NCBI RefSeq assembly: GCF_902506555.1
Contig: NZ_LR732707.1
Coordinates: 3,247,290-3,311,289 of the forward strand
Reading direction: 5' to 3'
DNA: 64,000 nt
From: Sphingorhabdus sp. 109
GTDB lineage: Bacteria > Pseudomonadota > Alphaproteobacteria > Sphingomonadales > Sphingomonadaceae
Part shown: in pieces, positions 1 to 64,000 of the stretch
Position numbering within the stretch: position 1 is the stretch's first letter
Layout of the letters: each line of letters begins with the position of its first letter
Program-made: the position numbers and the translations under genes
The notes under the pieces: generated by a model
Databases searched by the model: none
What the model was told of the DNA's origin: nothing
What the model saw: only the letters and a program-made list of their open reading frames with translations

Positions 1-2
1 TG

Positions 3-773
3 GTGCCCGTGCAATATCAGCGGCTGATGGATTTTGCAGGCTTTGACGATTTTGATCTCGGCAGCCTGACCCATAAATATTGCACCAGCGCGCCCTTCTC
101 GGCGGAGCTGAAGGCGGAAGTGCTCAAACGCATGCCGGGCGGGCTGATCGAGATTTATTCGATGACCGAGGGCGGCGTGGTCTGCCTGTTGCTGTGCCAC
201 GAGCATCCCGACAAGCTGCACACGGTCGGCATCGCTTGGGGCGGTAGCGAGGTGATCACCGTCGACGAACAACTCAACCGGCTGCCCGCGGGCGAAATGG
301 GCGAGCTGGTCGGCCGGTCGCAGACGATGATGTCGGGCTACAAGAACCAGCCTGAGAAGACCGAGGAAGCCAGCTGGTATGACGAAAATGGCGACCGCTG
401 GCAGCGGATGGGCGATATCGGCAAGGTCGACGAGGACGGCTTCATCACGCTGATGGGCCGGACCAAGGACATGATCATTTCGGGCGGCTTCAATATCTAT
501 CCGCGCGATCTGGAAGAAGCGCTGATGGCGCAGCCCGGCGTCGCCGATGCGGCGGTCATCGGTGTGGCTTCGCGGCAATGGGGCGAGACGCCGGTCGGCT
601 TCGTCGTGGCGGACGTCGGTGTGACGCTTGATCCGGAAGCGCTGAAGGCGGCGACCAACGCCAATCTCGGCAAAACCCAGCGGCTTTCCGAACTGCGCCT
701 GATCGACGAACTGCCACGCAGTCATATCGGCAAGATATTGAAGACGGAATTGCGGGATATGGCCGAGGGATAG
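3..773 (+). CDS. Acyl-CoA synthetase (AMP-binding family), C-terminal part
   Basis: This is the C-terminal part of an adenylate-forming acyl-CoA synthetase, which activates a carboxylic acid with ATP and transfers it to CoA. The 256 visible residues include the adenylate-binding stretch YSMTEGG, the GDIGKVDEDGF region, the hinge GRTKDMIISGGFNIYPRDLE and a C-terminal SHIGKILK with the likely catalytic lysine. The family is normally 500-550 residues, so about half the protein lies before the window and the real start is not seen. It ends before a repeat-filled intergenic region. The substrate cannot be told; a medium- or long-chain fatty acid or an aromatic acid are all possible. Confidence 0.9.
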   Translation: MPVQYQRLMDFAGFDDFDLGSLTHKYCTSAPFSAELKAEVLKRMPGGLIEIYSMTEGGVVCLLLCHEHPDKLHTVGIAWGGSEVITVDEQLNRLPAGEMGELVGRSQTMMSGYKNQPEKTEEASWYDENGDRWQRMGDIGKVDEDGFITLMGRTKDMIISGGFNIYPRDLEEALMAQPGVADAAVIGVASRQWGETPVGFVVADVGVTLDPEALKAATNANLGKTQRLSELRLIDELPRSHIGKILKTELRDMAEG

Positions 774-797
774 GATGAACCCCGGGACTGTTCGATG

Positions 798-946
798 TGC
801 CCCCGCGCAGGCGGGGGCCCATCTCCCGATGGTGCGCTTGGACGGAATGCTTTTTAGTTCGCGCAATGCCGGGGCCGGAGCGCTGAAAATAACCTGTCTC
901 TGGCGACGGGAATTCCGGAGATGGTCCCCTGCCTGCGCAGGGGCAC
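798..946. repeat. Inverted pair of GC-rich REP-like repeats
   Basis: Two imperfect copies of a roughly 30-base motif face each other, at 798-827 and 917-946. Each contains the self-complementary core GCGCAGGC flanked by runs of C and G and ends in CATCTCC or its complement. They agree at most positions when one is inverted and are separated by about 90 bp. The arrangement resembles a REPIN, a doublet of inverted REP sequences. The intergenic region between the synthetase and the ZIP-like gene shows no other gene. A transcript through it could fold into a long hairpin, so a terminator role is possible. Confidence 0.65.
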
Positions 947-1000
947 TGCTCGTTACTACGGGCTCGGCCAACCTAGTTTGATGAGGAGCGTTATCCCGAC

Positions 1001-1705
1001 ATGTTGATGACTTTTCTTGTCGTGGGGGTGGTGTCGGCGGCGCTGATCGCCGGGGCGCTCTGGGGTATCTACGGCAAATTGTCGCGCAAAACCGAGGGCT
1101 TTGTCATAGCGCTTGCCGGGGGCGCGCTGATCGTCTCGCTGGTCAGCGAACTGATCCAGCCAGCGGTCGCGCAAAGCAACCTGTGGGTCGGGCTGGGCGC
1201 GGTGGCAGCCGGGGCCATGGTCTTTTCCGTTGTCGATTACTGGATCGACGAAAAATGGGGAGCGGAAGGCGGCGGCGGTTTGCTGGCCGCGATCACGCTG
1301 GACGGGGTGCCGGAAAATCTGGCGCTCGGGGTCGCCCTGATCGGGGCGGCGCCGATTGAAGTGGCGGCGCTGGCCGGGTCGATCCTGCTGTCCAATCTTC
1401 CCGAAGCCGCGGGCGGGGCCAAGCAGATGGTCGGCAACGGGCTGTCGAGGGGCAGGACGCTGGGGCTTTGGGCGATGACCGCGCTGATATTGTCGGCCGC
1501 AGCGATCATCGGATATTTCGCGCTGGAAGGCGTCTCTCCGCATGTGCTGGCTGCGACCCGCTGTTTTGCTGCGGGTGCGGTTGTGGCATCGCTCGCGACC
1601 GAGGTGTTTCCCAAGGCCTATAAGGAAGATCATCATATGGCCGGCGTCGCGACTGCAATCGGCGTGATATTGGCGGTCTTTCTGGGCGAGCTTGCCACCG
1701 CCTGA
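1001..1705 (+). CDS. ZIP-family-like metal transporter membrane protein
   Basis: A 234-residue, very hydrophobic protein with about seven or eight likely membrane segments. Two features resemble the metal-binding helices of ZIP divalent-cation transporters: LDGVPENLALGV, similar to the H-x-x-P-E-G helix, and SNLPEAAGG, similar to the second P-E helix. The usual first histidine is replaced by Asp in the first motif and by Asn in the second, so ion choice and even transport activity are uncertain. GAGGAG lies 11 bases before the ATG; a second ATG six bases on is an alternative start. The gene stands alone, with guaA 75 bp downstream. Confidence 0.7.
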   Translation: MLMTFLVVGVVSAALIAGALWGIYGKLSRKTEGFVIALAGGALIVSLVSELIQPAVAQSNLWVGLGAVAAGAMVFSVVDYWIDEKWGAEGGGGLLAAITLDGVPENLALGVALIGAAPIEVAALAGSILLSNLPEAAGGAKQMVGNGLSRGRTLGLWAMTALILSAAAIIGYFALEGVSPHVLAATRCFAAGAVVASLATEVFPKAYKEDHHMAGVATAIGVILAVFLGELATA

Positions 1706-1780
1706 GCCGGGCGGGATTTTGCGGTGGCGGGCGACAAAGGCACTAGACTCGAATGGGGTGGCCCACTAAGCGGCTAAGCC

Positions 1781-3352
1781 ATGTCCATAGCTCATGAAGA
1801 AACCATTCTGATCGTCGATTTCGGCTCTCAGGTCACGCAGCTTATCGCCCGCCGGGTGCGCGAGGCGGGAGTCTATTCGGAGATTGCTCCGTTCAACACC
1901 GCGGAAGAAGCCTTTCACCGGCTGAAACCCAAGGGGGTCATCCTCTCCGGATCACCCGCCGGTGTGCCCGAAGAAGGCAGCCCGCGCGCGCCGGATGTGA
2001 TTTTTGAAAGCGGCCTGCCGATCCTTGGCATCTGCTATGGCCAGCAGGTGATGACGCATCAGCTGGGCGGCAAGGTGGAATCCGGCGACGGCGGCCAGTT
2101 TGGCGGCGAGTTCGGACGTGCCTTCATCGAGATCAGCGAAGAATGCGTGTTGTTCGATGGTCTGTGGAAGGTCGGCGAGAAGCACCAGGTCTGGATGAGC
2201 CACGGCGACAAGGTTACCGAATTTGCACCGGGATTCCGGATCGTCGCGACCACCGAAGGCGCGCCCTTCGCCCTGATTGCCGATGACGAGCGGCGCTATT
2301 ATGGCACCCAGTTCCACCCCGAGGTCGTGCACACGCCCGATGGCGGCAAGATGATCGCCAATTTCGTGCGCCATGTCTGCGGCTGCGCCGGCGACTGGAC
2401 GATGGCGGAATTCAAGGCGGCCAAGATCAAGGAAATCCAGGACCAGGTCGGCGACAAGAAAGTTATCTGCGGCCTGTCCGGCGGCGTCGACAGCGCGGTG
2501 GCCGCGGTGCTGATCCACGAAGCGATCGGTAACCAGCTGACCTGCGTCTTTGTCGATCATGGCCTGATGCGGATGGGCGAGGCGGATCAGGTGGTCAGCC
2601 TGTTCCGCGAACATTATAAAATGCCTTTGGTCCACCGCGATGTGGAGGAAATGTTCCTCTCGGGTCTCGCTGGTGTCACCGACCCGGAAAAGAAACGCAA
2701 GTTTATCGGTGCGACCTTCATCGACGTGTTTGACCAAGAGGCCAAGGCGGTCGGCGGCGCCGATTTCCTAGCCCAGGGCACGCTCTACCCCGATGTGATC
2801 GAGAGCGTCTCGTTCACCGGCGGGCCGAGCGTCACCATCAAGTCGCACCATAATGTCGGCGGGCTTCCGGAACGCATGAACATGAAGCTGGTCGAGCCGC
2901 TGCGCGAATTGTTCAAGGACGAAGTTCGCGATCTCGGCCGTGAACTGGGGCTGCCGGAAATTTTCGTTGGCCGCCATCCGTTTCCCGGACCCGGACTGGC
3001 CATCCGTATTCCCGGCGAAGTGACCAAGGAACGCTGCGACATATTGCGCAAGGCCGACGCCATCTATCTCGAGGAAATCCGCAACGCCGGCCTCTATGAC
3101 GCGATCTGGCAGGCCTTTGCTGTATTGCTGCCGGTGAAAACCGTCGGCGTGATGGGCGACAGCCGCACCTATGACAGCGTCTGCGGCCTGCGCGCGGTTA
3201 CCAGCACCGACGGCATGACCGCCGACGTCTACCCCTTCGATGCCAGCTTCCTGACCCGCGTATCGACGCGGATCGTCAACGAGGTGAAGGGGATCAACCG
3301 GGTGGTTTACGATTATACCAGCAAGCCGCCGGGGACGATCGAGTGGGAATAA
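1781..3352 (+). CDS. guaA: GMP synthase (glutamine-hydrolysing)
   Basis: It converts XMP to GMP using ATP and glutamine, the last step of guanine nucleotide synthesis. The 523 residues carry an N-terminal class I glutamine amidotransferase with the nucleophile Cys85 in ILGICYGQQ and the His/Glu pair in FHPEV. An ATP pyrophosphatase domain follows with the P-loop [11 protein letters not shown], and a C-terminal dimerisation domain ends in GTIEWE. The length is that of a normal full-length GuaA. The stop codon is six bases before a small membrane protein gene, so the two may share a transcript although no functional link is evident. Confidence 0.97.
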
Positions 3353-3358
3353 AGCAAG

Positions 3359-3790
3359 ATGCACTATAGCAAATTGTCGATGTTAAGGAGTGCGCTGGCA
3401 ATCGGTTTAGCGGTGGGCTTATTGGTGTCTTTCCACCAAATACTGCCGTATTTGATCTTGGCTGTCAGAGGTGAATATTGGGTGCTTGACGGGCTTTCGA
3501 CCCAATTTTTTTATCCTCTGATGTACGTGTTGCCGGTTTCATTGACGCTAAGCTTGACGGTGGGATTCGTCCTATTGATTTTGGCGAAGAGCATTCTCGG
3601 ATATAGTTTAAGGTATTGGATCGCTCTGGGCTCAGTTTGTGGAATTGCAATTTTCTTCATGTTTGCGTTTAATGGAAGCTTGATCTTGGGCAACTTGATA
3701 GCGTTGGTACTATTTTCCCTTTATGGTGCTGTGGTAGCTTGGATCGCAAAAAGAGCGCTGGGGAAGCACCAAATTGATGCGACCGACTGA
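3359..3790 (+). CDS. Small membrane protein of unknown function
   Basis: I do not recognise this 143-residue protein. It has a short basic N-terminus and about four hydrophobic segments, around residues 9-35, 48-78, 87-103 and 107-131, so it is probably an inner-membrane protein. Its DNA is visibly richer in A and T than guaA or the genes after it, with codons such as TTG, TTA and GAT replacing the GC-ending codons of the region. That suggests recent acquisition or weak selection. It starts six bases after the guaA stop and is followed by the repeat pair that precedes the GIY-YIG gene. Confidence 0.6.
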   Translation: MHYSKLSMLRSALAIGLAVGLLVSFHQILPYLILAVRGEYWVLDGLSTQFFYPLMYVLPVSLTLSLTVGFVLLILAKSILGYSLRYWIALGSVCGIAIFFMFAFNGSLILGNLIALVLFSLYGAVVAWIAKRALGKHQIDATD

Positions 3791-3816
3791 ACGACAATAG
3801 CTGTGTGAACAACTCG

Positions 3817-3918
3817 GTCCTTCGACAGGATCAGGACGAACGGGGCTTTTTGAGCGCTCGCTTCTTAACAGTTTAGGCCAATCATCTCCTTCCGTTCGTC
3901 CTGAGCTTGTCGAAGGAC
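3817..3918. repeat. Inverted repeat pair upstream of the GIY-YIG gene
   Basis: Two copies of a 26-29-base motif face each other: a reverse copy at 3817-3845 (core TTCGACAGGATCAGGACGAA) and a forward copy at 3892-3918 (core TTCGTCCTGAGCTTGTCGAA). The spacer is about 46 bp. Each copy has TTCG and CGAA at its ends and can partly fold on itself. The doublet resembles a REPIN. The same motif recurs after the GIY-YIG gene and near 47.1 kb. Confidence 0.8.
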
Positions 3919-3940
3919 GGGTGCGCGCTATCGTGCGGCG

Positions 3941-4222
3941 ATGGCATTCTGGACCTATATGCTGAAATGCGCGGACGGGCATTTTTATGTCGGGCATAGC
4001 GATAATCTGGAAGCGCGCGTTGCCGCCCATCAGTCGGGGACAATTGGCGGTTATACCCACTGCCGCCGCCCGGTGGTGCTGGTGTGGAGCGAATATTTCT
4101 CCAAACGTGAAGAAGCCATTGCGGCGGAACGACAGATAAAGGGCTGGTCACGAGCAAAAAAGCGGGCCTTGATTGATGGTGACTGGGGCTTGATTTCTCG
4201 CCTGGCGCGATCACGGTCTTGA
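3941..4222 (+). CDS. GIY-YIG domain nuclease-like protein
   Basis: A 93-residue single-domain protein of the GIY-YIG superfamily (the UvrC N-terminal / YhbQ-like type). The motif appears as TYMLKCADGHFYVGHS near residues 5-20. An Arg follows in DNLEARV, and the metal-binding Glu lies in AAERQIKGWSR near residue 64, so the catalytic set looks complete. These domains make single-strand breaks in DNA, but the role of the small stand-alone members is not settled. The gene sits exactly between two inverted repeat doublets of one family, which suggests it moves with, acts on, or helps copy those repeats. That link is inference. Confidence 0.88.
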   Translation: MAFWTYMLKCADGHFYVGHSDNLEARVAAHQSGTIGGYTHCRRPVVLVWSEYFSKREEAIAAERQIKGWSRAKKRALIDGDWGLISRLARSRS

Positions 4223-4241
4223 CGCTAGATTGTGCGAATTC

Positions 4242-4362
4242 GTACTTCGACAAGCTCAGCACGAACGGAGATTGGTTTGTTTCACTTCGAACGGAGCTTT
4301 GAGGGCTCTTCTCTGTTGCGGCCCTTCCCCATCTCCCGTTCGTCCTGAGCCTGTCGAAGGGC
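4242..4362. repeat. Inverted repeat pair downstream of the GIY-YIG gene
   Basis: A reverse copy at 4242-4268 (core TTCGACAAGCTCAGCACGAA) faces a forward copy at 4336-4362 (core TTCGTCCTGAGCCTGTCGAA). This is the same order as the pair upstream of the GIY-YIG gene. The spacer holds a partial third copy of the motif end (CGAACGGAGCTTTGAG), matching the sequence that follows the upstream reverse copy (CGAACGGGGCTTTTTGAG). From 4363 to about 4440 I see nothing further. Confidence 0.8.
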
Positions 4363-4441
4363 TTAGCGCGAGCTATCGCCGCAGCAAGTGGCTGCACGCT
4401 ATCCGCATATATAATTCCGATGGCATCTTTCCTACGCGAAA

Positions 4442-4506
4442 TTGGTCGCCAAACCAGTCATCACTCCAACTTGACCAACCCCCTTGACCAAGCTATATTG
4501 GTCAAG
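4442..4506 (+). promoter_or_regulatory. Promoter and operator of the toxin-antitoxin pair
   Basis: A -35-like TTGACC (4471-4476) lies 17 bases before a -10-like TATATT (4494-4499). This predicts a transcript starting only a few bases before the antitoxin ATG at 4509. A perfect inverted repeat of 9-base arms, CTTGACCAA and TTGGTCAAG with a six-base spacer, covers 4483-4506 and overlaps the -10. Further half-sites TTGGTC (4442-4447) and TTGACCAA (4471-4478) lie upstream. This is the arrangement expected for autorepression by the antitoxin or the toxin-antitoxin complex. Confidence 0.7.
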
Positions 4507-4508
4507 CA

Positions 4509-4802
4509 ATGACCATCCATGTCAATATAGGCGAAGCCAAGACCCGGCTTTCGGAACTTGTCGCAGCGGCGCTGCGCGGGGAAGAGGTGATCCTGCAAAA
4601 AGCGGGCGTGCCGAAGCTGAAGCTGGTGCCGATTGAAATAGCCAACCGGGCGGAGCGCGAAGAAATTGCGCGGCGGCGGGTGCAGGCGGTCGGGGCGTTC
4701 AAGGAAGAGTTTAAGGGCTTTGATCTTAGTCTTGAAGCACTGAAAGCCGACCGGGGCGATCCCGAGGAGCGGTTCCGGAGGAAATTTGGATCTGCTGATT
4801 GA
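4509..4802 (+). CDS. Type II antitoxin, Phd/YefM family
   Basis: A 97-residue antitoxin. The N-terminal half (VNIGEAKTRLSELVAAALRG, then EEVILQKAGVPKLKLVPI) is the Phd/YefM DNA-binding and dimerisation fold. The charged C-terminal half, with EEFKGFDLSLEAL, would wrap and inhibit the toxin. It should neutralise the PIN-domain protein encoded immediately downstream and repress their shared promoter at the inverted repeat just before it. The reading frame overlaps the toxin's by 17 bases, which fits translational coupling and an excess of antitoxin. Confidence 0.9.
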   Translation: MTIHVNIGEAKTRLSELVAAALRGEEVILQKAGVPKLKLVPIEIANRAEREEIARRRVQAVGAFKEEFKGFDLSLEALKADRGDPEERFRRKFGSAD

Positions 4803-5160
4803 CACCCATGTGCTGGCGTGGATCGGAGATGACGACCCGCGCTTGAGCCACAACTTTCTTGCTGAATTACCAAATGTCGACAACCGGCTGTTCGTCAGTG
4901 CCGTGACGGCCTACGAATATAGTGATCTGCTGGGGCGGGGCCGTTTTCCGGCCAGCGTTCCGCTTTCCAGATTTCAGCGAAAACTGGGGTTTCACCTACT
5001 CGATTTTCCAGCCGACCTATGGGAAATTGCGACCGAATTGCCCGATATTCATCGTGACCCGGTCGACCGGATGCTGATAGCTCATGCGATTGTGCTGGGC
5101 CTGACACTGGTCACCGCCGACAAGAATATTCACCATTATCCGGTCAAAACCCTCTGGTAA
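4786..5160 (+). CDS. VapC-type PIN domain ribonuclease toxin
   Basis: A 124-residue PIN-domain protein and likely the toxin of the pair. Its N-terminus LLIDTHVLAWIGDD supplies the first acidic residue. A mid-protein Glu lies in AYEYSDLLG, and DPVDRMLIAHA followed by VTADKNI gives the remaining acidic positions, so the metal-dependent RNase site looks intact. The start is TTG, inside the antitoxin gene, with GGAGG five bases before it. A weak start codon within the antitoxin is consistent with low toxin output. VapC toxins usually cut tRNA or rRNA; the target here is unknown. Confidence 0.9.
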   Translation: MDLLIDTHVLAWIGDDDPRLSHNFLAELPNVDNRLFVSAVTAYEYSDLLGRGRFPASVPLSRFQRKLGFHLLDFPADLWEIATELPDIHRDPVDRMLIAHAIVLGLTLVTADKNIHHYPVKTLW

Positions 5161-5171
5161 GGAACAACCCC

Positions 5172-6179
5172 ATGAAAGCCATCCAACTCCACGCTCCCGC
5201 ATCGCTCGACAATCTCAAGCTGGTCGACCTGCCCGATCCGGCGGCGCCCGGACCCGGCGAAATCGCGGTGCGGCTGCGCGCGTCGAGCCTCAACTACCAT
5301 GATTATGCCGTGGTCACGGGAATGATCCCAACCGCCGAGAAGCGGATCCCGATGTCCGACGGCGCTGGTGAAGTCACCGCCGTGGGCGAGGGCGTCAGCG
5401 AGTTCAAAGTGGGGGATCTGGTGGTTTCGACCTTCTTCCCCGACTGGATCGACGGTGCGCCGCCCGAAGGCGGGTTCAAGCGTGTGCCGGGCGACGGGAT
5501 CGACGGCTATGCGGTCGAACAGGCGATTGGCGCGACGACCTCGTGGACCCACGCGCCCGCAGGCTATAGCGCCGCCGAGAGCGCGACCCTGACCTGCGCC
5601 GGCCTGACCGCCTGGCGCGCCCTGTTTGTCGATGGCACGGTCAAGCCGGGTGACACGGTGCTGGTACAGGGCACCGGCGGCGTGTCCATCTTCGCGCTGC
5701 AATTTGCCAAGGCGGCGGGTGCGACGGTGATCGCGACATCCTCTTCCGACGCCAAGCTGGAGCGGTTGCAGGAACTCGGTGCCGACCATCTGATCAACTA
5801 TAAGGAAATCGAGGCCTGGGGGCCGAAGGTGCTCGAGCTGACCGGTGGCAAGGGTGTCGACTGCGTCGTCGAGATCGGCGGGCCGAGCACGCTCGACCAG
5901 TCGATGATGGCAACCCGGATCAGCGGCCATATCGCCCTGATCGGCGTGCTCACCGGCTTTGCCGGGCCGGTGCAGACCGGCCTGTTGATGGGCAAGAATC
6001 TGCGCGTGCAGGGTCTGACCGTGGGCAGCCGGGCGCAGCAACAGGACATGATCGCGGCCATTGAAGCGAATGGCCTGAAACCGGTGCTCGACAAGCATTT
6101 TCCGCTCGCCGACCTGGGCGATGCGTTCCGCCATCAGGAATCGGGGCAGCATTTCGGCAAGATCATTGTCGATATCTGA
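5172..6179 (+). CDS. NAD(P)-dependent alcohol dehydrogenase / quinone reductase (MDR family)
   Basis: A 335-residue medium-chain dehydrogenase/reductase. It has the N-terminal GroES-like fold (SLNYHDYAVVTG, SDGAGEVTAVGEGV) and a Rossmann domain with VLVQGTGGVSIFALQFAKAAG. The cysteines of the structural-zinc loop are absent, and DGAGEV replaces the zinc-alcohol-dehydrogenase GHE motif, so it probably belongs to the zinc-free quinone-oxidoreductase-like branch. The start has an AAGGAAC ribosome site overlapping the end of the toxin gene 12 bp upstream. Read-through from the toxin-antitoxin promoter is possible. The substrate is not known. Confidence 0.88.
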   Translation: MKAIQLHAPASLDNLKLVDLPDPAAPGPGEIAVRLRASSLNYHDYAVVTGMIPTAEKRIPMSDGAGEVTAVGEGVSEFKVGDLVVSTFFPDWIDGAPPEGGFKRVPGDGIDGYAVEQAIGATTSWTHAPAGYSAAESATLTCAGLTAWRALFVDGTVKPGDTVLVQGTGGVSIFALQFAKAAGATVIATSSSDAKLERLQELGADHLINYKEIEAWGPKVLELTGGKGVDCVVEIGGPSTLDQSMMATRISGHIALIGVLTGFAGPVQTGLLMGKNLRVQGLTVGSRAQQQDMIAAIEANGLKPVLDKHFPLADLGDAFRHQESGQHFGKIIVDI

Positions 6180-6325
6180 TCGATGAGGCGGCGACCGGCT
6201 TCTTCAAGGCGCTTCGCCTTGATGCGCAGCCGGTTGTGACCATTGGCCGCCGCCTTGACTGACCGACCGGCTTCAGGGGGGCTGATAGCCTTGCTACCGA
6301 TCGGCGGCTCGGCCATATTCCGCTG

Positions 6326-7036
6326 ATGCAACTCGACCTCGGCCCTGATCATCGCATGGAAATTCTGGGCAGGATGCACGGCGGTCTGATCAAGCGGTTC
6401 GGCCGGGTGATGCCGGTCGACGATATGCGCCGCGATCCCATGTGGGTTCTGGTACAGGGCGTGATCGGCGCGCGCGCGAAAACCGCGGTGTCCAACGCCA
6501 ATACCGATCGGTTGATCGCCGAATACGGGTCGTGGGAGCGCGTTGCCGAGGCGCCTGTCGGGCAATTGCGGAACCATTTGCAGACCGCCACTTTTCCGGG
6601 GATGGCGGCAGAGCGGCTCAAGGCCTGCCTCAACGACATTATCGCGCGGTGCGGCAAGGCCAGCCTGGAGCATCTCGGATCCATGGAGACGGCGGACGCG
6701 ATGGATTGGCTGGAGACTCTACCCGGGATTGCGCGCAAGATCAGCGCCGGGATCATGAATACCAGCCATTTCAATCGCAAAGCGCTGGTGCTCGATTCCG
6801 GCCATCGGCGCGTGGTGCAGCGCATGGGTCTGGTACCGGCCAGGGCCGATACCAGACGCGCTTATGACGAACTGATGCCGCTGATGCCGCCGGAATGGTC
6901 GGCGGAGGATCTGGACGAGCACCATCTGCTCGGCAAGCGCCTTGCCCAGACCATCTGCCGGCCGAAACGACCGGATTGTCCATCCTGTCCGCTGCGGGCC
7001 GATTGCGAGACCGGATCTGCAACCGTACCGGCCTGA
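6326..7036 (+). CDS. HhH-GPD base-excision repair glycosylase related to endonuclease III
   Basis: A 236-residue DNA glycosylase of the endonuclease III superfamily. The helix-hairpin-helix region reads METLPGIARKISAGIMN-like text around residues 130-148. After ALVLDSGHRRVVQRMG there is an aspartate position, and the C-terminal cluster loop is C-RPKRPD-C-PS-C-PLRAD-C, the classical C-x6-C-x2-C-x5-C of a [4Fe-4S] cluster. The Nth catalytic lysine is at the K of ARKIS. It differs enough from Nth that the damaged base it removes cannot be named. A broken second copy of the cluster loop follows it. Confidence 0.82.
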   Translation: MQLDLGPDHRMEILGRMHGGLIKRFGRVMPVDDMRRDPMWVLVQGVIGARAKTAVSNANTDRLIAEYGSWERVAEAPVGQLRNHLQTATFPGMAAERLKACLNDIIARCGKASLEHLGSMETADAMDWLETLPGIARKISAGIMNTSHFNRKALVLDSGHRRVVQRMGLVPARADTRRAYDELMPLMPPEWSAEDLDEHHLLGKRLAQTICRPKRPDCPSCPLRADCETGSATVPA

Positions 7037-7071
7037 CGGATGCAAAGACTGCCGACAGGACCGCGCGGCAA

Positions 7072-7206
7072 CTGGAACAACGCAGTCCCGATTGGGCCTT
7101 GCGCGACGAACATTTCTGGCTAATTCAGTTCCGGAAGCGAATTTGCACGGCCCGGAGCCCGAAAAGCGACCATTGTCCGGTCGCTGACCTGTGTCTCTGG
7201 GGCGAC
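7072..7206 (+). pseudogene. Remnant of an endonuclease III-type [4Fe-4S] C-terminus
   Basis: One frame here reads DWALRDEHFWLIQFRKRICT and continues to PVADLCLWGD. It looks like the C-terminal end of a second HhH-GPD protein: compare DEHHLLGKRLAQTICRPKRP in the intact gene just upstream. The cluster loop keeps exact spacing, with positions 0, 7, 10 and 16 being Cys, Ser, Cys and Cys, so one ligand has been lost. No start codon, glycosylase domain or matching stop belongs to it, and the rest of the gap from 7037 to 7231 holds nothing else recognisable. I read it as the tail of a deleted tandem paralogue. Confidence 0.5.
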
Positions 7207-7231
7207 GTGCAGCAAAAACAGGATCAGGCCC

Positions 7232-7600
7232 ATGAGCAACGAAACCAAAATGTACGGCATTTCCAATTGCGACACGATCAAGAAGGCGCGCAACTGGATG
7301 GAGAAAAACGGCATTAACTATGTCTTCCACGACTATAAAAAGTCGGGAATTAGCAAGGAAAAGCTGGAAATGTGGGTGATGCAGGTCGGCTGGGAGGCGC
7401 TGGTCAACAAGCGCGGTACCACTTTCCGCAAACTGCCCGACATGGTGAAGGAAAATATTGGCGATGATACGGCGGTGATGGTGATGGCGGAAAATCCCAG
7501 CATGATCAAACGCCCGGTGCTGGAACATGGCGACGAACTGGTGGTCGGTTTCAAGGCGTCAGATTATGAAGCAGCGGGTCTGACAGCGCGCAACAGCTGA
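7232..7600 (+). CDS. YffB/Spx/ArsC-family thioredoxin-fold protein
   Basis: A 122-residue member of the ArsC/Spx/YffB family. The start MYGISNCDTIKKARNWMEKN after a six-residue leader is very close to YffB, with the single active cysteine at residue 13. The arginine loop NPSMIKRPVL near residues 90-99 is also present. YffB-like proteins share the arsenate reductase fold but are thought to act on glutathione-dependent thiol chemistry rather than arsenate. No other ars gene is nearby, so arsenic resistance is unlikely. It overlaps the next gene by one base (TGATG). Confidence 0.88.
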   Translation: MSNETKMYGISNCDTIKKARNWMEKNGINYVFHDYKKSGISKEKLEMWVMQVGWEALVNKRGTTFRKLPDMVKENIGDDTAVMVMAENPSMIKRPVLEHGDELVVGFKASDYEAAGLTARNS

Positions 7601-8148
7601 TGCCGACGATCATGTCCCATGCTGCGGTGCCGCTTGCGGGCGCGCTGATATTGGGACGGAGTCGGCTTTCCCTGCCGGTGATCGCAACCGGTTTGCTGGT
7701 CGCGATGCTCCCCGACGCCGATGTGATCGGCTTCCGGCTTGGCATCGCATATGGCGACGGCTGGGGACATCGCGGCGCGACCCATAGTCTGCTCTTTGCC
7801 GCCGCTGCAGCACTGTTCGCCACGGCCTTGCTGCGGCCACAGCGATATGGCGTGGCGGCGGCTTTTCTGTTTGTCTCGATGGCCTCGCACGGTGCGCTGG
7901 ATATGCTCACCAATGGCGGTCTGGGCGTGGCTGTGTTCTGGCCATTCGACGAGATACGCCATTTCGCTCCGTTTACCCCGATTGCCGTATCGCCGATCGG
8001 GGTTTCCGATTTTATCAGTGGCCGTGGCATTAAAGTGTTATATTCCGAAGCTATCTGGATTTGGATACCGTTGACACTGGTTGCCGCAGCTTTTGGTATC
8101 AGGAAAAGGACAAGCAAATGGTTCAGGCAAAATGGAACGGCACGGTGA
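7600..8148 (+). CDS. YdjM-like membrane-bound metal-dependent hydrolase
   Basis: A 182-residue inner-membrane protein of the YdjM (DUF457) family. The family motifs are clear: MSHAAVPLAGAL at the N-terminus, MLPDADVIG, HRGATHSLLFA, and SHGALDMLTNGGLGV. The conserved His and Asp residues could bind a metal in the membrane. Four or five hydrophobic segments are visible. The enzymatic substrate is not established for the family. Its start overlaps the previous stop and its last 31 bases overlap the DUF427 gene, so translation of the run is probably coupled. Confidence 0.85.
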   Translation: MPTIMSHAAVPLAGALILGRSRLSLPVIATGLLVAMLPDADVIGFRLGIAYGDGWGHRGATHSLLFAAAAALFATALLRPQRYGVAAAFLFVSMASHGALDMLTNGGLGVAVFWPFDEIRHFAPFTPIAVSPIGVSDFISGRGIKVLYSEAIWIWIPLTLVAAAFGIRKRTSKWFRQNGTAR

Positions 8149-8399
8149 TCGCCGACAGCGACGACACGGTCGTGGTAGAGGGCAATCATTATTTCCCGCG
8201 CGATGCGGTCTGGTCAAAATATCTGATGCATAGCGATACGACCAGCCATTGTCCCTGGAAGGGTGATGCAGCCTATCATAGCCTGATCGTCGAGGGTGAA
8301 ATCAACGAGGATGCGGCCTGGTATTATCCGGCGCCAAAGGAAGCGGCCGCAGAAATCAAGGGACGGGTTGCCTTCTGGAAAGACGTAGAGATCGGGTGA
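8118..8399 (+). CDS. DUF427 domain protein
   Basis: A 93-residue protein of the DUF427 family, a small compact fold of unknown function. Diagnostic text includes AKWNGTVIADSDDTVVVEGN near the start, HYFPRDAV, CPWKGDAAYHS and AWYYPAPKEAA, ending in KGRVAFWKDVEI. I choose the ATG before VQAKWNG because the family starts there; a longer open frame upstream only re-reads the end of the YdjM-like gene. It ends in TGATG, sharing its stop with the start of the phosphodiesterase gene. Confidence 0.88.
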   Translation: MVQAKWNGTVIADSDDTVVVEGNHYFPRDAVWSKYLMHSDTTSHCPWKGDAAYHSLIVEGEINEDAAWYYPAPKEAAAEIKGRVAFWKDVEIG

Positions 8400-9493
8400 T
8401 GAGGATCGGGCGCATTGTCCTGCCGATCCTGTGGGCGCTGGCGCTGGCCGGATGCGGCGCGCAGGCGGAACAGGCAGGAAAAACCGGCATGACCATGACA
8501 ACGCTTACCGGAGAGCCTCCGATCATCATCGCCCATCGCGGCGCCAGCGGGGAGCGCCCCGAACATACGCTGGCGGCCTATCGGCTGGCGATCGAACAGG
8601 GGGCAGATTTTATCGAACCCGATCTGGTGTTGACCAAAGACGGCATTTTGGTGGCCCGGCACGAGAATGAAATCGGCGGCACCACTGATGTTGCCGACCG
8701 GCCGGAATTTGCCGGTCGCAAAGTCACAAAAATTATCGATGGCCAAGAATTTTCCGGCTGGTTCACAGAGGATTTCACCCTCGCCGAGCTGAAGACATTG
8801 CGGGCCAGAGAACGGCTGCCCGACCTGCGGGCGGGCAATATGCCATATGATGGCCAGTACGAGATCCCGACTTTTGAAGAGGTGTTGCAACTGCTCGAAA
8901 CGCATGCGGTCAAGACGGGCAGGCGGATTGGCGTCTACCCGGAGACCAAGCATCCGAGCTATTTTGCAACACTGGGGCTGAACCACGAGGCACCGATGCT
9001 CCGGTTGCTCAAGCAATATGGCTTTGATGGCGCGGATGATCCGGTCTTCATCCAGTCGTTCGAAGTCGGCAACCTTAAGGCGCTGGCCAGAAATACCGAA
9101 GTCCGGCTGGTGCAGCTGGTGGCCGGGGAGAGCGGGCCACCCGACATCGCCGGGCAAACCTATGCGTCCATGGTATCCCCGTCCGGTCTGGCCGCCATTG
9201 CCGCCTATGCTGACGGGGTCGGACCGTCCAAGGATATGGTGATCGGCCGCAATGCCATCGGTCAGCTGGGCGAGCCGACCGGACTGGTCGCGGCCGCGCA
9301 CGAGGCCGGTCTTGTGGTTCACCCGTGGACCTTCCGCCGTGAAAATTATTTTCTGCCGACCGATCTGAAGAGCGGCATCGATCCGCGCGAGCCGGGCGAT
9401 CTGGCGGGCGAAATACGTGCATTTGTCGCCGCCGGCGTGGATGGACTTTTCAGCGACAATCCGGCTCAGGCGGTGACAGCTGTAAGGCAATAA
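8399..9493 (+). CDS. glpQ: Glycerophosphodiester phosphodiesterase, lipoprotein (GlpQ type)
   Basis: It should hydrolyse glycerophosphodiesters to glycerol-3-phosphate and an alcohol. The N-terminus is a lipoprotein signal with lipobox LALAGC, so it is probably anchored at the periplasmic face of a membrane. The catalytic core begins IIAHRGASGERPEHTLAAY, giving the first His and the Arg. GADFIEPDLVLTKDG gives the metal-binding Glu and Asp, and LVARHE supplies the second His. The length of 364 residues is usual for the periplasmic GlpQ branch. The ATG at 8399 follows an in-frame GTG one codon earlier; either could be used. Confidence 0.9.
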   Translation: MRIGRIVLPILWALALAGCGAQAEQAGKTGMTMTTLTGEPPIIIAHRGASGERPEHTLAAYRLAIEQGADFIEPDLVLTKDGILVARHENEIGGTTDVADRPEFAGRKVTKIIDGQEFSGWFTEDFTLAELKTLRARERLPDLRAGNMPYDGQYEIPTFEEVLQLLETHAVKTGRRIGVYPETKHPSYFATLGLNHEAPMLRLLKQYGFDGADDPVFIQSFEVGNLKALARNTEVRLVQLVAGESGPPDIAGQTYASMVSPSGLAAIAAYADGVGPSKDMVIGRNAIGQLGEPTGLVAAAHEAGLVVHPWTFRRENYFLPTDLKSGIDPREPGDLAGEIRAFVAAGVDGLFSDNPAQAVTAVRQ

Positions 9494-9564
9494 CCGCGAA
9501 GCTGGCCATATCCTCCATCGTCGCTTATTGAGGCCAGTCCGATAACGTTCTGCTGAGGATAGCC

Positions 9565-10437
9565 ATGTCCACGACCTTCAAACTCGATACGTCCACCAGT
9601 CGCGCCAATCCCCGGCCCCAGCCGATGCGGCGCCTGTCCGTGCCGAAAATCCAGGGCCGCAAGGTTGACGGGGTGACGGCGGAGCCGGTGGTGATGCTGA
9701 CCGCCTATACCGCGCGTACAGCGCAATTGCTCGATGCGCATTGCGATATGCTGCTGGTCGGCGATTCGCTGGCGCAGGTGATTTACGGCCTTGATTCAAC
9801 CATTCCGGTCACGCTGGAGATGATGTGCAACCACGGCGCGGCGGTGGTTCGTGGCAGCTATCATAGCGTCGTCATCGTCGACATGCCTTTCGGTTCCTAT
9901 GAAGCCTCGCCGGAACAGGCCTATGAAAGCGCGGCGCGGATATTGAAGGAAACCGGTGCGGCTGCGGTCAAGCTTGAAGGCGGGGAAGTCATGGCCGAAA
10001 CCGTCGCATTCCTTGTCCAGCGCGGTATTCCGGTGGTTGGCCATGTCGGTCTGACGCCGCAGGCGATCAACGTGCTCGGTGGCTATGCAGCGCGCGGGCG
10101 CAGCGATGCCGAGGCGAAGAAGATCGTCGGCGATGCGGTGGCGCTCGACAAGGCGGGTGCCTTCGCGATTGTGCTGGAGGGCGTGCTCGAGCCGATCGCG
10201 ATCGAGGCGACGAGGGCGGTCGATGCGATCACCATCGGTATCGGCGCGTCCGCGCAATGCGACGGCCAGGTGCTGGTGACCGAGGATATGCTCGGCATGT
10301 TCGACCGCACGGCCCGCTTTGTGAAACGCTATCATAATATTGCCGAACAGATTGACCAGGCCGCCGAGCAATATGCCGGAGAGGTCCGGGAACGCGCGTT
10401 TCCGGGCCCCGACCAGCTCTATCAACCGAAAAAATAG
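9565..10437 (+). CDS. panB: 3-methyl-2-oxobutanoate hydroxymethyltransferase
   Basis: PanB adds a hydroxymethyl group from methylene-tetrahydrofolate to ketoisovalerate, the first committed step to pantothenate and CoA. The 290 residues show [20 protein letters not shown], the metal-binding Asp in [16 protein letters not shown], and [20 protein letters not shown]. An extra 20 residues precede the first family-conserved stretch ([11 protein letters not shown]), as often seen in alphaproteobacteria. The protein is cytosolic and decameric in known cases. A gap of about 130 bp separates it from the yfgM-like gene. A CoA enzyme, coaD, is also encoded in this window but not beside it. Confidence 0.95.
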
Positions 10438-10567
10438 CGATATTTCTTCTATTCCGCCGATCCGTTGTTCAGCCTGTGGAAATGGTCAATAGACTTTTAC
10501 ATTTGCTATCGCGGACGCTAAAGGACAGCCGATTGCATAATGTCTTTGCCTGACCGGCGAACAGGAC

Positions 10568-11365
10568 ATGCGAAACAGATTTGAGGAAGCCAGCTTGGCC
10601 AAAGACAAATATAAAGCCCCGGAAGAGAAGCCGGACCAGCAAGAACAGGTATTTCTGCGGGAAGTCGATGAGGCGGTGCGCGAGGACCAGCTGAAAACCA
10701 TCGTCACGCGCTACGGGATCTGGATTTTCGCAGCTATCGTTCTCGCTCTGGGCGCACTGGCTGGCTGGATCTTCTGGCAGAATAGCCAGAATGAAGATGC
10801 CGGTCTGCGCAGCGAGGAATATGTCGCGGCCATTGACAGCATCCGCCAGAATAATCTGGACGGCGCCGCAACCGCGCTTGAGCCCCTGACGGAGGCCGAA
10901 CAAAGCGGCTATCGGGCCGCAGCGCAAATCCTTCGGGCAAGCATCGCGCTGGAGAAAGATGATCCGAAAACAGCGATCGCCGGCTATGCCAAGGTTGCTG
11001 CCGACGACAGCCTGCCAAAGCCGTTTCGCGATCTTGCCTTGATCCGCCAGACGACCGCTGAATTCGATACACTCAAGCCGCAGCAGGTGATCGACCGGCT
11101 GAAGCCGCTTGCGGTGCCGGGCAACCCCTGGTTCGGGAGCGCCGGCGAAATGGTGGCGATATCTTATCTGAATTTGAACAAGTCGGATCTGGCGGGGCCG
11201 CTTTTCGCCCAGCTGGCAAAAGACGAGAGCGTTCCGGCGACGATCCGGTCGCGCGCATTGCAGATGGCCGGCGTCGAGGGCATTGACGCTGTCGAACCGG
11301 GCAGCGATGATAATGAAGTTGCACCGCCAACTGTGGTTGCGACCGAGGGAGAATCCAAGGAATGA
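10568..11365 (+). CDS. YfgM-like TPR membrane protein (ancillary SecYEG / BamB-adjacent)
   Basis: A 265-residue protein with a cytoplasmic acidic N-terminus (VFLREVDEAVREDQLK), one membrane segment around residues 55-75 (IWIFAAIVLALGALAGWIFW), and a periplasmic helical region with TPR-like repeats. This is the layout of YfgM, which associates with the SecYEG translocon and periplasmic chaperones. The position immediately before bamB and der matches yfgM elsewhere. A TTG start at 10595 with GAGGAAG five bases upstream is an attractive alternative to the ATG. It overlaps bamB by four bases (ATGA). Confidence 0.82.
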   Translation: MRNRFEEASLAKDKYKAPEEKPDQQEQVFLREVDEAVREDQLKTIVTRYGIWIFAAIVLALGALAGWIFWQNSQNEDAGLRSEEYVAAIDSIRQNNLDGAATALEPLTEAEQSGYRAAAQILRASIALEKDDPKTAIAGYAKVAADDSLPKPFRDLALIRQTTAEFDTLKPQQVIDRLKPLAVPGNPWFGSAGEMVAISYLNLNKSDLAGPLFAQLAKDESVPATIRSRALQMAGVEGIDAVEPGSDDNEVAPPTVVATEGESKE

Positions 11366-12696
11366 TTTCCGGTAAGACACTGATCGCCAGCCTGCTGACT
11401 CTGTCACTGCTGTCCGGCTGCAGCATTTTGGGCGGCGGCGATGGCGATGACAAGAAGAACACGCCGACGCTGGGCAAGCGCACGCCGATATTGAGCGGTG
11501 AAAGCGGCGCGGAAGTCGATCCCGCACTGGCCTCGATTGCCGTGATCCTGCCGGCTCCTGTGGCCAATAGCGAATGGGCGCAGTCGGGCGGAAACGCAAG
11601 CAAGTCGATTGGTCATATCGCCTTGCCGGGCAGTCTGGAACGGGTTTGGACCGCCAATATCAGCGGCACCACCAAGCGGGAACGGCTGGCAGCGGCGCCG
11701 GTGATATCCGGCGGACGGCTGTTCGCAATCGACACGGAAGCCATGGTGCATGCCTTCGACGCTGCAACCGGTGCAAAAATCTGGTCATCGCAGATTGAGG
11801 TCAAGGGCGACGGCTCCAATTCGCGTTTCGGCGGTGGTGCGAGCGTCTTGGGTGAGGTCGTCTACGCAACCAACGGCGTCGGCGATGTCGTCGCGCTCAA
11901 TGCGGCTGATGGCAGCCAGATATGGAAAGTCCGGCCGGCTGGACCGCTGCGCGGCTCGCCGACGATCTCAAATGGCAATGTCTATGTAATGACCCAGGAC
12001 AACCAGATTTACGCGCTCAGCATGGCAGACGGTTCGGTGCAGTGGAACGAAGCCGGTACGGTCGGACTGGCCGGAATTTTCGGTGTCGCCGCTCCTGCTG
12101 CCGGACAGGGCACGGTCGTCGCCGGCTATTCTTCCGGCGAGCTGACCGCCTATCGATACGAAAATGGTCGCAACCTCTGGAATGACGCACTGGCGCGCAC
12201 GAGCATCTCGACCTCGGTGGCAACCTTGTCCGATATTGATGCCGATCCGGTGATCGATCGCGGACGGGTCTTCGCGCTGGGACAGGGCGGCCGTATGGCT
12301 GCCTATGAGCTGGTCACCGGCCAGCGTATCTGGGAACTGAACATTGCCGGTATCGCCACACCCGTTGTCGCGGGCGAGTGGGTATTCGTCTTGACCGACG
12401 ATGCAAAACTGCTGTGCATCGCACGGCCGAATGGCAAGGTTCGCTGGATCAGCCAGCTCGCCGCATTCCGGAACGAGAAAAAGAAGAAGAACCCGATCAA
12501 CTGGACGGGGCCGATATTGGCTGGCAACCGTCTGATCGTAGCCAGCACCGAAGGCGAAATCGTGTCGATTTCGCCGGGTGAGGGATCGAGCCAGACGCTG
12601 TTTGAGCTGAACGACGGCGTTTCGCTGCCGCCGGTTGCTGCGGGTGGCATGCTATATATTCTCGACGACAGCGGCCGGATTTCCGCGTTCCGCTGA
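11362..12696 (+). CDS. bamB: Outer membrane assembly lipoprotein BamB
   Basis: A 444-residue beta-propeller lipoprotein of the BAM complex, which helps insert outer-membrane proteins. The N-terminus has a signal with lipobox LLSGC, followed by a low-complexity glycine and aspartate linker. The body has repeated PQQ-type blades such as VHAFDAATGAKIW, VVALNAADGSQIW, IYALSMADGSVQW and MAAYELVTGQRIW. The length is about 50 residues more than E. coli BamB because of the N-terminal linker. It overlaps the yfgM-like gene and is followed 31 bp later by der, the conserved order. Confidence 0.94.
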   Translation: MISGKTLIASLLTLSLLSGCSILGGGDGDDKKNTPTLGKRTPILSGESGAEVDPALASIAVILPAPVANSEWAQSGGNASKSIGHIALPGSLERVWTANISGTTKRERLAAAPVISGGRLFAIDTEAMVHAFDAATGAKIWSSQIEVKGDGSNSRFGGGASVLGEVVYATNGVGDVVALNAADGSQIWKVRPAGPLRGSPTISNGNVYVMTQDNQIYALSMADGSVQWNEAGTVGLAGIFGVAAPAAGQGTVVAGYSSGELTAYRYENGRNLWNDALARTSISTSVATLSDIDADPVIDRGRVFALGQGGRMAAYELVTGQRIWELNIAGIATPVVAGEWVFVLTDDAKLLCIARPNGKVRWISQLAAFRNEKKKKNPINWTGPILAGNRLIVASTEGEIVSISPGEGSSQTLFELNDGVSLPPVAAGGMLYILDDSGRISAFR

Positions 12697-12727
12697 GGAT
12701 CAGAACCAAAGGATAGGGACCGGCTCC

Positions 12728-14119
12728 ATGCTGCCCAATATCGCTATTATCGGTCGACCGAATGTCGGCAAATCAACCCTGTTCAACCGTCTGGTTGGCA
12801 AGAAGCTGGCGCTCGTCGACGACACGCCCGGGGTGACGCGCGATCGTCGCAAAGGGGCGGCCAATCTGCTGGGGCTCGAATTTAATATCATCGACACCGC
12901 GGGCTATGAGGATGAGGATCCGAAAAGCCTGCCTGGCCGGATGCGCAAGCAAACCGAACTGGCGGTAGCCGGGGCGGAACTGGCGATATTCGTTATCGAT
13001 GGCCGGGCGGGCCTGACCCCGCTCGACGAGGAAATCGCCCGCTGGCTGAGAAGCGCGAAAACCCCGGTTGTCCTGCTGGTCAACAAGGCCGAGGGCAAAG
13101 CGGCGGAAGCCGGCATATTGGAAAGCTATTCCCTCGGTTTCGGTGATCCGATCCCGTTCAGCGCCGAGCATGGAGACGGTATCGCCGACCTGTTCCAGGC
13201 TATCCAGCCCTATGTCGAGAATTTCAGGGCGGCTGCCGCGGAAGAACCAACCGACGAGTCGGCTCCGCTGAAACTGGCGATCGTTGGCCGCCCGAACGCG
13301 GGCAAGTCGACGCTGATCAACAAGATGCTGGATGAAGACCGGATGATTACCGGGCCGGAAGCCGGGATCACCCGCGACAGCATCACCGTCGACTGGGTCT
13401 GGCATGATGATGCCCTGACCGAGGAAGAGAAGCTGGATGGTATAGAGCCGGACCGGCAGGTCAGACTGATTGACACCGCCGGAATGCGGAAAAAGGCCAA
13501 GGTCAATGACAAGCTGGAAAAGCTGGCCGTGGCCGATGCCCGCCATGCGGTCGACTTTGCCGAAGTGGTGGTGCTTTTGCTCGATGCGACCAAGGGACTG
13601 GAAGCACAGGATCTGCGGATCGCCGACCATGCAATCCAGGAAGGCCGCTGTCTGGTAATCGGCATCAACAAATGGGATGTTGCCGAAGGGCCGAGCAAAT
13701 TGTTCAACGGCATCCGGGCGGCGCTTGACGACGGCCTTGCGCAAGTCCGCGACGTGCCGCTGATTGCCGTGTCGGCCTTTACCGGCAAGGGTATCGACCA
13801 GTTGATGAAGGCTGCGTTCAAGGCACGACGGATCTGGTCGCAGCGGGTTTCGACCGGTAAGCTGAACCGCTGGTTCGAGGATGCGATTAGCGAAAACCCG
13901 CCCCCGGCACCCGGCGGGAAGCGGATCAAATTGCGCTATATCACCCAGGCCAAGACGCGGCCGCCTTCATTCGTCATTTTCGGAACGCGGGTCGACGATT
14001 TGCCGGAGAGCTATCGCCGCTACCTGGTCAACGGTATCCGCCGCGAACTGGGCTTCGGCGGCGTCCCGGTGCGACTGATCATTCGCGCACCCAAAAACCC
14101 TTATCATGAAAAAGATTGA
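12728..14119 (+). CDS. der: Ribosome assembly GTPase Der (EngA)
   Basis: Der is an essential double GTPase that assists assembly of the 50S subunit. The first G domain opens the protein with IAIIGRPNVGKSTLFNRL and DTAGYEDED. The second begins near residue 183 with [18 protein letters not shown] and has DTAGMRKKAKV. A C-terminal KH-like domain ends in RLIIRAPKNPY. The start at the ATG before LPNIAIIG is chosen because upstream residues in the same frame only re-read bamB. The length is 463 residues, normal for the family. Confidence 0.96.
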   Translation: MLPNIAIIGRPNVGKSTLFNRLVGKKLALVDDTPGVTRDRRKGAANLLGLEFNIIDTAGYEDEDPKSLPGRMRKQTELAVAGAELAIFVIDGRAGLTPLDEEIARWLRSAKTPVVLLVNKAEGKAAEAGILESYSLGFGDPIPFSAEHGDGIADLFQAIQPYVENFRAAAAEEPTDESAPLKLAIVGRPNAGKSTLINKMLDEDRMITGPEAGITRDSITVDWVWHDDALTEEEKLDGIEPDRQVRLIDTAGMRKKAKVNDKLEKLAVADARHAVDFAEVVVLLLDATKGLEAQDLRIADHAIQEGRCLVIGINKWDVAEGPSKLFNGIRAALDDGLAQVRDVPLIAVSAFTGKGIDQLMKAAFKARRIWSQRVSTGKLNRWFEDAISENPPPAPGGKRIKLRYITQAKTRPPSFVIFGTRVDDLPESYRRYLVNGIRRELGFGGVPVRLIIRAPKNPYHEKD

Positions 14120-14239
14120 ATTCTCTGTAGCTTGTTAGAAAAACCGGCAGTTTTCTGGGCCTGGTAACTAAGTTTTTACAGGTTCTGCCCTATGGTCGGG
14201 GAGGATAGCGTATTTCCGCTATTGCGCCGGGAGCGTTCT

Positions 14240-14653
14240 GTGGGACCAGTAGAAAGCGAACTGATTGACTGGAAGGTCTGGGCGGACACCCGCTCGGCTC
14301 TTGGGCCGCATTTCGTCCGGATTCTGGGCTATTTCCGTGAAGATGGCTACCAGTCGGTGGACAAGATCGAAGAAGCGATGCGGGCCAACGATCCTGCAGC
14401 CATGGTGCTAGCAGCGCACAAGCTGAAAGGCGAGGCGCTGCAACTGGGTGGCATGAAATTGAGCATTGCAGCGGAAACGATCGAAATGACCGCCCGCGCC
14501 TGTGTTGAACATCACGAGACGCCAGAAGAGCTTATCGAGCTGGTGGTAGCACTACGGCCGATGTTCGAGGATACGCTGGCCATATTGGACAGGGGAACCA
14601 GCCCGCTGGTGCAGCAGCGGCAGCCGACCGGCTTTGGCCGCCGGTTCGGCTGA
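14240..14653 (+). CDS. Stand-alone Hpt (histidine phosphotransfer) protein
   Basis: A small four-helix Hpt-domain protein that would relay phosphate between a hybrid kinase and a response regulator. The phospho-accepting His lies in VLAAHKLKGEALQLGG, the usual HxLKG signature. Before it are FVRILGYFREDG and IEEAMRANDPAAM, typical of Hpt helices. I favour the GTG start because GGGAG lies six bases before it; an ATG at 14192 would add 16 residues that look uncharacteristic. No kinase is adjacent. A single-domain response regulator is encoded at 59.3 kb, but nothing ties them together. Confidence 0.85.
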   Translation: MGPVESELIDWKVWADTRSALGPHFVRILGYFREDGYQSVDKIEEAMRANDPAAMVLAAHKLKGEALQLGGMKLSIAAETIEMTARACVEHHETPEELIELVVALRPMFEDTLAILDRGTSPLVQQRQPTGFGRRFG

Positions 14654-14669
14654 AGCTCCCGTTACGTTC

Positions 14670-15146
14670 CTATTCGACCGGTTTTGACTGTAGCTGGATA
14701 TAATTTTCGATACCCATGCGTTCGATCATGTCGAACTGCTGTTCGAGCGAATCGACATGGTCTTCCTCGCTTTCCAGAATTTCGGCAAAAAGGTCGCGGC
14801 TGACATAGTCGCGGACGCTCTCGCAATGCTCGATCGCATTTTTGAGCATTGGCAGCGCTTCATATTCCAGTTCGAGATCGGCTTTGAGAATTTCCTCGAC
14901 CGTTTCTCCGATCTTGAGCCGTCCGAGCAGCTGGAAATTGGGCAGGCCGTCGAGGAAGAAAATCCGCTCGGCCAGCTTGTCCGCATGCTTCATTTCGTCG
15001 ATGGATTCGTGCCGTTCGAATTCGGCCAGCTTTGTCACGCCCCAATTGTCCAGCATGCGATAATGCAGCCAATATTGGTTGATGGCAGTAAGTTCGTTTT
15101 TTAGCGCTTCGTTGAGAAACTCGATGACTTTCGTATCACCCTTCAT
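14670..15146 (-). CDS. bfr: Bacterioferritin
   Basis: A 158-residue haem-containing ferritin that forms a 24-mer and stores iron. The ferroxidase ligands sit at their standard positions: Glu18, Glu51, His54, Glu94, Glu127 and His130. Met52, the haem ligand, is present in IDEMKHADKLAER. The C-terminal stretch RMGIENYIQLQSKPVE is typical. The ATG is preceded by a strong AGGGAAGGA. The bfd gene lies 122 bp upstream on the same strand, so the two are probably transcribed together and cooperate in iron storage and release. Confidence 0.96.
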   Translation of the reverse strand: MKGDTKVIEFLNEALKNELTAINQYWLHYRMLDNWGVTKLAEFERHESIDEMKHADKLAERIFFLDGLPNFQLLGRLKIGETVEEILKADLELEYEALPMLKNAIEHCESVRDYVSRDLFAEILESEEDHVDSLEQQFDMIERMGIENYIQLQSKPVE

Positions 15147-15268
15147 GGCAGAGTCCTTCCCTTCTGTCAGTGGATCAATTGGGGAAGTCTATACAGCATA
15201 TCGCCAACAAGCGAAAGGGCTGCTACCCGAAAAAATGCAATTATTTCAATGCTTTGCTAACGCGAATG

Positions 15269-15439
15269 CTAAGCGGTCGCAACTTCGGATTTGATAATGG
15301 TTTGCGCAAAGGAAAGGCATTGTCCGCATTTCGGCTTGCGGCCGAGCTGGGCGTAGACCTGGGAAGGTCTGTCCGCTCCGCTACGCACGGCGGCTCTCAG
15401 GTCTTTTTCCTTAATCGCATTACAAACGCAAACAACCAT
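15269..15439 (-). CDS. bfd: Bacterioferritin-associated ferredoxin (Bfd)
   Basis: A 56-residue [2Fe-2S] protein. Read on the minus strand it begins MVVCVCNAIKEKDLRAAVRS and later has KPKCGQCLSFAQTII. The C-x-C and C-x2-C cysteine pairs are those of Bfd, which passes electrons to bacterioferritin so that stored iron can be reduced and released. A GAGAGGAA ribosome site lies about six bases before the ATG. The C-terminal tail is shorter than in E. coli Bfd. Its position directly before bfr on the same strand supports the assignment. The gene is easily missed because of its size. Confidence 0.92.
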   Translation of the reverse strand: MVVCVCNAIKEKDLRAAVRSGADRPSQVYAQLGRKPKCGQCLSFAQTIIKSEVATA

Positions 15440-15557
15440 CTCGGTTCCTCTCTGCGACTCGTATATCGCTAATGAGAATAGATCGCAATATCAAAATAAC
15501 GATAGATGGAATCTTCCCAAATAGGAAATATTGGTTAAACCGGCCCATGGCCAGAGC

Positions 15558-16469
15558 ATGAGGTTTGTGATGCGTAGAATATACAGTTCCATTGTTCCGG
15601 TTGCGCTGGCCCTGGCGTCAACGTCGGTCGATGCTGCCAATGTGCCTGAATCGACGCAGCTAATGGTCGAAAGGGAAGACGCGGGAAAATCGACCGCTCC
15701 GGAACCGTTTCCGGTTGTCGAATTTTGGCAGATAATGCCATCGGAAATAGCCGAGGACCTGGAAGAGTTTCTGGAATCGGTTGAAAGCGAGCTTCGCGCC
15801 GCCTTGGTGCCGACCGGAGAAACGGAAGCAGGTTGGAACACCAGAGGTATAGACCTGATCGGACATATAGAGTCCTTGCCGGGCGGCATTGCCAATAACG
15901 GTCTGTTGACCCTTGGAGAGGTGCCGTCGCTGGAGCTTTTCGGAAAAATTCCTGCCGACATTCTTGCCGATTGGGAATATATTCAAGCGGGGCCGAAAGC
16001 CGTAAGTCCGGTCGATGCCAAGGGCGGCATCTTTGTTGCTATCAGTCCGGTCCATGTTGTTTTCCTGGCGGCTGATGAAATACAGACCGGCAAAGCCAGT
16101 TGCATGAAAAATCCCATAGCAAAAGCATCGGATCATCTGACCGTGTATCGATATTCCGGGATACCGTTTGATCCGGAAAGCGATGCCTCTCTGGAAGCAG
16201 AGACGGAAGCGATCGTGATGCACAGCATGATGGGCGGTCTCGACTCGCCGGTAATTTGCTCGATATATCGCCGGGATCAGAAAGGCCATCTGCTGAACTT
16301 TGCATATACGCCGGATGGGCGGCCGCTAGGGCTGATGGACGATGCCGGGGACCGGCTGGAGTTTGTCTCCGGGTTCAATCTGTACGAGCAGCTAAGCGCC
16401 AATTATACCAGCGCGTTCACCGATGATGAACAATCGGGTCCGGCAGAAGCGGTCAGCGATCCTTCATGA
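15558..16469 (+). CDS. Exported protein of unknown function
   Basis: I do not recognise this protein of about 303 residues. After a basic start (MRFVMRRIYS) it has a hydrophobic stretch and ALASTSVDAAN, a plausible signal peptide with cleavage after Ala, so it is likely periplasmic. An acidic helical region (EIAEDLEEFLESVESELRAA) follows, and later segments look like mixed alpha and beta structure. The Cys in GKASCMKNP and the one in PVICSIYRR could pair. Start codons at 15558 and 15570 are both reasonable. The AT-rich gap before it is shared with the divergent bfd promoter. The end overlaps the DUF418 gene by six bases. Confidence 0.65.
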   Translation: MRFVMRRIYSSIVPVALALASTSVDAANVPESTQLMVEREDAGKSTAPEPFPVVEFWQIMPSEIAEDLEEFLESVESELRAALVPTGETEAGWNTRGIDLIGHIESLPGGIANNGLLTLGEVPSLELFGKIPADILADWEYIQAGPKAVSPVDAKGGIFVAISPVHVVFLAADEIQTGKASCMKNPIAKASDHLTVYRYSGIPFDPESDASLEAETEAIVMHSMMGGLDSPVICSIYRRDQKGHLLNFAYTPDGRPLGLMDDAGDRLEFVSGFNLYEQLSANYTSAFTDDEQSGPAEAVSDPS

Positions 16470-17699
16470 CAGGCGCATCGGCTGCGCCCGTTGCCGCGCC
16501 AGGCTGCGCCACAGCCATTCCAGCGGGCCGTAGCGATAGCGCGATAGCCAGGGCCGCGACCAGAGCAGCATGACCAGCCATGCGCCAACGACGAACAGCT
16601 GCAGTTCGAACCGGCCGAACTGTTCAAAATAGCCGAGACCCCAGCCGTAGAAAATGAAGGTCATGACAATGCTGGTGCCGAGATAGTTGGAGAAGGCGGC
16701 ACGGCCTGTTGCCGCAACGCGCTGCACGAACAGGCTGTCCCGGAACCGCTGGACGAGATGGATGAGCAGCGCGGCATAGCCAATGATCATCAACAACCGC
16801 GGCAATGCCGACCATGCCTGGGTGATGTTGAGCATCCACAAGGTGTTGAAATTCTGGTGATGGGCGATGGCCGCGAGCGCGACGAAAACCGGCAGGCCGA
16901 CAGCCATCATTGCCACGCCAATCTTGCGGTAGGTCGCCGGATTTTCCTGTCCGAGGATGAAGCCGTTTTTATAGAGCCCCATGCCGATCATCATTAGCGG
17001 GATCGTTTCGATCGGACCGAGCATCAAATTCTCCAGCGGGACCGACCATTGGTGGAAAATCTTATATTGCAGCAGCGTAGCAAAACCGCCGCTGATCCGC
17101 GCTGTTTCCGCGGCGATTTCTGCCGGCGATGTCCCCATCACCGTATAGATTTCTGCAATCCGGTCCAACACGTCCTGCGGCGGATTGGCCTGCGCGGCTT
17201 CCTGTGCCAGCAGCAGCAGGGGAGCCAGGTCGGTGATCAGCAGGATCGCTCCGACGGCATAGGCGATAACGCCCCACTTGACGAGCCGCTCCGCGTCCCA
17301 ATTTCGAAACAGGTATAATATGCAGCCGCACCCTGCGTAGAGAAACAATATGTCCCCCATCCAGAGCAGGAAAAAATGCACCAGACCGAATAGCGCCAGC
17401 CAGAACATGCGCGAAAAATGAACTTCCGCCGCCGACTGGCCGCCGGCGACGGCGCGCTCGATCACCATGGCGCTGCTGGCACCGAACAGCAGTGAGAACA
17501 GACCCCGCATCTTGCCGTCAAAAAGGATGAAATTGGCCGCCCATCCGGCGATGTCGAGATTGGACGCATGGCTCGACAGCAGCGGATTGACAAACGCCAT
17601 TTCCGGCTGGGCGAAAGCGGCAATATTGATAGCCAATATGCCCATGACGGCAAAGCCGCGCAGCGCGTCTATCTCCACGAAGCGGTATGACGCGCTCAT
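16464..17699 (-). CDS. DUF418 family membrane protein (YeiB-like)
   Basis: A 411-residue membrane protein with about ten hydrophobic segments. The start FVEIDALRGFAVMGILAINI is the hallmark of the YeiB/DUF418 family. A C-terminal DUF418 region has SNYLGTSIVMTFIFYGWGLG followed by WLVMLLWSRPWLSRYRYGPL and EWLWRSL. The family shares architecture with membrane acyltransferases and is suspected of modifying exported molecules, but no substrate is established. The next gene upstream on the same strand is a nitroreductase 29 bp away, so the two may form a transcript. Confidence 0.88.
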   Translation of the reverse strand: MSASYRFVEIDALRGFAVMGILAINIAAFAQPEMAFVNPLLSSHASNLDIAGWAANFILFDGKMRGLFSLLFGASSAMVIERAVAGGQSAAEVHFSRMFWLALFGLVHFFLLWMGDILFLYAGCGCILYLFRNWDAERLVKWGVIAYAVGAILLITDLAPLLLLAQEAAQANPPQDVLDRIAEIYTVMGTSPAEIAAETARISGGFATLLQYKIFHQWSVPLENLMLGPIETIPLMMIGMGLYKNGFILGQENPATYRKIGVAMMAVGLPVFVALAAIAHHQNFNTLWMLNITQAWSALPRLLMIIGYAALLIHLVQRFRDSLFVQRVAATGRAAFSNYLGTSIVMTFIFYGWGLGYFEQFGRFELQLFVVGAWLVMLLWSRPWLSRYRYGPLEWLWRSLARQRAQPMRLS

Positions 17700-17728
17700 T
17701 CTGTTGCTCCCACTGTATTATTTATATA

Positions 17729-18424
17729 CTACAGCCATGAGGAAATGGCGTCCAGCGGTTTCTTGTTTGTGGCATGCACCGGGACCGTGGCATCGGCGGC
17801 CGGCTTGCCGACGACCAGCACCATCATCGCTTTTTCATGGTGCGGACGATCGCAGAGCTGATTGAGAAATTTCATCGGATTGGGCGTGTGGGTAAGCGTA
17901 GCGAGACCGGCGTCGTGCAGCGCGGTGATCAGCATGCCGGTGGCGATGCCGACGCTTTCGTTGACATAATAATTCTGCTTCGTCTCGCCCGGATTCATAC
18001 CGCCCTTGCGCTGGCCGAAGATGACGATCAGATAGGGCGCGGTCTCGAGAAACGGCTTGTCGGCATCGGTGCCGAGCGGCGCAAGTGCTTCCAGCCATTC
18101 TTCGCTGCCCTTGCTCTGGTAAAAGGCGCGCTCCTCTTCTTCGGCTGCGGCGCGCAGGACCTTTTTCTTCTCTGCGGATTCGATCACGGCGAAATGCCAT
18201 GGCTGGTGATTGGCGCCATTGGGCGCGGTTCCGGCGGCGAGAATTGCATTTTCGATCACCGCGCGGGGCACGGCTTCGTTGCTGAAATAGCGGCAGGTAC
18301 GCCGGGTCCGGATCGCCTCGTAAAAGGCGCGCGACCGGGCGACCCGTTCCGCGTCGGAATAATCCGGCAACTGGCTATAGGGCAGGTTGTCATGCGGCTT
18401 CATTCTACCATCTCCTGCGGTCAA
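17729..18424 (-). CDS. Nitroreductase family flavoprotein
   Basis: A 231-residue FMN-dependent nitroreductase-like enzyme. Recognisable parts are [20 protein letters not shown] with the FMN-contacting arginines, [20 protein letters not shown], the central [20 protein letters not shown] and a C-terminal [16 protein letters not shown]. These enzymes reduce nitro groups, quinones or other flavin-accessible substrates with NAD(P)H; here the physiological substrate is not known. It is divergent from coq4, and the 104 bp between them contain a strong palindrome that could control one or both genes. Confidence 0.9.
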
Positions 18425-18493
18425 AACGCGTCATCGGCTTTTGCGGCACAGAGATAGCGCAGCGACTGCGTTCGGGAAAGCCACTAAGCTCTA

Positions 18494-18522
18494 TTGACAT
18501 AGATGTCAGTAAGCGACATATA
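18494..18522 (+). promoter_or_regulatory. Candidate promoter and operator before coq4
   Basis: TTGACA (18494-18499) is followed after 17 bases by CATATA, a poor -10. A perfect palindrome TGACAT-AG-ATGTCA covers 18495-18508. Its right arm also pairs with GACAT at 18516 (ATGTC, seven bases, GACAT). Overlapping inverted repeats on a -35 element look like the target of a dimeric repressor, for instance of the TetR type. A transcript from this promoter would begin at or next to the coq4 ATG. Confidence 0.45.
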
Positions 18523-18528
18523 GACCGT

Positions 18529-19332
18529 ATGAAAATTGACCATAAATTCTCGGCGCCCGGTGATTCGCACATGCCATTTGTCCACCCGGATCGCCCCGCA
18601 GCCCGCTTTCGTCCCCTGAAAGCGCTTCATCATTTTCGCGAACTGATCAAGGACAAGGAAGATACCGAACAGGTCTTCCATATTTTTGAATCGCTGCCGC
18701 GTCCCGGATTCCGCAAGGATGCCAGGAAATTTGTCGAAAGCGACAAGGGCAGGGCGCTGCTGCAAAGCGAGCCGGAACTGGCCCCGCTTCTGGATGATCA
18801 TGAACGTTTGCGCAAGATGCCGGCGGGCAGTCTGGCCCATGCCTATTGCGACTTCATGGAAAAGGAAGGGCTGAGCGCCGCCGGTCTGATCGCCGAATAT
18901 GACCAGTTCAGTCCGCGCAAATATGGCGATATGATCGAATGGTACGGTTTCCGCCAGCGCGATACGCATGACTTGCTCCACGTGCTTACCGGCTATGGCC
19001 GCGATGCGCTGGGCGAAGCGTGCGTCTTGGCCTTTACCTATGGCCAGAACCCGTCACTGGGCAATGTCTTCATCGCTTATGCCGCGGGTCTCAACATGAA
19101 GAAGCAGGTCAAGAGTGACGCGCCGATATTCAGCGCGATCCGCGAAGGCCAGAAAATGGGCAAGGCCTGTCCCAAGATCAACGAGGAATCGATCACCGAT
19201 CTGCTCGCCCAGCCGCTGGACGCGTTGCGCGAGCGGCTGCACATCAAGACACCGCATTTCTATCACGAAGCCCATGCGAAGTTCCGGGCCGGAAATGTCG
19301 ATCCATACGATATGCTGGCACAAACGGCTTAG
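18529..19332 (+). CDS. Coq4-family ubiquinone biosynthesis protein
   Basis: A 267-residue Coq4 homologue. The zinc-ligand signature H-D-x2-H-x11-E is exact: His147, Asp148, His151 and Glu163 in THDLLHVLTGYGRDALGE. Coq4 proteins work in ubiquinone synthesis, and recent work on the eukaryotic protein points to a role at ring carbon 1. In alphaproteobacteria lacking UbiX/UbiD a similar task would make sense, but that is inference. The start has no clear ribosome site, and the candidate promoter would give a nearly leaderless mRNA. An ATG at 18571 is an alternative. Confidence 0.85.
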   Translation: MKIDHKFSAPGDSHMPFVHPDRPAARFRPLKALHHFRELIKDKEDTEQVFHIFESLPRPGFRKDARKFVESDKGRALLQSEPELAPLLDDHERLRKMPAGSLAHAYCDFMEKEGLSAAGLIAEYDQFSPRKYGDMIEWYGFRQRDTHDLLHVLTGYGRDALGEACVLAFTYGQNPSLGNVFIAYAAGLNMKKQVKSDAPIFSAIREGQKMGKACPKINEESITDLLAQPLDALRERLHIKTPHFYHEAHAKFRAGNVDPYDMLAQTA

Positions 19333-19365
19333 AAACGCTTCCTCCTTATACCGATGCTATGGGAG

Positions 19366-19464
19366 GTGGGCCGCGAAGCGGCTCGGATGGGCAAGGTGCA
19401 CCAACACCCCTCGACCATCCTCCGGATGGTCCCCCTCCCCGAAGCCTCGCTTCAGGGCGAATTT
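19366..19464. repeat. Degenerate solo copy of the DUF559-associated repeats
   Basis: GGGAGGTG followed by a small hairpin (GGCCGC-GAA-GCGGCT) is joined to CACCCCTC, a hairpin (GACCATCC-TCC-GGATGGTC), the linker CCCTCCCC and a last hairpin (GAAGC-CTC-GCTTC). The linkers match those of the repeats flanking the DUF559 gene 0.5 kb away, while the hairpin stems differ in sequence. It lies between the convergent coq4 and DUF3052 genes and may also act as a terminator. Confidence 0.65.
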
Positions 19465-19465
19465 C

Positions 19466-19873
19466 TCAGCGGAATTCCTTGCGGATGACCAGTTTCAGGC
19501 CGGACCAGATCTCGTTCACGGCACAGACCTTGATATCGACAAATCCCATCGGCAGGGCGACTTCGCGGATCGTGTCTTCGCTGATGTCGGTCTCGACCTT
19601 GGACGCCTTTTTCGGCCAGCTCACCCACACCTGACCGGCGGGATCGATCATGTCACGCAGGGTAGTCAGATGCTTTTCCATCGCGTTCCGTTCGGTAACG
19701 AAAATATGGGCCGAGTGAAGGCCGGGCGACGGGACTTCATCCTCGGATAGGGTCAGTTCGCTATCCTCGATGTCGGCTCGGACACGGTCCGGCATGTCGA
19801 GAAACCAGACGCGCATGCCGTCCTTGAGGGAGAGTTTTTTGGCTAGCGGGGTATCCGAATATCCTGAAGCCAT
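19466..19873 (-). CDS. DUF3052 family protein
   Basis: A protein of about 135 residues of the DUF3052 family, whose function is unknown. Characteristic text is SGYSDTPLAKKLSLKDGMRV near the start, FVTERNAMEKHLTTLRDMID, and GQVWVSWPKKASKVETDISE followed by DTIREVALPMGFVDIKVCAV. The fold has been compared to small alpha/beta proteins without a catalytic site that I can point to. I prefer the ATG at 19873 because GAAAGG is nine bases before it; the ATG at 19882 would abut that ribosome site. It sits between two repeat-rich intergenic regions. Confidence 0.8.
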   Translation of the reverse strand: MASGYSDTPLAKKLSLKDGMRVWFLDMPDRVRADIEDSELTLSEDEVPSPGLHSAHIFVTERNAMEKHLTTLRDMIDPAGQVWVSWPKKASKVETDISEDTIREVALPMGFVDIKVCAVNEIWSGLKLVIRKEFR

Positions 19874-19987
19874 GATCGGCATCCTTTCGCATTAGATGAT
19901 TATCCACATCAACGGTTGGATGCCAGCGTGGTTCCCTTTCCTGTGCGTGTATCTGTTTCCGCTGGTTGGCGAGAAGCACGGCTGAAG

Positions 19988-20044
19988 CCCCTCCACCACG
20001 CTTCGCGCGGTCCCCCTCCCCATGCCTGCGGCACAGGGAGGAAA
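19988..20044. repeat. Outer repeat A, left copy
   Basis: It starts CCCCTCCACCA and has a small hairpin (CGC-TTC-GCG), the linker CGGTCCCCCTCCCC, a second hairpin (TGCC-TGC-GGCA) and the end CAGGGAGGA. The right copy is its inverted partner. The first stem differs between copies (CTGC/GCAG on the right) yet still pairs, so the folded shape is conserved. The 59 bp between this and the inner repeat hold nothing recognisable. Confidence 0.75.
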
Positions 20045-20103
20045 GGTGCGGCTTGACAGTTTTGGCCTGACCGTCCCTCATCACAGAATTTTATGTTACA
20101 TCT

Positions 20104-20160
20104 TTCCTCCCTGTTGCGCAGCAATGGGGAGGTGGCGCGCCGAAGGCGTGACGGAGGGGC
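20104..20160. repeat. Inner repeat B, left copy
   Basis: CCTCCCTG, a hairpin (TTGC-GCA-GCAA), the linker TGGGGAGGTGG, a hairpin (CGCC-GAA-GGCG) and TGACGGAGGGG. Its last bases (GGAGGGG) also serve as a likely ribosome-binding site for the DUF559 gene, so gene and repeat are physically merged. Confidence 0.75.
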
Positions 20161-20162
20161 AA

Positions 20163-20519
20163 TTGGCACAAACGACAAGACAAACCATCCTAAAGGCCAG
20201 GGAACTGCGCAAAACCATGATCAAGCCGGAGATCATGCTTTGGCAACAACTTCGTAAGAAGCCTCTCGGCATCAAGTTCCGGCGCCAGCACCCGATTGGC
20301 TCCTATATACTGGACTTCTGTTGTCCATCAGCAAAGCTGGGTGTCGAAGTCGACGGCCTGGCCCATGATATGGGCAATCGTCCAGAGCGTGACGAGCAGC
20401 GCGAGTGGGAACTGTCTCAAGAGGGCGTCGAAATCATCAGAATATCTGCGCAGGAAGTTCTCGATGATCCGGCAGATGTCGCCGACCGGCTATTGCGATA
20501 TATTCAGAGTCTGCGTTAG
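20163..20519 (+). CDS. DUF559 domain endonuclease-like protein (Vsr-related fold)
   Basis: A protein of about 118 residues with the DUF559 domain, related to very-short-patch-repair and other PD-(D/E)xK nucleases. The core is PEIMLWQQLRKKPLGIKFRR, then YILDFCCPSAKLGVEVDGLA, where the Asp of LDF and the E-V-D could bind the metal. It ends with VEIIRISAQEVL and a short helix. TTG is taken as start because GGAGGGG from the flanking repeat lies just upstream; GTG 20148 and ATG 20124 are also open in frame. The gene is bracketed by inverted repeats on both sides. Confidence 0.85.
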   Translation: MAQTTRQTILKARELRKTMIKPEIMLWQQLRKKPLGIKFRRQHPIGSYILDFCCPSAKLGVEVDGLAHDMGNRPERDEQREWELSQEGVEIIRISAQEVLDDPADVADRLLRYIQSLR

Positions 20520-20520
20520 G

Positions 20521-20641
20521 CCCCTCCGTCAGCCTTTCAGGCCGACACCTCCCCATTGCTGCGCAACAGGGAGCAAAATGGTCTTCCTCCCTGTGCCGCA
20601 GGCACGGGGAGGGGGACCGCTGCGAAGCAGTGGTGGAGGGG
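20521..20641. repeat. Inner and outer repeats B and A, right copies
   Basis: The B copy (20521-20575) and A copy (20584-20641) are inverted relative to their left partners and only eight bases apart. B pairs with its partner over CTCCCTGTTGCGCAGCAATG and beyond. Its other stem (GCC-TTTCA-GGC) has a different sequence that still folds. The A copy has perfect GTGCC-TGC-GGCAC and CTGC-TTC-GCAG hairpins and stops one base before the purL stop triplet. Confidence 0.75.
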
Positions 20642-22849
20642 CTAGTCTTCCATCCAGTCGCGGAAGAAACTTTCATTCGCTTCCCGCAGATCGGTAACCG
20701 CAACCGGCTTGCCGTTCAGCACCAGCTTGTCGCCCTTGACCTGTCCGATCTTCTCGAACGGCACTTTCGCGCGATCCAGATCATCTTCGTTGCGATAGGT
20801 GATGACATAGCGGCCCTGCGCTTCGCTGAAGGCAAAGGCGCTGGTCATCGGGTCAATTTCGGCGCCGAGATTGCCAGCCAATGCCATTTCGGCGAGCGTG
20901 ACGGCGAGGCCGCCGTCGCTGATGTCGTGGACGGCGGTGACCTTGCCGGCGGCGATCAGTTCGCGGACGATCCGGCCGGCCCATTCTTCATCCTTGAGAT
21001 CGACTTTCGGCGGCGGCCCATCGGTGCGGCCATGGATTTCGCGCAGCCAGGTCGACTGGCCGAGTTCCTCGTGATGGAACCCGATGGTCGCGATCAAATC
21101 GCCTTCCTGCTTGAAACCGATGGTCATCATCGTGTCGAGATCGTCGATCAGCCCGACCGCACCGATCGCCGGGGTCGGCAGGATCGCGTGGCTGATGCCG
21201 TCGGCGCCGGTGGTTTCGTTGTAGAGGCTGACATTGCCCGATACGATCGGCATGTCGAGCGCCTTGCAGGCTTCGCCCATGCCTTCGATCGTACCGACAA
21301 ATTGTGCCATGATATGCGGCTTTTCGGGATTGCCGAAATTCATGCAGTCGGTGGTGGCGAGCGGCTTCGCGCCGACCGCGCAGAGGTTGCGATAAGCCTC
21401 GGCAATCGCCTGCTTGCCGCCTTCATAGGGATCGGCCTTGCAGTAGCGCGGAGTGCAGTCGGTGGTGATCGCGAGGCCCTTGTTGGTGCCATGGACGCGG
21501 ACAACCGCGGCATCGCCACCGGAGCGTTGCGCGGTGTCGGCGCCGACCTGTGAGTCATATTGCTCCCAGACCCAGCGGCGCGAGGCGAGCGCGGGGCTGG
21601 CCATCATCTTGAGCAGATCGGCGCCGATATCGGTGCTTTCGGGCAGGTCGCCGACCGGCTGGACATTGATATGCGCGGCATATTCCTCGCGGGTCAGGTG
21701 CGGGCGGTCGTAAAGCGGCGCGTCGTCGGCGAGCGGGCTGAGCGGGATATCGCAGACGGTCTCGCCCTTGTGGGTCAGCACCATCCGGCGGCTGTCGGTA
21801 ACTTCGCCGATCACCGCGAAATCCAGTTCCCATTTGGTGAAAATCGCTTCGGCCATTTCCTCGCGGCCGGGTTTCAGCACCATCAGCATGCGCTCCTGGC
21901 TCTCGCTGAGCATCATTTCATAAGCGGTCATGCCGGTTTCGCGGCAGGGCACCTTGTCCATGTCGAGAATGATGCCGACTTCGCCGTTGGTCGCCATTTC
22001 GACGCTGGAGCTGGTCAGCCCGGCCGCGCCCATGTCCTGAATCGCGACAATCGCGTCGCTGGCCATCAGTTCGAGACAGGCTTCGATCAGCAGTTTTTCG
22101 GTGAACGGATCGCCGACCTGCACGGTGGGGCGCTTTTCATCGCTGTCATCGTCAAATTCCGCGCTCGCCATGGTCGCGCCGTGGATGCCGTCGCGACCGG
22201 TCTTGGAACCGACATAGACGATCGGGTTGCCGACGCCTGAGGCTGCCGAATAGAAAATCTTGTCTGAGTCCGCTACGCCGACGGTCATTGCGTTGACGAT
22301 GATATTGCCATCATAGGCCGGGTCGAAATTGGTCTCGCCGCCGACCGTCGGGACGCCGACGCAATTGCCGTAGCCGCCGATACCCGCAACCACGCCCTTG
22401 ACCAGATGCTTCATCTTCGGATGGTCGGGCCGGCCGAAGCGGAGCGCGTTGAGATTGGCCACAGGCCGCGCGCCCATGGTGAATACGTCGCGGAGGATGC
22501 CGCCGACGCCGGTTGCCGCACCCTGATAAGGCTCGATATAGGACGGATGGTTGTGGCTCTCCATCTTGAAGATCGCCGCCTGGCCGTCGCCGATATCGAT
22601 CACACCGGCATTCTCGCCGGGGCCGCAAATAACCTGCGGGCCGGTGGTCGGCAGCTTCTTCAGATGCAGGCGCGATGACTTGTAGGAACAATGTTCCGAC
22701 CACATCACTGAAAAGATGCCCAGTTCGGTAATATTCGGCTCGCGGCCCAGCGCATTCAATATGCGCTGATATTCCTCCGCATTGAGGCCATGCTCGCGCA
22801 CGGTTTCGGTGGAGATTTTGGGCTCGGTAATCATCGTGTCTGTGGTCAT
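20642..22849 (-). CDS. purL: Phosphoribosylformylglycinamidine synthase subunit PurL
   Basis: The 735-residue PurL of the multi-subunit type, which makes FGAM from FGAR, ATP and glutamine-derived ammonia in purine synthesis. Visible motifs include [54 protein letters not shown] and [16 protein letters not shown]. The glutaminase is not fused, so separate PurQ and PurS must exist; they are not in this window. The stop codon directly abuts the repeat element, which is therefore part of the purL 3' region. The 90 bp before the start separate it from a divergent isomerase gene. Confidence 0.97.
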
Positions 22850-22939
22850 GAAGACCCTTTAACGGGGCGGGGCAATTTCGCCTAGAGGGAATTGATGTTT
22901 CGTGGCGCTGCTTTAAGGATAGGTTCAAAGGAGCAACCT

Positions 22940-23539
22940 ATGTCCAAGACCATCGAGCTGATTTTCGATTTTGTCAGCCCCAACGCCTATCTTGTCTGGC
23001 AACCGCTCAAGGCGCTGGCCGAAAAACATGGCGCGACCATCAAAATCACCCCGGCCTTTCTTGGCGGCATGCACAAGCTGACCGGCAACGCGCCGCCGTT
23101 CATCCGCGATGCGGAAGTGAAGGGCAAGAATGACTATGCGATGCTGGAGATGAACCGGTTCATCCAGAAGCACAAGCTGAGCAAATTCAGGATGAACCCG
23201 AAATTTCCGTTCAACACCATTACGCTGCAGCGAATGCTGGTGGCGCTGGAACCGGATAGGCGGGTCGCGCTCATCGAACTGCTGTTGCCGCCGATCTGGG
23301 AAGATGGACTCGACGTGACCGATGGCGACACGCTCGGGGGTATCTTGCAGGACGGCGGCTTCGACGCGGCCGATCTTCTCGCGCAGACCCAGGACCCGGC
23401 GGTCAAGCAGGCGCTGATCGACAACACGGAAAATGCGGTAGAGCGCGGAGCCTTTGGCATCCCGACCATCTATGTCGATGGCGAAATGTATTTCGGCAAG
23501 GAACGGCTCGGCCAGATCGACGAGCAGCTATCCGCTTGA
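22940..23539 (+). CDS. 2-hydroxychromene-2-carboxylate isomerase-like DsbA-fold protein
   Basis: A 199-residue thioredoxin/DsbA-like protein of the HCCA isomerase and kappa-class glutathione transferase group. It begins KTIELIFDFVSPNAYLVWQP, where Ser replaces the CxxC of DsbA and would bind glutathione. NPKFPFNTITLQRML and GAFGIPTIYVDGEMYFGKER are also typical. HCCA isomerase acts in naphthalene breakdown, but no other naphthalene gene is present, so a general glutathione-dependent isomerase role is as likely. AAAGGAG precedes the ATG. Its stop overlaps the DUF1289 start. Confidence 0.88.
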   Translation: MSKTIELIFDFVSPNAYLVWQPLKALAEKHGATIKITPAFLGGMHKLTGNAPPFIRDAEVKGKNDYAMLEMNRFIQKHKLSKFRMNPKFPFNTITLQRMLVALEPDRRVALIELLLPPIWEDGLDVTDGDTLGGILQDGGFDAADLLAQTQDPAVKQALIDNTENAVERGAFGIPTIYVDGEMYFGKERLGQIDEQLSA

Positions 23540-23715
23540 AATCGCCATGCAATGATATCTGCACCATAGATCGTTCGAGCAGGCTTTGTATCGGCTGCGG
23601 GCGCAGCCTGTCGGAAATTGGCGAATGGGGTTCCGCCTCGCCCGGCCGGCAGCGGGAGATATTGTCCTTGCTGCCGGACAGGATGAGACAACTGGCCGCG
23701 AAGGCGAAACGCTAA
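23536..23715 (+). CDS. DUF1289 family small cysteine protein
   Basis: A 59-residue protein reading SPCNDICTIDRSSRLCIGCG and then RSLSEIGEWGS. The four cysteines (C-x3-C and C-x2-C) followed by SEIGEW are the DUF1289 signature, whose function is unknown; the cysteines suggest a bound metal. The start is a TTG overlapping the previous stop (TTGA), and no better start was seen, so expression probably depends on coupling to the isomerase gene. Pairing of DUF1289 with a thiol or glutathione enzyme may be meaningful but is not proven. Confidence 0.82.
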   Translation: MKSPCNDICTIDRSSRLCIGCGRSLSEIGEWGSASPGRQREILSLLPDRMRQLAAKAKR

Positions 23716-23725
23716 GGAACGCGCG

Positions 23726-24133
23726 TCAGGCCTTTACGAATTTCAGCACCAGATAGGCGGTCAGCGCCGCCGTCACGCCGGTAGCAAAGGCGCCCCACGC
23801 GATATCGTACAGGCTGATCTTGGTCGACCAGACCTTGAGTACGGCCTGGCTGGTCAGGTCATAGGTCGCATAAGCGATCCCGCCGAACAACGCGCCGTTG
23901 AGCAAGGCCGTGGACCACTGGCCGCTGGCCAGCGCCGGCTTGATCCCGAACCAGACGATGCCGAACAGATAGATCGCATAGAATATCATCGCTGGTGCCT
24001 TGCGGAATTCATCCGCCATGATCTCGCCTATCACCGGCCGGTAAAGGTTCTGGGCCATGTTGCTGAGCCAGAGAAAATCGAGAATGCCGAAGATGATGGC
24101 GGCGATAAAATAGGCGGCAATATAGTGGGTCAT
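23726..24133 (-). CDS. DUF2177 family membrane protein
   Basis: A 135-residue protein with four hydrophobic segments and the family features IFGILDFLWLSNMAQNLYRP near residues 15-34, AIYLFGIVWFGIKPAL, NGALFGGIAYATYDLTSQAV and VYDIAWG-like LYDIAWGAFATGV. DUF2177 proteins are inner-membrane proteins with no assigned function. The gene lies 36 bp beyond another membrane protein gene on the same strand, so they probably share a transcript. Confidence 0.87.
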   Translation of the reverse strand: MTHYIAAYFIAAIIFGILDFLWLSNMAQNLYRPVIGEIMADEFRKAPAMIFYAIYLFGIVWFGIKPALASGQWSTALLNGALFGGIAYATYDLTSQAVLKVWSTKISLYDIAWGAFATGVTAALTAYLVLKFVKA

Positions 24134-24169
24134 GGCTTTTTCTGCTTTCCTGTCTTGGCACTTTGCGGA

Positions 24170-24829
24170 TCAGACCTGTTTCAACGCCCGCGTCTTGCCG
24201 ACAAGCAATGCGACGGCAGACAGGACCGCAAAGGCGATCAGCGCGGTAATCATCATATTCGCGTCGGCCGTCTCGGGTTCCGGGACAAACCAGTTAACAG
24301 CCTGAAATACGGCCAGCAATATGGCCAAAAGCACTAAGGCAATTCGGGAGCCGGCGGCAACCGGGCGGGTGCGAACGACGAAAAAGGCCAGCGCGCCAAA
24401 GGTGAGGAGCAGTTCCAGCGGCATTTCGATCATCGGATGGTTCCAGAGCGCAAAGCCCATTTTGGGCGGTGACCCGGCAAGCGTCAGGTCCGGTGCGTGC
24501 ACCAGCAGGTCGAGGAACCAGTGCGACAGCACCACGGCACCACCGATCAGCGCTCCGGTGCGGTTGCGGGTGAACAGCCAGATCAGCAGCGCAAAGACGG
24601 CCGCCCAGACGGCACTGCCCAAAAGACTGTGGGTATAAGGCATGTCATAAAGGTCAAGCGGGACCATTTCGGTGATCCCGGGCGTGATCCGGAAATTTTC
24701 TATGCCCGCCAATGCCAGCCCGAAAAAACCGAAATCGACCAGTTGTCCTGCCACAAATAACGTTCCGAGTCCCGGTGCCCTGGGATGGGTTGCTGCGACC
24801 ATCGCAGGTGCAAAATGACCGATGAACAT
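24170..24829 (-). CDS. Multi-pass membrane protein with His/Asp motifs
   Basis: A 219-residue protein with about six membrane segments. The motifs FIGHFAPAMVAA, MPYTHSLLGSAVWA and LSHWFLDLLVHAPDL place conserved histidines and aspartates in or beside helices. This resembles the YdjM group of membrane-bound metal-dependent hydrolases, one of which is also encoded at 7.6 kb. A ribosome site AGGGGAAG precedes the ATG at 24829. A longer frame upstream was not used because it runs into the promoter region shared with xseB. No substrate is known. Confidence 0.75.
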   Translation of the reverse strand: MFIGHFAPAMVAATHPRAPGLGTLFVAGQLVDFGFFGLALAGIENFRITPGITEMVPLDLYDMPYTHSLLGSAVWAAVFALLIWLFTRNRTGALIGGAVVLSHWFLDLLVHAPDLTLAGSPPKMGFALWNHPMIEMPLELLLTFGALAFFVVRTRPVAAGSRIALVLLAILLAVFQAVNWFVPEPETADANMMITALIAFAVLSAVALLVGKTRALKQV

Positions 24830-24930
24830 GTTTCTTCCCCTAGCTTTTCTGTGCAGAGCTACACCGGAAGTGGATGTTAGTGAAGGCCGGCCCTTGACCG
24901 CGGCCCAAAGCGCCGTCATTGAATTTCGCC

Positions 24931-25179
24931 ATGAGCGAAACCAAAGAAGATTTTTCCGCCCTGAATTTCGAGGACGCGCTGAAGCGGCTCGAGGATATTG
25001 TCCGCAAACTGGAAAGCGGCGATGTGCCGCTCGACCAGTCGATTGCGCTCTACAGCGAAGGCGAGAAACTGCGCGGGCTGTGTCAGCAACGTCTGGAAGC
25101 CGCGCAGGCCAAGATCGAGAAAATCACTCTCGACCGCGATGGCAAACCACAAGCTACTGCACCTTTTGACGCGGACTGA
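24931..25179 (+). CDS. xseB: Exodeoxyribonuclease VII small subunit
   Basis: An 82-residue helical protein with FEDALKRLEDIVRKLESGDV and LDQSIALYSEGEKLRGLCQQ followed by LEAAQAKIEKI, all typical of XseB. It combines with XseA to form exonuclease VII, which degrades single-stranded DNA in both directions. The XseA gene is not in this window. The gene ends four bases before the GTG start of ispA; the xseB-ispA pairing is common in proteobacteria. A short in-frame extension beginning TTG was not used. Confidence 0.92.
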   Translation: MSETKEDFSALNFEDALKRLEDIVRKLESGDVPLDQSIALYSEGEKLRGLCQQRLEAAQAKIEKITLDRDGKPQATAPFDAD

Positions 25180-25183
25180 GCCG

Positions 25184-26086
25184 GTGGCGGCCAATAATAA
25201 TTCGGATCTTTTGCGGGAGATGGGACGGGTTGCTACCGCCATCGACCGGCAGTTCGATTTGCTGTTACAGGTGCCTGACGACGCCCGTCGCGAATTATAC
25301 GAGGCCATGCGCCATGCCGCGATCGGCGGCGGGAAACGGTTGCGTCCGTTGCTGGTGATGGCGACCGCGCGGCTGTTCAATGTCGATGAAAGCTGCGCCA
25401 TCCGGGCCGCGACCGCGGTCGAGGCCCTGCACGTCTATTCGCTGATCCACGATGATCTTCCCTGCATGGATGATGATGATCTGCGCCGCGGCAAGCCGAC
25501 CACCCATATTGCCTTTGGCGAAGCGGCGGCGGTTCTGGCTGGCGATGCCTTGCATGCGCTGGCCTTTGAGTTGCTGGCTGACGAGCGCACCCATCATGAT
25601 CCGTTCGTCCGCGCCGAGATGACTGCCTGCCTCGCCAAGGCTGCCGGACCGGCTGGCATGGCGGGCGGCCAGATGATGGATTTGGTGGCGGAAAAGTCGA
25701 CTTTCGATCTGCCGACAGTGACCCGCTTGCAGCAATTGAAAACCGGAGCGCTGATTGGTGCCTGCGTCGAAATTGGCGCTATTCTGGGACGGGTGGCCAG
25801 TGAAGGGCGGACCAGCCTGCGCGGCTATGCCCATGATCTGGGTCTCGCTTTCCAGATTGCCGACGATATCCTGGATGTCGAGGGTGACGAGGAGAAGGCC
25901 GGCAAGGCGCTGCAAAAAGATGCAGAGGCCGGCAAGGAAACCTTTCTCAGCCTGATGGGGCTGGATAGGGCCAGAGAACAGGCGCAGATGCTGGTGGATC
26001 AGGCCAAATCGCATTTGAACGGCTATGGCGATGAAGCCAACCTGCTGCGCGCCATTGCCGAATATACAATCACCAGAGACCGCTAG
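25184..26086 (+). CDS. ispA: Farnesyl diphosphate synthase (polyprenyl synthetase family)
   Basis: A 300-residue isoprenyl synthase that condenses IPP with DMAPP and GPP to give farnesyl diphosphate. The first aspartate-rich motif is DDLPCMDDDDLRRGKPTTH, the bacterial short-chain type with two residues inserted. The second is ADDILDVEGD. GGKRLRPLLV and GQMMDL are also present. The GTG start lies just after the xseB stop; upstream in-frame residues only re-read xseB. Its product feeds quinone, undecaprenyl and carotenoid synthesis. Confidence 0.94.
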   Translation: MAANNNSDLLREMGRVATAIDRQFDLLLQVPDDARRELYEAMRHAAIGGGKRLRPLLVMATARLFNVDESCAIRAATAVEALHVYSLIHDDLPCMDDDDLRRGKPTTHIAFGEAAAVLAGDALHALAFELLADERTHHDPFVRAEMTACLAKAAGPAGMAGGQMMDLVAEKSTFDLPTVTRLQQLKTGALIGACVEIGAILGRVASEGRTSLRGYAHDLGLAFQIADDILDVEGDEEKAGKALQKDAEAGKETFLSLMGLDRAREQAQMLVDQAKSHLNGYGDEANLLRAIAEYTITRDR

Positions 26087-26102
26087 GCGGGAAGGACGGG
26101 AC

Positions 26103-26606
26103 ATGAGAATAGGCGTTTATCCGGGGACATTTGATCCCATTACATTGGGCCATATGGATATCATCAAGCGCGGTATGCGACTGGTCGACAAGCTGGTGAT
26201 CGGTGTGACCACCAATCCCTCGAAATCGCCGATGTTCTCCGACGAGGAGCGGCTGGAAATGGTGCGCCGGGAAACCGCGGAACTGGGCGATGGTGTCGAG
26301 GTCGTCGGTTTCAATATGCTGCTGATGAAATTTGCGGAAAAACAGGGAGCCGGTGTGATTGTCCGCGGTCTGCGTGCCGTGGCCGATTTCGAATATGAAT
26401 ATCAGATGGCCGGCATGAACCAGCAGTTGAATGGCGATATCGAGACCGTCTTTCTAATGGCCGATGTCTCGTTGCAACCGATTGCCTCGCGTCTGGTCAA
26501 GGAAATTGCCATGTTCGGCGGCGAGATCCACAAGTTCGTGACACCGCTTGTGGCCGATGAAATTACAGCGAGAGTGGAAAAGATCGGCCTGAAGGGCGAT
26601 CAATAG
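26103..26606 (+). CDS. coaD: Phosphopantetheine adenylyltransferase
   Basis: A 167-residue enzyme that transfers AMP from ATP to 4'-phosphopantetheine in CoA synthesis. MRIGVYPGTFDPITLGHMDI contains the nucleotidyltransferase T-x-G-H motif. VRGLRAVADFEYEYQMAGMN and the C-terminal SSRLVKEI-like ASRLVKEIAMFGGEI match CoaD. The ATG follows the ispA stop by 16 bases with GGACGGGAC upstream. panB in the same window belongs to the same overall pathway. Confidence 0.96.
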   Translation: MRIGVYPGTFDPITLGHMDIIKRGMRLVDKLVIGVTTNPSKSPMFSDEERLEMVRRETAELGDGVEVVGFNMLLMKFAEKQGAGVIVRGLRAVADFEYEYQMAGMNQQLNGDIETVFLMADVSLQPIASRLVKEIAMFGGEIHKFVTPLVADEITARVEKIGLKGDQ

Positions 26607-26693
26607 GGTTTCCCAGCAATTCATTGCAGTGAAAGGTAGAATCGTCCAAAGGCTGTTTGCTTTCCCTTCCCGCAATACCAAATCGAGTATGCC

Positions 26694-27344
26694 ATGCTGC
26701 GCAAATTTTTATTGACCATCTCCGCCCTTTTTCTGGCTTCCCTTCCTGCCCACGCGCAGGAAGCGTCTGAACAGACACCGGCACCGGCGTCTGTTCCTGC
26801 CGAAGAGAATATCCTGCATCTCGATCTGTCGACCGGTGGCCGGGTGACGATCAAGCTGTTTCCGGACATGGCACCCAATCATGTCGAGCGGATCAAGACC
26901 CTGACGCGTCAGGGCTTTTATGACGGCATTATTTTTCACCGGGTGATCGAAGGGTTCATGGCGCAGACCGGCGATCCCACGGGCACCGGCACCGGGGGGT
27001 CAGAACTGCCCGACCTGAAGGCCGAGTTCAGCCAGTTTCCTCATGTTCGGGGCGTGGTTTCGATGGCGCGCGCGCAAAGCGAAGACAGCGCCAACAGCCA
27101 GTTTTTCATCGTCTTTTACCCGCGCTTCTCGCTCGACCGAAATTACACGGTCTTTGGCCGGGTGATCGCCGGGATGGAATATGTGGATGCCATCGAACGC
27201 GGCGAACCGCCAGCCAATCCCAGCCGGATCCTGCAGGCTTCGATCGCTGCAGACAACAAGCCGCCGGTCTTGCCGAGCGCGCTCGACAATGCCGCCGAGA
27301 AGCCTTTCTCGGTCGACGATCTGAACGCACCGTTCAATCCCTAG
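26694..27344 (+). CDS. Periplasmic cyclophilin-type peptidyl-prolyl isomerase
   Basis: A 216-residue cyclophilin with a Sec signal (LRKFLLTISALFLASLPAHA, cleavage before QEA). It is therefore likely periplasmic, where it would catalyse proline isomerisation in folding proteins. The active-site region is FYDGIIFHRVIEGFMAQTGD, with the catalytic Arg after His, and SQFFIVFYPRFSLDRNYTVF follows. A proline-rich C-terminal extension after the domain has no clear role. It lies between coaD and queA on the same strand, eight bases from queA. Confidence 0.92.
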   Translation: MLRKFLLTISALFLASLPAHAQEASEQTPAPASVPAEENILHLDLSTGGRVTIKLFPDMAPNHVERIKTLTRQGFYDGIIFHRVIEGFMAQTGDPTGTGTGGSELPDLKAEFSQFPHVRGVVSMARAQSEDSANSQFFIVFYPRFSLDRNYTVFGRVIAGMEYVDAIERGEPPANPSRILQASIAADNKPPVLPSALDNAAEKPFSVDDLNAPFNP

Positions 27345-27352
27345 CCTGAGCC

Positions 27353-28384
27353 GTGCGCGTTGATCTGTTCGACTTTGCGCTGCCGCAGGAACTGATCGCG
27401 CTGCGGCCGGCGGTCCCGCGGGACAGCGCGAAAATGTTGCGGGTCGACGGCGACCGGATGTCCGACCATAGCGTTAGCGACCTGCCGCAATTACTCGGCC
27501 CGCAGGATATACTGATATTCAACGATACCAAGGTGATTCCCGCGCAGCTGCAAGGCACACGCGGCGCAGCGAAAATCGGTGCAACGCTGCACAAGCGGGT
27601 CGATCTGCGCCGCTGGCAGGCCTTCATTCGAAACGCCAAGCGGCTGCGGGTCGGCGAGGTGGTTGATTTCGGGTCGGATGTATCGGCGGAAGCGGAAGCC
27701 AAGCTGGACGACGGCAGTTTCATTCTGCATTTTCTGGGTGACGAGCCGGTCGAGCTGCTGCTCGAGCGTGCGGGGACCATGCCCCTGCCGCCCTATATCG
27801 CCAGCAAGCGGGCGATCGACGCGCGCGATGCGGAAGATTATCAGACGATGTTTGCCCGCGAAAAGGGCGCGGTTGCCGCACCGACTGCGGCGCTGCATTT
27901 TACCGACAGGTTGCTGGATGCTTTGGCCGCCGCCGGCATCGGCAGCGAAACGCTGACCCTGCATGTTGGCGCGGGCACTTTCCTGCCGGTCAAGGTCGAT
28001 GAAACCGACGACCACCAGATGCACAGCGAGTGGGGCCGGATCGATGCGGCCACGGCAGACCGGCTCAATGCCGCGCGCAAAGCGGGAGGCCGCGTGATCG
28101 CGGTTGGCACCACCAGCCTGCGCCTGCTGGAAAGCGCGACGGGTGAGGACGGGATTATCCGTCCGTTCGAAGGCGATACCGATATTTTCATCACGCCGGG
28201 TTACCAGTTTCGCGCGATCGACGGCCTGATGACCAATTTCCACCTGCCCAAATCGACGCTGTTCATGCTGGTTAGTGCGCTGATGGGGCTGGAGACGATG
28301 CAAGCGGTCTATGCTCATGCTGTTGCCCATGATTATCGGTTCTACAGCTATGGCGACTCCAGCCTGCTGCTGCCGGGGCAATAG
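27353..28384 (+). CDS. queA: S-adenosylmethionine:tRNA ribosyltransferase-isomerase
   Basis: QueA transfers and rearranges ribose from S-adenosylmethionine onto preQ1-modified tRNA to make epoxyqueuosine. The 343 residues start [20 protein letters not shown], then [28 protein letters not shown] and [15 protein letters not shown], all family landmarks. The start codon is GTG. tgt, the enzyme one step earlier, is encoded 2.1 kb downstream on the same strand. An aldehyde dehydrogenase and an opposite-strand lipoprotein gene lie between them. Confidence 0.96.
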
Positions 28385-28467
28385 GCCCGACTGACCCTGT
28401 TACTAGTGGCATAAGAAAGCGAATCAGGGCATGATTATGCCTGAAACAGAAGTTTCCAAATGGAGAG

Positions 28468-29898
28468 ATGACAATGGACAGTTACGAACAGAATTATATC
28501 AATGGCCAATGGGTCGATTCCATCGGCGGCACGCCGCACCAGGTCATCAATCCGGCGACCGAAGAGCCGGGCACGAAGATCGTGCTGGGCACCAAGGCCG
28601 ATGTCGATGCCGCGGTTGCTGCAGCAAAAGCCGCGTTCAAGACGTTCAGCCAGACCTCGCGCGAGGAACGGCTGGCGCTGCTCGAGCGGATCATCGAGGA
28701 ATATAAGAAACGCATGCCCGATATTGCCGCTTCGCTGGCGGTCGAGATGGGCGCGCCGGTCAGCCTGGGCAATGCCGCGCAGGCGCCTGCCGGACTCGGC
28801 GGATTCATGGGCACGCTGGAAGCTTTGAAGAATTTCGAGTTCTCCGAGAAAGTCGGCCCCAATATGATCGCTTATGAACCGATTGGTGTGGTCGGCATGA
28901 TCACCCCGTGGAACTGGCCTTTGAACCAGATCACATTGAAGGTCGCTCCGGCTCTGGCGGGCGGCAATACGATGGTGTTGAAACCGTCCGAAGAATGTCC
29001 CGGCAGCGCCGCGATCCTTGCCGAAGTCATGGATGCGGCAGGCGTTCCTGCCGGCGTATTCAATCTCGTACAGGGTGACGGCCCGACAGTGGGCGCAGCG
29101 ATTTCCTCGCATCCCGACGTTGATATGGTCAGCTTCACCGGATCGACCCGCGCCGGTATCCTGGTGGCGAAAGCGGCCGCCGATACGGTCAAGCGCGTCC
29201 ATCAGGAACTGGGCGGCAAATCGCCCAATCTGGTCCTGCCCGGTGCCAAGCTGGAGGAAGTGCTGCCGCCGACGATCGCCGGGGTGATGATCAACAGCGG
29301 GCAAAGCTGCATCGCACCAACCCGCGTCCTCGTGCACAAGGACCAGACGGACGACGCCATTGCGGTGGTCAAGAATATTGTCGAGAGCCAGGAAGTCGGC
29401 GATCCGACCGTCGAGGGCGGACATATAGGGCCGGTCGTGAACAAGGCGCAATTTGGCAAGATCCAGGATCTGATCCAGTCGGCGATTGACGACGGAGCCA
29501 CGCTGGAAACCGGCGGCACCGATCTGCCATCCAATGTGAACCGCGGCTATTATATCAAGCCAACCCTGTTCAGCGGCGTGACGCCTAATATGCGGATCGC
29601 CAAGGAAGAGGTGTTCGGTCCGGTTGTCACTCTCATGAGCTATGACAATCTGGACGAAGCGATCGAGATCGCCAATGATACCGAGTATGGGCTGTCTGCG
29701 GTTATTTCCGGTGATCCGGCTGCTGCTGCCGATGTCGCACCGCAACTGAAAGCAGGCATGGTCATCGTCAACAACTGGGGGCCGGCACCCGGCCTGCCTT
29801 TCGGCGGCTATAAACAGTCGGGCAACGGCCGCGAAGGCGGTGTCTATGGTCTGCGAGATTTCATGGAAATGAAGTCGATCAGCGGTCTGCCAAGCTAG
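28468..29898 (+). CDS. Aldehyde dehydrogenase family protein
   Basis: A 476-residue NAD(P)-dependent aldehyde dehydrogenase. It has the cofactor-binding region MITPWNWPLNQITLKVAPAL, the general base Glu in HQELGGKSPNLVLPGAK, the nucleophilic Cys in NSGQSCIAPTRVLV, and the C-terminal PFGGYKQSGNGREGG. Two ATG codons six bases apart are both possible starts after a GGAGAGATG context. A strong terminator follows 20 bases after its stop. The natural aldehyde cannot be inferred. Its presence between queA and tgt suggests an insertion into a once contiguous pair. Confidence 0.93.
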   Translation: MTMDSYEQNYINGQWVDSIGGTPHQVINPATEEPGTKIVLGTKADVDAAVAAAKAAFKTFSQTSREERLALLERIIEEYKKRMPDIAASLAVEMGAPVSLGNAAQAPAGLGGFMGTLEALKNFEFSEKVGPNMIAYEPIGVVGMITPWNWPLNQITLKVAPALAGGNTMVLKPSEECPGSAAILAEVMDAAGVPAGVFNLVQGDGPTVGAAISSHPDVDMVSFTGSTRAGILVAKAAADTVKRVHQELGGKSPNLVLPGAKLEEVLPPTIAGVMINSGQSCIAPTRVLVHKDQTDDAIAVVKNIVESQEVGDPTVEGGHIGPVVNKAQFGKIQDLIQSAIDDGATLETGGTDLPSNVNRGYYIKPTLFSGVTPNMRIAKEEVFGPVVTLMSYDNLDEAIEIANDTEYGLSAVISGDPAAAADVAPQLKAGMVIVNNWGPAPGLPFGGYKQSGNGREGGVYGLRDFMEMKSISGLPS

Positions 29899-29918
29899 GC
29901 ACAGACGTTGCTGATATT

Positions 29919-29953
29919 AAAAAAGGGCGGCTCGTTCGGGCCGCCCTTTTTTT
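29919..29953. terminator. Rho-independent terminator
   Basis: AAAAAGGGCGGC pairs with GCCGCCCTTTTTTT around a loop of about eight bases. With A-runs on one side and T-runs on the other it can work in both directions, serving the aldehyde dehydrogenase gene and the convergent lipoprotein gene. Confidence 0.92.
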
Positions 29954-29972
29954 GTTTCGCTGCCGGAAGGGC

Positions 29973-30332
29973 TCAGCCTTCGGCCGGAGCCTCAGCCGGA
30001 GGGACCGGCGGTTCATTGTCAGCGACTTCGGTGAGCGAGCCGCCCATGGCTTCGCAATCACCGGCGTCGGTATTTTTCCAGGCATTGCCCTGATAATCGA
30101 GGACCGAGGTGCCGGCACAGGTTGTGCCTTCGCCTGCCTTGCAATCATTTTCGCCGGCCAGAGCGATGCCATAGCATTTTTCCTGATCGGCTGCGGCCAC
30201 TTCCGTCACTTCATTGCCAGTGGCTTCAGCGGTCTCGCTGGTTGCTTCACTGTTGCCGCCAGAACAGGCGGAAAGCGCGGCTGCCGCAATCAGTGCGGTT
30301 GCTGCGGAACCAAGTTTCGTTGCTTGTGTCAT
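29973..30332 (-). CDS. Orphan bufferin-like (DUF2282, BufA1-type) lipoprotein
   Basis: A 119-residue exported protein. After a lipobox signal (ALSACSGG, Cys23) and an acidic linker comes the DUF2282 core: [21 protein letters not shown] and [10 protein letters not shown], with cysteines 53, 64, 72 and 93. DUF2282 (BufA1) proteins are bufferins, ribosomally made peptides whose cysteines are modified by a DUF692 (MNIO) enzyme and which bind copper. No MNIO enzyme, BufC or membrane partner is encoded within 30 kb either side. The tail is proline and alanine rich. GGGAG precedes the ATG. Metal binding and modification here are inference. Confidence 0.8.
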
Positions 30333-30486
30333 AAATTACTCCCGATTTAGGTCTTTGAGAATCTGCGCCCATCCTGCACAGATGTTGAAATATTCGAGCA
30401 GGATGGACCAGTGGTTACACCAACAGTTGAAAAACACAAAATCGAGGCCGTAAAATCTGGTTTCGTAGCAGAAATCGGGCATTTGC

Positions 30487-31614
30487 ATGGCTGAGCGCTT
30501 TTCCTTTTCTATTGCCGCGACCGATGGCAAGGCGCGGACCGGCAAGATCAGCATGGTGCGCGGCGATATTCGCACGCCTGCCTTCATGCCGGTGGGCACC
30601 GCGGCGACGGTCAAGGCGCTGAAGCCGGAAACCGTGCGCGCGACCGGCGCCGATATCATCCTTGGCAACACCTATCATCTGATGCTGCGCCCCGGTGCGG
30701 AGCGGGTGGCGCGTCTGGGTGGTTTGCACAAGTTCATGAATTGGGATCGGCCGATCCTGACCGATAGCGGTGGTTATCAGGTGATGAGCCTGTCCGACCT
30801 GACCAAGCTGAGCGAGAATGGTGTGGAGTTCCAGAGCCATCTCGACGGCTCGCGGCACATGCTGACTCCGGAACGGTCGATGGAGATTCAGCGCTTGCTG
30901 GGCAGCGATATCGTCATGGCGTTCGACGAATGCACCAAAAATGGAGCGACACGCGAGGAAGCACAGGCGTCGATGGAACGCTCAATGCGCTGGGCCAAGC
31001 GGTCGCGCGACGGGTTCGACAGTGGCGAGGACCATGCGGCTAAGGCGGCGTTGTTCGGAATCCAGCAGGGTTCGCTCGACAGGGAAATGCGCGCGGCCTC
31101 GGCCGAGGCGCTGATCGAGATCGGCTTCGACGGCTATGCGATTGGCGGTCTGGCCGTGGGCGAGGGACAGGAGGCGATGTTCGATGTGCTCGACTATGCG
31201 CCGGGACAACTGCCCGCTGACAAGCCGCGCTATCTGATGGGAGTCGGCAAGCCGGATGATCTGGTTGGCGCAGTGGAACGCGGCATCGACATGTTCGACT
31301 GCGTGTTGCCGAGCCGGTCCGGCCGCAATGGGCAGGCCTTTACCGCGCAGGGACCGATCAATATCCGCAACGCGAAATTTGCCGAGGATCTCGCTCCGCT
31401 GGACGAGAATTGCGCCTGTCCGGTTTGCCAGAACCATAGCCGCGCCTATCTGCACCATCTGATCCGGGCGAAGGAGATATTGGGCGCGATGCTGATGACC
31501 GAGCATAATATCGCTTATTATCAGTCTTTGATGGCGGGTATGAGGAACGCGATTGCCGCCGGGACCTTTGCCGATTTTGCCAAAAATTTCCGCAGCGCCT
31601 ATTTGAAATCATGA
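30487..31614 (+). CDS. tgt: Queuine tRNA-ribosyltransferase (tRNA-guanine transglycosylase)
   Basis: Tgt swaps guanine 34 of Asp, Asn, His and Tyr tRNAs for preQ1. The 375 residues include [39 protein letters not shown] with the catalytic Asp, [17 protein letters not shown], and a C-terminal zinc site in [20 protein letters not shown]. It overlaps glnE by four bases (ATGA), beginning a coupled run of tgt, glnE, bcp and probably DUF455. Together with queA and gluQ the window holds three queuosine-related genes. Confidence 0.97.
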
Positions 31615-34337
31615 TCATCGGACTGCCGGAAAAAACGACCCTGCAGGATGCGCTGGACCGCGCGCGTAACCATGCGCCCTATCTCGGCAGGACGATGCAG
31701 GTGCTGCCCGAACTGGCGGATCTGCTGGCCGAGGATAATCTCGAGGCGGCACTGGAATATGTGCGCAATGCGGGGGAGGGCGCCGCCAATGTCCGGCAAA
31801 AGCTGCGCTGGGAAAAACGGGCTCTGGCCCTCACGCTCGCGATTGGCGATCTTGCCGGGCAATTGTCGCTCACCGACGTGATCACCCGCCTTTCGGACTT
31901 TGCCGATCGGGCGCTCGACGAGGCTTTGGCCGATATATATGCGAACCGCTATCCCGATGCGCCGCTGGAGGGATTCTCGATCATCGGCCTCGGCAAGCAT
32001 GGCAGCCGGGAACTCAACTATTCCTCGGATATCGATCCGATCTTCATCTATGATCCCGACAAAATCCCGGTGCGCGGCAAGGAAGAACCGAGCGACGCAG
32101 CGCGGCGGATCGGCCAGCAGCTGGTCGAAGCGCTCAACGCCCGCGACGCCGACGGCTATGTCTTCCGCGTAGACATGCGGCTGCGACCGTCGCCGGAAGT
32201 CAGCCCGGTGGCGCTGCCGGTCGAAGCGGCGATCAGCTATTATGAATCGAGCGCGCTGGCGTGGGAGCAGGCGGCCTATATCCGCTCCCGGGCCGCCGCC
32301 GGTGACCCAGGGTTGGGCCAATATTTTCTCGAGACGATCAATCCGTTCATTTGGCGCCGGTCGCTGGACTATGGCGCGATCAGGAATATCGGCTCGGTTA
32401 CGGCCCAAATTCGCGATCATTATGCCGCCGGTCAGAAATTCGGTCCGGGTTTCGATCTGAAGCGCGGGCGCGGTGGCATCCGCGAGACGGAATTTTACGC
32501 CCAGATGCACCAGCTGATCTTCGGCGGCCGTCAGCCGGATCTGCGCGCACCGGCCACGCGCGATGCGCTGGCGGCGCTGGTCAAGGCCGAACGGATCGAT
32601 GGCGACAAGGCACGGGTGCTGAGCGAATCCTACGAGCTTTACCGGGTGATCGAGCACCGGCTGCAAATGGTTAACGACCAGCAGACCCACAGTCTGCCTG
32701 ATACGGCGACGGACCTTGACCGCGTCGCACGACTGCACGGACTCCAGAGCGGAGAGCAGCTGCTCGACCTGCTCGCGCCGCATGTGGAGGCGGTTGGCAC
32801 CATCTACGATGATCTGATCGAGCCGGAAGACGACCGACGTCTGCCGGTCGATGAGGAAAAGCTGGCCGCGGTAATAGCGGAGAAGAAGCTGATCGAGGGG
32901 GACAGCTTCCTGCAGGCGATCCGGCGCTGGCGGAGTGGCAAGGTTACCGCGTTGCGTTCCTCTGCTGCTCACGAATCCTTCGAGGCGATATTGCCCGATC
33001 TGGTGGATGCGATCGCTACGGCTCCCAATTCGACAAAGGCGCTGGCGCGACTCGACAGCCTGATCGAGAAATTGCCGACCGCGATCAATTTCTTCCGGAT
33101 ATTGGAAGCGCGGCCCGCCCTGCTCGAGCTGCTTGGAAAGATTCTCAGCCACGCGCCGGTTCTGGCCGATGCATTGGCCCAGCGGGCCGAATTGTTCGAT
33201 GGCCTGATCGATGCGACCGCGCTGGATCTGCCGCCGTCGGTGGATGAACTGGTGGGACAATTTGCCCGTATGGAGCCGGGCGATGATTACCAGATGCTGC
33301 TGGACCGGGTGCGGGCCCGGGTCGGCGACAAGCGCTTCGCACTCGGTGTGCAACTGATCGAGGGGCATCATGACGCGCTCGAAATATCGGCGGGCTATGC
33401 CCGGGTAGCGGAGGCGGCGATTCAGGTGCTGACCGACGCGACGATATCGGAATTTGAAGATATACACGGCAAGATACCCGGCGGCGCGCTGCTCATTCTG
33501 GCGCTGGGACGACTGGGCGGCGAGGCGCTGACCCATGCTTCGGATCTCGATCTGATCTTTCTGTTCAGCGGGGATCATGGTGCCGAGTCCGACGGCCAGC
33601 GATCATTGGGAGCTACGCAATATTATAACCGTCTGGCCGCGCGGCTGGTGACGGCGCTGTCCGTTCCAACGGCGGCTGGCCCGCTTTACGAAGTCGATAC
33701 AAGATTGCGGCCTTCGGGTACGCAGGGACCGCTGGCCGTTACGCTGGAGAGTTTCTACAAATATCAGCGGGAAAATGCCTGGACCTGGGAACATATGGCG
33801 TTGACCCGGGCGCGACCCGTCTACGGGAGCAAGGCCGCGCGGGCCGAGCTTCAAAAAGAAATATGCGACATCCTGGGCGAGGAACGCGAACCCGAAGCTT
33901 TGCGCAAGGCGGTCCGGAAAATGCGGCTGGATATTGTCGAACACAAACCGCCCAAGGGGCCGCTGGATACCAAGATGATGGAAGGCGGTCTGGTCGACTG
34001 GGAGTTTATCGTCCATTTTCTGCAGCTGAAAACGGGTGAGGCGCTCTACCCGCAATTGGGCAGGGCGGTCCGCGCGCTGGTGGACGCGGGGCATCTCGAC
34101 CGAGAAATGATCACCGCGCATGAGCTGATGACCCGCTTGCTGGTGGCACTGCGGCTGATGTCGCCGGATTGCGATTTTCCGCCGGAAACCAGCCGCGCCC
34201 TGATTGCCAAGGCGGCGGGGCAGGAAAGCTGGGATGCGCTGCTCGACGGCTATGATCGGGCGCGCCAATGCGTTATCGACGAGTGGAACAGGCTGTTGCG
34301 GCCGGATCCCGATGAAATATTAGGAGATATTATATGA
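31611..34337 (+). CDS. glnE: Bifunctional glutamine synthetase adenylyltransferase/deadenylase
   Basis: A 908-residue regulator that attaches AMP to glutamine synthetase and removes it in response to nitrogen status via PII. Both nucleotidyltransferase centres are intact: the N-terminal [20 protein letters not shown] and the C-terminal [20 protein letters not shown], each with the G-x-L-S-D-x-D pattern. The intervening helical region is complete. It overlaps tgt by four bases and bcp by four bases (ATGA at both ends), so translation should be coupled. No other nitrogen gene is nearby. Confidence 0.95.
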
Positions 34338-34795
34338 TCGATGTGGGCGACAAAATTCCGGATATGGAACTGGTGGCGCCGGATGGCAGCCCGGTGAGGA
34401 TTTCCGACTATGCCGGGAAAAAGCTCGTGCTGTTCTTTTATCCAAAGGCCAGCACGCCGGGCTGCACGACGGAATCGAAGGATTTTTCGGCGCTGCTTCC
34501 GGAATTTGAAAAAGCCGGCGCCGCGGTGCTCGGCATGTCGGCCGATTCGCCGAAACGACAGCAGAATTTTATCAGCAAGCAGGAGCTGACCGTCGATATC
34601 GCTTCCGACGAAAGCACCGAGTTTCTCGAGAAAATCGGTGTCTGGGCGGAAAAGAAAATGTACGGCAAGACCTTCATGGGGATCATCCGCTCGACATTTC
34701 TGATCGGGCCGGACGGCACCGTGCTGAAGGCCTGGCCGAAAGTGAAGGTCAAGGGCCATGCTGAAGAGGTGCTGGCTGCGGTGCAGGCGGCATAG
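34334..34795 (+). CDS. bcp: Thiol peroxidase, Bcp/PrxQ-type peroxiredoxin
   Basis: A 153-residue peroxiredoxin that reduces hydrogen peroxide and organic peroxides. KLVLFFYPKASTPGCTTESK carries the peroxidatic Cys (C48 region), and the Arg lies in FMGIIRSTFLIGPDG. PGCTTES lacks the second Cys five residues later that many PrxQ proteins have, so it is probably 1-Cys or uses another partner. It begins inside the end of glnE and is followed nine bases later by the DUF455 gene. Confidence 0.93.
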   Translation: MIDVGDKIPDMELVAPDGSPVRISDYAGKKLVLFFYPKASTPGCTTESKDFSALLPEFEKAGAAVLGMSADSPKRQQNFISKQELTVDIASDESTEFLEKIGVWAEKKMYGKTFMGIIRSTFLIGPDGTVLKAWPKVKVKGHAEEVLAAVQAA

Positions 34796-34804
34796 TCCCC
34801 TGAC

Positions 34805-35602
34805 ATGACCGAACAGCTTGATGTCGGCAGCGCGGTTTTGCGCGTGCTGCAGACCGCCGATCCGCGCGCCAAGGTGATGGCTGCGCGCCACGCGGCCCGG
34901 GAATGGCGGCTGGGACGGCTCGCGCACGGATTTGGTGAAGCCATGCCGGACATGCCGGCGCGACCCGATCATCCGGTGCTGATGCGCCCGCGCGACATGC
35001 CGCGGCGGGGCAAGGGTACTTCGGTGGCGCGCAGAATCGCTCTGATCCATGCTCTGGCCCATATTGAATTTGTCGCGATTGATCTGGCGTTCGATATAAT
35101 CGGGCGCTTTGGCGCGCAATTTCCACGCGAATTTATCGATGACTGGATGCGGGTCGGTGCCGAAGAATCGATGCATTTTGCGCTGCTGGACAGGCGATTG
35201 CGGGACCAGGGCAGCTTTTACGGCGCGCTTCCGGCGCACGACGGGCTGTGGGACAGCGCCAAAAATACCGCCCATGATGTTTCGGCGCGGCTGGCAATTG
35301 TGCCGATGGTACTCGAGGCGAGGGGGCTGGATGTGACGCTGGAAACCGTCGAACGGTTCAGGCAGCAAGGCGATAAACTGACAGCAAAGGTGCTAGAGCG
35401 AATCTATCATGACGAGATTGTCCATGTATCTTTCGGGACAAAATGGTTCGAAATCGTCTGTGAAAAGGGCAATCTGGCCCCCCACACCCATTGGAAAAAT
35501 CTTGTAAAAGCCCACTTCAAAGGCGGGTTGAAGCCTCCATTTAACGACTCAGCGCGCCAGACAGCCGGTCTGACCCGAGAATATTATTATGGCATTGAAT
35601 AA
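34805..35602 (+). CDS. DUF455 ferritin-like protein
   Basis: A 265-residue protein of the DUF455 family with a ferritin-like four-helix core. Carboxylate and histidine motifs recur: ALAHIEFVAIDLAFDII, GAEESMHFALLDRRL, VLEARGLDVTLETVERF and IYHDEIVHVSFGTKWF. These fit a di-iron site as in MiaE, a tRNA hydroxylase to which the family has been compared. The substrate is unproven. Location directly after a peroxiredoxin and in a run begun by a tRNA-modifying enzyme is compatible with either an oxidative-stress or a tRNA role. Confidence 0.85.
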   Translation: MTEQLDVGSAVLRVLQTADPRAKVMAARHAAREWRLGRLAHGFGEAMPDMPARPDHPVLMRPRDMPRRGKGTSVARRIALIHALAHIEFVAIDLAFDIIGRFGAQFPREFIDDWMRVGAEESMHFALLDRRLRDQGSFYGALPAHDGLWDSAKNTAHDVSARLAIVPMVLEARGLDVTLETVERFRQQGDKLTAKVLERIYHDEIVHVSFGTKWFEIVCEKGNLAPHTHWKNLVKAHFKGGLKPPFNDSARQTAGLTREYYYGIE

Positions 35603-35709
35603 TTAACCAATATGAATTTACACCCGTAAACGCACGACGGGGGCGAAAGTTCCGCCACAAAATTCAAGCCATGGGTTTCATGGGTCGCAAATAAAGGTTC
35701 GTTCATTTT

Positions 35710-36405
35710 ATGACCGAAAACATAGTAGTTTTGTTTAAGAAATCTGTGAGCAAGATCACAGCGGTTGCCCTTCTCGGATCGGCAATGATTTTTTCCACCG
35801 CTGCATCAGCGGAAGAAGCGGCAGAAGCCAGTATCCCGGTTGATGTTCTGAAAAGCCAGGCAGCCGAAAGCGCACTGGGCGAAGCTGACCCCGCTTTCAA
35901 ACTGATTTTCGACAAATGGAGCGGCCAGGGGAAAAAAGAAGAGGTCAAGCTGACCATCCCTTCCCGCAAGCCGGTTAAAGACTTTACGCTGACCAGTTCT
36001 TACGGTTTCCGCTCCGACCCTTTCAAGGGCCGTCGCGCCAATCACAAGGGCCTCGATATGGCTGGCCCGATTGGCACTCCGATTTACGCCACCGCTGACG
36101 GCATTGTCGGTCGCGCGCAATGGCTGGGCGGCTATGGCAAATATATCGAAATTAACCACGGCAACGGCATCCAGACCCGCTACGGCCATATGTCGCGGCT
36201 CAATGTTGAAGCCAATGCACGGGTCAAGAGCGGCGACCTGATCGGTTTCATGGGCTCGACCGGCCGTTCCACCGGCAGCCACCTGCATTATGAAGTGCGG
36301 ATCGCCGGCGAAGCGGTCAATCCCATCCCGTTCATGCAATCGAATGATTTCCTGATCGCGCAGAAGCTGAATTCCGGCGTTGCATTGGGCGGTCCGGCGG
36401 AATAA
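35710..36405 (+). CDS. M23 family zinc metallopeptidase (LytM-like)
   Basis: A 231-residue peptidoglycan endopeptidase-like protein. A signal segment (ITAVALLGSAMIFSTAASAE) predicts export. The LytM domain starts SSYGFRSDPFKGRRANHKGL, with His and Asp ligands in NHKGLDMAG, and finishes with GRSTGSHLHYEVRIAGEAVN, containing the H-x-H. Both zinc motifs look complete, so it may be catalytic rather than an EnvC-like activator. The gap before it (about 107 bp) separates it from DUF455, and a terminator follows. Confidence 0.92.
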   Translation: MTENIVVLFKKSVSKITAVALLGSAMIFSTAASAEEAAEASIPVDVLKSQAAESALGEADPAFKLIFDKWSGQGKKEEVKLTIPSRKPVKDFTLTSSYGFRSDPFKGRRANHKGLDMAGPIGTPIYATADGIVGRAQWLGGYGKYIEINHGNGIQTRYGHMSRLNVEANARVKSGDLIGFMGSTGRSTGSHLHYEVRIAGEAVNPIPFMQSNDFLIAQKLNSGVALGGPAE

Positions 36406-36440
36406 TACGAATTTCACACCTTTGGGAGAGGGTGCATCAG

Positions 36441-36475
36441 GGAGCGGTTAGAGCTTAAGGCTTGCCGCTCCTTTT
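36441..36475 (+). terminator. Terminator after the M23 peptidase
   Basis: GGAGCGG pairs with CCGCTCC, followed by TTTT. The 17-base loop contains a weaker inner pairing. It ends about 22 bases before the erpA start. Confidence 0.65.
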
Positions 36476-36496
36476 GATTCTCCCTATCTAAAGATT

Positions 36497-36847
36497 ATGA
36501 ACCAGCTGCTCGCAACCAACGAACAGGATATTATCCTGACTCCCAACGCTGCAAAGCGTGTCGCGGCCATTGCCGAAAAACAGGGCAAGGCGGCCATTTT
36601 GCGGCTGGCTGTCGAAGGGGGCGGCTGTTCCGGTTTCCAATATCGCTTTGGTTTGGCGGATGGCATCGAAGAAGACGATATTGCGGTTGAAGAGTCCGGC
36701 GTTACCTTGGTTGTCGACGAGATCAGTCTCGATCTGGTGCGCGGCAGCGCGGTGGATTTTGTCGAATCGCTGGGCGGCAGCGCTTTTCAGGTGACCAATC
36801 CCAATGCTGCTTCCGGCTGTGGCTGCGGCTCCAGCTTCTCTATCTAA
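36497..36847 (+). CDS. erpA: Iron-sulfur cluster insertion protein, ErpA/A-type carrier
   Basis: A 116-residue A-type carrier that delivers Fe-S clusters to apoproteins. The three cluster cysteines are Cys44 in EGGGCSGFQYRF and Cys108 and Cys110 in ASGCGCGSSFSI. SLDLVRGSAVDFVESLGGSA is also typical. It is probably ErpA rather than IscA because no isc or suf genes are adjacent, but the two are hard to separate by eye. xthA begins at the base after its stop codon. Confidence 0.9.
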   Translation: MNQLLATNEQDIILTPNAAKRVAAIAEKQGKAAILRLAVEGGGCSGFQYRFGLADGIEEDDIAVEESGVTLVVDEISLDLVRGSAVDFVESLGGSAFQVTNPNAASGCGCGSSFSI

Positions 36848-37636
36848 GTGAAAATAGCGAGCTTCAACATAAACGGCATCAAGGCGCGCCTGCCGCGCCT
36901 TCTGGAGTGGCTTGAAGAGACCAGGCCCGATGTCGCCTGTCTGCAGGAAATCAAGACGCAGGACGAGGGCTTTCCCGCCGGTAAGTTCGAGGAAATCGGC
37001 TATGGTGCGATCTGGCACGGGCAGAAAAGTTTCAACGGTGTTGCCATATTGGCGCGCGATCAGGTGCCGGAAGAGGTCAAGCGCGGGCTCGACGGCGAAC
37101 CGGAAGACGAGCATAGCCGCTATATCGAAGCCAATATCCGTGCCAAAAATGGCGCGAAAGTTCGCGTTTCCAGCATCTACCTGCCCAACGGCAATCCCCA
37201 TCCCGGACCGAAATTCGATTTCAAACTGCGCTGGATGAAACGGCTGCGCGAGCGGGCTGCGGAGATCTGGGCGGAAGAAGTACCGGCGGTGCTGGCGGGT
37301 GACTATAATGTCATCCCGCGCGACAATGATGTCTTTTCGGTGAAAGCAATGCAAAATGATGCATTGATGCAGCCGGAAAGCCGCGAGGGCTATCGCCGCA
37401 TATTGAACGACGGCTGGACCGATGCGCTGGGCGTGACCTATCCTGCCGGCAAAATCTGGACCTATTGGGACTATCGCAGCGGCGGCTGGCAGCGCGACCA
37501 GGGATTCCGAATCGATCATCTGCTGCTCAGCCCGCTTGCCGCCGACCGTTTGCAAAGCTGCGGTGTCGACAAGGAGCATCGCGGGCGGGAAAAAGCCAGT
37601 GATCACACGCCGGCCTGGGTGGATCTGGATCTATAG
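36848..37636 (+). CDS. xthA: Exodeoxyribonuclease III
   Basis: A 262-residue AP endonuclease and 3' exonuclease for repair of abasic sites. SFNINGIKARLPRLLEWLEE with DVACLQEIKTQD gives the Asn and metal-binding Glu. VLAGDYNVIPRDNDVF has the Asp and Asn, and REKASDHTPAWVDLDL supplies the terminal Asp-His. The start is GTG directly after the erpA stop, with the ribosome site inside erpA, so translation is probably coupled. It converges on the GNAT-like gene 32 bp away. Confidence 0.95.
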   Translation: MKIASFNINGIKARLPRLLEWLEETRPDVACLQEIKTQDEGFPAGKFEEIGYGAIWHGQKSFNGVAILARDQVPEEVKRGLDGEPEDEHSRYIEANIRAKNGAKVRVSSIYLPNGNPHPGPKFDFKLRWMKRLRERAAEIWAEEVPAVLAGDYNVIPRDNDVFSVKAMQNDALMQPESREGYRRILNDGWTDALGVTYPAGKIWTYWDYRSGGWQRDQGFRIDHLLLSPLAADRLQSCGVDKEHRGREKASDHTPAWVDLDL

Positions 37637-37668
37637 CCGCCGTTCGGCGACGGCCTGCGCACTTTTTC

Positions 37669-38832
37669 CTAGCTGATGGGTTTCTCGTAAATCAGATATT
37701 CGCGATTGATGCTTGCCTCAATCGCTTCGGCGATCGCCAGCATTCCCTGATTGTCTTCCAGTATCCAGCCGATTTCCGCGCGTTTCGTGCCGAAATTCCG
37801 CTTTGCGTCGCGCCGGATATATTCGATCAGCATGAAAGCCATCTGGCTGGCCAGTCGGCTGTTCTGCAATTCCTTTTTGACCCCCATGAGCGGGACCCGC
37901 ATCGAACTGGACTTGGGAAATTTCAACCACCAGAGCAGCTTCGCCCAGCCAAACGGCCAGAGCGATCCCTTCATGGTCTTGAGCACTTCGTTCATGTCGG
38001 GCAACGTCATCATGAAGGCCACCGGTTCACCTTCCAGTTCTGCAATCCGGATCAGATCTTCATACACAATGGGTTTCAGGCTCTTGCCGGCATGTTCGAT
38101 CTCGTGGTCAGTCATCGGGACAAATCCCCAATTGCCAGACCAGGCGTCGTTCAGGAGATTCATGATGATCGCTGCGTCGCGGTCGAAATATTTCTTGTCG
38201 ACCTTGCGTATCGTGAGCTTCTTGTTGCGCTCGCCCGAAGCCACGATCCGATTGATCAGTTCAGGAAAGCCATCTTCCACCGGTAAATGATAGGTCACCA
38301 GCCGCTTGGCGACCGTATAATCAAGTTGCTCGATCCAGCGCTGATATTCCGCATTATGGTGGCCCATCATGATCATTGGACTATGGTCATGGCCTTTGGT
38401 CAGAAGACCGGGTTCTTCCCAGACCGACATGCTGATCGGGGCCAGTATGCGGGTCATGCCCTGATCCTTCAGCCATGCTTCGGCACGATGGATTAATGCG
38501 TGCATCACCGCTTCATCGCTGGCTTCCATCAGGCCCCAGTTGCCGGTGCCGGGCCCCATTCCCTGTTCGGCCGGCTGTTTCAGCGCCAGCTCGTCGATAT
38601 GCGCGCTGATCCGGCCAACTACCTTGCCGTGCCGGAGAGCGAGAAACAATTGCACCCGGGCATGTTCGAAAAATGGGTTCTTGCCAGGTGTAATCAGCTT
38701 TGCAACTTCGGACCTGAGAGGGGGAACCCAGTGCGGATCACCGGCGTTGAGCCGATAGGCGATATCGATAAACTCTTTGGTCTGGGCCTTGGTAGTGACA
38801 GGTTCTACGGCTATATCCTGAGTGGCTACCAT
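37669..38832 (-). CDS. GNAT-like acyltransferase family protein (YghO-like)
   Basis: A 387-residue protein of a large GNAT-like family common in proteobacteria. The first half has FIDIAYRLNAGDPHWVPPLR, HARVQLFLALRHGKVVGRIS and, near the middle, GMTRILAPISMSVWEEPGLL. The second half (MTDHEIEHAGKSLKPIVYED onward, with FMMTLPDMNEVLKTM) looks like another acetyltransferase-type fold. The family has no proven substrate. It is divergent from a desaturase gene, which hints at lipid chemistry but does not prove it. Confidence 0.7.
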   Translation of the reverse strand: MVATQDIAVEPVTTKAQTKEFIDIAYRLNAGDPHWVPPLRSEVAKLITPGKNPFFEHARVQLFLALRHGKVVGRISAHIDELALKQPAEQGMGPGTGNWGLMEASDEAVMHALIHRAEAWLKDQGMTRILAPISMSVWEEPGLLTKGHDHSPMIMMGHHNAEYQRWIEQLDYTVAKRLVTYHLPVEDGFPELINRIVASGERNKKLTIRKVDKKYFDRDAAIIMNLLNDAWSGNWGFVPMTDHEIEHAGKSLKPIVYEDLIRIAELEGEPVAFMMTLPDMNEVLKTMKGSLWPFGWAKLLWWLKFPKSSSMRVPLMGVKKELQNSRLASQMAFMLIEYIRRDAKRNFGTKRAEIGWILEDNQGMLAIAEAIEASINREYLIYEKPIS

Positions 38833-38975
38833 TTTTTATCCTTCTAAATATGCGGCTGGCTGTGGCGTTAATTGAGGCGCAATGTCAAGGGCAGCTGCGC
38901 CATTGCGGTCTTGTCCTTGCCATGATGTCGCCACGATATGCTGCTCTAGGCCATCCAACGATAATGCAGGTGTTT

Positions 38976-40076
38976 ATGAGTTCGACAACTATCTCTCCGA
39001 AAAATCCGCCGGCGGCAGCGACAGCATCGCGCCGCGCCAATGCGGCTGTTCCCGTTCCCGAGGATGTCGAGCTGATCCGCACGGCAGCCAAGGTCACGCG
39101 CGACCTGAATGCGCCGAAGCCTTTGATCTACTGGGCTGATTTTCTGGCATCGACGGCCATAGGCTATGGATCGCTGGCCGGCGCCATTTTCAGCCCGTCG
39201 ACCGCCGTCGCTGTCGCATTTGGCCTGATCGCCGTGCTGGCGTTATACCGGGCCGGCAGTTTCATCCACGAACTGACCCATATCCGCCGCAATGCTCTTC
39301 CCGGTTTCCATTTTGCCTGGAACGCCCTGTTCGGTGTGCCGATGCTGATCCCGTCTTTCATGTATGAAGGCATTCACAGCATCCATCACCGGACCAGGAA
39401 ATATGGCACTGTGGAAGATCCGGAATATCTGCCGCTGGCGCTAATGAAACCCTGGTCGGTGCCGCTGTTTGTGGTCGTCGCTGCACTGGCACCGGTAGCG
39501 CTGCTGTTCCGCTATGCGGTTCTGAGCCCGCTGTCGGCAGTCATACCGCCGCTGCGCAAGCTTGTTGTCGAGCGCTATTCGGGCCTCATCATCAATCCGG
39601 AATTCCGCCGCAAGCCGCCCGAGGGCGAGCTGAAACGCCGCTGGCTGGCGTGCGAGATCGGCGCCAGTATCTGGGCTATCGCCTTGCTGGCCCTGGTTGC
39701 CACCGATGTGATCCCGCTGCGCGCGTTCTTGATCTTTCTGGCGGTGATGTCGGGCAGTGTCGTGTTGAACCAGATCCGCACCCTGGTCGCCCACCTCTGG
39801 GAAAATGACGGCCAGGAAATGAGCGTGACGGCGCAATATCTGGACAGCGTCAACGTACCGCCACCCGCAACCTTGCCTGCGTTATGGGCGCCGGTAGGCC
39901 TGCGTTATCATGCGCTGCACCATCTGTTGCCGGGTGTGCCCTATCACAGCCTGGGCGAAGCGCACCGGCGTCTGGCGGCAGAATTGCCGAGCGAATCCAA
40001 ATTCTACCGGGCGGATCATGACAGTCTGTGGACTCTGATTACCGGACTCGTGCGGGGCAGCGCCGGGAGAAACTGA
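38976..40076 (+). CDS. Fatty acid desaturase family membrane protein
   Basis: A 366-residue membrane protein with the three histidine clusters of the di-iron desaturase/hydroxylase group: SFIHELTHIRR, GIHSIHHRTRKYGTVEDPEY, and ALHHLLPGVPYHSLGEAHRR near the C-terminus. Four hydrophobic segments separate them. It could insert a double bond or hydroxyl in a fatty acid or carotenoid. Start ATG 38976 (SSTTIS) or 38964 are both possible; a longer frame upstream covers the promoter region. A sphingolipid hydroxylation role is conceivable given the spt locus 6 kb away. Confidence 0.85.
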   Translation: MSSTTISPKNPPAAATASRRANAAVPVPEDVELIRTAAKVTRDLNAPKPLIYWADFLASTAIGYGSLAGAIFSPSTAVAVAFGLIAVLALYRAGSFIHELTHIRRNALPGFHFAWNALFGVPMLIPSFMYEGIHSIHHRTRKYGTVEDPEYLPLALMKPWSVPLFVVVAALAPVALLFRYAVLSPLSAVIPPLRKLVVERYSGLIINPEFRRKPPEGELKRRWLACEIGASIWAIALLALVATDVIPLRAFLIFLAVMSGSVVLNQIRTLVAHLWENDGQEMSVTAQYLDSVNVPPPATLPALWAPVGLRYHALHHLLPGVPYHSLGEAHRRLAAELPSESKFYRADHDSLWTLITGLVRGSAGRN

Positions 40077-40081
40077 AGCGT

Positions 40082-41170
40082 CTATTCCTCGGTCCGGATC
40101 AGCACGGTTTCGCCGATCAGGAAAAACAGCATGAACGGTGCCCAGGCCGCCAGCAAGGTCGGGTAGGCGCCGATATTGCCCATGGCGAGCGCGAAATTGT
40201 CGGCCACGAAATAGGCGAATCCGAGAGCCATGCCAATCACGGCGCGCAGAAACAACTGCCCTGACCGCGCCAGTCCGAACGCGGCGACCGCGCCCAGCAA
40301 CGGCATCAGAATCGATGACATCGGACCGGATATCTTGTGCCACCAGCCTGCTTTCAGGCCCATGGTCGGACGTCCCGCGCGCTCCAGCTCGCCGATTGCC
40401 GTGTGCAGCGCAACAATCGAGAGGCTGTCCGCATTCACATTGGTTAGGGTGAACTGGTCCGGCCGGATCGAATCGCCGGTCAGAACCTCGGCCTTCTTTT
40501 GCTCGGTTCCGGTACCGACATCGAACTGGGTGACGCCGGTCACTCGCCAGCCGTCGCCCGTGAACCGCGCTTCCTCGCCCTGCATCAGACTTTTCAGTCC
40601 ATTCTCGGTGCGATTATAGATGGCGATGTCCTGCAACAGAACGTCATTGCCACGACCGGTCACGGTCCGCGCGTTGATCAGATTATTACCATCTTTCACC
40701 CAGACATTGGTGCGGACGTTGCTCTCCGCCGGAATCGGTCCGAATTCCACTTTCTCCCATTGTGACAACCGGGCGGTAGCAGGCGCGACAATCGTTTCGT
40801 TGAAAACGAAGGACAATAGCGCGACGCCCATGCTGGTAACGATCAGAGGGGCCAGAATCTGGTGAGCGGACAGGCCGCCGGCCTTCATCGAGATGACTTC
40901 GCTGTTCTGGTTCAGCGTGGCCAGCGTGATAATCGTTCCCAGCAGCACGGAAAAGGGCAGAAAACGAGCGATAAGCTGGGGCGCCCGCAAGGATACATAT
41001 GTCCACAGTTCGGCTTCGCCATTGCCTTCATAGGCCATGATCTTGCCGCTTTCGCCGAGCAGGTCGAGCGCCTGCAGCACCAGCACCAGCAGCGCCAGCA
41101 CTGCCAGCGTCCGGATGATGAACATTTTTGCCATATAGATGGCGAGTGTACGGGATGGGAAAAAGTCCAT
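40082..41170 (-). CDS. lptG: LPS export ABC transporter permease LptG
   Basis: A 362-residue permease of the LptBFG complex, which extracts lipopolysaccharide or, in sphingomonads, possibly glycosphingolipid, from the inner membrane. SRTLAIYMAKMFIIRTLAVL opens the first membrane segment. A central periplasmic beta-jellyroll (GNNLINARTVTGRGNDVLLQ) lies between two groups of three helices. It is seven bases after lptF on the same strand. Many sphingomonads replace LPS with glycosphingolipid, so the cargo here is an open question. Confidence 0.9.
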   Translation of the reverse strand: MDFFPSRTLAIYMAKMFIIRTLAVLALLVLVLQALDLLGESGKIMAYEGNGEAELWTYVSLRAPQLIARFLPFSVLLGTIITLATLNQNSEVISMKAGGLSAHQILAPLIVTSMGVALLSFVFNETIVAPATARLSQWEKVEFGPIPAESNVRTNVWVKDGNNLINARTVTGRGNDVLLQDIAIYNRTENGLKSLMQGEEARFTGDGWRVTGVTQFDVGTGTEQKKAEVLTGDSIRPDQFTLTNVNADSLSIVALHTAIGELERAGRPTMGLKAGWWHKISGPMSSILMPLLGAVAAFGLARSGQLFLRAVIGMALGFAYFVADNFALAMGNIGAYPTLLAAWAPFMLFFLIGETVLIRTEE

Positions 41171-41176
41171 GTCCGG

Positions 41177-42388
41177 CTATTCCTTCATCAACGCGCGCTT
41201 GCGATTGAAATTGAGCAGCCCCTTGAAAACCCCACCGAATTTGGAAAAGGCCTTTTCCAGAGCACCGATCGGCTGGCCGCCCGGCACATGGGCTGCGACA
41301 TGATACATCCATATGATCAGCGCGGCGAACAGGCAGAAGGGCAGCCATAGCGCGATAATCGGATCGATCAGGCCAAGAGCGCCTATATCTTCGCCATATT
41401 CATTGACCTTGTGATAGGTCACAATCATGATGATCGACAGGAATACACCAAGCGCCGAGCTGGAGCGTTTCGGGGGTACCGCCAGCGCCACTGCCAAGAG
41501 CGGCAAGAGCAGCATCATCACCACTTCGACCATGCGGAAATGGAAATTGGCGCGGCTTTCGTTGCGTTCGGCGACCGGACGGTTCTCATCCTGCCCGACC
41601 CGGACCAGTTCGGGTATCGTATATTCCAGATCCTTGCCGCCGCGTGACCGGAAGCTTTCGATATCGGGCAGGTCGATTGGCAGATCATGGTTGCTGAAGC
41701 TCAAGATGCGCGGTTTTTCATAGTTCGGCGCGTCGTGGACCAATACGCCATCGGTCAGTCGCAATATGATCGTGTCGGGATCGTCTGTTGCCAGAAACTG
41801 ACCGCTTTTCGCTGTGACCGAAACGGTCTGGCCCTGTTTGCTCTCGGCGCGCACGAACATGCCGCTCAATTTGGTGCCGTTGTCGCGGCTCTCCTCGATG
41901 CGCAGGGTCATCCGGTTGCCCAGATTGGTAAATTCGCCGACCTTGATCGATGCGCCCAGCGCGCCCGAACGCAATTCAAAGCGCAGTTCCTCATAATAAT
42001 AACGGGATAGCGGCTGAATGAATCCGACCAGAGCCAGATTGACCAGCATCAGCGCGATCGTGAACAGATAGGGGACGCGGAGCAGCCGCCCATAGCCCTG
42101 GCCGACAGCGCGGAAAACATCGAGTTCCGAACTGAGCGCCAGTTGCCGGAAAGCCAGCAGGATTCCGAGCAGCAGCCCGATCGGTATGCCCAGCGACAGA
42201 TATTCGGGAATAAGATTGGCCAGCATGCGCCAGACCACGCTGACCGGCCCGCCTTCTGCAGCGACAAAATCGAAAAGCCGCAGCATTTTTTCCAGTACCA
42301 GCAGCATGGCGGCGATCACCAATGTGCTGAACAGCGGAACCGCGATCAATCTGGCCAGATAGCGATCAGTGGAAGTCAGCAGTTTCAA
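41177..42388 (-). CDS. lptF: LPS export ABC transporter permease LptF
   Basis: A 403-residue partner of LptG. The N-terminus TSTDRYLARLIAVPLFSTLV and the helix EYLSLGIPIGLLLGILLAFR followed by LALSSELDVFRAVG are typical of LptF, including the acidic SSELD coupling loop that contacts LptB. A periplasmic domain (residues 140-280) is followed by three helices. It is the first gene of the lptF-lptG pair and diverges from the DUF2141 gene with 126 bp between them. lptB is not in the window. Confidence 0.9.
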   Translation of the reverse strand: MKLLTSTDRYLARLIAVPLFSTLVIAAMLLVLEKMLRLFDFVAAEGGPVSVVWRMLANLIPEYLSLGIPIGLLLGILLAFRQLALSSELDVFRAVGQGYGRLLRVPYLFTIALMLVNLALVGFIQPLSRYYYEELRFELRSGALGASIKVGEFTNLGNRMTLRIEESRDNGTKLSGMFVRAESKQGQTVSVTAKSGQFLATDDPDTIILRLTDGVLVHDAPNYEKPRILSFSNHDLPIDLPDIESFRSRGGKDLEYTIPELVRVGQDENRPVAERNESRANFHFRMVEVVMMLLLPLLAVALAVPPKRSSSALGVFLSIIMIVTYHKVNEYGEDIGALGLIDPIIALWLPFCLFAALIIWMYHVAAHVPGGQPIGALEKAFSKFGGVFKGLLNFNRKRALMKE

Positions 42389-42514
42389 CTTGTTGTCTCC
42401 CTCTCACCATGTTTTCGCCGCAAATCAATTCCATAGCAATCGGTAGATCGGGGGGCTGATTCTCGTCCGCGCCGGAGTAATGGCGCGGGTATAACGACTA
42501 GGAGTTACTACGTC

Positions 42515-42997
42515 ATGTTGAAATTTGCGGCATCTATCGCATTCTCGACCGCTATTTTGCTATCTTCCGCCCCTGCAATCGCCGGAGGCCGGGTCATACC
42601 CAATGATATGCGCCAGTGTCAGACGGGCAAAGGGCCCGCTGTCCGGGTGGAAATTGAAGGACTGAAGGAAGCGACAGGCAAGGTTCGCGTCCAGAGCTAC
42701 CGTGGCACCGAGGAGGAATGGCTGAAAAAAGGCGCATGGCTGTCTCGCATCGAGGTTCCGGCCAGCGCGACAAATATGACCTTTTGTCTGCCGTTCAGCC
42801 GCTCCGGCGAATATGCGATCGCTGTTCGTCATGATATGAACGGCAATGGCAAGACCGACCTGTCCAGAGACGGTGGCGGCATGTCGAACAATCCGAGCAT
42901 CAACATCTTCAATCTTGGGAAACCAAGCTATAAGAAAACCAAATTTGCCCTTGGCAATGAGGTTAAATCCATCCGCATCACTATGAAATATATGTGA
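42515..42997 (+). CDS. DUF2141 exported protein
   Basis: A 160-residue protein with a signal peptide (AASIAFSTAILLSSAPAIAG) and the DUF2141 domain: KATG-like EATGKVRVQSYRGTEEEWLK, then FSRSGEYAIAVRHDMNGNGK and TDLS. GMSNNPSINIFNLGKPSYKK follows. It is a periplasmic beta-sandwich family without known function. Two cysteines in the mature protein (MRQC and TFCLPF) may pair. A strong GGAGTTACTACGTC context precedes the ATG. In the lipid-gene neighbourhood it may be part of envelope maintenance, which is inference. Confidence 0.85.
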   Translation: MLKFAASIAFSTAILLSSAPAIAGGRVIPNDMRQCQTGKGPAVRVEIEGLKEATGKVRVQSYRGTEEEWLKKGAWLSRIEVPASATNMTFCLPFSRSGEYAIAVRHDMNGNGKTDLSRDGGGMSNNPSINIFNLGKPSYKKTKFALGNEVKSIRITMKYM

Positions 42998-43032
42998 TGC
43001 ATCCAGTACGCAGGACAATTTGGGGCTAATTC

Positions 43033-44007
43033 ATGGCAAATGTCGCTCTTCTTTCCAATCCGAACTCCACCGGAAACCGGTCGATTTTGCCGGAGGTGCG
43101 CTCTTATTGCGTCAAGAATAGCGATGTTTTCCATTATGAGGTGGATCATGTCGACGAAATCGCCAAGGCGCTGCAAACCATTGCCCGGGTAAAACCGAAA
43201 GTGCTGGTCATCAACGGCGGTGACGGCACGGTGCAGGCGGCGCTGACCGAATTGCACCAGGGTGGCCATTTCGGCGACAATCCGCCACCTGTGGCCGTTC
43301 TGCCGAACGGGAAGACGAATCTGATAGCGCTTGATCTGGGCGCAGAGGGCAATCCGCTGAAGGCGCTGGAACGGATTGTGGAACTGGCCAAACATGATCT
43401 GCACGAACATCTCGTCGACCGGGAACTGATCGCGCTGTCGGATGGCAGCAAGGATAGCAAGGTGGTGCTGGGCATGTTTCTGGGCGGGGCCGGCCTGTCC
43501 GAGTTCATTCTCTATTGCCGGCACAAGATATACCCGTTGGGCCTGCCTAACGCGGCCGCGCATGTGCTGACGGTTTTCGCCGCACTGGCCTCCGTTTTGT
43601 TTGGAATAAAGGGCAAGTTTTTGCCGAAGCGGTCGACGCCGATCAAGATATCGCTGATTCGGGATGGTCAGTTCCAGGGCAATTTTGCGGTGTTGATCGT
43701 CACCACGCTGGAGAAGCTGTTGCTGATGAAGCGGTCGATGCGGAACAAGAATGCGATTGGCCGGATGCAGTTTCTGGCCATTGATCATCAGGCCGGTGCC
43801 ATCATGCGCTTTCTGTTGTCGGTGATTTTCGGGCGGCTGGGACGAAAAGTGCAGAAAGGCATCCATCTGGAACGGGGAGACATGATCCGTATCGAAGGCG
43901 ATGGCAGCAATGTGCTGATGGACGGCGAACTTTTCTCCGCCCAGCCGGGACAACCGATCGTTCTGAAATCCACCAAACCAGTATCCTTTCTTCGGCTCGC
44001 CGCCTGA
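43033..44007 (+). CDS. Diacylglycerol/sphingosine kinase-family lipid kinase
   Basis: A 324-residue lipid kinase of the DAGK/LCB5/YegS family. The nucleotide-binding signature is VLVINGGDGTVQAALTEL near residues 56-73, and the second loop is VAVLPNGKTNLIALDLGAEG, with PNGKTN where many relatives have P-x-G-T-x-N. It phosphorylates a lipid hydroxyl. Location 2 kb from serine palmitoyltransferase suggests a ceramide or long-chain-base substrate, as in the Caulobacter ceramide kinase, but diacylglycerol is equally allowed. A cytidylyltransferase-like gene follows after 15 bases. Confidence 0.85.
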   Translation: MANVALLSNPNSTGNRSILPEVRSYCVKNSDVFHYEVDHVDEIAKALQTIARVKPKVLVINGGDGTVQAALTELHQGGHFGDNPPPVAVLPNGKTNLIALDLGAEGNPLKALERIVELAKHDLHEHLVDRELIALSDGSKDSKVVLGMFLGGAGLSEFILYCRHKIYPLGLPNAAAHVLTVFAALASVLFGIKGKFLPKRSTPIKISLIRDGQFQGNFAVLIVTTLEKLLLMKRSMRNKNAIGRMQFLAIDHQAGAIMRFLLSVIFGRLGRKVQKGIHLERGDMIRIEGDGSNVLMDGELFSAQPGQPIVLKSTKPVSFLRLAA

Positions 44008-44022
44008 GCTAAGACGTTTCGC

Positions 44023-44940
44023 GTGAGCGAACTCAAGACATTGATTGCACAGGAACTGGCCCAGCCCGTCGACGGGAGGGTGACCGCCTTTGCCGCTGCC
44101 ATTGCCGCGCAATATGGCGAGGCGTCGCGCGCGGTGCTGTTCTACGGCTCTTGCCTGCGCTCCACCGAGCTCGACGGGCAGATGCTCGATTTTTATCTGA
44201 TCGTGTCGGATTACGAGGCGGCTTATGGCAAAAGCTGGCTCGTGGGGGCGAACAGGCGCTTGCCACCCAATGTCTTTCCGGCGGAACATGATGGACTGGT
44301 TGCCAAGGTGGCGGTGCTCAGCGAATCAGATTTTCACAAACTGAACCGGATCGGCGCCAGCGCGGTCAGTGTCTGGGCGCGGTTCGCGCAACCGTCCCGA
44401 TTGGTCTGGCAGGCGGACGAAGCGGCGCAGGTGCGAGCGGTCGAGGCGATCGAAGGCGCTTCCATCACCCTGTTCGACATGACTTTCCCGATGATGAACA
44501 TCGACACCAAATATAATATTGTCGACCTCTGGAAGCGGGGATTTGAGCTGACCTACGGCGCCGAACTGCGCGCTGAGCGGAAGGACCGCTCCGGCTCCGT
44601 AGTTGATTCCGATCCGGAACGTTATGCGCGATTCGGACCGGCCGTGCTTGCGGCGATTGCCGCGCGGGATGAGGTGGAGGACAAAAAGCTCAAAATTGTC
44701 GCCTCTCGCGATGCGGTGGAAAAAAGATGGCGGCAATTGCGACGCAACGGAAAATTGCTGACGCTCGCCAGGCTGGCCAAGGCCTCCGCCACCTATGCCG
44801 GCGGGATTGATTATCTGGCGTGGAAAATCAACCGGCACGCCGGGACCGATTATGTGATCAAGCCCTGGCAACGCAAATGGCCGATATTGGGCGCGCTGGT
44901 AATGCTGCCGCGATTGATCGCCGGCGGGGCGATCAAATGA
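44023..44940 (+). CDS. Nucleotidyltransferase-like protein resembling Tam41 CDP-DAG synthase
   Basis: A 305-residue protein that I assign tentatively. AVLFYGSCLRSTELDGQMLD and then FYLIVSDYEAAYG give G-S followed by D-F and a hydrophobic strand, like the nucleotidyltransferase core of Tam41, the soluble phosphatidate cytidylyltransferase of mitochondria. LPPNVFPAEHDGLVAKVAVL matches the next part loosely. A helical C-terminal half ends in a basic, hydrophobic segment. The start is probably GTG. Being 15 bases after a lipid kinase, it could use that kinase's phosphorylated lipid as substrate. Confidence 0.5.
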   Translation: MSELKTLIAQELAQPVDGRVTAFAAAIAAQYGEASRAVLFYGSCLRSTELDGQMLDFYLIVSDYEAAYGKSWLVGANRRLPPNVFPAEHDGLVAKVAVLSESDFHKLNRIGASAVSVWARFAQPSRLVWQADEAAQVRAVEAIEGASITLFDMTFPMMNIDTKYNIVDLWKRGFELTYGAELRAERKDRSGSVVDSDPERYARFGPAVLAAIAARDEVEDKKLKIVASRDAVEKRWRQLRRNGKLLTLARLAKASATYAGGIDYLAWKINRHAGTDYVIKPWQRKWPILGALVMLPRLIAGGAIK

Positions 44941-44960
44941 TCCCGTCATGCAAATGATTC

Positions 44961-45051
44961 CGTCATTCTGAACTTGTTTCAGAATCCCCGGAATCCGAAC
45001 CGGAAGATGGGAGCAAGAGTGACGAGATCCTGAAACAAGTTCAGAATGACG
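44961..45051. repeat. Inverted repeat pair acting as a likely bidirectional terminator
   Basis: CGTCATTCTGAACTTGTTTC plus AGAATCC (44961-44987) is repeated in inverse at 45025-45051, where AGATCCTGAAACAAGTTCAG leads into AATGACG. The loop of 37 bp includes CCGGAATCCGAACCGG, itself partly self-complementary. It fills the gap between two convergent genes. It belongs to a different family from the repeats around the GIY-YIG and DUF559 genes. Confidence 0.8.
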
Positions 45052-45056
45052 AGATG

Positions 45057-45851
45057 CTAGCGGTCCTTGTAATCCGGCTTTCTTTTCGCAAAAAAGGCCT
45101 TGGCCGCCTCGCGGCTGTCTTCGGTCATCGAGAGCATCACCTGCTGGCGGTCTTCGATGGCGAGCGCTGCCTCGAAGCTCTGCGCATCGATATTGCGGTT
45201 CAGGGCATCCTTCGACAGGCGCAGGCCCATCGGCGCGGTGTCGAGCATCTCTTCGGCCAGGGAGAGGCCGGTCGAGAGCAGCTTGTCATCGTCGACGACT
45301 TCGCTGATCAGGCCATATTTTTCCGCCCGTTCGGCATGGATGAAACGGCCGGTCAGGATCAGTTCCGATGCAATCGAAGCGCCAACCATGCGCGGCAGGA
45401 AATAGCTGGAGCCCATGTCGCAGCCGCCGAGGCCGATCTTGATATAGGCGGCATTCATTTTCAGCGACGGCGCGCCAAAGCGAACGTCGCTGGCGAGCAA
45501 TAGCGAGAATCCGCCGCCACAGGCTGCGCCCCGGGCCAGCGCGATAATCGGCTGCGGACATTGCCGCATCAGTTGCATCACCGTGGCGATGGACCGCTGG
45601 GTACGCCAGACATGCTGGACTTGCCCGGCTGACCCGTCATTCTTCCAGCCGCCGATATCGAGGCCGGCGCAAAAGGCGCGGCCTTCGGCGCGGAAAAGCA
45701 CAACGCGCACGTCGTGGCGCTTCTGCAGCCCGCGGAAATAATCCTGCAGCGCGAAGATCATCTCCTCGTTCATCGTGTTGAGTTTGTCGGGGCGGTTGAG
45801 CGTCAGGATTTCTATCGCGCCGCGCTGTTCGATGAGGATGGAACTACTCAT
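45057..45851 (-). CDS. Enoyl-CoA hydratase/isomerase (crotonase) family protein
   Basis: A 264-residue crotonase-fold protein. The CoA and oxyanion-hole loops are FRAEGRAFCAGLDIGGWKND and LARGAACGGGFSLLLASDVR. The region that carries the second catalytic Glu in enoyl-CoA hydratase here reads GLGGCDMGSSYFLPR, with Asp near that place, so the reaction may not be ordinary hydration. It starts four bases after the serine palmitoyltransferase stop codon and is therefore the third gene of an acp-spt-crotonase run, which suggests a role in sphingolipid or acyl-chain metabolism. Confidence 0.85.
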   Translation of the reverse strand: MSSSILIEQRGAIEILTLNRPDKLNTMNEEMIFALQDYFRGLQKRHDVRVVLFRAEGRAFCAGLDIGGWKNDGSAGQVQHVWRTQRSIATVMQLMRQCPQPIIALARGAACGGGFSLLLASDVRFGAPSLKMNAAYIKIGLGGCDMGSSYFLPRMVGASIASELILTGRFIHAERAEKYGLISEVVDDDKLLSTGLSLAEEMLDTAPMGLRLSKDALNRNIDAQSFEAALAIEDRQQVMLSMTEDSREAAKAFFAKRKPDYKDR

Positions 45852-45855
45852 AGCG

Positions 45856-47055
45856 CTAGATTGCCCCTACTGCTTTCCCGGCTGCTTCAAACATGCCCAG
45901 GATCTGGTCGACCTGTTCGCTCGTATGTTCCGCGCAGAGCGAGCAGCGCAGCAGGGTCATATTGGCCGGTGTCGCCGGTGGTCTGGCGAGATTGACATAG
46001 AGTCCTTCGGCGAGCAGCGCCTGCCACATCATCGCGCCTTTTTCGAGATCCGGCATGATCACCGCGATGATCGCGCTTTGCGCTTCCGGCGTGCCGAGAG
46101 TGAAGCCGAGGTCGCGCAGGCCCTGGTGGAGCTTCTTGCTATTCTCCCAGAGATGCGCGCGCTTGTTGCCACTGTGCATCAGCTTGCGGATCGAGGTGCT
46201 TGCCGTGGCCATGACGCTGGGCGGCAGGCTGGCGGTGAATACATAGGGGCGGCAAACCAAGCGCAATATTTCGGCTTTCGGATGGTTGGAGACGCAGAAG
46301 CCGCCGACCGTCCCGACGCTTTTGCTGAAGGTGCCGATGATGAAGTCGACATCGTCAATCACGCCCTGCTCTTCGCAGACACCGCGACCGTTTTCGCCGA
46401 TGAAACCCATCGAATGGGCTTCGTCGACCAGCACCATGGCGCCGTTTTCCTTGCAGATACGAACCATTTCCTTGAGCGGCGCCACATCGCCGAGCATCGA
46501 ATAGACGCCTTCGAGTACAACCAGCTTGCCGGCTTCGGCGGGCAGGCGTTTCAGCCGCTTTTCCAGCGCTTCGACATCATTGTGGCGGAAAGCGACAATT
46601 TCGGCATTGCCCATCGCGCAGCCGTCATAGATCGACGCATGACTGTCGATGTCGAGGATCACATAATCCCCTTTGCCCGCCAGCGTCGAGATGATCCCCA
46701 GATTGGCCTGATAGCCGGTGGAAAAGACCATAGCATGGTCCATGTCGTAAAATTCCTTGAGCGCTTCCTCGCAATCGCGATGCAGGCTGTAGGTGCCGTT
46801 GAGCACGCGGCTGCCGGTGGTGCCGGAGCCGAATTCTTCCAGCGCTTTCAGGCCGGCCTGACGAACGTCATCGTCAAAGGTCATACCCATATAATTGTAG
46901 GTGCCGAGGAGAATCGTTTCCTTGCCGTTACAGATGGCGACGGTGGGTGAGAGCACCTCTTCCATCACCAGCGAAAACGGATCCTTGACGCCCGTCGCGA
47001 GGAGATTCTCGCGCTCCTGGATGAGTGGGTCAAATTTACTGAGTAGATCGGTCAT
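45856..47055 (-). CDS. spt: Serine palmitoyltransferase (alpha-oxoamine synthase)
   Basis: A 399-residue PLP enzyme of the alpha-oxoamine synthase family. The PLP lysine is Lys245 in IGTFSKSVGTVGGFC, Asp211 and His214 lie in LVDEAHSMGFIGENGRG, and His139 stacks over the cofactor in DIDSHASIYDG. Related enzymes include KBL, BioF and HemA. The adjacent acyl carrier protein gene and nearby CerR-like reductase identify it as the enzyme that joins serine to an acyl chain to give 3-ketosphinganine, the first step of ceramide synthesis. It is probably cytosolic. Confidence 0.9.
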   Translation of the reverse strand: MTDLLSKFDPLIQERENLLATGVKDPFSLVMEEVLSPTVAICNGKETILLGTYNYMGMTFDDDVRQAGLKALEEFGSGTTGSRVLNGTYSLHRDCEEALKEFYDMDHAMVFSTGYQANLGIISTLAGKGDYVILDIDSHASIYDGCAMGNAEIVAFRHNDVEALEKRLKRLPAEAGKLVVLEGVYSMLGDVAPLKEMVRICKENGAMVLVDEAHSMGFIGENGRGVCEEQGVIDDVDFIIGTFSKSVGTVGGFCVSNHPKAEILRLVCRPYVFTASLPPSVMATASTSIRKLMHSGNKRAHLWENSKKLHQGLRDLGFTLGTPEAQSAIIAVIMPDLEKGAMMWQALLAEGLYVNLARPPATPANMTLLRCSLCAEHTSEQVDQILGMFEAAGKAVGAI

Positions 47056-47064
47056 GCTTTACTT

Positions 47065-47137
47065 CCGTTAGTCCTGAGCCTGTCGAAGTACGAATCACCC
47101 GCTCGTGCGACCCTTGATCTAGCCCAGGGCGAACGGG
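47065..47137. repeat. Degenerate copy pair of the GIY-YIG-associated repeat
   Basis: A forward copy at 47065-47091 (CCGTTAGTCCTGAGCCTGTC then GAAGTAC) and a more worn reverse copy at 47111-47137 (CCCTTGATCTAGCCCAGGGC then GAACGGG). The order is forward then reverse, opposite to the pairs at 3.8 and 4.3 kb. They occupy the gap between acp and spt, so the two genes are probably still co-transcribed through the repeat. Confidence 0.65.
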
Positions 47138-47146
47138 TGTCCGGTT

Positions 47147-47392
47147 CTAGTTTTCCATCAACTTTGCGACGGCATCGGCGAGCTGGCCGACGGTCTCGAT
47201 CTCGGCCTGCATGTTCATCGTGATGATGATGTCAAATTCGTCTTCGACCGCGGCAACAAAGTCCATGACCGTCAGGCTGTCCCATTCGAGATCACCCTGA
47301 AACGTGGTGCCGGGGGCCAGTTCGACGCCCTTGTTGTTAAACGGCCCGATCAGTTCGCTGACCTTGGCCATGATTTCTTCGCGATTTGCCAT
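47147..47392 (-). CDS. Acyl carrier protein of the sphingolipid locus
   Basis: An 81-residue acyl carrier protein. The phosphopantetheine site is Ser39 in LEWDSLTVMDFVAAVEDEFD. Upstream of spt and on the same strand, it corresponds to the dedicated carrier (AcpR) of Caulobacter, which presents the acyl chain to serine palmitoyltransferase. It differs from the housekeeping AcpP in having W-D-S-L and a less acidic helix II. The matching acyl-ACP synthetase is not seen here. Confidence 0.93.
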   Translation of the reverse strand: MANREEIMAKVSELIGPFNNKGVELAPGTTFQGDLEWDSLTVMDFVAAVEDEFDIIITMNMQAEIETVGQLADAVAKLMEN

Positions 47393-47556
47393 AATATGCT
47401 TTCAAAATTGCTATTCTCGACCTTTGCCAAGACATGCGCACCATTGGCAAGCGAATAAGGCGCAAAAGCGGCACAATGCGCGCCTTGTCTTGCCCGGACA
47501 TGCGCTTTCTGCCACTCTTCTGCCTTATCGAGGTCTACAGGTTTGGGAGTATGATT

Positions 47557-48075
47557 ATGGACGAAGGCAGCAGATGGCCGGATGAAGTTGTCTATGCGCT
47601 GGGAACCACCCAGCGCCACCATGTGCAATTGAGTGTCATGGCGGACAACAAGGCCAATATGCTGATTGGCGCGACATTTGTTGTTTTCACGCTCGCCATT
47701 GGCCAGAGCCACGCTGGCAATATATCCCTGCCGCTCCTCATTCTGGCGATTTCAGCCTTCATATCCGCTGGTCTGGCGGCGCTGGCGGTGATGCCCTCGT
47801 TCAAGCTCGAGAAAAACAACTCCCCCAATATGCTGTTTTTTGGCGGCTTTTCCAAAATTTCCGAAGAGGAGTTCGTCGAACATTTGCTGGAAACACAACT
47901 GCGCACCCAGGAATCGACCTATCGGGCGATGTTGCGTGATATCTACCAGATGGGCCAGATTCTCGAGCGGAAAAAATATCGTTTTCTGGGATGGGCCTAT
48001 CGGGTATTTCTGGCGGGGCTGACGCTGACCTTCATCGCCTATATTTACGAGCAGTTCGCCGGGCCGCTTGTCTGA
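47557..48075 (+). CDS. DUF5706 (Pycsar-type PycTM-like) membrane protein
   Basis: A protein of about 172 residues resembling the DUF5706/PycTM group. HHVQLSVMADNKANMLIGAT and FVVFTLAIGQ near residues 17-46 are the diagnostic start, with D-x-K-A-N-x-L leading into the first membrane helix. A second helix follows (LPLLILAISAFISAGLAALA), then a cytoplasmic part and a last helix (VFLAGLTLTFIAYIYEQF). In Pycsar defence such proteins are effectors triggered by cyclic CMP or UMP; no cyclase gene is adjacent. ATG 47557 has GGGAG seven bases before it. It lies divergent from acp. Confidence 0.75.
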   Translation: MDEGSRWPDEVVYALGTTQRHHVQLSVMADNKANMLIGATFVVFTLAIGQSHAGNISLPLLILAISAFISAGLAALAVMPSFKLEKNNSPNMLFFGGFSKISEEEFVEHLLETQLRTQESTYRAMLRDIYQMGQILERKKYRFLGWAYRVFLAGLTLTFIAYIYEQFAGPLV

Positions 48076-48081
48076 ACCGGG

Positions 48082-49014
48082 TTACAGCCAGTCGTTCTGA
48101 CGATACCATTTCACGGTGTCCTCGAGACCCTGGTGCGTCTCGATCCGCGCTTGCCAATACGGTCCCGGGATTCGCCTCTGCGGGTCTATCGTCCAGTCAT
48201 CGTGGCAAAAATAATTCACCCGGTCCTCGGTAAGCTTGGCCCGGTCGCCGCGCAGCAGACGGTCGGCCCCGGCAGCCAGGCGGAGCAAGAATTTGGGGGT
48301 CCCGACCGTTGCAACACGCTTGTCCATTGCCCGACCGATGGCCTTGGCAAAGCCGGCCTGCGTCCAGCCGCCCGGCTTGCCGTCATCGACCTCGAATATC
48401 TTCGCGGTAAAATCTTCCTTCTCCGGTAGCAAGGCCAGCAGGGCGTGACAGAGATCTTCGACATGGATCACCGACAAACGGCCGTCGGCATCGGGCGGCA
48501 GGGTCAGGAAACCCAGTCGCGCCATTTTGAACAGATCAAGAAACTCGCCGTCGCCGGGGCCATAGACGGCGGGAGGGCGGATAATCGTCCAGTCGAGGCC
48601 GCTGGTCTGGACCAGCTTTTCCGCCTTCGCCTTGGTTTCGCCGTACATCGACAGCCGGGGCTGGGTGGCAGCCAGCGAGGAGACATGCACGAAACGCCGC
48701 GTTCCAGCCTGTTTGGCGGCCTCGATGACGGCCAGCGTGCCTGCTACATTGCCGGCCTCAAAGCCGGCTCTGTCCGGAGCGTTGACCACGCCGGCTATGT
48801 GCAGAAACATATCCGCGCCGCTGCACAAGCTAGCGAGGCTTCCCGGATCGTCCAGCGCGCCGCGTACCCAGGTGACGCCGGGGCGTTCATCCTGCTTGCG
48901 GCGGGTTAGTGCGCGGGCGCGATATCCGTTCCGGACGATCAGGTCGAGCATCCGGCTGCCCACAAAGCCGGTCGCGCCGGTGATCGCGACTGTCTTTTGA
49001 GCAATGTCGGCCAT
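48082..49014 (-). CDS. NAD(P)-dependent reductase of the sphingolipid locus (CerR-like)
   Basis: A 310-residue extended short-chain dehydrogenase. VAITGATGFVGSRMLDLIVR is the nucleotide-binding turn. MYGETKAKAEKLV carries the catalytic Tyr and Lys, and FVHVSSLAATQPRLS the Ser. In Caulobacter a homologous protein (CerR) reduces the keto group of 3-oxo-ceramide and its gene lies next to spt and acp, as here with one gene between. The assignment rests on that context; other epimerase or reductase roles cannot be excluded. proB begins upstream on the same strand with six bases between. Confidence 0.82.
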   Translation of the reverse strand: MADIAQKTVAITGATGFVGSRMLDLIVRNGYRARALTRRKQDERPGVTWVRGALDDPGSLASLCSGADMFLHIAGVVNAPDRAGFEAGNVAGTLAVIEAAKQAGTRRFVHVSSLAATQPRLSMYGETKAKAEKLVQTSGLDWTIIRPPAVYGPGDGEFLDLFKMARLGFLTLPPDADGRLSVIHVEDLCHALLALLPEKEDFTAKIFEVDDGKPGGWTQAGFAKAIGRAMDKRVATVGTPKFLLRLAAGADRLLRGDRAKLTEDRVNYFCHDDWTIDPQRRIPGPYWQARIETHQGLEDTVKWYRQNDWL

Positions 49015-49019
49015 CGCGG

Positions 49020-51223
<2,204 letters not shown>

Positions 51224-51279
51224 CTAGGCTTTGCTGCAATATAAAGACACGGGCCCTGTCCGTTGGCCGCTCCGGCAAG

Positions 51280-52035
51280 CTAGATGCTCAGACCGCCATC
51301 GACCGCAAAGGCGGCTCCGGTGGCGAATTTGCTTTCCTCGGAGGCAAGATAGACGATCAGATGCGCGATATCGTCGGGTTCGCCCATGTGACCGACCGGC
51401 TGGGCCAGCTGGAAGGATTCCTCGGTTTCCGCTGGATTGGGCGTTCCATCAATGACGCTGCGGACATTGGGGGTCATGATCGTGCCGGGCAGCACCGCAT
51501 TGACCCGTACCCTGTTTTTCTCGCGCGCGCAGTAAAGGGCAATGGACTTTGTCAGCATCGGAATCGCGGCTTTGGCGCTGTTATAGGCAACCAGATCGGC
51601 GCTGGCGTTGATAGCTGCGGCGGAGGAAAGGTTGATGATCGACCCGCCCGTCTTGCTCATCAGCGGCAGGGCCGTCTTGCAACCGAGAAATATCGAGTCG
51701 ACATCGACGGTGTAACAGCGTTTGAAATCCTCGTAGCTGACGTCCGCTATCGAACCGAAAACGGTGACCGCAGCATTGTTGACCAGAACATCAAGCCGGC
51801 CATATTTCCCCTCGACATGGGCGATGATTTCGCCCCAGCGATCCGGATTGGTAACATCCTGCTCCAGAAACTCCGCCTTGTCGCCAAGCTCCGCTGCGGT
51901 TGCGGCGCCCGCTTCGGCATTGTGATCGGTGATGATCACCCGCGCGCCCTCGTCGATGAGACGCTGTGACGCGGCCCTGCCCAGTCCCATTGCTCCGCCG
52001 GTTAGCAATATGATCTTGTCCTGCACGCGTCCCAT
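51280..52035 (-). CDS. Short-chain dehydrogenase/reductase (SDR)
   Basis: A 251-residue classical SDR. The cofactor turn is KIILLTGGAMGLGRAASQRL. NNAAVTVFG is the structural motif, and the catalytic Ser, Tyr and Lys fall in INLSSAAAINASADLVAYNS and AKAAI. It oxidises or reduces an alcohol with NAD(P). The ATG before GRVQDKI is chosen because a 21-residue longer start would overlap the Rieske gene and lacks family similarity. It is the last gene of a three-gene operon with the Rieske oxygenase (16 bp) and molybdopterin enzyme, so it probably handles an intermediate of the same pathway. Confidence 0.88.
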   Translation of the reverse strand: MGRVQDKIILLTGGAMGLGRAASQRLIDEGARVIITDHNAEAGAATAAELGDKAEFLEQDVTNPDRWGEIIAHVEGKYGRLDVLVNNAAVTVFGSIADVSYEDFKRCYTVDVDSIFLGCKTALPLMSKTGGSIINLSSAAAINASADLVAYNSAKAAIPMLTKSIALYCAREKNRVRVNAVLPGTIMTPNVRSVIDGTPNPAETEESFQLAQPVGHMGEPDDIAHLIVYLASEESKFATGAAFAVDGGLSI

Positions 52036-52051
52036 CAGGTTTTTCCCGTCT

Positions 52052-53353
52052 TCATTCTGCTGCTTCCATCTGTTCCATCTGTGCGACTCGGGGATCATTG
52101 GGATAGACCCATTCCTCGCCGATCACCTGTTCTACTGCGAGATGATCCGGCACGCGGTTGAGTCCGATCATCTTGTCGCAATTTTGATGAAAGCTGTAAA
52201 TGCGCGCTTCCTGATAGCTTAGCGGCACGCTCTTGAAGCCGTCGCTCTCCAGCGATTTCTGGATCATTTCACCGAATTGCGTGTCCTCGAGAATGATCGG
52301 CGACATGTCGCGGCCATTGGGCTTGCTCTCATCCGGCACGGTCCACAGATCCGGGGCCGGGCCATCACCCCAATCCATTGCCATGGTCACCAGTTCCAGC
52401 CGGGTTGTATTCAAAGAGGTCGGCCAGAAGATCAGCGGCGGAACGAAATAATTGCTCAGCGGTGACACCCAGTTGGGGAACATCGTGTAGCTTTGCGTGC
52501 AGGTGCGGCCAAATTCGCCAACGCCATCGATCTCCTGCCAGTTAGGCGGGCTGTCAATGGCGCGGACATGTTCACGGTCGGTCTGTGCGGGCGCAGGCGC
52601 GAGCATCCGGGCATGGCCGTTGGGGTAGAGCGTGTTCACATTGCGCTTGCTGTCGACCAGAGGAGAGACGGTATCCGGATGGATGAAGGGCACATGATAG
52701 ACCTCCATATTGGCCTCCATCGCCACCTTCCAGTTGCACTTCAGGTCGAAACTGTGGCGCGCGGCAAGCCTGATCTTGTCAAACCGGAATTCTTTCCATT
52801 CATCCCAGACCGGCCCCAGCCATTGTTTCAGCGGCATGGCCTCTTCGTCAAAATTGACAAAGATCAGATTACCCAGCCGCTCGCACCGGACCGGGATCAG
52901 GCTGCGGCAGGACATGTCGAAATCCGGGCCGAAGTCCTGCTTTTCCGGCACGCCGACCAGAGAACCGTCGGTCTTGTAAGTCCAGTTGTGATAACCGCAC
53001 ATCAGCCGCGGCGTCTTGCCCTTTTCTTCGGTCACCACCGGCGCACCGCGATGGCGGCAGGTGTTGTAGAACGCCCGCACCTCGCCATCCATGCCGTGGA
53101 CGATGACAAGCGGATCGCCAATCTGTTCCCATTTCATGAAGCAGCCGGGTTCGGGGACTTCATCGATATGCGCCGCGAACAGCCAGCTCTTCTTCCACAG
53201 ATATTGCTGCTCGAGATCATAATATTCCTGACTCGTATAGCGGCCAGCGGGCAGGTCAGGAAGGTGGGGAAATCCCTCCGGCGGCGCGGTGCGGGAAGCC
53301 TCCCACTCCATCAGCGCTTTCATCTGGTCGATATAATTCTCGCTCATTGTCAT
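52052..53353 (-). CDS. Rieske aromatic ring-hydroxylating-type oxygenase, alpha subunit
   Basis: A 433-residue oxygenase with a Rieske [2Fe-2S] domain (C-R-H then C-G-Y-H in NTCRHRGAPVV and LMCGYHNWTY). The catalytic domain has its iron ligands near MEVYHVPFIHPD. It should hydroxylate a substrate using electrons from a separate reductase, which is not encoded beside it. The C-terminal part differs from the naphthalene-type alpha subunits and resembles the large group acting on carnitine, phthalate, choline or steroids. It is 11 bp after the molybdopterin gene. Confidence 0.9.
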   Translation of the reverse strand: MTMSENYIDQMKALMEWEASRTAPPEGFPHLPDLPAGRYTSQEYYDLEQQYLWKKSWLFAAHIDEVPEPGCFMKWEQIGDPLVIVHGMDGEVRAFYNTCRHRGAPVVTEEKGKTPRLMCGYHNWTYKTDGSLVGVPEKQDFGPDFDMSCRSLIPVRCERLGNLIFVNFDEEAMPLKQWLGPVWDEWKEFRFDKIRLAARHSFDLKCNWKVAMEANMEVYHVPFIHPDTVSPLVDSKRNVNTLYPNGHARMLAPAPAQTDREHVRAIDSPPNWQEIDGVGEFGRTCTQSYTMFPNWVSPLSNYFVPPLIFWPTSLNTTRLELVTMAMDWGDGPAPDLWTVPDESKPNGRDMSPIILEDTQFGEMIQKSLESDGFKSVPLSYQEARIYSFHQNCDKMIGLNRVPDHLAVEQVIGEEWVYPNDPRVAQMEQMEAAE

Positions 53354-53364
53354 GGCATCATCCC

Positions 53365-55503
53365 CTAGGCCGCGGCAATTTTGACCGGAATTGCGCTTTG
53401 CATCGCCTGTCCGGTGATTGGATCGATATCGGCATCGTCGACGATCAACCGGTTGGTCGAGCCGCCCTTGGTCATCACATCGTCCTTGCCAGCCTCGCTA
53501 TCGCCGAACGCATGGCTCATTGAGATAACGCCGGGCCGAATTTTTTCGTCGGCCCTGGCGAGCCCGAATATCGAGGCATTGGGAGAGCTTATTTCGATGA
53601 TCGCACCGTCTTCAATGCCGGCTGCGGCGAGATCGGCGGGATTGAAAAAGGCCGGGTTGGTTGGCATTTTTTCAACCAGCTTCGGAAAGGTGTGGCCATT
53701 GCTGTTATAGCGGTGTCTGGACCGGCGGGAGATGAGGCGGAAATCGAAGCCGCTCTCGACCGGATCATTGGCAGCATAATCGATCAGTTCGCTGGGCATG
53801 GCACCAGCAGCGAGATCGAATTTCTCCTGCGCGTCCGGATCGGCCGGACCAACGACGGGATGCAGGTCTTCATAGGTGATCGCCGCACCCTTGCGTTCCA
53901 GCGCCGCTGCATCGGCCCTGGCCTTGCTCGGTTTGAGCAGAGAGCCTTCGGAAATCAGGTCTAGGACGGTCGCCTTGTCCGGGCAGGTTTCCATCGAGAC
54001 CGGGCCGCCAGGGAAATTCATTTCGATGCCCATATGCTTGGCCAGCCACCAGAGCATTTCATATTCGTCCATCGTGTCGCCGGGCGGCGGCACCATCGCC
54101 TCGGTATAATGGCCATAGGCTTCTTCGGTGAAGGCATCCGACACATTGTTGATGTCTTCGCGTTCCAGACACATGCTCGGTGCCAGGATCATGTCGGCGC
54201 GTTTGGCGCTGGCCGACATCCACGGGTCAATCTGGATGAACAGTTCGCATTCGTCGAGCGCGCGGCGGACTTTCTGCTGGTCGGGAAAGGCGATTTCGGG
54301 ATTGCCGCCGATCGAGATCAGCGCCCTGACCTGACCTTCGCCTGGCGTCAGGATTTCGTCGGCCAGCACATTGCACGGCATCTCCTTGCCGAGATGACCG
54401 AGGCCCCTGATCCGTGATTTGGGGAAGCCCTCGCCAAAGGTCGGCATCTTCGGCGCGACCTGCGCCTTTCTCGGTCCGCCCATCAGCGGATTGAAGACCA
54501 TCGGCGCGGAAACCCGCTCGCCCTCCTGGTTGAAGCGGGCGCAGAGAATGTTGAGCGAAGCCACGAGATATTCGGTCAGCGTGCCATTGCCGGCCATTTC
54601 CGGACCGGTGCCGGTGACGACCCGGCCCTTGTTGGCACCGGCGAACATCCGGGCGGCGGCGACCAGTTGATCCTTCTCGACCCCGGCGCGCTTCGCGGCG
54701 ATATCCGGTGTCATATGTTTGACCGCCTCTTCCAGTTCTTCCACGCCGTCGACATGGGCGGCGACGAAATTCTGGTCGTAGAGCTTTTCTTCGAAAATCA
54801 CGTTGAGTATGCCGGCGAGCAGGGCAGGGTCTTCGCCCGGTTTCACCGGAAGATAAATGTCCGCCAGTTTGCCCATGTCGCTGACCCGCGGATCGGCGAC
54901 GATGACTTTCATGCCGCGCGCCTTTGCATCGCGCAGGCCACGTGATGGAGAGGATGTCGGCATGCCGCCGGAATAATGGGAGACGATCGGATTATTGCCG
55001 ACAAACATCGCGACATCGGATTCAGTGAAGGCGTTGCCGCCACCCATCCACATGCCATAGCGAGCGGTGGTGAAAACCTTGGCCGGCTGATCGACCGTAA
55101 CGCTGGTATACCAGTTGCGCGATCCGATACCCTGCGCAAAAGCATAAGAGGTGCCGAGCACGGCGCTGTTCTGAAAAGCATTGGTGCCGCAGTAGATCGC
55201 GATGCTGTGTGGTCCGTGCTCCTCGACCATTTTCTTCATTTGCTCACCGGCGAGCTTCAGCGCTTCGGCGGTCGATATGTCTTTGAAGCTGCCATCGGGC
55301 TGGCGGATCTTGCTGGTGATCATCCGGTCCGGAAGATTGTGCATATCAGGCAACTGGCGACCCTTGATGCAGGTGTAGCCGTGGAACAAATGGTCTTCTT
55401 TGTCGCCGCGGACGGATTTGACCTTATTGTCCTCCACCTCGACAATCATTGCGCAACTTGCGTGACAAAAACGACAAAAACTACGCTTGGTCTCGACAGC
55501 CAT
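53365..55503 (-). CDS. Molybdopterin-dependent oxidoreductase (DMSO reductase superfamily)
   Basis: A 712-residue member of the formate dehydrogenase / nitrate reductase superfamily. An N-terminal [4Fe-4S] site uses Cys10, Cys13, Cys17 and the Cys in GYTCIKGRQ, with the electron-channel Lys following. The bis-MGD regions include VGNNPIVSHYSGGMPTSSPS and VIVADPRVSDMGKLADIYLP. No Tat twin-arginine signal is visible, so it is probably cytoplasmic. It is the first gene of an operon with a Rieske oxygenase and an SDR, an uncommon combination. The substrate is unknown. Confidence 0.88.
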   Translation of the reverse strand: MAVETKRSFCRFCHASCAMIVEVEDNKVKSVRGDKEDHLFHGYTCIKGRQLPDMHNLPDRMITSKIRQPDGSFKDISTAEALKLAGEQMKKMVEEHGPHSIAIYCGTNAFQNSAVLGTSYAFAQGIGSRNWYTSVTVDQPAKVFTTARYGMWMGGGNAFTESDVAMFVGNNPIVSHYSGGMPTSSPSRGLRDAKARGMKVIVADPRVSDMGKLADIYLPVKPGEDPALLAGILNVIFEEKLYDQNFVAAHVDGVEELEEAVKHMTPDIAAKRAGVEKDQLVAAARMFAGANKGRVVTGTGPEMAGNGTLTEYLVASLNILCARFNQEGERVSAPMVFNPLMGGPRKAQVAPKMPTFGEGFPKSRIRGLGHLGKEMPCNVLADEILTPGEGQVRALISIGGNPEIAFPDQQKVRRALDECELFIQIDPWMSASAKRADMILAPSMCLEREDINNVSDAFTEEAYGHYTEAMVPPPGDTMDEYEMLWWLAKHMGIEMNFPGGPVSMETCPDKATVLDLISEGSLLKPSKARADAAALERKGAAITYEDLHPVVGPADPDAQEKFDLAAGAMPSELIDYAANDPVESGFDFRLISRRSRHRYNSNGHTFPKLVEKMPTNPAFFNPADLAAAGIEDGAIIEISSPNASIFGLARADEKIRPGVISMSHAFGDSEAGKDDVMTKGGSTNRLIVDDADIDPITGQAMQSAIPVKIAAA

Positions 55504-55631
55504 GAATCTCTCCTATTTCGGAGAAGTCTAGGCGCGGAAAAAGGCACAAGCGACTGACAAAAATGCTCGGAAAAATGCTTTCCTTTTCGCAGCAGAGTCA
55601 GATGGGTTCAGGCCGGAAACCGGGCTGACCG

Positions 55632-58334
55632 TCAGCCGCTGTTGCGCAATGCGGTGGCGATGGCGTTGAGAGACAGCTGGATGCCCTCCCCGATACGCGG
55701 ATCATCTTCGCCGGCGCGCAGCCGTTTCATCAGTTCGATCTGCAGATGGTTGAGCGGTTCGATATAGGGCAGCCGTAACTCGATGCTGTTGAACAGCGCG
55801 GGACTTTTTGCGAGCAGATGCGGCTGATCGGTGATTTCCAGCAATATGTCGCGCGTCTGGTACCAGCTTGACCGGATGCGGCCGAAGAAAGTCTGGCCCA
55901 TGTCCTGATCCTCGACCAGGCCGGCATAGCGGGCGGCAATACCCATGTCGGACTTGGCCAGCACCATCTCCATATTGGAGAGCGATGCCTGAAAAAAGGG
56001 CCAGCTCTGCGCCATATCCTTCAGTTTCGCCTTGTCGTCAAAGGCTTGAAGCGCCTGTCCGACACCATACCAGCCGGGCAGCATCACCCGGGCCTGAGCC
56101 CAGCTGAACACCCAGGGAATGGCGCGCAGATCTTCGATCTTGTCGCTCTTCGTACGGCTGGCCGGGCGCGAACCGATCTTCAGTTTGGCGATTTCCGTCA
56201 GCGGCGTCATCTGCCGGAAGAAAGTCCGGAAGCTGTCGTCACCATAGACCAGATCGCGATATTCGGTGAACGCGACTTGCGAGATTTCGTCCATGGCCGC
56301 GGCATGATCGGCCTGTACCTTATCGTCGGTCCGGTCGGGCTCGAGCGAATTGATCAGCACGGCGGAGGTCATCGCTTCAAGATTGGCTTCCGCGACATCG
56401 GTCGTACCATATTTGGCGGCGATCACTTCGCCCTGCTCGGTGATCCGAATACGGCCGGCGACAGTGCCCTTGGGCTGGGCCTTGATCGCGCCGAAGGCGG
56501 ATCCGCCACCACGGCCCACGGCACCGCCGCGCCCATGGAATAGCTGCATTTTTATGCCCGCATCGGCGAAAATCGGGGTTAAAGCATCGCTCGCCTTGAA
56601 CAGGCTCCAGGTCGAGGTCAGATACCCACCATCCTTGTTGCTGTCCGAATAGCCGATCATCACTTCCTGATGACCGCGGCCCTTTGCCAGAGCGTGCATT
56701 TCGGGAAGCGCGAAGAAATCGCTCATCACCTGCGGTGCATTTTCCAGATCGGCGACGGTTTCGAATAGCGGCACCGCCATGACCGGGCAGGACGGTGAAT
56801 CACTGTCTTCGGTGGGTGCGTGATAGAGGCCGGTTTCCATCAACAGGACATAGACTTCCAATATATCGGAAACGCTCTCGCCGTTGCTGATATTATAATT
56901 GGTGATCACCTCGGGGCCATATTTCCGGTGCGCTTCGGCAGCCGCGCGGATGATTGATAATTCCTTCCGGGTCTCGTCGCTGTAGGTTATCCACGGGCTC
57001 GCAAGGGGACGGTTATTGGCCAGTTCAGCGCGCAGCCGCTTGACCCGCGCCGCTTCGTCCAGCGCCAGATAGTCATCTTCGACACCCGCCTGTTTCAGCA
57101 ATTCGGCGACCACGCGTTCGTGAACCTTGCTGTTCTGGCGCATATCGAGGGTGGCGAGGTGGAAGCCGAACAGCTCGACCGTCCGGATCAGGCGGCCCAA
57201 CGCTCCGGATGTCGCGAAGACGCCCTTGCCGGCCGATTTCAGGCCTTGCGCCAGAATGACCAGTTCCTCGCGCAATTGCTGCGGATTGTCATAGGCCTCG
57301 GCGGTAATTGTCGACGCGCGCCCCGGAACATGTCCGCACAACTTGAGGTGGGTCGCTGACAATTTGGCATAGATACCGGACAAGGCGCGGCGATAGGGCT
57401 CGTCCTTGCGGCTGAGCGAGTCATCACCACTGGCCTCGGCCAGTTCCAGCACCGCTTCGGGCACTTCGGCCAGTTCGGTGGAGATCGACAGTTCTGCACC
57501 CAATGTGTGCACGCACATCAGATAATAGCCGATGACGGTTTCGGCAGCCCGCGACAAGGCTTCCTCCATCGCGCCTGCGTCGACAAAGGGATTGCCGTCC
57601 CGGTCGCCGCCGATCCAGCTGTTGAGCTTCAGGAAACTTGGCAGCCGCGCGCCCAATGTCCGCTCCCATTTGGCATAGAGCCGGGGAAGGACGGGCAGGA
57701 ACACGTCTTTCATATAGCTTTGCGAAATCTGCACTTCATCGGTGACAAACAGCCGCTCGCGGCGCAGCGGACGGGTTTGCCAGAGCAGGGCGATCTGGCG
57801 CAGGATCGCCGCGTCGAGCATATCGCCTTGCGGGGTTTCTTCCTCTCCCTCGTCCTTCATCAGCAGCAGTTCGGCAATACGGGATTTATGGTCGATGATG
57901 CTCTTGCGCCGCACCTCGGTCGGGTGGGCGGTGAGCACCGGCGCGATTAATGCGTCCTGGAGCAGTTGCAGGATCGCGTCCCGATCTACCCCCTCGCTGG
58001 CGAGCAGTTCGATCGCCTCGACCACCGTGGCGCCTTTCTCCGCTGCGACGCCCTGCCGGTCCTCGGCCAGATTGGCGAGCAGGGAAAACAGCATGAAACC
58101 ACGGACAAAGGCGAGCGTCTCGTCGAGTGACAGCGCATCAAGACCGGGATCAATCGCATCCGCATCGGCGAGACCGCGATGGCGATCGACGCTGGTCGAA
58201 CGAATATATTCGGTGCGCCGGTAAAGGTCTTCCCCGCCATAGGAACGAATGACGTCGCCCAGCAATTTGCCGAGATATTTGATGTCTGGATTTTGGCGGA
58301 CGGTCAGGGATTCTGTCATATTGATATGCTGCAC
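55632..58334 (-). CDS. ppc: Phosphoenolpyruvate carboxylase
   Basis: A 900-residue PEPC that makes oxaloacetate from PEP and bicarbonate, replenishing the TCA cycle. VLTAHPTEVRRKS carries the catalytic His near residue 137. The glycine-rich loop LFHGRGGAVGRGGG is complete, and the C-terminus ends in SLNAIATALRNSG, the standard aspartate-binding end. Length and motifs indicate a functional, probably allosteric, enzyme. Neighbouring genes are unrelated. The 128 bp upstream of it contain no gene. Confidence 0.96.
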   Translation of the reverse strand: MQHINMTESLTVRQNPDIKYLGKLLGDVIRSYGGEDLYRRTEYIRSTSVDRHRGLADADAIDPGLDALSLDETLAFVRGFMLFSLLANLAEDRQGVAAEKGATVVEAIELLASEGVDRDAILQLLQDALIAPVLTAHPTEVRRKSIIDHKSRIAELLLMKDEGEEETPQGDMLDAAILRQIALLWQTRPLRRERLFVTDEVQISQSYMKDVFLPVLPRLYAKWERTLGARLPSFLKLNSWIGGDRDGNPFVDAGAMEEALSRAAETVIGYYLMCVHTLGAELSISTELAEVPEAVLELAEASGDDSLSRKDEPYRRALSGIYAKLSATHLKLCGHVPGRASTITAEAYDNPQQLREELVILAQGLKSAGKGVFATSGALGRLIRTVELFGFHLATLDMRQNSKVHERVVAELLKQAGVEDDYLALDEAARVKRLRAELANNRPLASPWITYSDETRKELSIIRAAAEAHRKYGPEVITNYNISNGESVSDILEVYVLLMETGLYHAPTEDSDSPSCPVMAVPLFETVADLENAPQVMSDFFALPEMHALAKGRGHQEVMIGYSDSNKDGGYLTSTWSLFKASDALTPIFADAGIKMQLFHGRGGAVGRGGGSAFGAIKAQPKGTVAGRIRITEQGEVIAAKYGTTDVAEANLEAMTSAVLINSLEPDRTDDKVQADHAAAMDEISQVAFTEYRDLVYGDDSFRTFFRQMTPLTEIAKLKIGSRPASRTKSDKIEDLRAIPWVFSWAQARVMLPGWYGVGQALQAFDDKAKLKDMAQSWPFFQASLSNMEMVLAKSDMGIAARYAGLVEDQDMGQTFFGRIRSSWYQTRDILLEITDQPHLLAKSPALFNSIELRLPYIEPLNHLQIELMKRLRAGEDDPRIGEGIQLSLNAIATALRNSG

Positions 58335-58428
58335 TGCACCGCCAGCAGGGTCAAGAAATACTGCGTGGTTGCGAGATTAAATTCTGGTGTTATATTGGGG
58401 TAATACACATCGGGAAAATGAGGGCGAG

Positions 58429-59145
58429 ATGTCAGTCAAATCGCAAAGGGGGCCTGTGGCCGAAATGCCGGTGAGGCGATTTGATCCGGTGGCACTGGTC
58501 GACCTGGTCATAATTCTGGCGGTTCTGGTCGGGGTCAAACAGTCTGTTCTGTCCTTCAGCTATCTCTATGCCGGTCCTGCATCCACATTTTCGGCGATGC
58601 TGGTCGCGACCCTTTTGCTGCGGCGCCGAGGCTTGGGCTGGAAGGATCTGGGACTGCGCTGGCCCGAAAACTGGTGGAAAACTGTTGGACTGACGCTATT
58701 TTCAATGGCCCTGTTCATCGCGGCTACACAGCTGATGCAGCTTTTCGCCGACGCATTTTTCGAAGATGTCGGCACCAGTGGCCGGTTTGACCATATCGAG
58801 GGCAATCTGGCGGCTTATATCGGGATCATGCTGCTGGTCTGGACCCACGGATCCTTTTTCGAGGAGCTGTTGTTTCGCGCCTTTGTCATCGACCGGACCA
58901 GCAAAGCCTTCGGCGGAAGCGGGAAGGCAGAGATCGGAGCGGCCCTGTTTTCCTCGATTTTCTTCGGCTACCGGCACTATTATTATCAGGGTATGCATGG
59001 TGCCCTGATCACCGGAGCCGGGGGGTTTGCCTTTGCAATGCTTTATCTCTGGTTCGGCCGCAAGAATATCATGCCGCTGATTTTTGCGCACGGCATATTC
59101 AACAGTCTGGGACAGACGTTTCGTTTTCTCGGAATCCGCGACTGA
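58429..59145 (+). CDS. CPBP family intramembrane glutamic metalloprotease-like protein
   Basis: A 238-residue protein with six to eight membrane segments and the CPBP/Abi motifs: EELLFRAFVIDR (E-E-x3-R), FFGYRHYYYQG (F-x3-H) and FAHGIFNSLGQT (H-x3-N). These match the Rce1-type protease site. Bacterial members are linked to prenyl-protein-like processing, bacteriocin immunity or signalling; the target here is unknown. The start is ATG 58429 with GAGGGCGAG before it. It is followed 117 bp later by a response regulator gene on the same strand. Confidence 0.88.
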   Translation: MSVKSQRGPVAEMPVRRFDPVALVDLVIILAVLVGVKQSVLSFSYLYAGPASTFSAMLVATLLLRRRGLGWKDLGLRWPENWWKTVGLTLFSMALFIAATQLMQLFADAFFEDVGTSGRFDHIEGNLAAYIGIMLLVWTHGSFFEELLFRAFVIDRTSKAFGGSGKAEIGAALFSSIFFGYRHYYYQGMHGALITGAGGFAFAMLYLWFGRKNIMPLIFAHGIFNSLGQTFRFLGIRD

Positions 59146-59262
59146 GCAAATTTGCCTGACCTCCACAGGGCGCTGGAGGATATGGTACGGCTGCCGCCCG
59201 CGGGAGGCCGGGCAATTCATTAACGAGTTCCTGCTAACGCGCCTGATCAAGGAGATTTTTCC

Positions 59263-59673
59263 ATGGCAAGAATTATTTATGCCGAAGACGATGAAATGGT
59301 TGCCGAGATCGTCCGTGATACGCTGATAGATGCAGGGCATGCCATTGGCGTGATCGGTGACGGCCTGACGGCACTGAAAGTAGCCAAGGCGAAAAACCCC
59401 GATCTGATCATATTGGATTGCAGCATGCCGGGAATGGGCGGGGTTGAAGTGGTTCGCCGCATTCGCAACCATCATGAACTATTCGCGACGCCGGTATTGA
59501 TGTTGACCGGAAGGTCGTCTGCGGCCGATGAACGGATCGCGCGGGAAGCCGGCGCCACAGATTATCTGAAAAAGCCCTTTGACCCCGACGAGCTTGTGGT
59601 GACTGTCGAAACGATGCTGGACAATGTCGAGAAACGCAAAGCCACGCAAAAACTGCCGATGCGCTACGTCTGA
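59263..59673 (+). CDS. Single-domain response regulator (CheY-like)
   Basis: A 136-residue receiver-domain protein. The acidic pair is Asp9/Asp10 in YAEDDEMVAE, the phosphorylation site is Asp52 in LIILDCSMPGMGG, the conserved Thr is in LMLTGRSSAADE, and the Lys lies in YLKKPFDPDE. There is no output domain, so it works by protein contact, as CheY or DivK does. A basic C-terminal tail is extra. No histidine kinase gene is adjacent; the Hpt protein at 14.2 kb is the only other phosphorelay part in the window. Confidence 0.9.
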   Translation: MARIIYAEDDEMVAEIVRDTLIDAGHAIGVIGDGLTALKVAKAKNPDLIILDCSMPGMGGVEVVRRIRNHHELFATPVLMLTGRSSAADERIAREAGATDYLKKPFDPDELVVTVETMLDNVEKRKATQKLPMRYV

Positions 59674-59699
59674 TTCCCGATCACCGGATTTGGAATGAC

Positions 59700-60266
59700 T
59701 TAGCTTTCCAGCTCGATATCCCAATATAGCCAGTCATGCCAGGTGTCGTGGAGAAAATTTGGCGGGAAGGCCCGGCCATGTTCCTGCAAATGCCAGCTGG
59801 TCGGCTTGATCGGTTGATTGGCGAGCTGCATATGCGCTTCCTTGGGTGTCCGGCCGCCTTTCTTGAGATTGCAGGGCAGGCAGGCGGTGGTCACATTTTC
59901 CCAAGTCGTGCGGCCTTTCTGGCGGCGCGGGATGACATGGTCAAAGGTCAGATTGTCGGGTGATCCGCAATATTGGCATTCGAACTTGTCGCGCAGGAAC
60001 AGGTTGAAACGCGTGAAGGCTGGATATTCGGACGGCTTGATATATTTCTTCAGGGCAATCACCGACGGGATTTTCATGTCGAGATTGGGGCTGTGTACTT
60101 CGCGCTCATAGCTGGAAACGATGTCGACGCGGTCGAGAAACACCGCCTTGATTGCTGTTTGCCAGGACCACAGGCTGAGCGGATAATAGGACAGCGGCGT
60201 ATAGTCTGCATTAAGGACAAGCGAGGGGCAGCTTTCCGGATGCCTCAGCAGGTCGGGGTGGTACAT
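59700..60266 (-). CDS. HNH endonuclease family protein
   Basis: A 188-residue HNH protein. The metal site lies in FECQYCGSPDNLTFDHVIPR and TTACLPCNLKKGGRTP, giving two C-x2-C pairs with the catalytic D-H in between. The N-terminal 70 residues (LVLNADYTPLSYYPLSLWSW onwards) are the conserved region of a widespread chromosomal HNH family whose function is not defined; it is not obviously a homing or restriction nuclease. It is divergent from gluQ by 87 bp. Confidence 0.88.
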   Translation of the reverse strand: MYHPDLLRHPESCPSLVLNADYTPLSYYPLSLWSWQTAIKAVFLDRVDIVSSYEREVHSPNLDMKIPSVIALKKYIKPSEYPAFTRFNLFLRDKFECQYCGSPDNLTFDHVIPRRQKGRTTWENVTTACLPCNLKKGGRTPKEAHMQLANQPIKPTSWHLQEHGRAFPPNFLHDTWHDWLYWDIELES

Positions 60267-60353
60267 GCGTGTCTGTCTCCCTTGTCCTTTACTGTCTGCT
60301 CTTTATGCCTAAGAACGTGACATGACTATTACACAGAGAACATTATCCGGCTC

Positions 60354-61244
60354 ATGACGTCAAGTGGGCAATTGAATCGACATATTGTGGTGCGTTTTGC
60401 CCCCAGTCCCAACGGGTTGTTGCATTTGGGTCACGCCTATGCAGCGATGGTGGCGCATGATTTCGCCCGAAAGCGCGCGGGCCGGTTCCTGCTGCGGATC
60501 GAGGATATCGACAGCGGCCGCAGCCGTTCGGAATTTGTCGAGGCGATAGAGAATGACCTGCGCTGGCTAGGCCTGGACTGGGACGGGGATGTGATTTTCC
60601 AGTCCGAACGGCTTGCCAGCTATGCGGCCGCAGCCGACCGGCTGAAGGCGATGGGATTGTTATATCCCTGCTTCTGCACCCGGTCGGATATGCGGCAATT
60701 ATGGGAACAAGGGGGGCGGCCTGAAGGGCCTGATGGTCCGGTTTATGCGGGAACATGCCGTCATCTGGACCCGCAAGTGGCAAGCAAGCGAGCGGCTCAG
60801 GAGCCGCATAGCTGGCGACTTGACGTCGCAAAGGCCGCGGCGATCACCGGCCCGTTGCGCTGGATCGACGAGCGGCAAGGCGAGCGCTTGACCCAACCCG
60901 AGCGACTTGGCGACGTTATTCTGCTGCCCAAGGATATGCCGGTTGCCTACCATCTCGCTGTAACGCTCGATGATGCCCGGGACGGGATCAGCCATGTCGT
61001 GCGCGGCGAAGACCTGTTCGCCGCTACCGACATCCACCGCCTGCTGCAGGCATTGCTGGCCTTGCCCACCCCTATCTATTTTCACCATCGGCTGCTGCTC
61101 GATGACAAGGGGGAAAAGCTGTCGAAAAGCCGCGGTTCTGCCTCTTTGTCCGTATTGCGGGCCGCTGGTGAAGACGGCTATCGACTGGTACAGAATCTCA
61201 GGGCGGGAATCTTCCCTGTTGGAATATCCCTCTCGCAGGCTTAA
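60354..61244 (+). CDS. gluQ: Glutamyl-Q tRNA(Asp) synthetase
   Basis: A 296-residue truncated glutamyl-tRNA-synthetase paralogue that attaches glutamate to the queuosine base of tRNA(Asp). VVRFAPSPNGLLHLGHAYAA holds the HIGH-type signature, FLLRIEDIDSGRSRSEFVEA the substrate contacts, and DDKGEKLSKSRGSASL the KMSKS loop. It lacks the C-terminal anticodon-binding domain, as GluQ does. A zinc-binding cysteine set is visible in LLYPCFCTRSDM and AGTCRHLD. Together with queA and tgt in this window it implies queuosine is used. Confidence 0.93.
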   Translation: MTSSGQLNRHIVVRFAPSPNGLLHLGHAYAAMVAHDFARKRAGRFLLRIEDIDSGRSRSEFVEAIENDLRWLGLDWDGDVIFQSERLASYAAAADRLKAMGLLYPCFCTRSDMRQLWEQGGRPEGPDGPVYAGTCRHLDPQVASKRAAQEPHSWRLDVAKAAAITGPLRWIDERQGERLTQPERLGDVILLPKDMPVAYHLAVTLDDARDGISHVVRGEDLFAATDIHRLLQALLALPTPIYFHHRLLLDDKGEKLSKSRGSASLSVLRAAGEDGYRLVQNLRAGIFPVGISLSQA

Positions 61245-61253
61245 GGTGAAATT

Positions 61254-61484
61254 ATGAGCTATATTTTGATATTGATGATCATCGCAGCGGCTGGCGCTGT
61301 TGTTTATGCACTTGTGCGCGGGCTGATCGCCTTCGCCAATATGGAGCCAGGCGATGTAGATGCCGAAGGCATTACCGCTTCGCACAAGAAGCAGAATGAA
61401 ATGATGTTTGCGCGCGTCAAATATCAGGCGATCGCGATCATTCTGGTGGTGATATTGCTGGCAGTGGCGGGTGGCCAGAGCTAG
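61254..61484 (+). CDS. HIG1 domain / twin transmembrane protein
   Basis: A 76-residue protein with two hydrophobic segments at residues 3-28 and 56-72. The connecting region SHKKQNEMMFARVKYQAIAI resembles the HIG1 domain of mitochondrial respiratory supercomplex factors (Rcf1) and their alphaproteobacterial relatives. A role near cytochrome oxidase is possible, but no oxidase gene is present. It starts nine bases after gluQ and ends 13 bases before the adenosyltransferase gene, so the three may form one transcript. Confidence 0.75.
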   Translation: MSYILILMIIAAAGAVVYALVRGLIAFANMEPGDVDAEGITASHKKQNEMMFARVKYQAIAIILVVILLAVAGGQS

Positions 61485-61496
61485 GCCGCTTCCCCG

Positions 61497-62075
61497 ATGG
61501 TAAAGCTAAACAAAATCTATACGCGCACCGGTGATGACGGGACGACCGGTCTGGTCGACGGATCGCGCATTGCCAAAAATGATCAGCGAATGGCGGCGAT
61601 TGGCGATGTGGACGAATTGAACAGTGTGCTCGGTGTGGCGATTTGCGAAATCGCCGATGACACGCTGGTCCAGACCTTGCGCGTTATCCAGAACGACCTG
61701 TTCGATCTGGGTGCGGACCTGGCAACGCCGGCCGCTGAAGGCGATGATTTTACGCCGTCGGAAATGGTTCTGAGAGTGGTCCCTTCACAAGTGGAGCGGC
61801 TGGAAAAAGCCATTGATGCCGCCACGGCCGAGTTAGACCCGCTGACCAGCTTCATCTTGCCCGGCGGAACGAAAGCCGCCGCAGCCATCCATCTGGTGCG
61901 CGCCGTGGCCCGGCGGACCGAGCGGACCTGTGTTGCCGCGGGCAGGGCGACGTCGATCAACCCGCAGGCGCTGGCCTATATCAATCGTCTTTCGGACTAT
62001 ATGTTCGTAGTCGGACGCGCGCTGAACCGGGGTGGCAAGGACGACATTCTATGGGTTCCGGGGGCCTCGCGTTAG
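61497..62075 (+). CDS. ATP:cob(I)alamin adenosyltransferase, PduO type
   Basis: A 192-residue enzyme that transfers the adenosyl group of ATP to cobalamin. KIYTRTGDDGTTGLVDGSRI is the ATP-binding start, and AVARRTERTC and INRLSDYMFVVGRALNRGG are the other conserved segments. It gives coenzyme B12 for mutases or reductases not seen in this window. The start is ATG with a poor ribosome site, so coupling to the HIG1 gene is likely. Confidence 0.93.
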   Translation: MVKLNKIYTRTGDDGTTGLVDGSRIAKNDQRMAAIGDVDELNSVLGVAICEIADDTLVQTLRVIQNDLFDLGADLATPAAEGDDFTPSEMVLRVVPSQVERLEKAIDAATAELDPLTSFILPGGTKAAAAIHLVRAVARRTERTCVAAGRATSINPQALAYINRLSDYMFVVGRALNRGGKDDILWVPGASR

Positions 62076-62194
62076 GACGCTAAAGTGCCCTGCAACGCAG
62101 ATATATGCAACCAGTCGGAGTGTATATGCGTAGTTGACCTAATCATTGTTCGCGCTATGTTCCGAAGACAATAAGAGCCGCTACCGGAGTAGGA

Positions 62195-63421
62195 TTGATC
62201 GCCAGCCAACCACATCGCCCGATTTCGCACGCGGCCGACGCACATAGTGATTCCCGGGCAGGTGAGCTGCTGGCCCGCTACCGCGATGTGAGACATTATT
62301 CGGTTGGTTTGGCCGATGGGCTGAGCGATGCCGATGCGACCGCACAATCGATGGACGACGCCTCTCCGGCAAAATGGCACCTGGCCCATGTCAGCTGGTT
62401 TTTTGAAACTTTCCTGCTGCGTGATCACGTCGCCGGCTATCACCTGTTCGACGATGCTTATTCCTATCTGTTCAACAGCTATTATGAAGCCGAAGGTGCC
62501 CGTCACGCACGATCGGAACGGGGCTTGCTAACCCGCCCTTCGCTCGCGGAGGTCATGGCCTATCGTCGTCATGTCGACACGGCAATGGAGGGGGCGATGG
62601 ACGGCTTCTCCGCAGAATTGCTCGATCTGGTCGAGCTTGGCCTGAACCACGAACAGCAGCATCAGGAATTGTTGCTGACCGATATCCTCCATCTCTTTTC
62701 CCGCAATCCGCTAAAGCCCGCCTATTCCTGCGCGGATCCCGTTGAGGCCGCAGAGCCCGGACCTCTGGAATGGATCGAAGGCAGAACGGGTGTACAGCCA
62801 ATCGGTCATGACGGACCCGGTTTTGCCTTTGATTGCGAAGGACCGAGACACGAGACATTGCTTCATCCTCACGCGATTGCCAGCCGCCCGGTGACCAATG
62901 GTGAATGGCTCGCGTTTATCGAGGATGGCGGCTATCGGGAGGCCAGCCACTGGTTGTCGGACGGCTGGGCCTGGGTACAGCAGCACGGCATTGAAGCCCC
63001 GCTGTACTGGAGCCGGGAACCGGACAAGACATGGTCCGCGTTCGGACTGGGCGGCCACCATGGGCTCGACCTGTCCGCCACGGTACAACATATCAGCCAT
63101 TATGAAGCGGATGCCTATGCCACCTGGGCCGGCGCCCGCTTGCCCACTGAAGCCGAATGGGAAGTGGCGGCCAATCATGGCCTTCCGCACAATGGCGCGG
63201 TGTGGGAATGGACCGGCAGCGCCTATCTGCCCTATCCGGGGTTCCGGCCGGCCGACGGGGCGGTCGGTGAATATAATGGCAAGTTCATGTCGGGCCAGGC
63301 TGTCCTGAAGGGTGGCAGTATCGCGACTCCGCCTGGCCATGTCCGGCCCAGCTACCGGAATTTCTTCTATCCCCACCAGCGCTGGCAATTCTGCGGATTG
63401 CGGCTAGCCAAAGACCTTTGA
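62195..63421 (+). CDS. egtB: Ergothioneine biosynthesis protein EgtB
   Basis: A 408-residue iron-dependent sulfoxide synthase that joins hercynine to a thiol (cysteine or gamma-glutamylcysteine) with oxygen. An N-terminal DinB-like domain holds the iron ligands: His62 or His65 in KWHLAHVSWFFET and His152/His156 in LNHEQQHQELL. The C-terminal formylglycine-generating-enzyme-like domain reads RLPTEAEWEVAANHGLPH and later LKGGSIATPPGHVRPSYRN. The start is TTG with GGAGTAGGA upstream. egtD follows by 16 bp in the same direction. Confidence 0.93.
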   Translation: MIASQPHRPISHAADAHSDSRAGELLARYRDVRHYSVGLADGLSDADATAQSMDDASPAKWHLAHVSWFFETFLLRDHVAGYHLFDDAYSYLFNSYYEAEGARHARSERGLLTRPSLAEVMAYRRHVDTAMEGAMDGFSAELLDLVELGLNHEQQHQELLLTDILHLFSRNPLKPAYSCADPVEAAEPGPLEWIEGRTGVQPIGHDGPGFAFDCEGPRHETLLHPHAIASRPVTNGEWLAFIEDGGYREASHWLSDGWAWVQQHGIEAPLYWSREPDKTWSAFGLGGHHGLDLSATVQHISHYEADAYATWAGARLPTEAEWEVAANHGLPHNGAVWEWTGSAYLPYPGFRPADGAVGEYNGKFMSGQAVLKGGSIATPPGHVRPSYRNFFYPHQRWQFCGLRLAKDL

Positions 63422-63437
63422 CGTTAAGGACGCCCTC

Positions 63438-64000
63438 ATGGACATGACCACCTCTCTTGTCGACCATACGTTTCGCAAGGACGTCCGGCGCTGTTTTGAA
63501 AACCGCACCTATGCGATCCCGGCGCGCTGGCTTTACGACCGGCGCGGTTCGGAATTGTTTGAAGAGATTACCGAGCTGCCCGAATATTATCCGACGCGGA
63601 CCGAGACGAAATTGCTCAGGGACAACGGAGCGGCTTTTGCTGCATCGACGGGCACCGGCCGGGCGGTAATCGAATTCGGTTCGGGGAGTTCGGTCAAGAC
63701 CCCGAATCTGCTGAAAGCGATTGACCCCGCGGCCTATGTGCCGATCGATATCTCCGGCGAGTTTCTGGAACATAGCGCTTCGCTGCTTCAGGAAGAATTC
63801 CCGGAATTGCCGATATATCCGGTCGAGGCCGATTTCATGAACCGGGTGGCGCTGCCGGAGGCCATGGCCGACATGCCGAAGCTCGGTTTCTTTCCCGGCT
63901 CGACGATCGGCAATATGATCGCCCGGACTTCGGTCGACCTGCTGCGCTTCATGCGGGAAACGCTGGGTGAGGGCGCGCAGCTCTTGATCGGTTTTGACCG
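63438..64000 (+). CDS. egtD: L-histidine N-alpha-methyltransferase EgtD, 5' part
   Basis: The first 187 codons of a SAM-dependent methyltransferase that trimethylates histidine to hercynine, the first step of ergothioneine synthesis; the rest lies beyond the window. ALYDRRGSELFEEI-like LYDRRGSELFEEITELPEYY, then PTRTETKLL and VIEFGSGSSVKT are the EgtD signatures, and FFPGSTIGNM continues the active-site region. No premature stop is seen. The pairing egtB-egtD indicates that the cell makes ergothioneine, a thiol that protects against oxidants. Confidence 0.93.
   Translation, partial: MDMTTSLVDHTFRKDVRRCFENRTYAIPARWLYDRRGSELFEEITELPEYYPTRTETKLLRDNGAAFAASTGTGRAVIEFGSGSSVKTPNLLKAIDPAAYVPIDISGEFLEHSASLLQEEFPELPIYPVEADFMNRVALPEAMADMPKLGFFPGSTIGNMIARTSVDLLRFMRETLGEGAQLLIGFD

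Follow-up and report, generated by a model that had tools for sequence, protein, structure and literature searches.

Inverted hairpin repeats frame DUF559 nuclease genes of sphingomonads: a likely REPIN-like mobile family carrying a Vsr/EDxHD-type nuclease

A DUF559 nuclease gene of Sphingorhabdus sp. 109 is enclosed by inverted copies of a structured repeat unit. Gene-less copies of the same unit are scattered through the genome, some of them inside protein genes whose reading frame is unbroken, and on this ground we regard the units as a mobile repeat family. From the sequence comparisons, it appears reasonably likely that this family is REPIN-like, with a Vsr/EDxHD-type nuclease in place of the HUH transposase. 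The association of gene and units and the spread of the units are observed directly; movement driven by the nuclease is what we infer from them. Bacterial chromosomes commonly contain REP-like repeats, and RAYTs have been proposed as the enzyme for the GTAG kind. Among the papers listed in a literature search, with most subscription journals outside its scope, none linked DUF559 to such repeats.

In the window, that is the whole 64,000-nucleotide stretch of DNA analysed, the gene is framed in the order A-, B+, gene, B-, A+ (Table 1). This nested order was described in an earlier note on the sequence, with coordinates that are right within about 2 nt. The locus has a DUF3052-like gene on one side (family match E 4e-4, below the cut-off) and, on the other, the 3' end of a gene that we take to be purL. 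The inner arms (B/B') are 58 nt long and 86% complementary. The outer arms (A/A'), which had been noticed as nearly alike, agree at 97% over 37 nt without gaps and at 95% across 60 columns with a 2-nt indel. The common plan of the units, about 58 nt long, comprises a T-rich head, hairpin 1 (12 bp), a linker, hairpin 2 (7-8 bp) and the tail GGAGGGGC. The worn copy reported earlier is also real and consists of a B+/A- pair spanning 19338-19463.

Table 1. Repeat units and nuclease gene at the DUF559 locus, with the neighbouring gene-less pair (positions in the window)
Feature	Position	Strand	Match or genome coordinates
Worn B-type unit, left half of gene-less tail-to-tail pair	19338..19392	+	G000:C2:3266627-3266681, E 6e-5
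Worn A-type unit, right half of that gene-less pair	19406..19463	-	E 2.9e-6
Outer A-type unit, tail outward	19987..20044	-	E 8e-18
Inner B-type unit, tail gene-facing, GGAGGGG as candidate ribosome site	20103..20160	+	E 3.2e-17
DUF559 (PF04480) Vsr/EDxHD-like nuclease, 118 aa, TTG start	20163..20519	+	PF04480 E 4.9e-28
Inner B-type unit, tail gene-facing, starting directly 3' of the stop codon	20520..20577	-	E 1.3e-13
Outer A-type unit, tail outward, ending at the stop codon of the purL frame	20583..20642	+	E 3e-14

A role of the inner repeat as ribosome site, suggested in the earlier note, is reasonable because its GGAGGGG ends 3 nt upstream of the TTG at 20163 and this TTG aligns with ATG in relatives (e.g. 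L037 and L039). GGAG or GAGG is found in or near a unit, 3-15 nt upstream of an in-frame start, at 34 of 67 framed DUF559 loci (window gene excluded; the flank edges of L105 and L117 are misplaced). At the other loci inspected, including L277-L284, a single inner unit pair is the usual form, and an extra outer unit occurs in a few (L277, L279 and L351). The nested palindrome is not the general form of DUF559 loci.

The four window units are each predicted to fold as two adjacent hairpins, with z values of -2.6 to -4.0 against shuffles. For comparison, a unit of another family, taken from the L001 locus of the same genome, gives z -1.84, and 9 of 200 shuffles fold equally well. Thirty-six units found by motif scanning at purL loci L032-L045 were aligned, overlapping and doubtful extra matches being omitted. 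Covariation was counted in 14 B-type and 15 A-type units; the other 7 of the 36 have a different spacing and were left out, and the rows are kin, so that their cells are not independent events. Among the B-type units, pairing holds in 95.4% of cells, and both sides have changed in 7 of 20 pairs (reached by 4 of 500 shuffles). The corresponding figures for the A-type units are 98.2% and 5 of 19 pairs (1 of 500 shuffles). For both types, the covariation score is matched by none of 500 shuffles and pairing collapses in slid registers. A measure based on further pair types is weaker (33 of 500 shuffles for B-type, 12 of 500 for A-type), and B-type pair 33-49 is formed in only 4 of the 14 units. 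The exchange of CGC/GCG for CTGC/GCAG, pointed out earlier as preserving the hairpin, is thus one case of a wider covariation, in which compensating changes keep the stems rather than random substitutions breaking them.

In these units, which our model R1 represents, linkers are fixed and stems covary. The conserved columns contain CTCC, GGGGAGG and GGAGGGG; GTAG is absent from them by eye. Conserved linkers combined with free stems suggest that the fold itself is what is read. The covariation would fit recognition of a folded single strand, DNA or RNA, as well as a cruciform or a transcript hairpin under selection. An Rfam scan of window positions 19300-20700 gave no match to a known structured RNA at gathering score; the three matches obtained, all to miRNA families, are far below their gathering scores. 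T-G and G-T wobbles are kept at stem 1 pairs 10-24 and 11-23 in most R1 units (by eye), a curious feature given that Vsr is a T-G mismatch nuclease. A Vsr-type mismatch substrate as a general idea was dropped because the other unit families pair without wobbles at these positions (by eye).

Searching the genome of Sphingorhabdus sp. 109 with the R1 model (cut-off E 0.001) gave at least 31 units at 15 or more places, four of the units being at the DUF559 gene; these counts are lower bounds because 150 of 1836 first-pass candidates were scored. The gene-less units make up at least 12 tail-to-tail pairs, with gaps of -2 to 45 nt, at least one head-to-head pair and at least one single unit. An A-type unit is joined to a B-type unit in 10 of the 12 tail-to-tail pairs listed (by eye). 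Among 32 genomes of the genus, this one included, 15 carry R1 units, from at least 3 to at least 43 each (150 candidates scored in each genome). The DUF559 subfamily of the window is present in 11 of these 15, ten times at purL (one copy, in G089, is broken) and once elsewhere, in G129, as a diverged copy (L348, 48% identity). The four R1-bearing genomes without the subfamily gene are G127, G130, G133 and G137, and three of these assemblies are less than 90% complete. In the 17 genus genomes without R1 units, no member of the subfamily was found when all full-length DUF559 hits were compared; none of these hits exceeds a score of 170 when compared with the window protein, and subfamily members reach at least 240. 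Shared descent contributes to this co-occurrence. An array of R1 units with a period of 208 nt is located at G124:C1:1936104-1936785.

The occupancy of individual sites varies between relatives; site classes were assigned by eye, and genomes without the locus at a given site (2 to 6 of 32) are uncounted. At the 3' site of purL, the element with its gene is found in 10 of the 22 genus loci examined (30 fetched). Its direction is that of the window in 3 (G000, G128 and G126) and inverted in 7. Units alone, with no gene, are found in G127; in the other loci the site is empty or taken by a PIN-like module, a worn remnant or a palindrome of another kind. The comparison of purL 3' regions proposed in the earlier note thus yields some regions without the element, some with the gene inverted and some with other inserts, and the element, present elsewhere in copies, is not fixed at one place in all relatives. 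Three purL regions show particular arrangements. A PIN-type toxin-antitoxin-like module lies between purL and the DUF3052-like gene in L040 and L044 (G129 and G133; by eye). In L046 (G121), a CGTC-like CCTGAACTTGTTTCAGG inverted pair lies within the final 100 nt ahead of purL, at the 3' site that the DUF559 element takes up in the window. In L039 (G125), the 3' tail of purL is duplicated beside the element over 48 nt at 85%, possibly as a repair scar.

Gene-less R1 pairs are likewise present or absent among congeners at four sites. At the glyQ/glyS junction, 11 of 30 loci have an R1 pair, 11 are empty and 8 have other palindromic inserts. Of 30 loci examined within glyS, 18 are empty, 8 have R1 (with just a hairpin left in one), 3 have the L001-type repeat and 1 has another insert. 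The third site, in the 26 loci with both flanks (4 dropped), shows 7 R1 pairs, 4 other inserts and 15 empty cases; the R1 pairs flip here, being B+A- in 4 and A+B- in 3. At the dnaE2 site, 8 of 26 loci carry R1 and 12 are empty; two other DUF559-type repeats account for the remaining 6. The L001-family repeat is found at the glyS and dnaE2 sites of some congeners (by eye). GIY-YIG-type and other repeats also use some of the same sites (by eye), and we therefore do not claim a shared sequence specificity; permissiveness of the sites may decide occupancy.

Inserts inside genes leave the frame open. The R1 pair in glyS adds a net 34 codons and replaces about 18 nt of host codons; a plain target-site duplication is not seen at this site, where relatives are too diverged for exact scars. 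By alignment, length differences in glyS are divisible by 3 at 28 of 30 loci, including all 12 with an insert (that of G126 contains a run of N); the two exceptions, G138 and G143, are empty and reflect alignment gaps on codon reading. In dnaE2, the same is true of 25 of 26 loci, the exception being G126, whose insert contains a run of N. Frames containing inserts still match their families: glyS scores 682 with TIGR00211 (cut-off 300), ileS 773 with TIGR00392 (cut-off 621) and the error-prone polymerase 1380 with PRK05672 (cut-off 939). For ileS, the observation of an in-frame insert comes from the genome of Sphingorhabdus sp. 109 only. A single dnaE2 frame contains three R1 pairs in G120 and in G139.

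Framing is a general property of DUF559 genes. The 400-nt flanks of each gene were compared by best local alignment, one flank being reverse-complemented, and a locus was called framed at a score of at least 30; the sets are without purL copies except L116 and L117. Framing was found at 29 of 30 loci of the family, 26 of them scoring at least 50 (best 30 of a longer list). The 29 best loci of the genus gave 26 framed and 15 at 50 or more, and 24 further genus hits gave 17 and 11, which makes 43 of 53 overall. At class level, 20 of 30 loci are framed and 8 reach 50 (best 30 of a longer list). Because the family and class sets consist of top-scoring hits, mostly one per genome, a bias is possible. 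Scores below 30 remain for 10 loci in the class set and for 10 in the genus set; two of these genus loci have cut-off flanks. Shifted windows at the same loci reach a score of 50 in 2 of 178 cases (three DUF559 sets) and of 30 in 1 to 4 per about 60. A score of 50 is also attained by 26 of 206 mismatched pairs, in which the two flanks come from different family loci (five truncated loci left out), since the units of separate loci are alike; arms by themselves are therefore no proof of pairing. With the same test, 25 of 30 GIY-YIG family loci are framed and none of 30 ParE control loci. Inverted structured repeats thus frame DUF559 genes generally, as the earlier note had wondered, and GIY-YIG genes too; this supports its suggestion of a second nuclease-borne repeat system, parallel to the GIY-YIG one. 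The idea that the repeats carry generic cargo is countered by the ParE result.

Outside the chromosomes, 6 of the 11 plasmid DUF559 records examined (36 matched) have arms scoring 49 to 126. They come from Sphingomonas parapaucimobilis (two), Novosphingobium, Sphingobium, Pseudanabaena and Deinococcus. The unframed records are those of Synechocystis (25), Azospirillum (28), Picosynechococcus (29), Sinorhizobium (18) and E. coli (19). Several DUF559 genes lie within operons (L284, L290 and L353). On Sphingomonas plasmids, one DUF559 gene is found among transhydrogenase genes and one between sufB and sufC; on the Deinococcus plasmid, the gene is located between paaD and paaZ. The second DUF559 gene of Sphingorhabdus sp. 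109 (L001:1452-1890) lies inside a perfect 38-nt inverted repeat of another family, with dnaG-like and GatB/YqeY-like genes as neighbours (names by eye).

The unit type follows the lineage of the enzyme. A protein search in named genomes identified 13 loci, six in congeners and seven at 45-58% identity. R1-like units are found at all 11 subfamily loci outside model building (L277-L284, L348, L351 and L352), which are the seven named-genome loci, the plasmid loci L284, L351 and L352, and L348 of G129. The best unit at each of these independent loci has an E value of 1e-16 to 3e-5; L116 and L117 match R1 as well and helped to build the model. The subfamily with R1-like units spans Sphingorhabdus, Sphingomonas, Novosphingobium, Sphingobium, an Erythrobacter bin and others. 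At 9 of the 11 loci, the unit is in + orientation upstream and - downstream of the gene. In L282, the upstream flank is beyond the contig end and the downstream unit is present; in L348, the neighbouring units are reversed, with their heads toward the gene. Among the other DUF559 loci, only 2 of 111 match R1, weakly (L172, E 9e-4; L028, E 3e-3). These comparisons show that the unit type is cognate to the DUF559 subfamily. Similarity of proteins was also correlated with similarity of units at 63 of the 67 loci that have arms of at least 40 (L105 and L117 left out). The Spearman coefficient is 0.68 in the genus set (18 loci) and 0.27 over all loci, with 0 of 2000 permutations in both cases. Co-divergence is not significant in the family set, made of different genera (0.10, 29 loci, 277 of 2000 permutations), or in the class set (0.16, 16 loci, 229 of 2000). 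Enzyme and unit are thus clearly paired within lineages and no longer so across large distances.

The window protein scores 97.6 bits with the PF04480 profile (curated cut-off 20.6) and contains a conserved E-x-D-G-x-x-H. In an alignment of 88 rows (87 loci and the window; L105 and L119, cut short, dropped; L117 as a 66-aa part), E54, D56, G57, H60 and Q34, in window-domain numbering, are invariant, and D43 is found in 87 rows. The predicted model has a mean pLDDT of 85.9 and a pTM of 0.80, residues 68-72 being below 50. It matches NGO0050 (3hrl) and I-Bth0305I (3r3p) with E <0.001, the latter at E 2.2e-5 with Foldseek, and more weakly Vsr (1vsr, E 0.026). A profile match to 3r3p was also obtained with hmmsearch (E 1.3e-4). 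According to this model, the enzyme resembles the homing endonuclease I-Bth0305I and, less closely, Vsr; its DUF559 fold differs from that of an HUH Y1 transposase. A phage or plasmid origin was set aside since the matches are limited to 2 phage records at about 37% identity and 36 plasmid records, all below 60%. As to a defence system, the PADLOC matches are weak (DpdF, E 3.5e-4; mREase_II, E 2.2e-3).

The element shares with REPIN/RAYT systems its short structured repeats in inverted pairs, its many gene-less copies and a carrying gene flanked by units of cognate type. It differs in having a Vsr-like nuclease fold, whereas RAYTs are HUH enzymes with a catalytic tyrosine, and in its two-hairpin units of about 58 nt without GTAG. 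The Rickettsia palindromic elements (RPEs) are palindromic repeats inserted in frame within protein genes, and the inserts described here are alike in this respect; their sequences are unlike R1 units, and we know of no nuclease gene for RPEs, whereas one is carried here. RPE-4 and RPE-6 have been equated with CGTC REPs, which are described as mostly alphaproteobacterial, arranged in inverted pairs and sometimes intragenic, and are reported to lack a dedicated transposase (Di Nocera 2013; PMC3733652). The four CGTC REP families share a CGTC tag, an 8-9 bp stem and a CCA tail (PMC3733652). R1 pairs are similarly inverted and sometimes inside genes, and the window B-type unit, when reversed, shows CGTC at stem 2 (by eye). 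Against the published description of the four families, the A-type unit is without CGTC (by eye), and the 12-bp stem 1, long tail and fixed linkers do not fit. Among homing enzymes, I-Bth0305I is described in a review as forming a dimer on a target site close to 60 bp long (PMC3943268); it shares with the window protein the catalytic fold, as predicted here, and the conserved acidic/His core. The window protein, with its 118 residues, differs in being without the long DNA-binding part, in lying outside an intron or intein and in carrying structured repeats. DUF559 is also contained in Caulobacter VsrA, a proposed mismatch-repair nuclease (PMC12907096); to this and the weak fold match to Vsr is opposed the framing of the window gene by mobile-looking repeats. 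Segments of Legionella with a transposase and DUF559, and also GIY-YIG homing endonucleases, have been described as hotspots of recombination (PMC12308824).

How such an element might move can be outlined. The core carrying copy would consist of a + unit, the DUF559 nuclease gene and a - unit, with inverted unit pairs as gene-less derivatives; in the window, the core B+ gene B- probably entered an older head-to-head A-/A+ pair. The nuclease would recognise units of its own type, most likely in a folded or cruciform state, and would cut DNA. Break repair by the host would then copy the element into the cut, either complete or gene-less, in a homing-like manner, and no covalent transposase step would be involved. 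We consider cut-and-repair the most likely route because of the homing-type fold and because about 18 nt are replaced in glyS instead of a plain duplication. The flipped pairs and the flipped gene lend it support, as they are expected from break repair at palindromes. What counts against a nuclease-moved family is the proposal of VsrA as a repair nuclease (PMC12907096), the unframed loci, the missing co-divergence across genera and in the class set, the likeness of flanks between different loci, the reversed units of L348 and the R1-bearing genomes in which the gene is absent or, as in G089, broken.

The persistence of R1 units where the subfamily gene is missing would be natural if an HUH tyrosine transposase encoded elsewhere moved the repeats, as in REPIN/RAYT systems, with DUF559 genes as passengers caught between two of them. 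Gene-less inverted pairs and their placement within and between genes, like that of REPs in the description of PMC3733652, also agree with it. However, passengers should include other small genes, and none of the ParE loci is framed; the unit type tracks the DUF559 subfamily across genera, and GTAG is missing from the conserved columns by eye. We find this explanation unlikely.

The two other explanations leave the nuclease in place and change the meaning of the repeats. The enzyme could be a host repair or restriction enzyme of Vsr type, with the repeats as regulatory hairpins (terminator, ribosome site or mRNA stability) selected around a dangerous gene. VsrA with its DUF559 is a proposed precedent (PMC12907096), and unit tails can act as ribosome sites at the 34 of 67 loci counted above. 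This would leave unexplained the gene-less pairs in glyS, ileS and dnaE2, the empty sites of relatives, the inversion of the gene and the same units around related genes of other genera; it seems to us highly improbable. Alternatively, a free-standing homing endonuclease would act at allelic sites only, the repeats being by-products of repeated break repair at palindromes. The fold and profile match to I-Bth0305I, the occupation of conserved genes and the filing of a DUF559 gene with the EDxHD homing family by others (PMC9403480) all agree with such an enzyme. But units at 15 or more places in one genome are hard to reconcile with allelic homing, and simple homing does not need a conserved two-hairpin design, so that we give this explanation very little weight.

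Extending the nuclease-moved family beyond R1, it is possible, if not yet probable, that DUF559 nucleases mobilise a whole class of REP-like hairpin elements with lineage-specific units by cut-and-repair, parallel to a GIY-YIG class. If so, DUF559 and GIY-YIG nucleases could supply the missing enzymes for non-GTAG REPs, including CGTC REPs, and in-frame palindromic inserts in housekeeping genes may find an explanation. A nuclease of homing-endonuclease fold tied to cognate two-hairpin units would represent a different route for spreading small repeats, and would give a role to DUF559, a large family of unknown function. The question can be tested with one small protein and one 58-nt DNA.

Two observations concern the GIY-YIG loci. 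The flanks of some GIY-YIG genes look nearer to CGTC REPs than the DUF559 units do (L198, L205 and L207 have such flanks). The window itself contains a GIY-YIG gene at 3947-4162 (G000:C2:3251236-3251451; L195), with inverted CCGTTCGTCCTGAGCTTGTCGAAGGACG-type repeats on either side and a framing score of 49.
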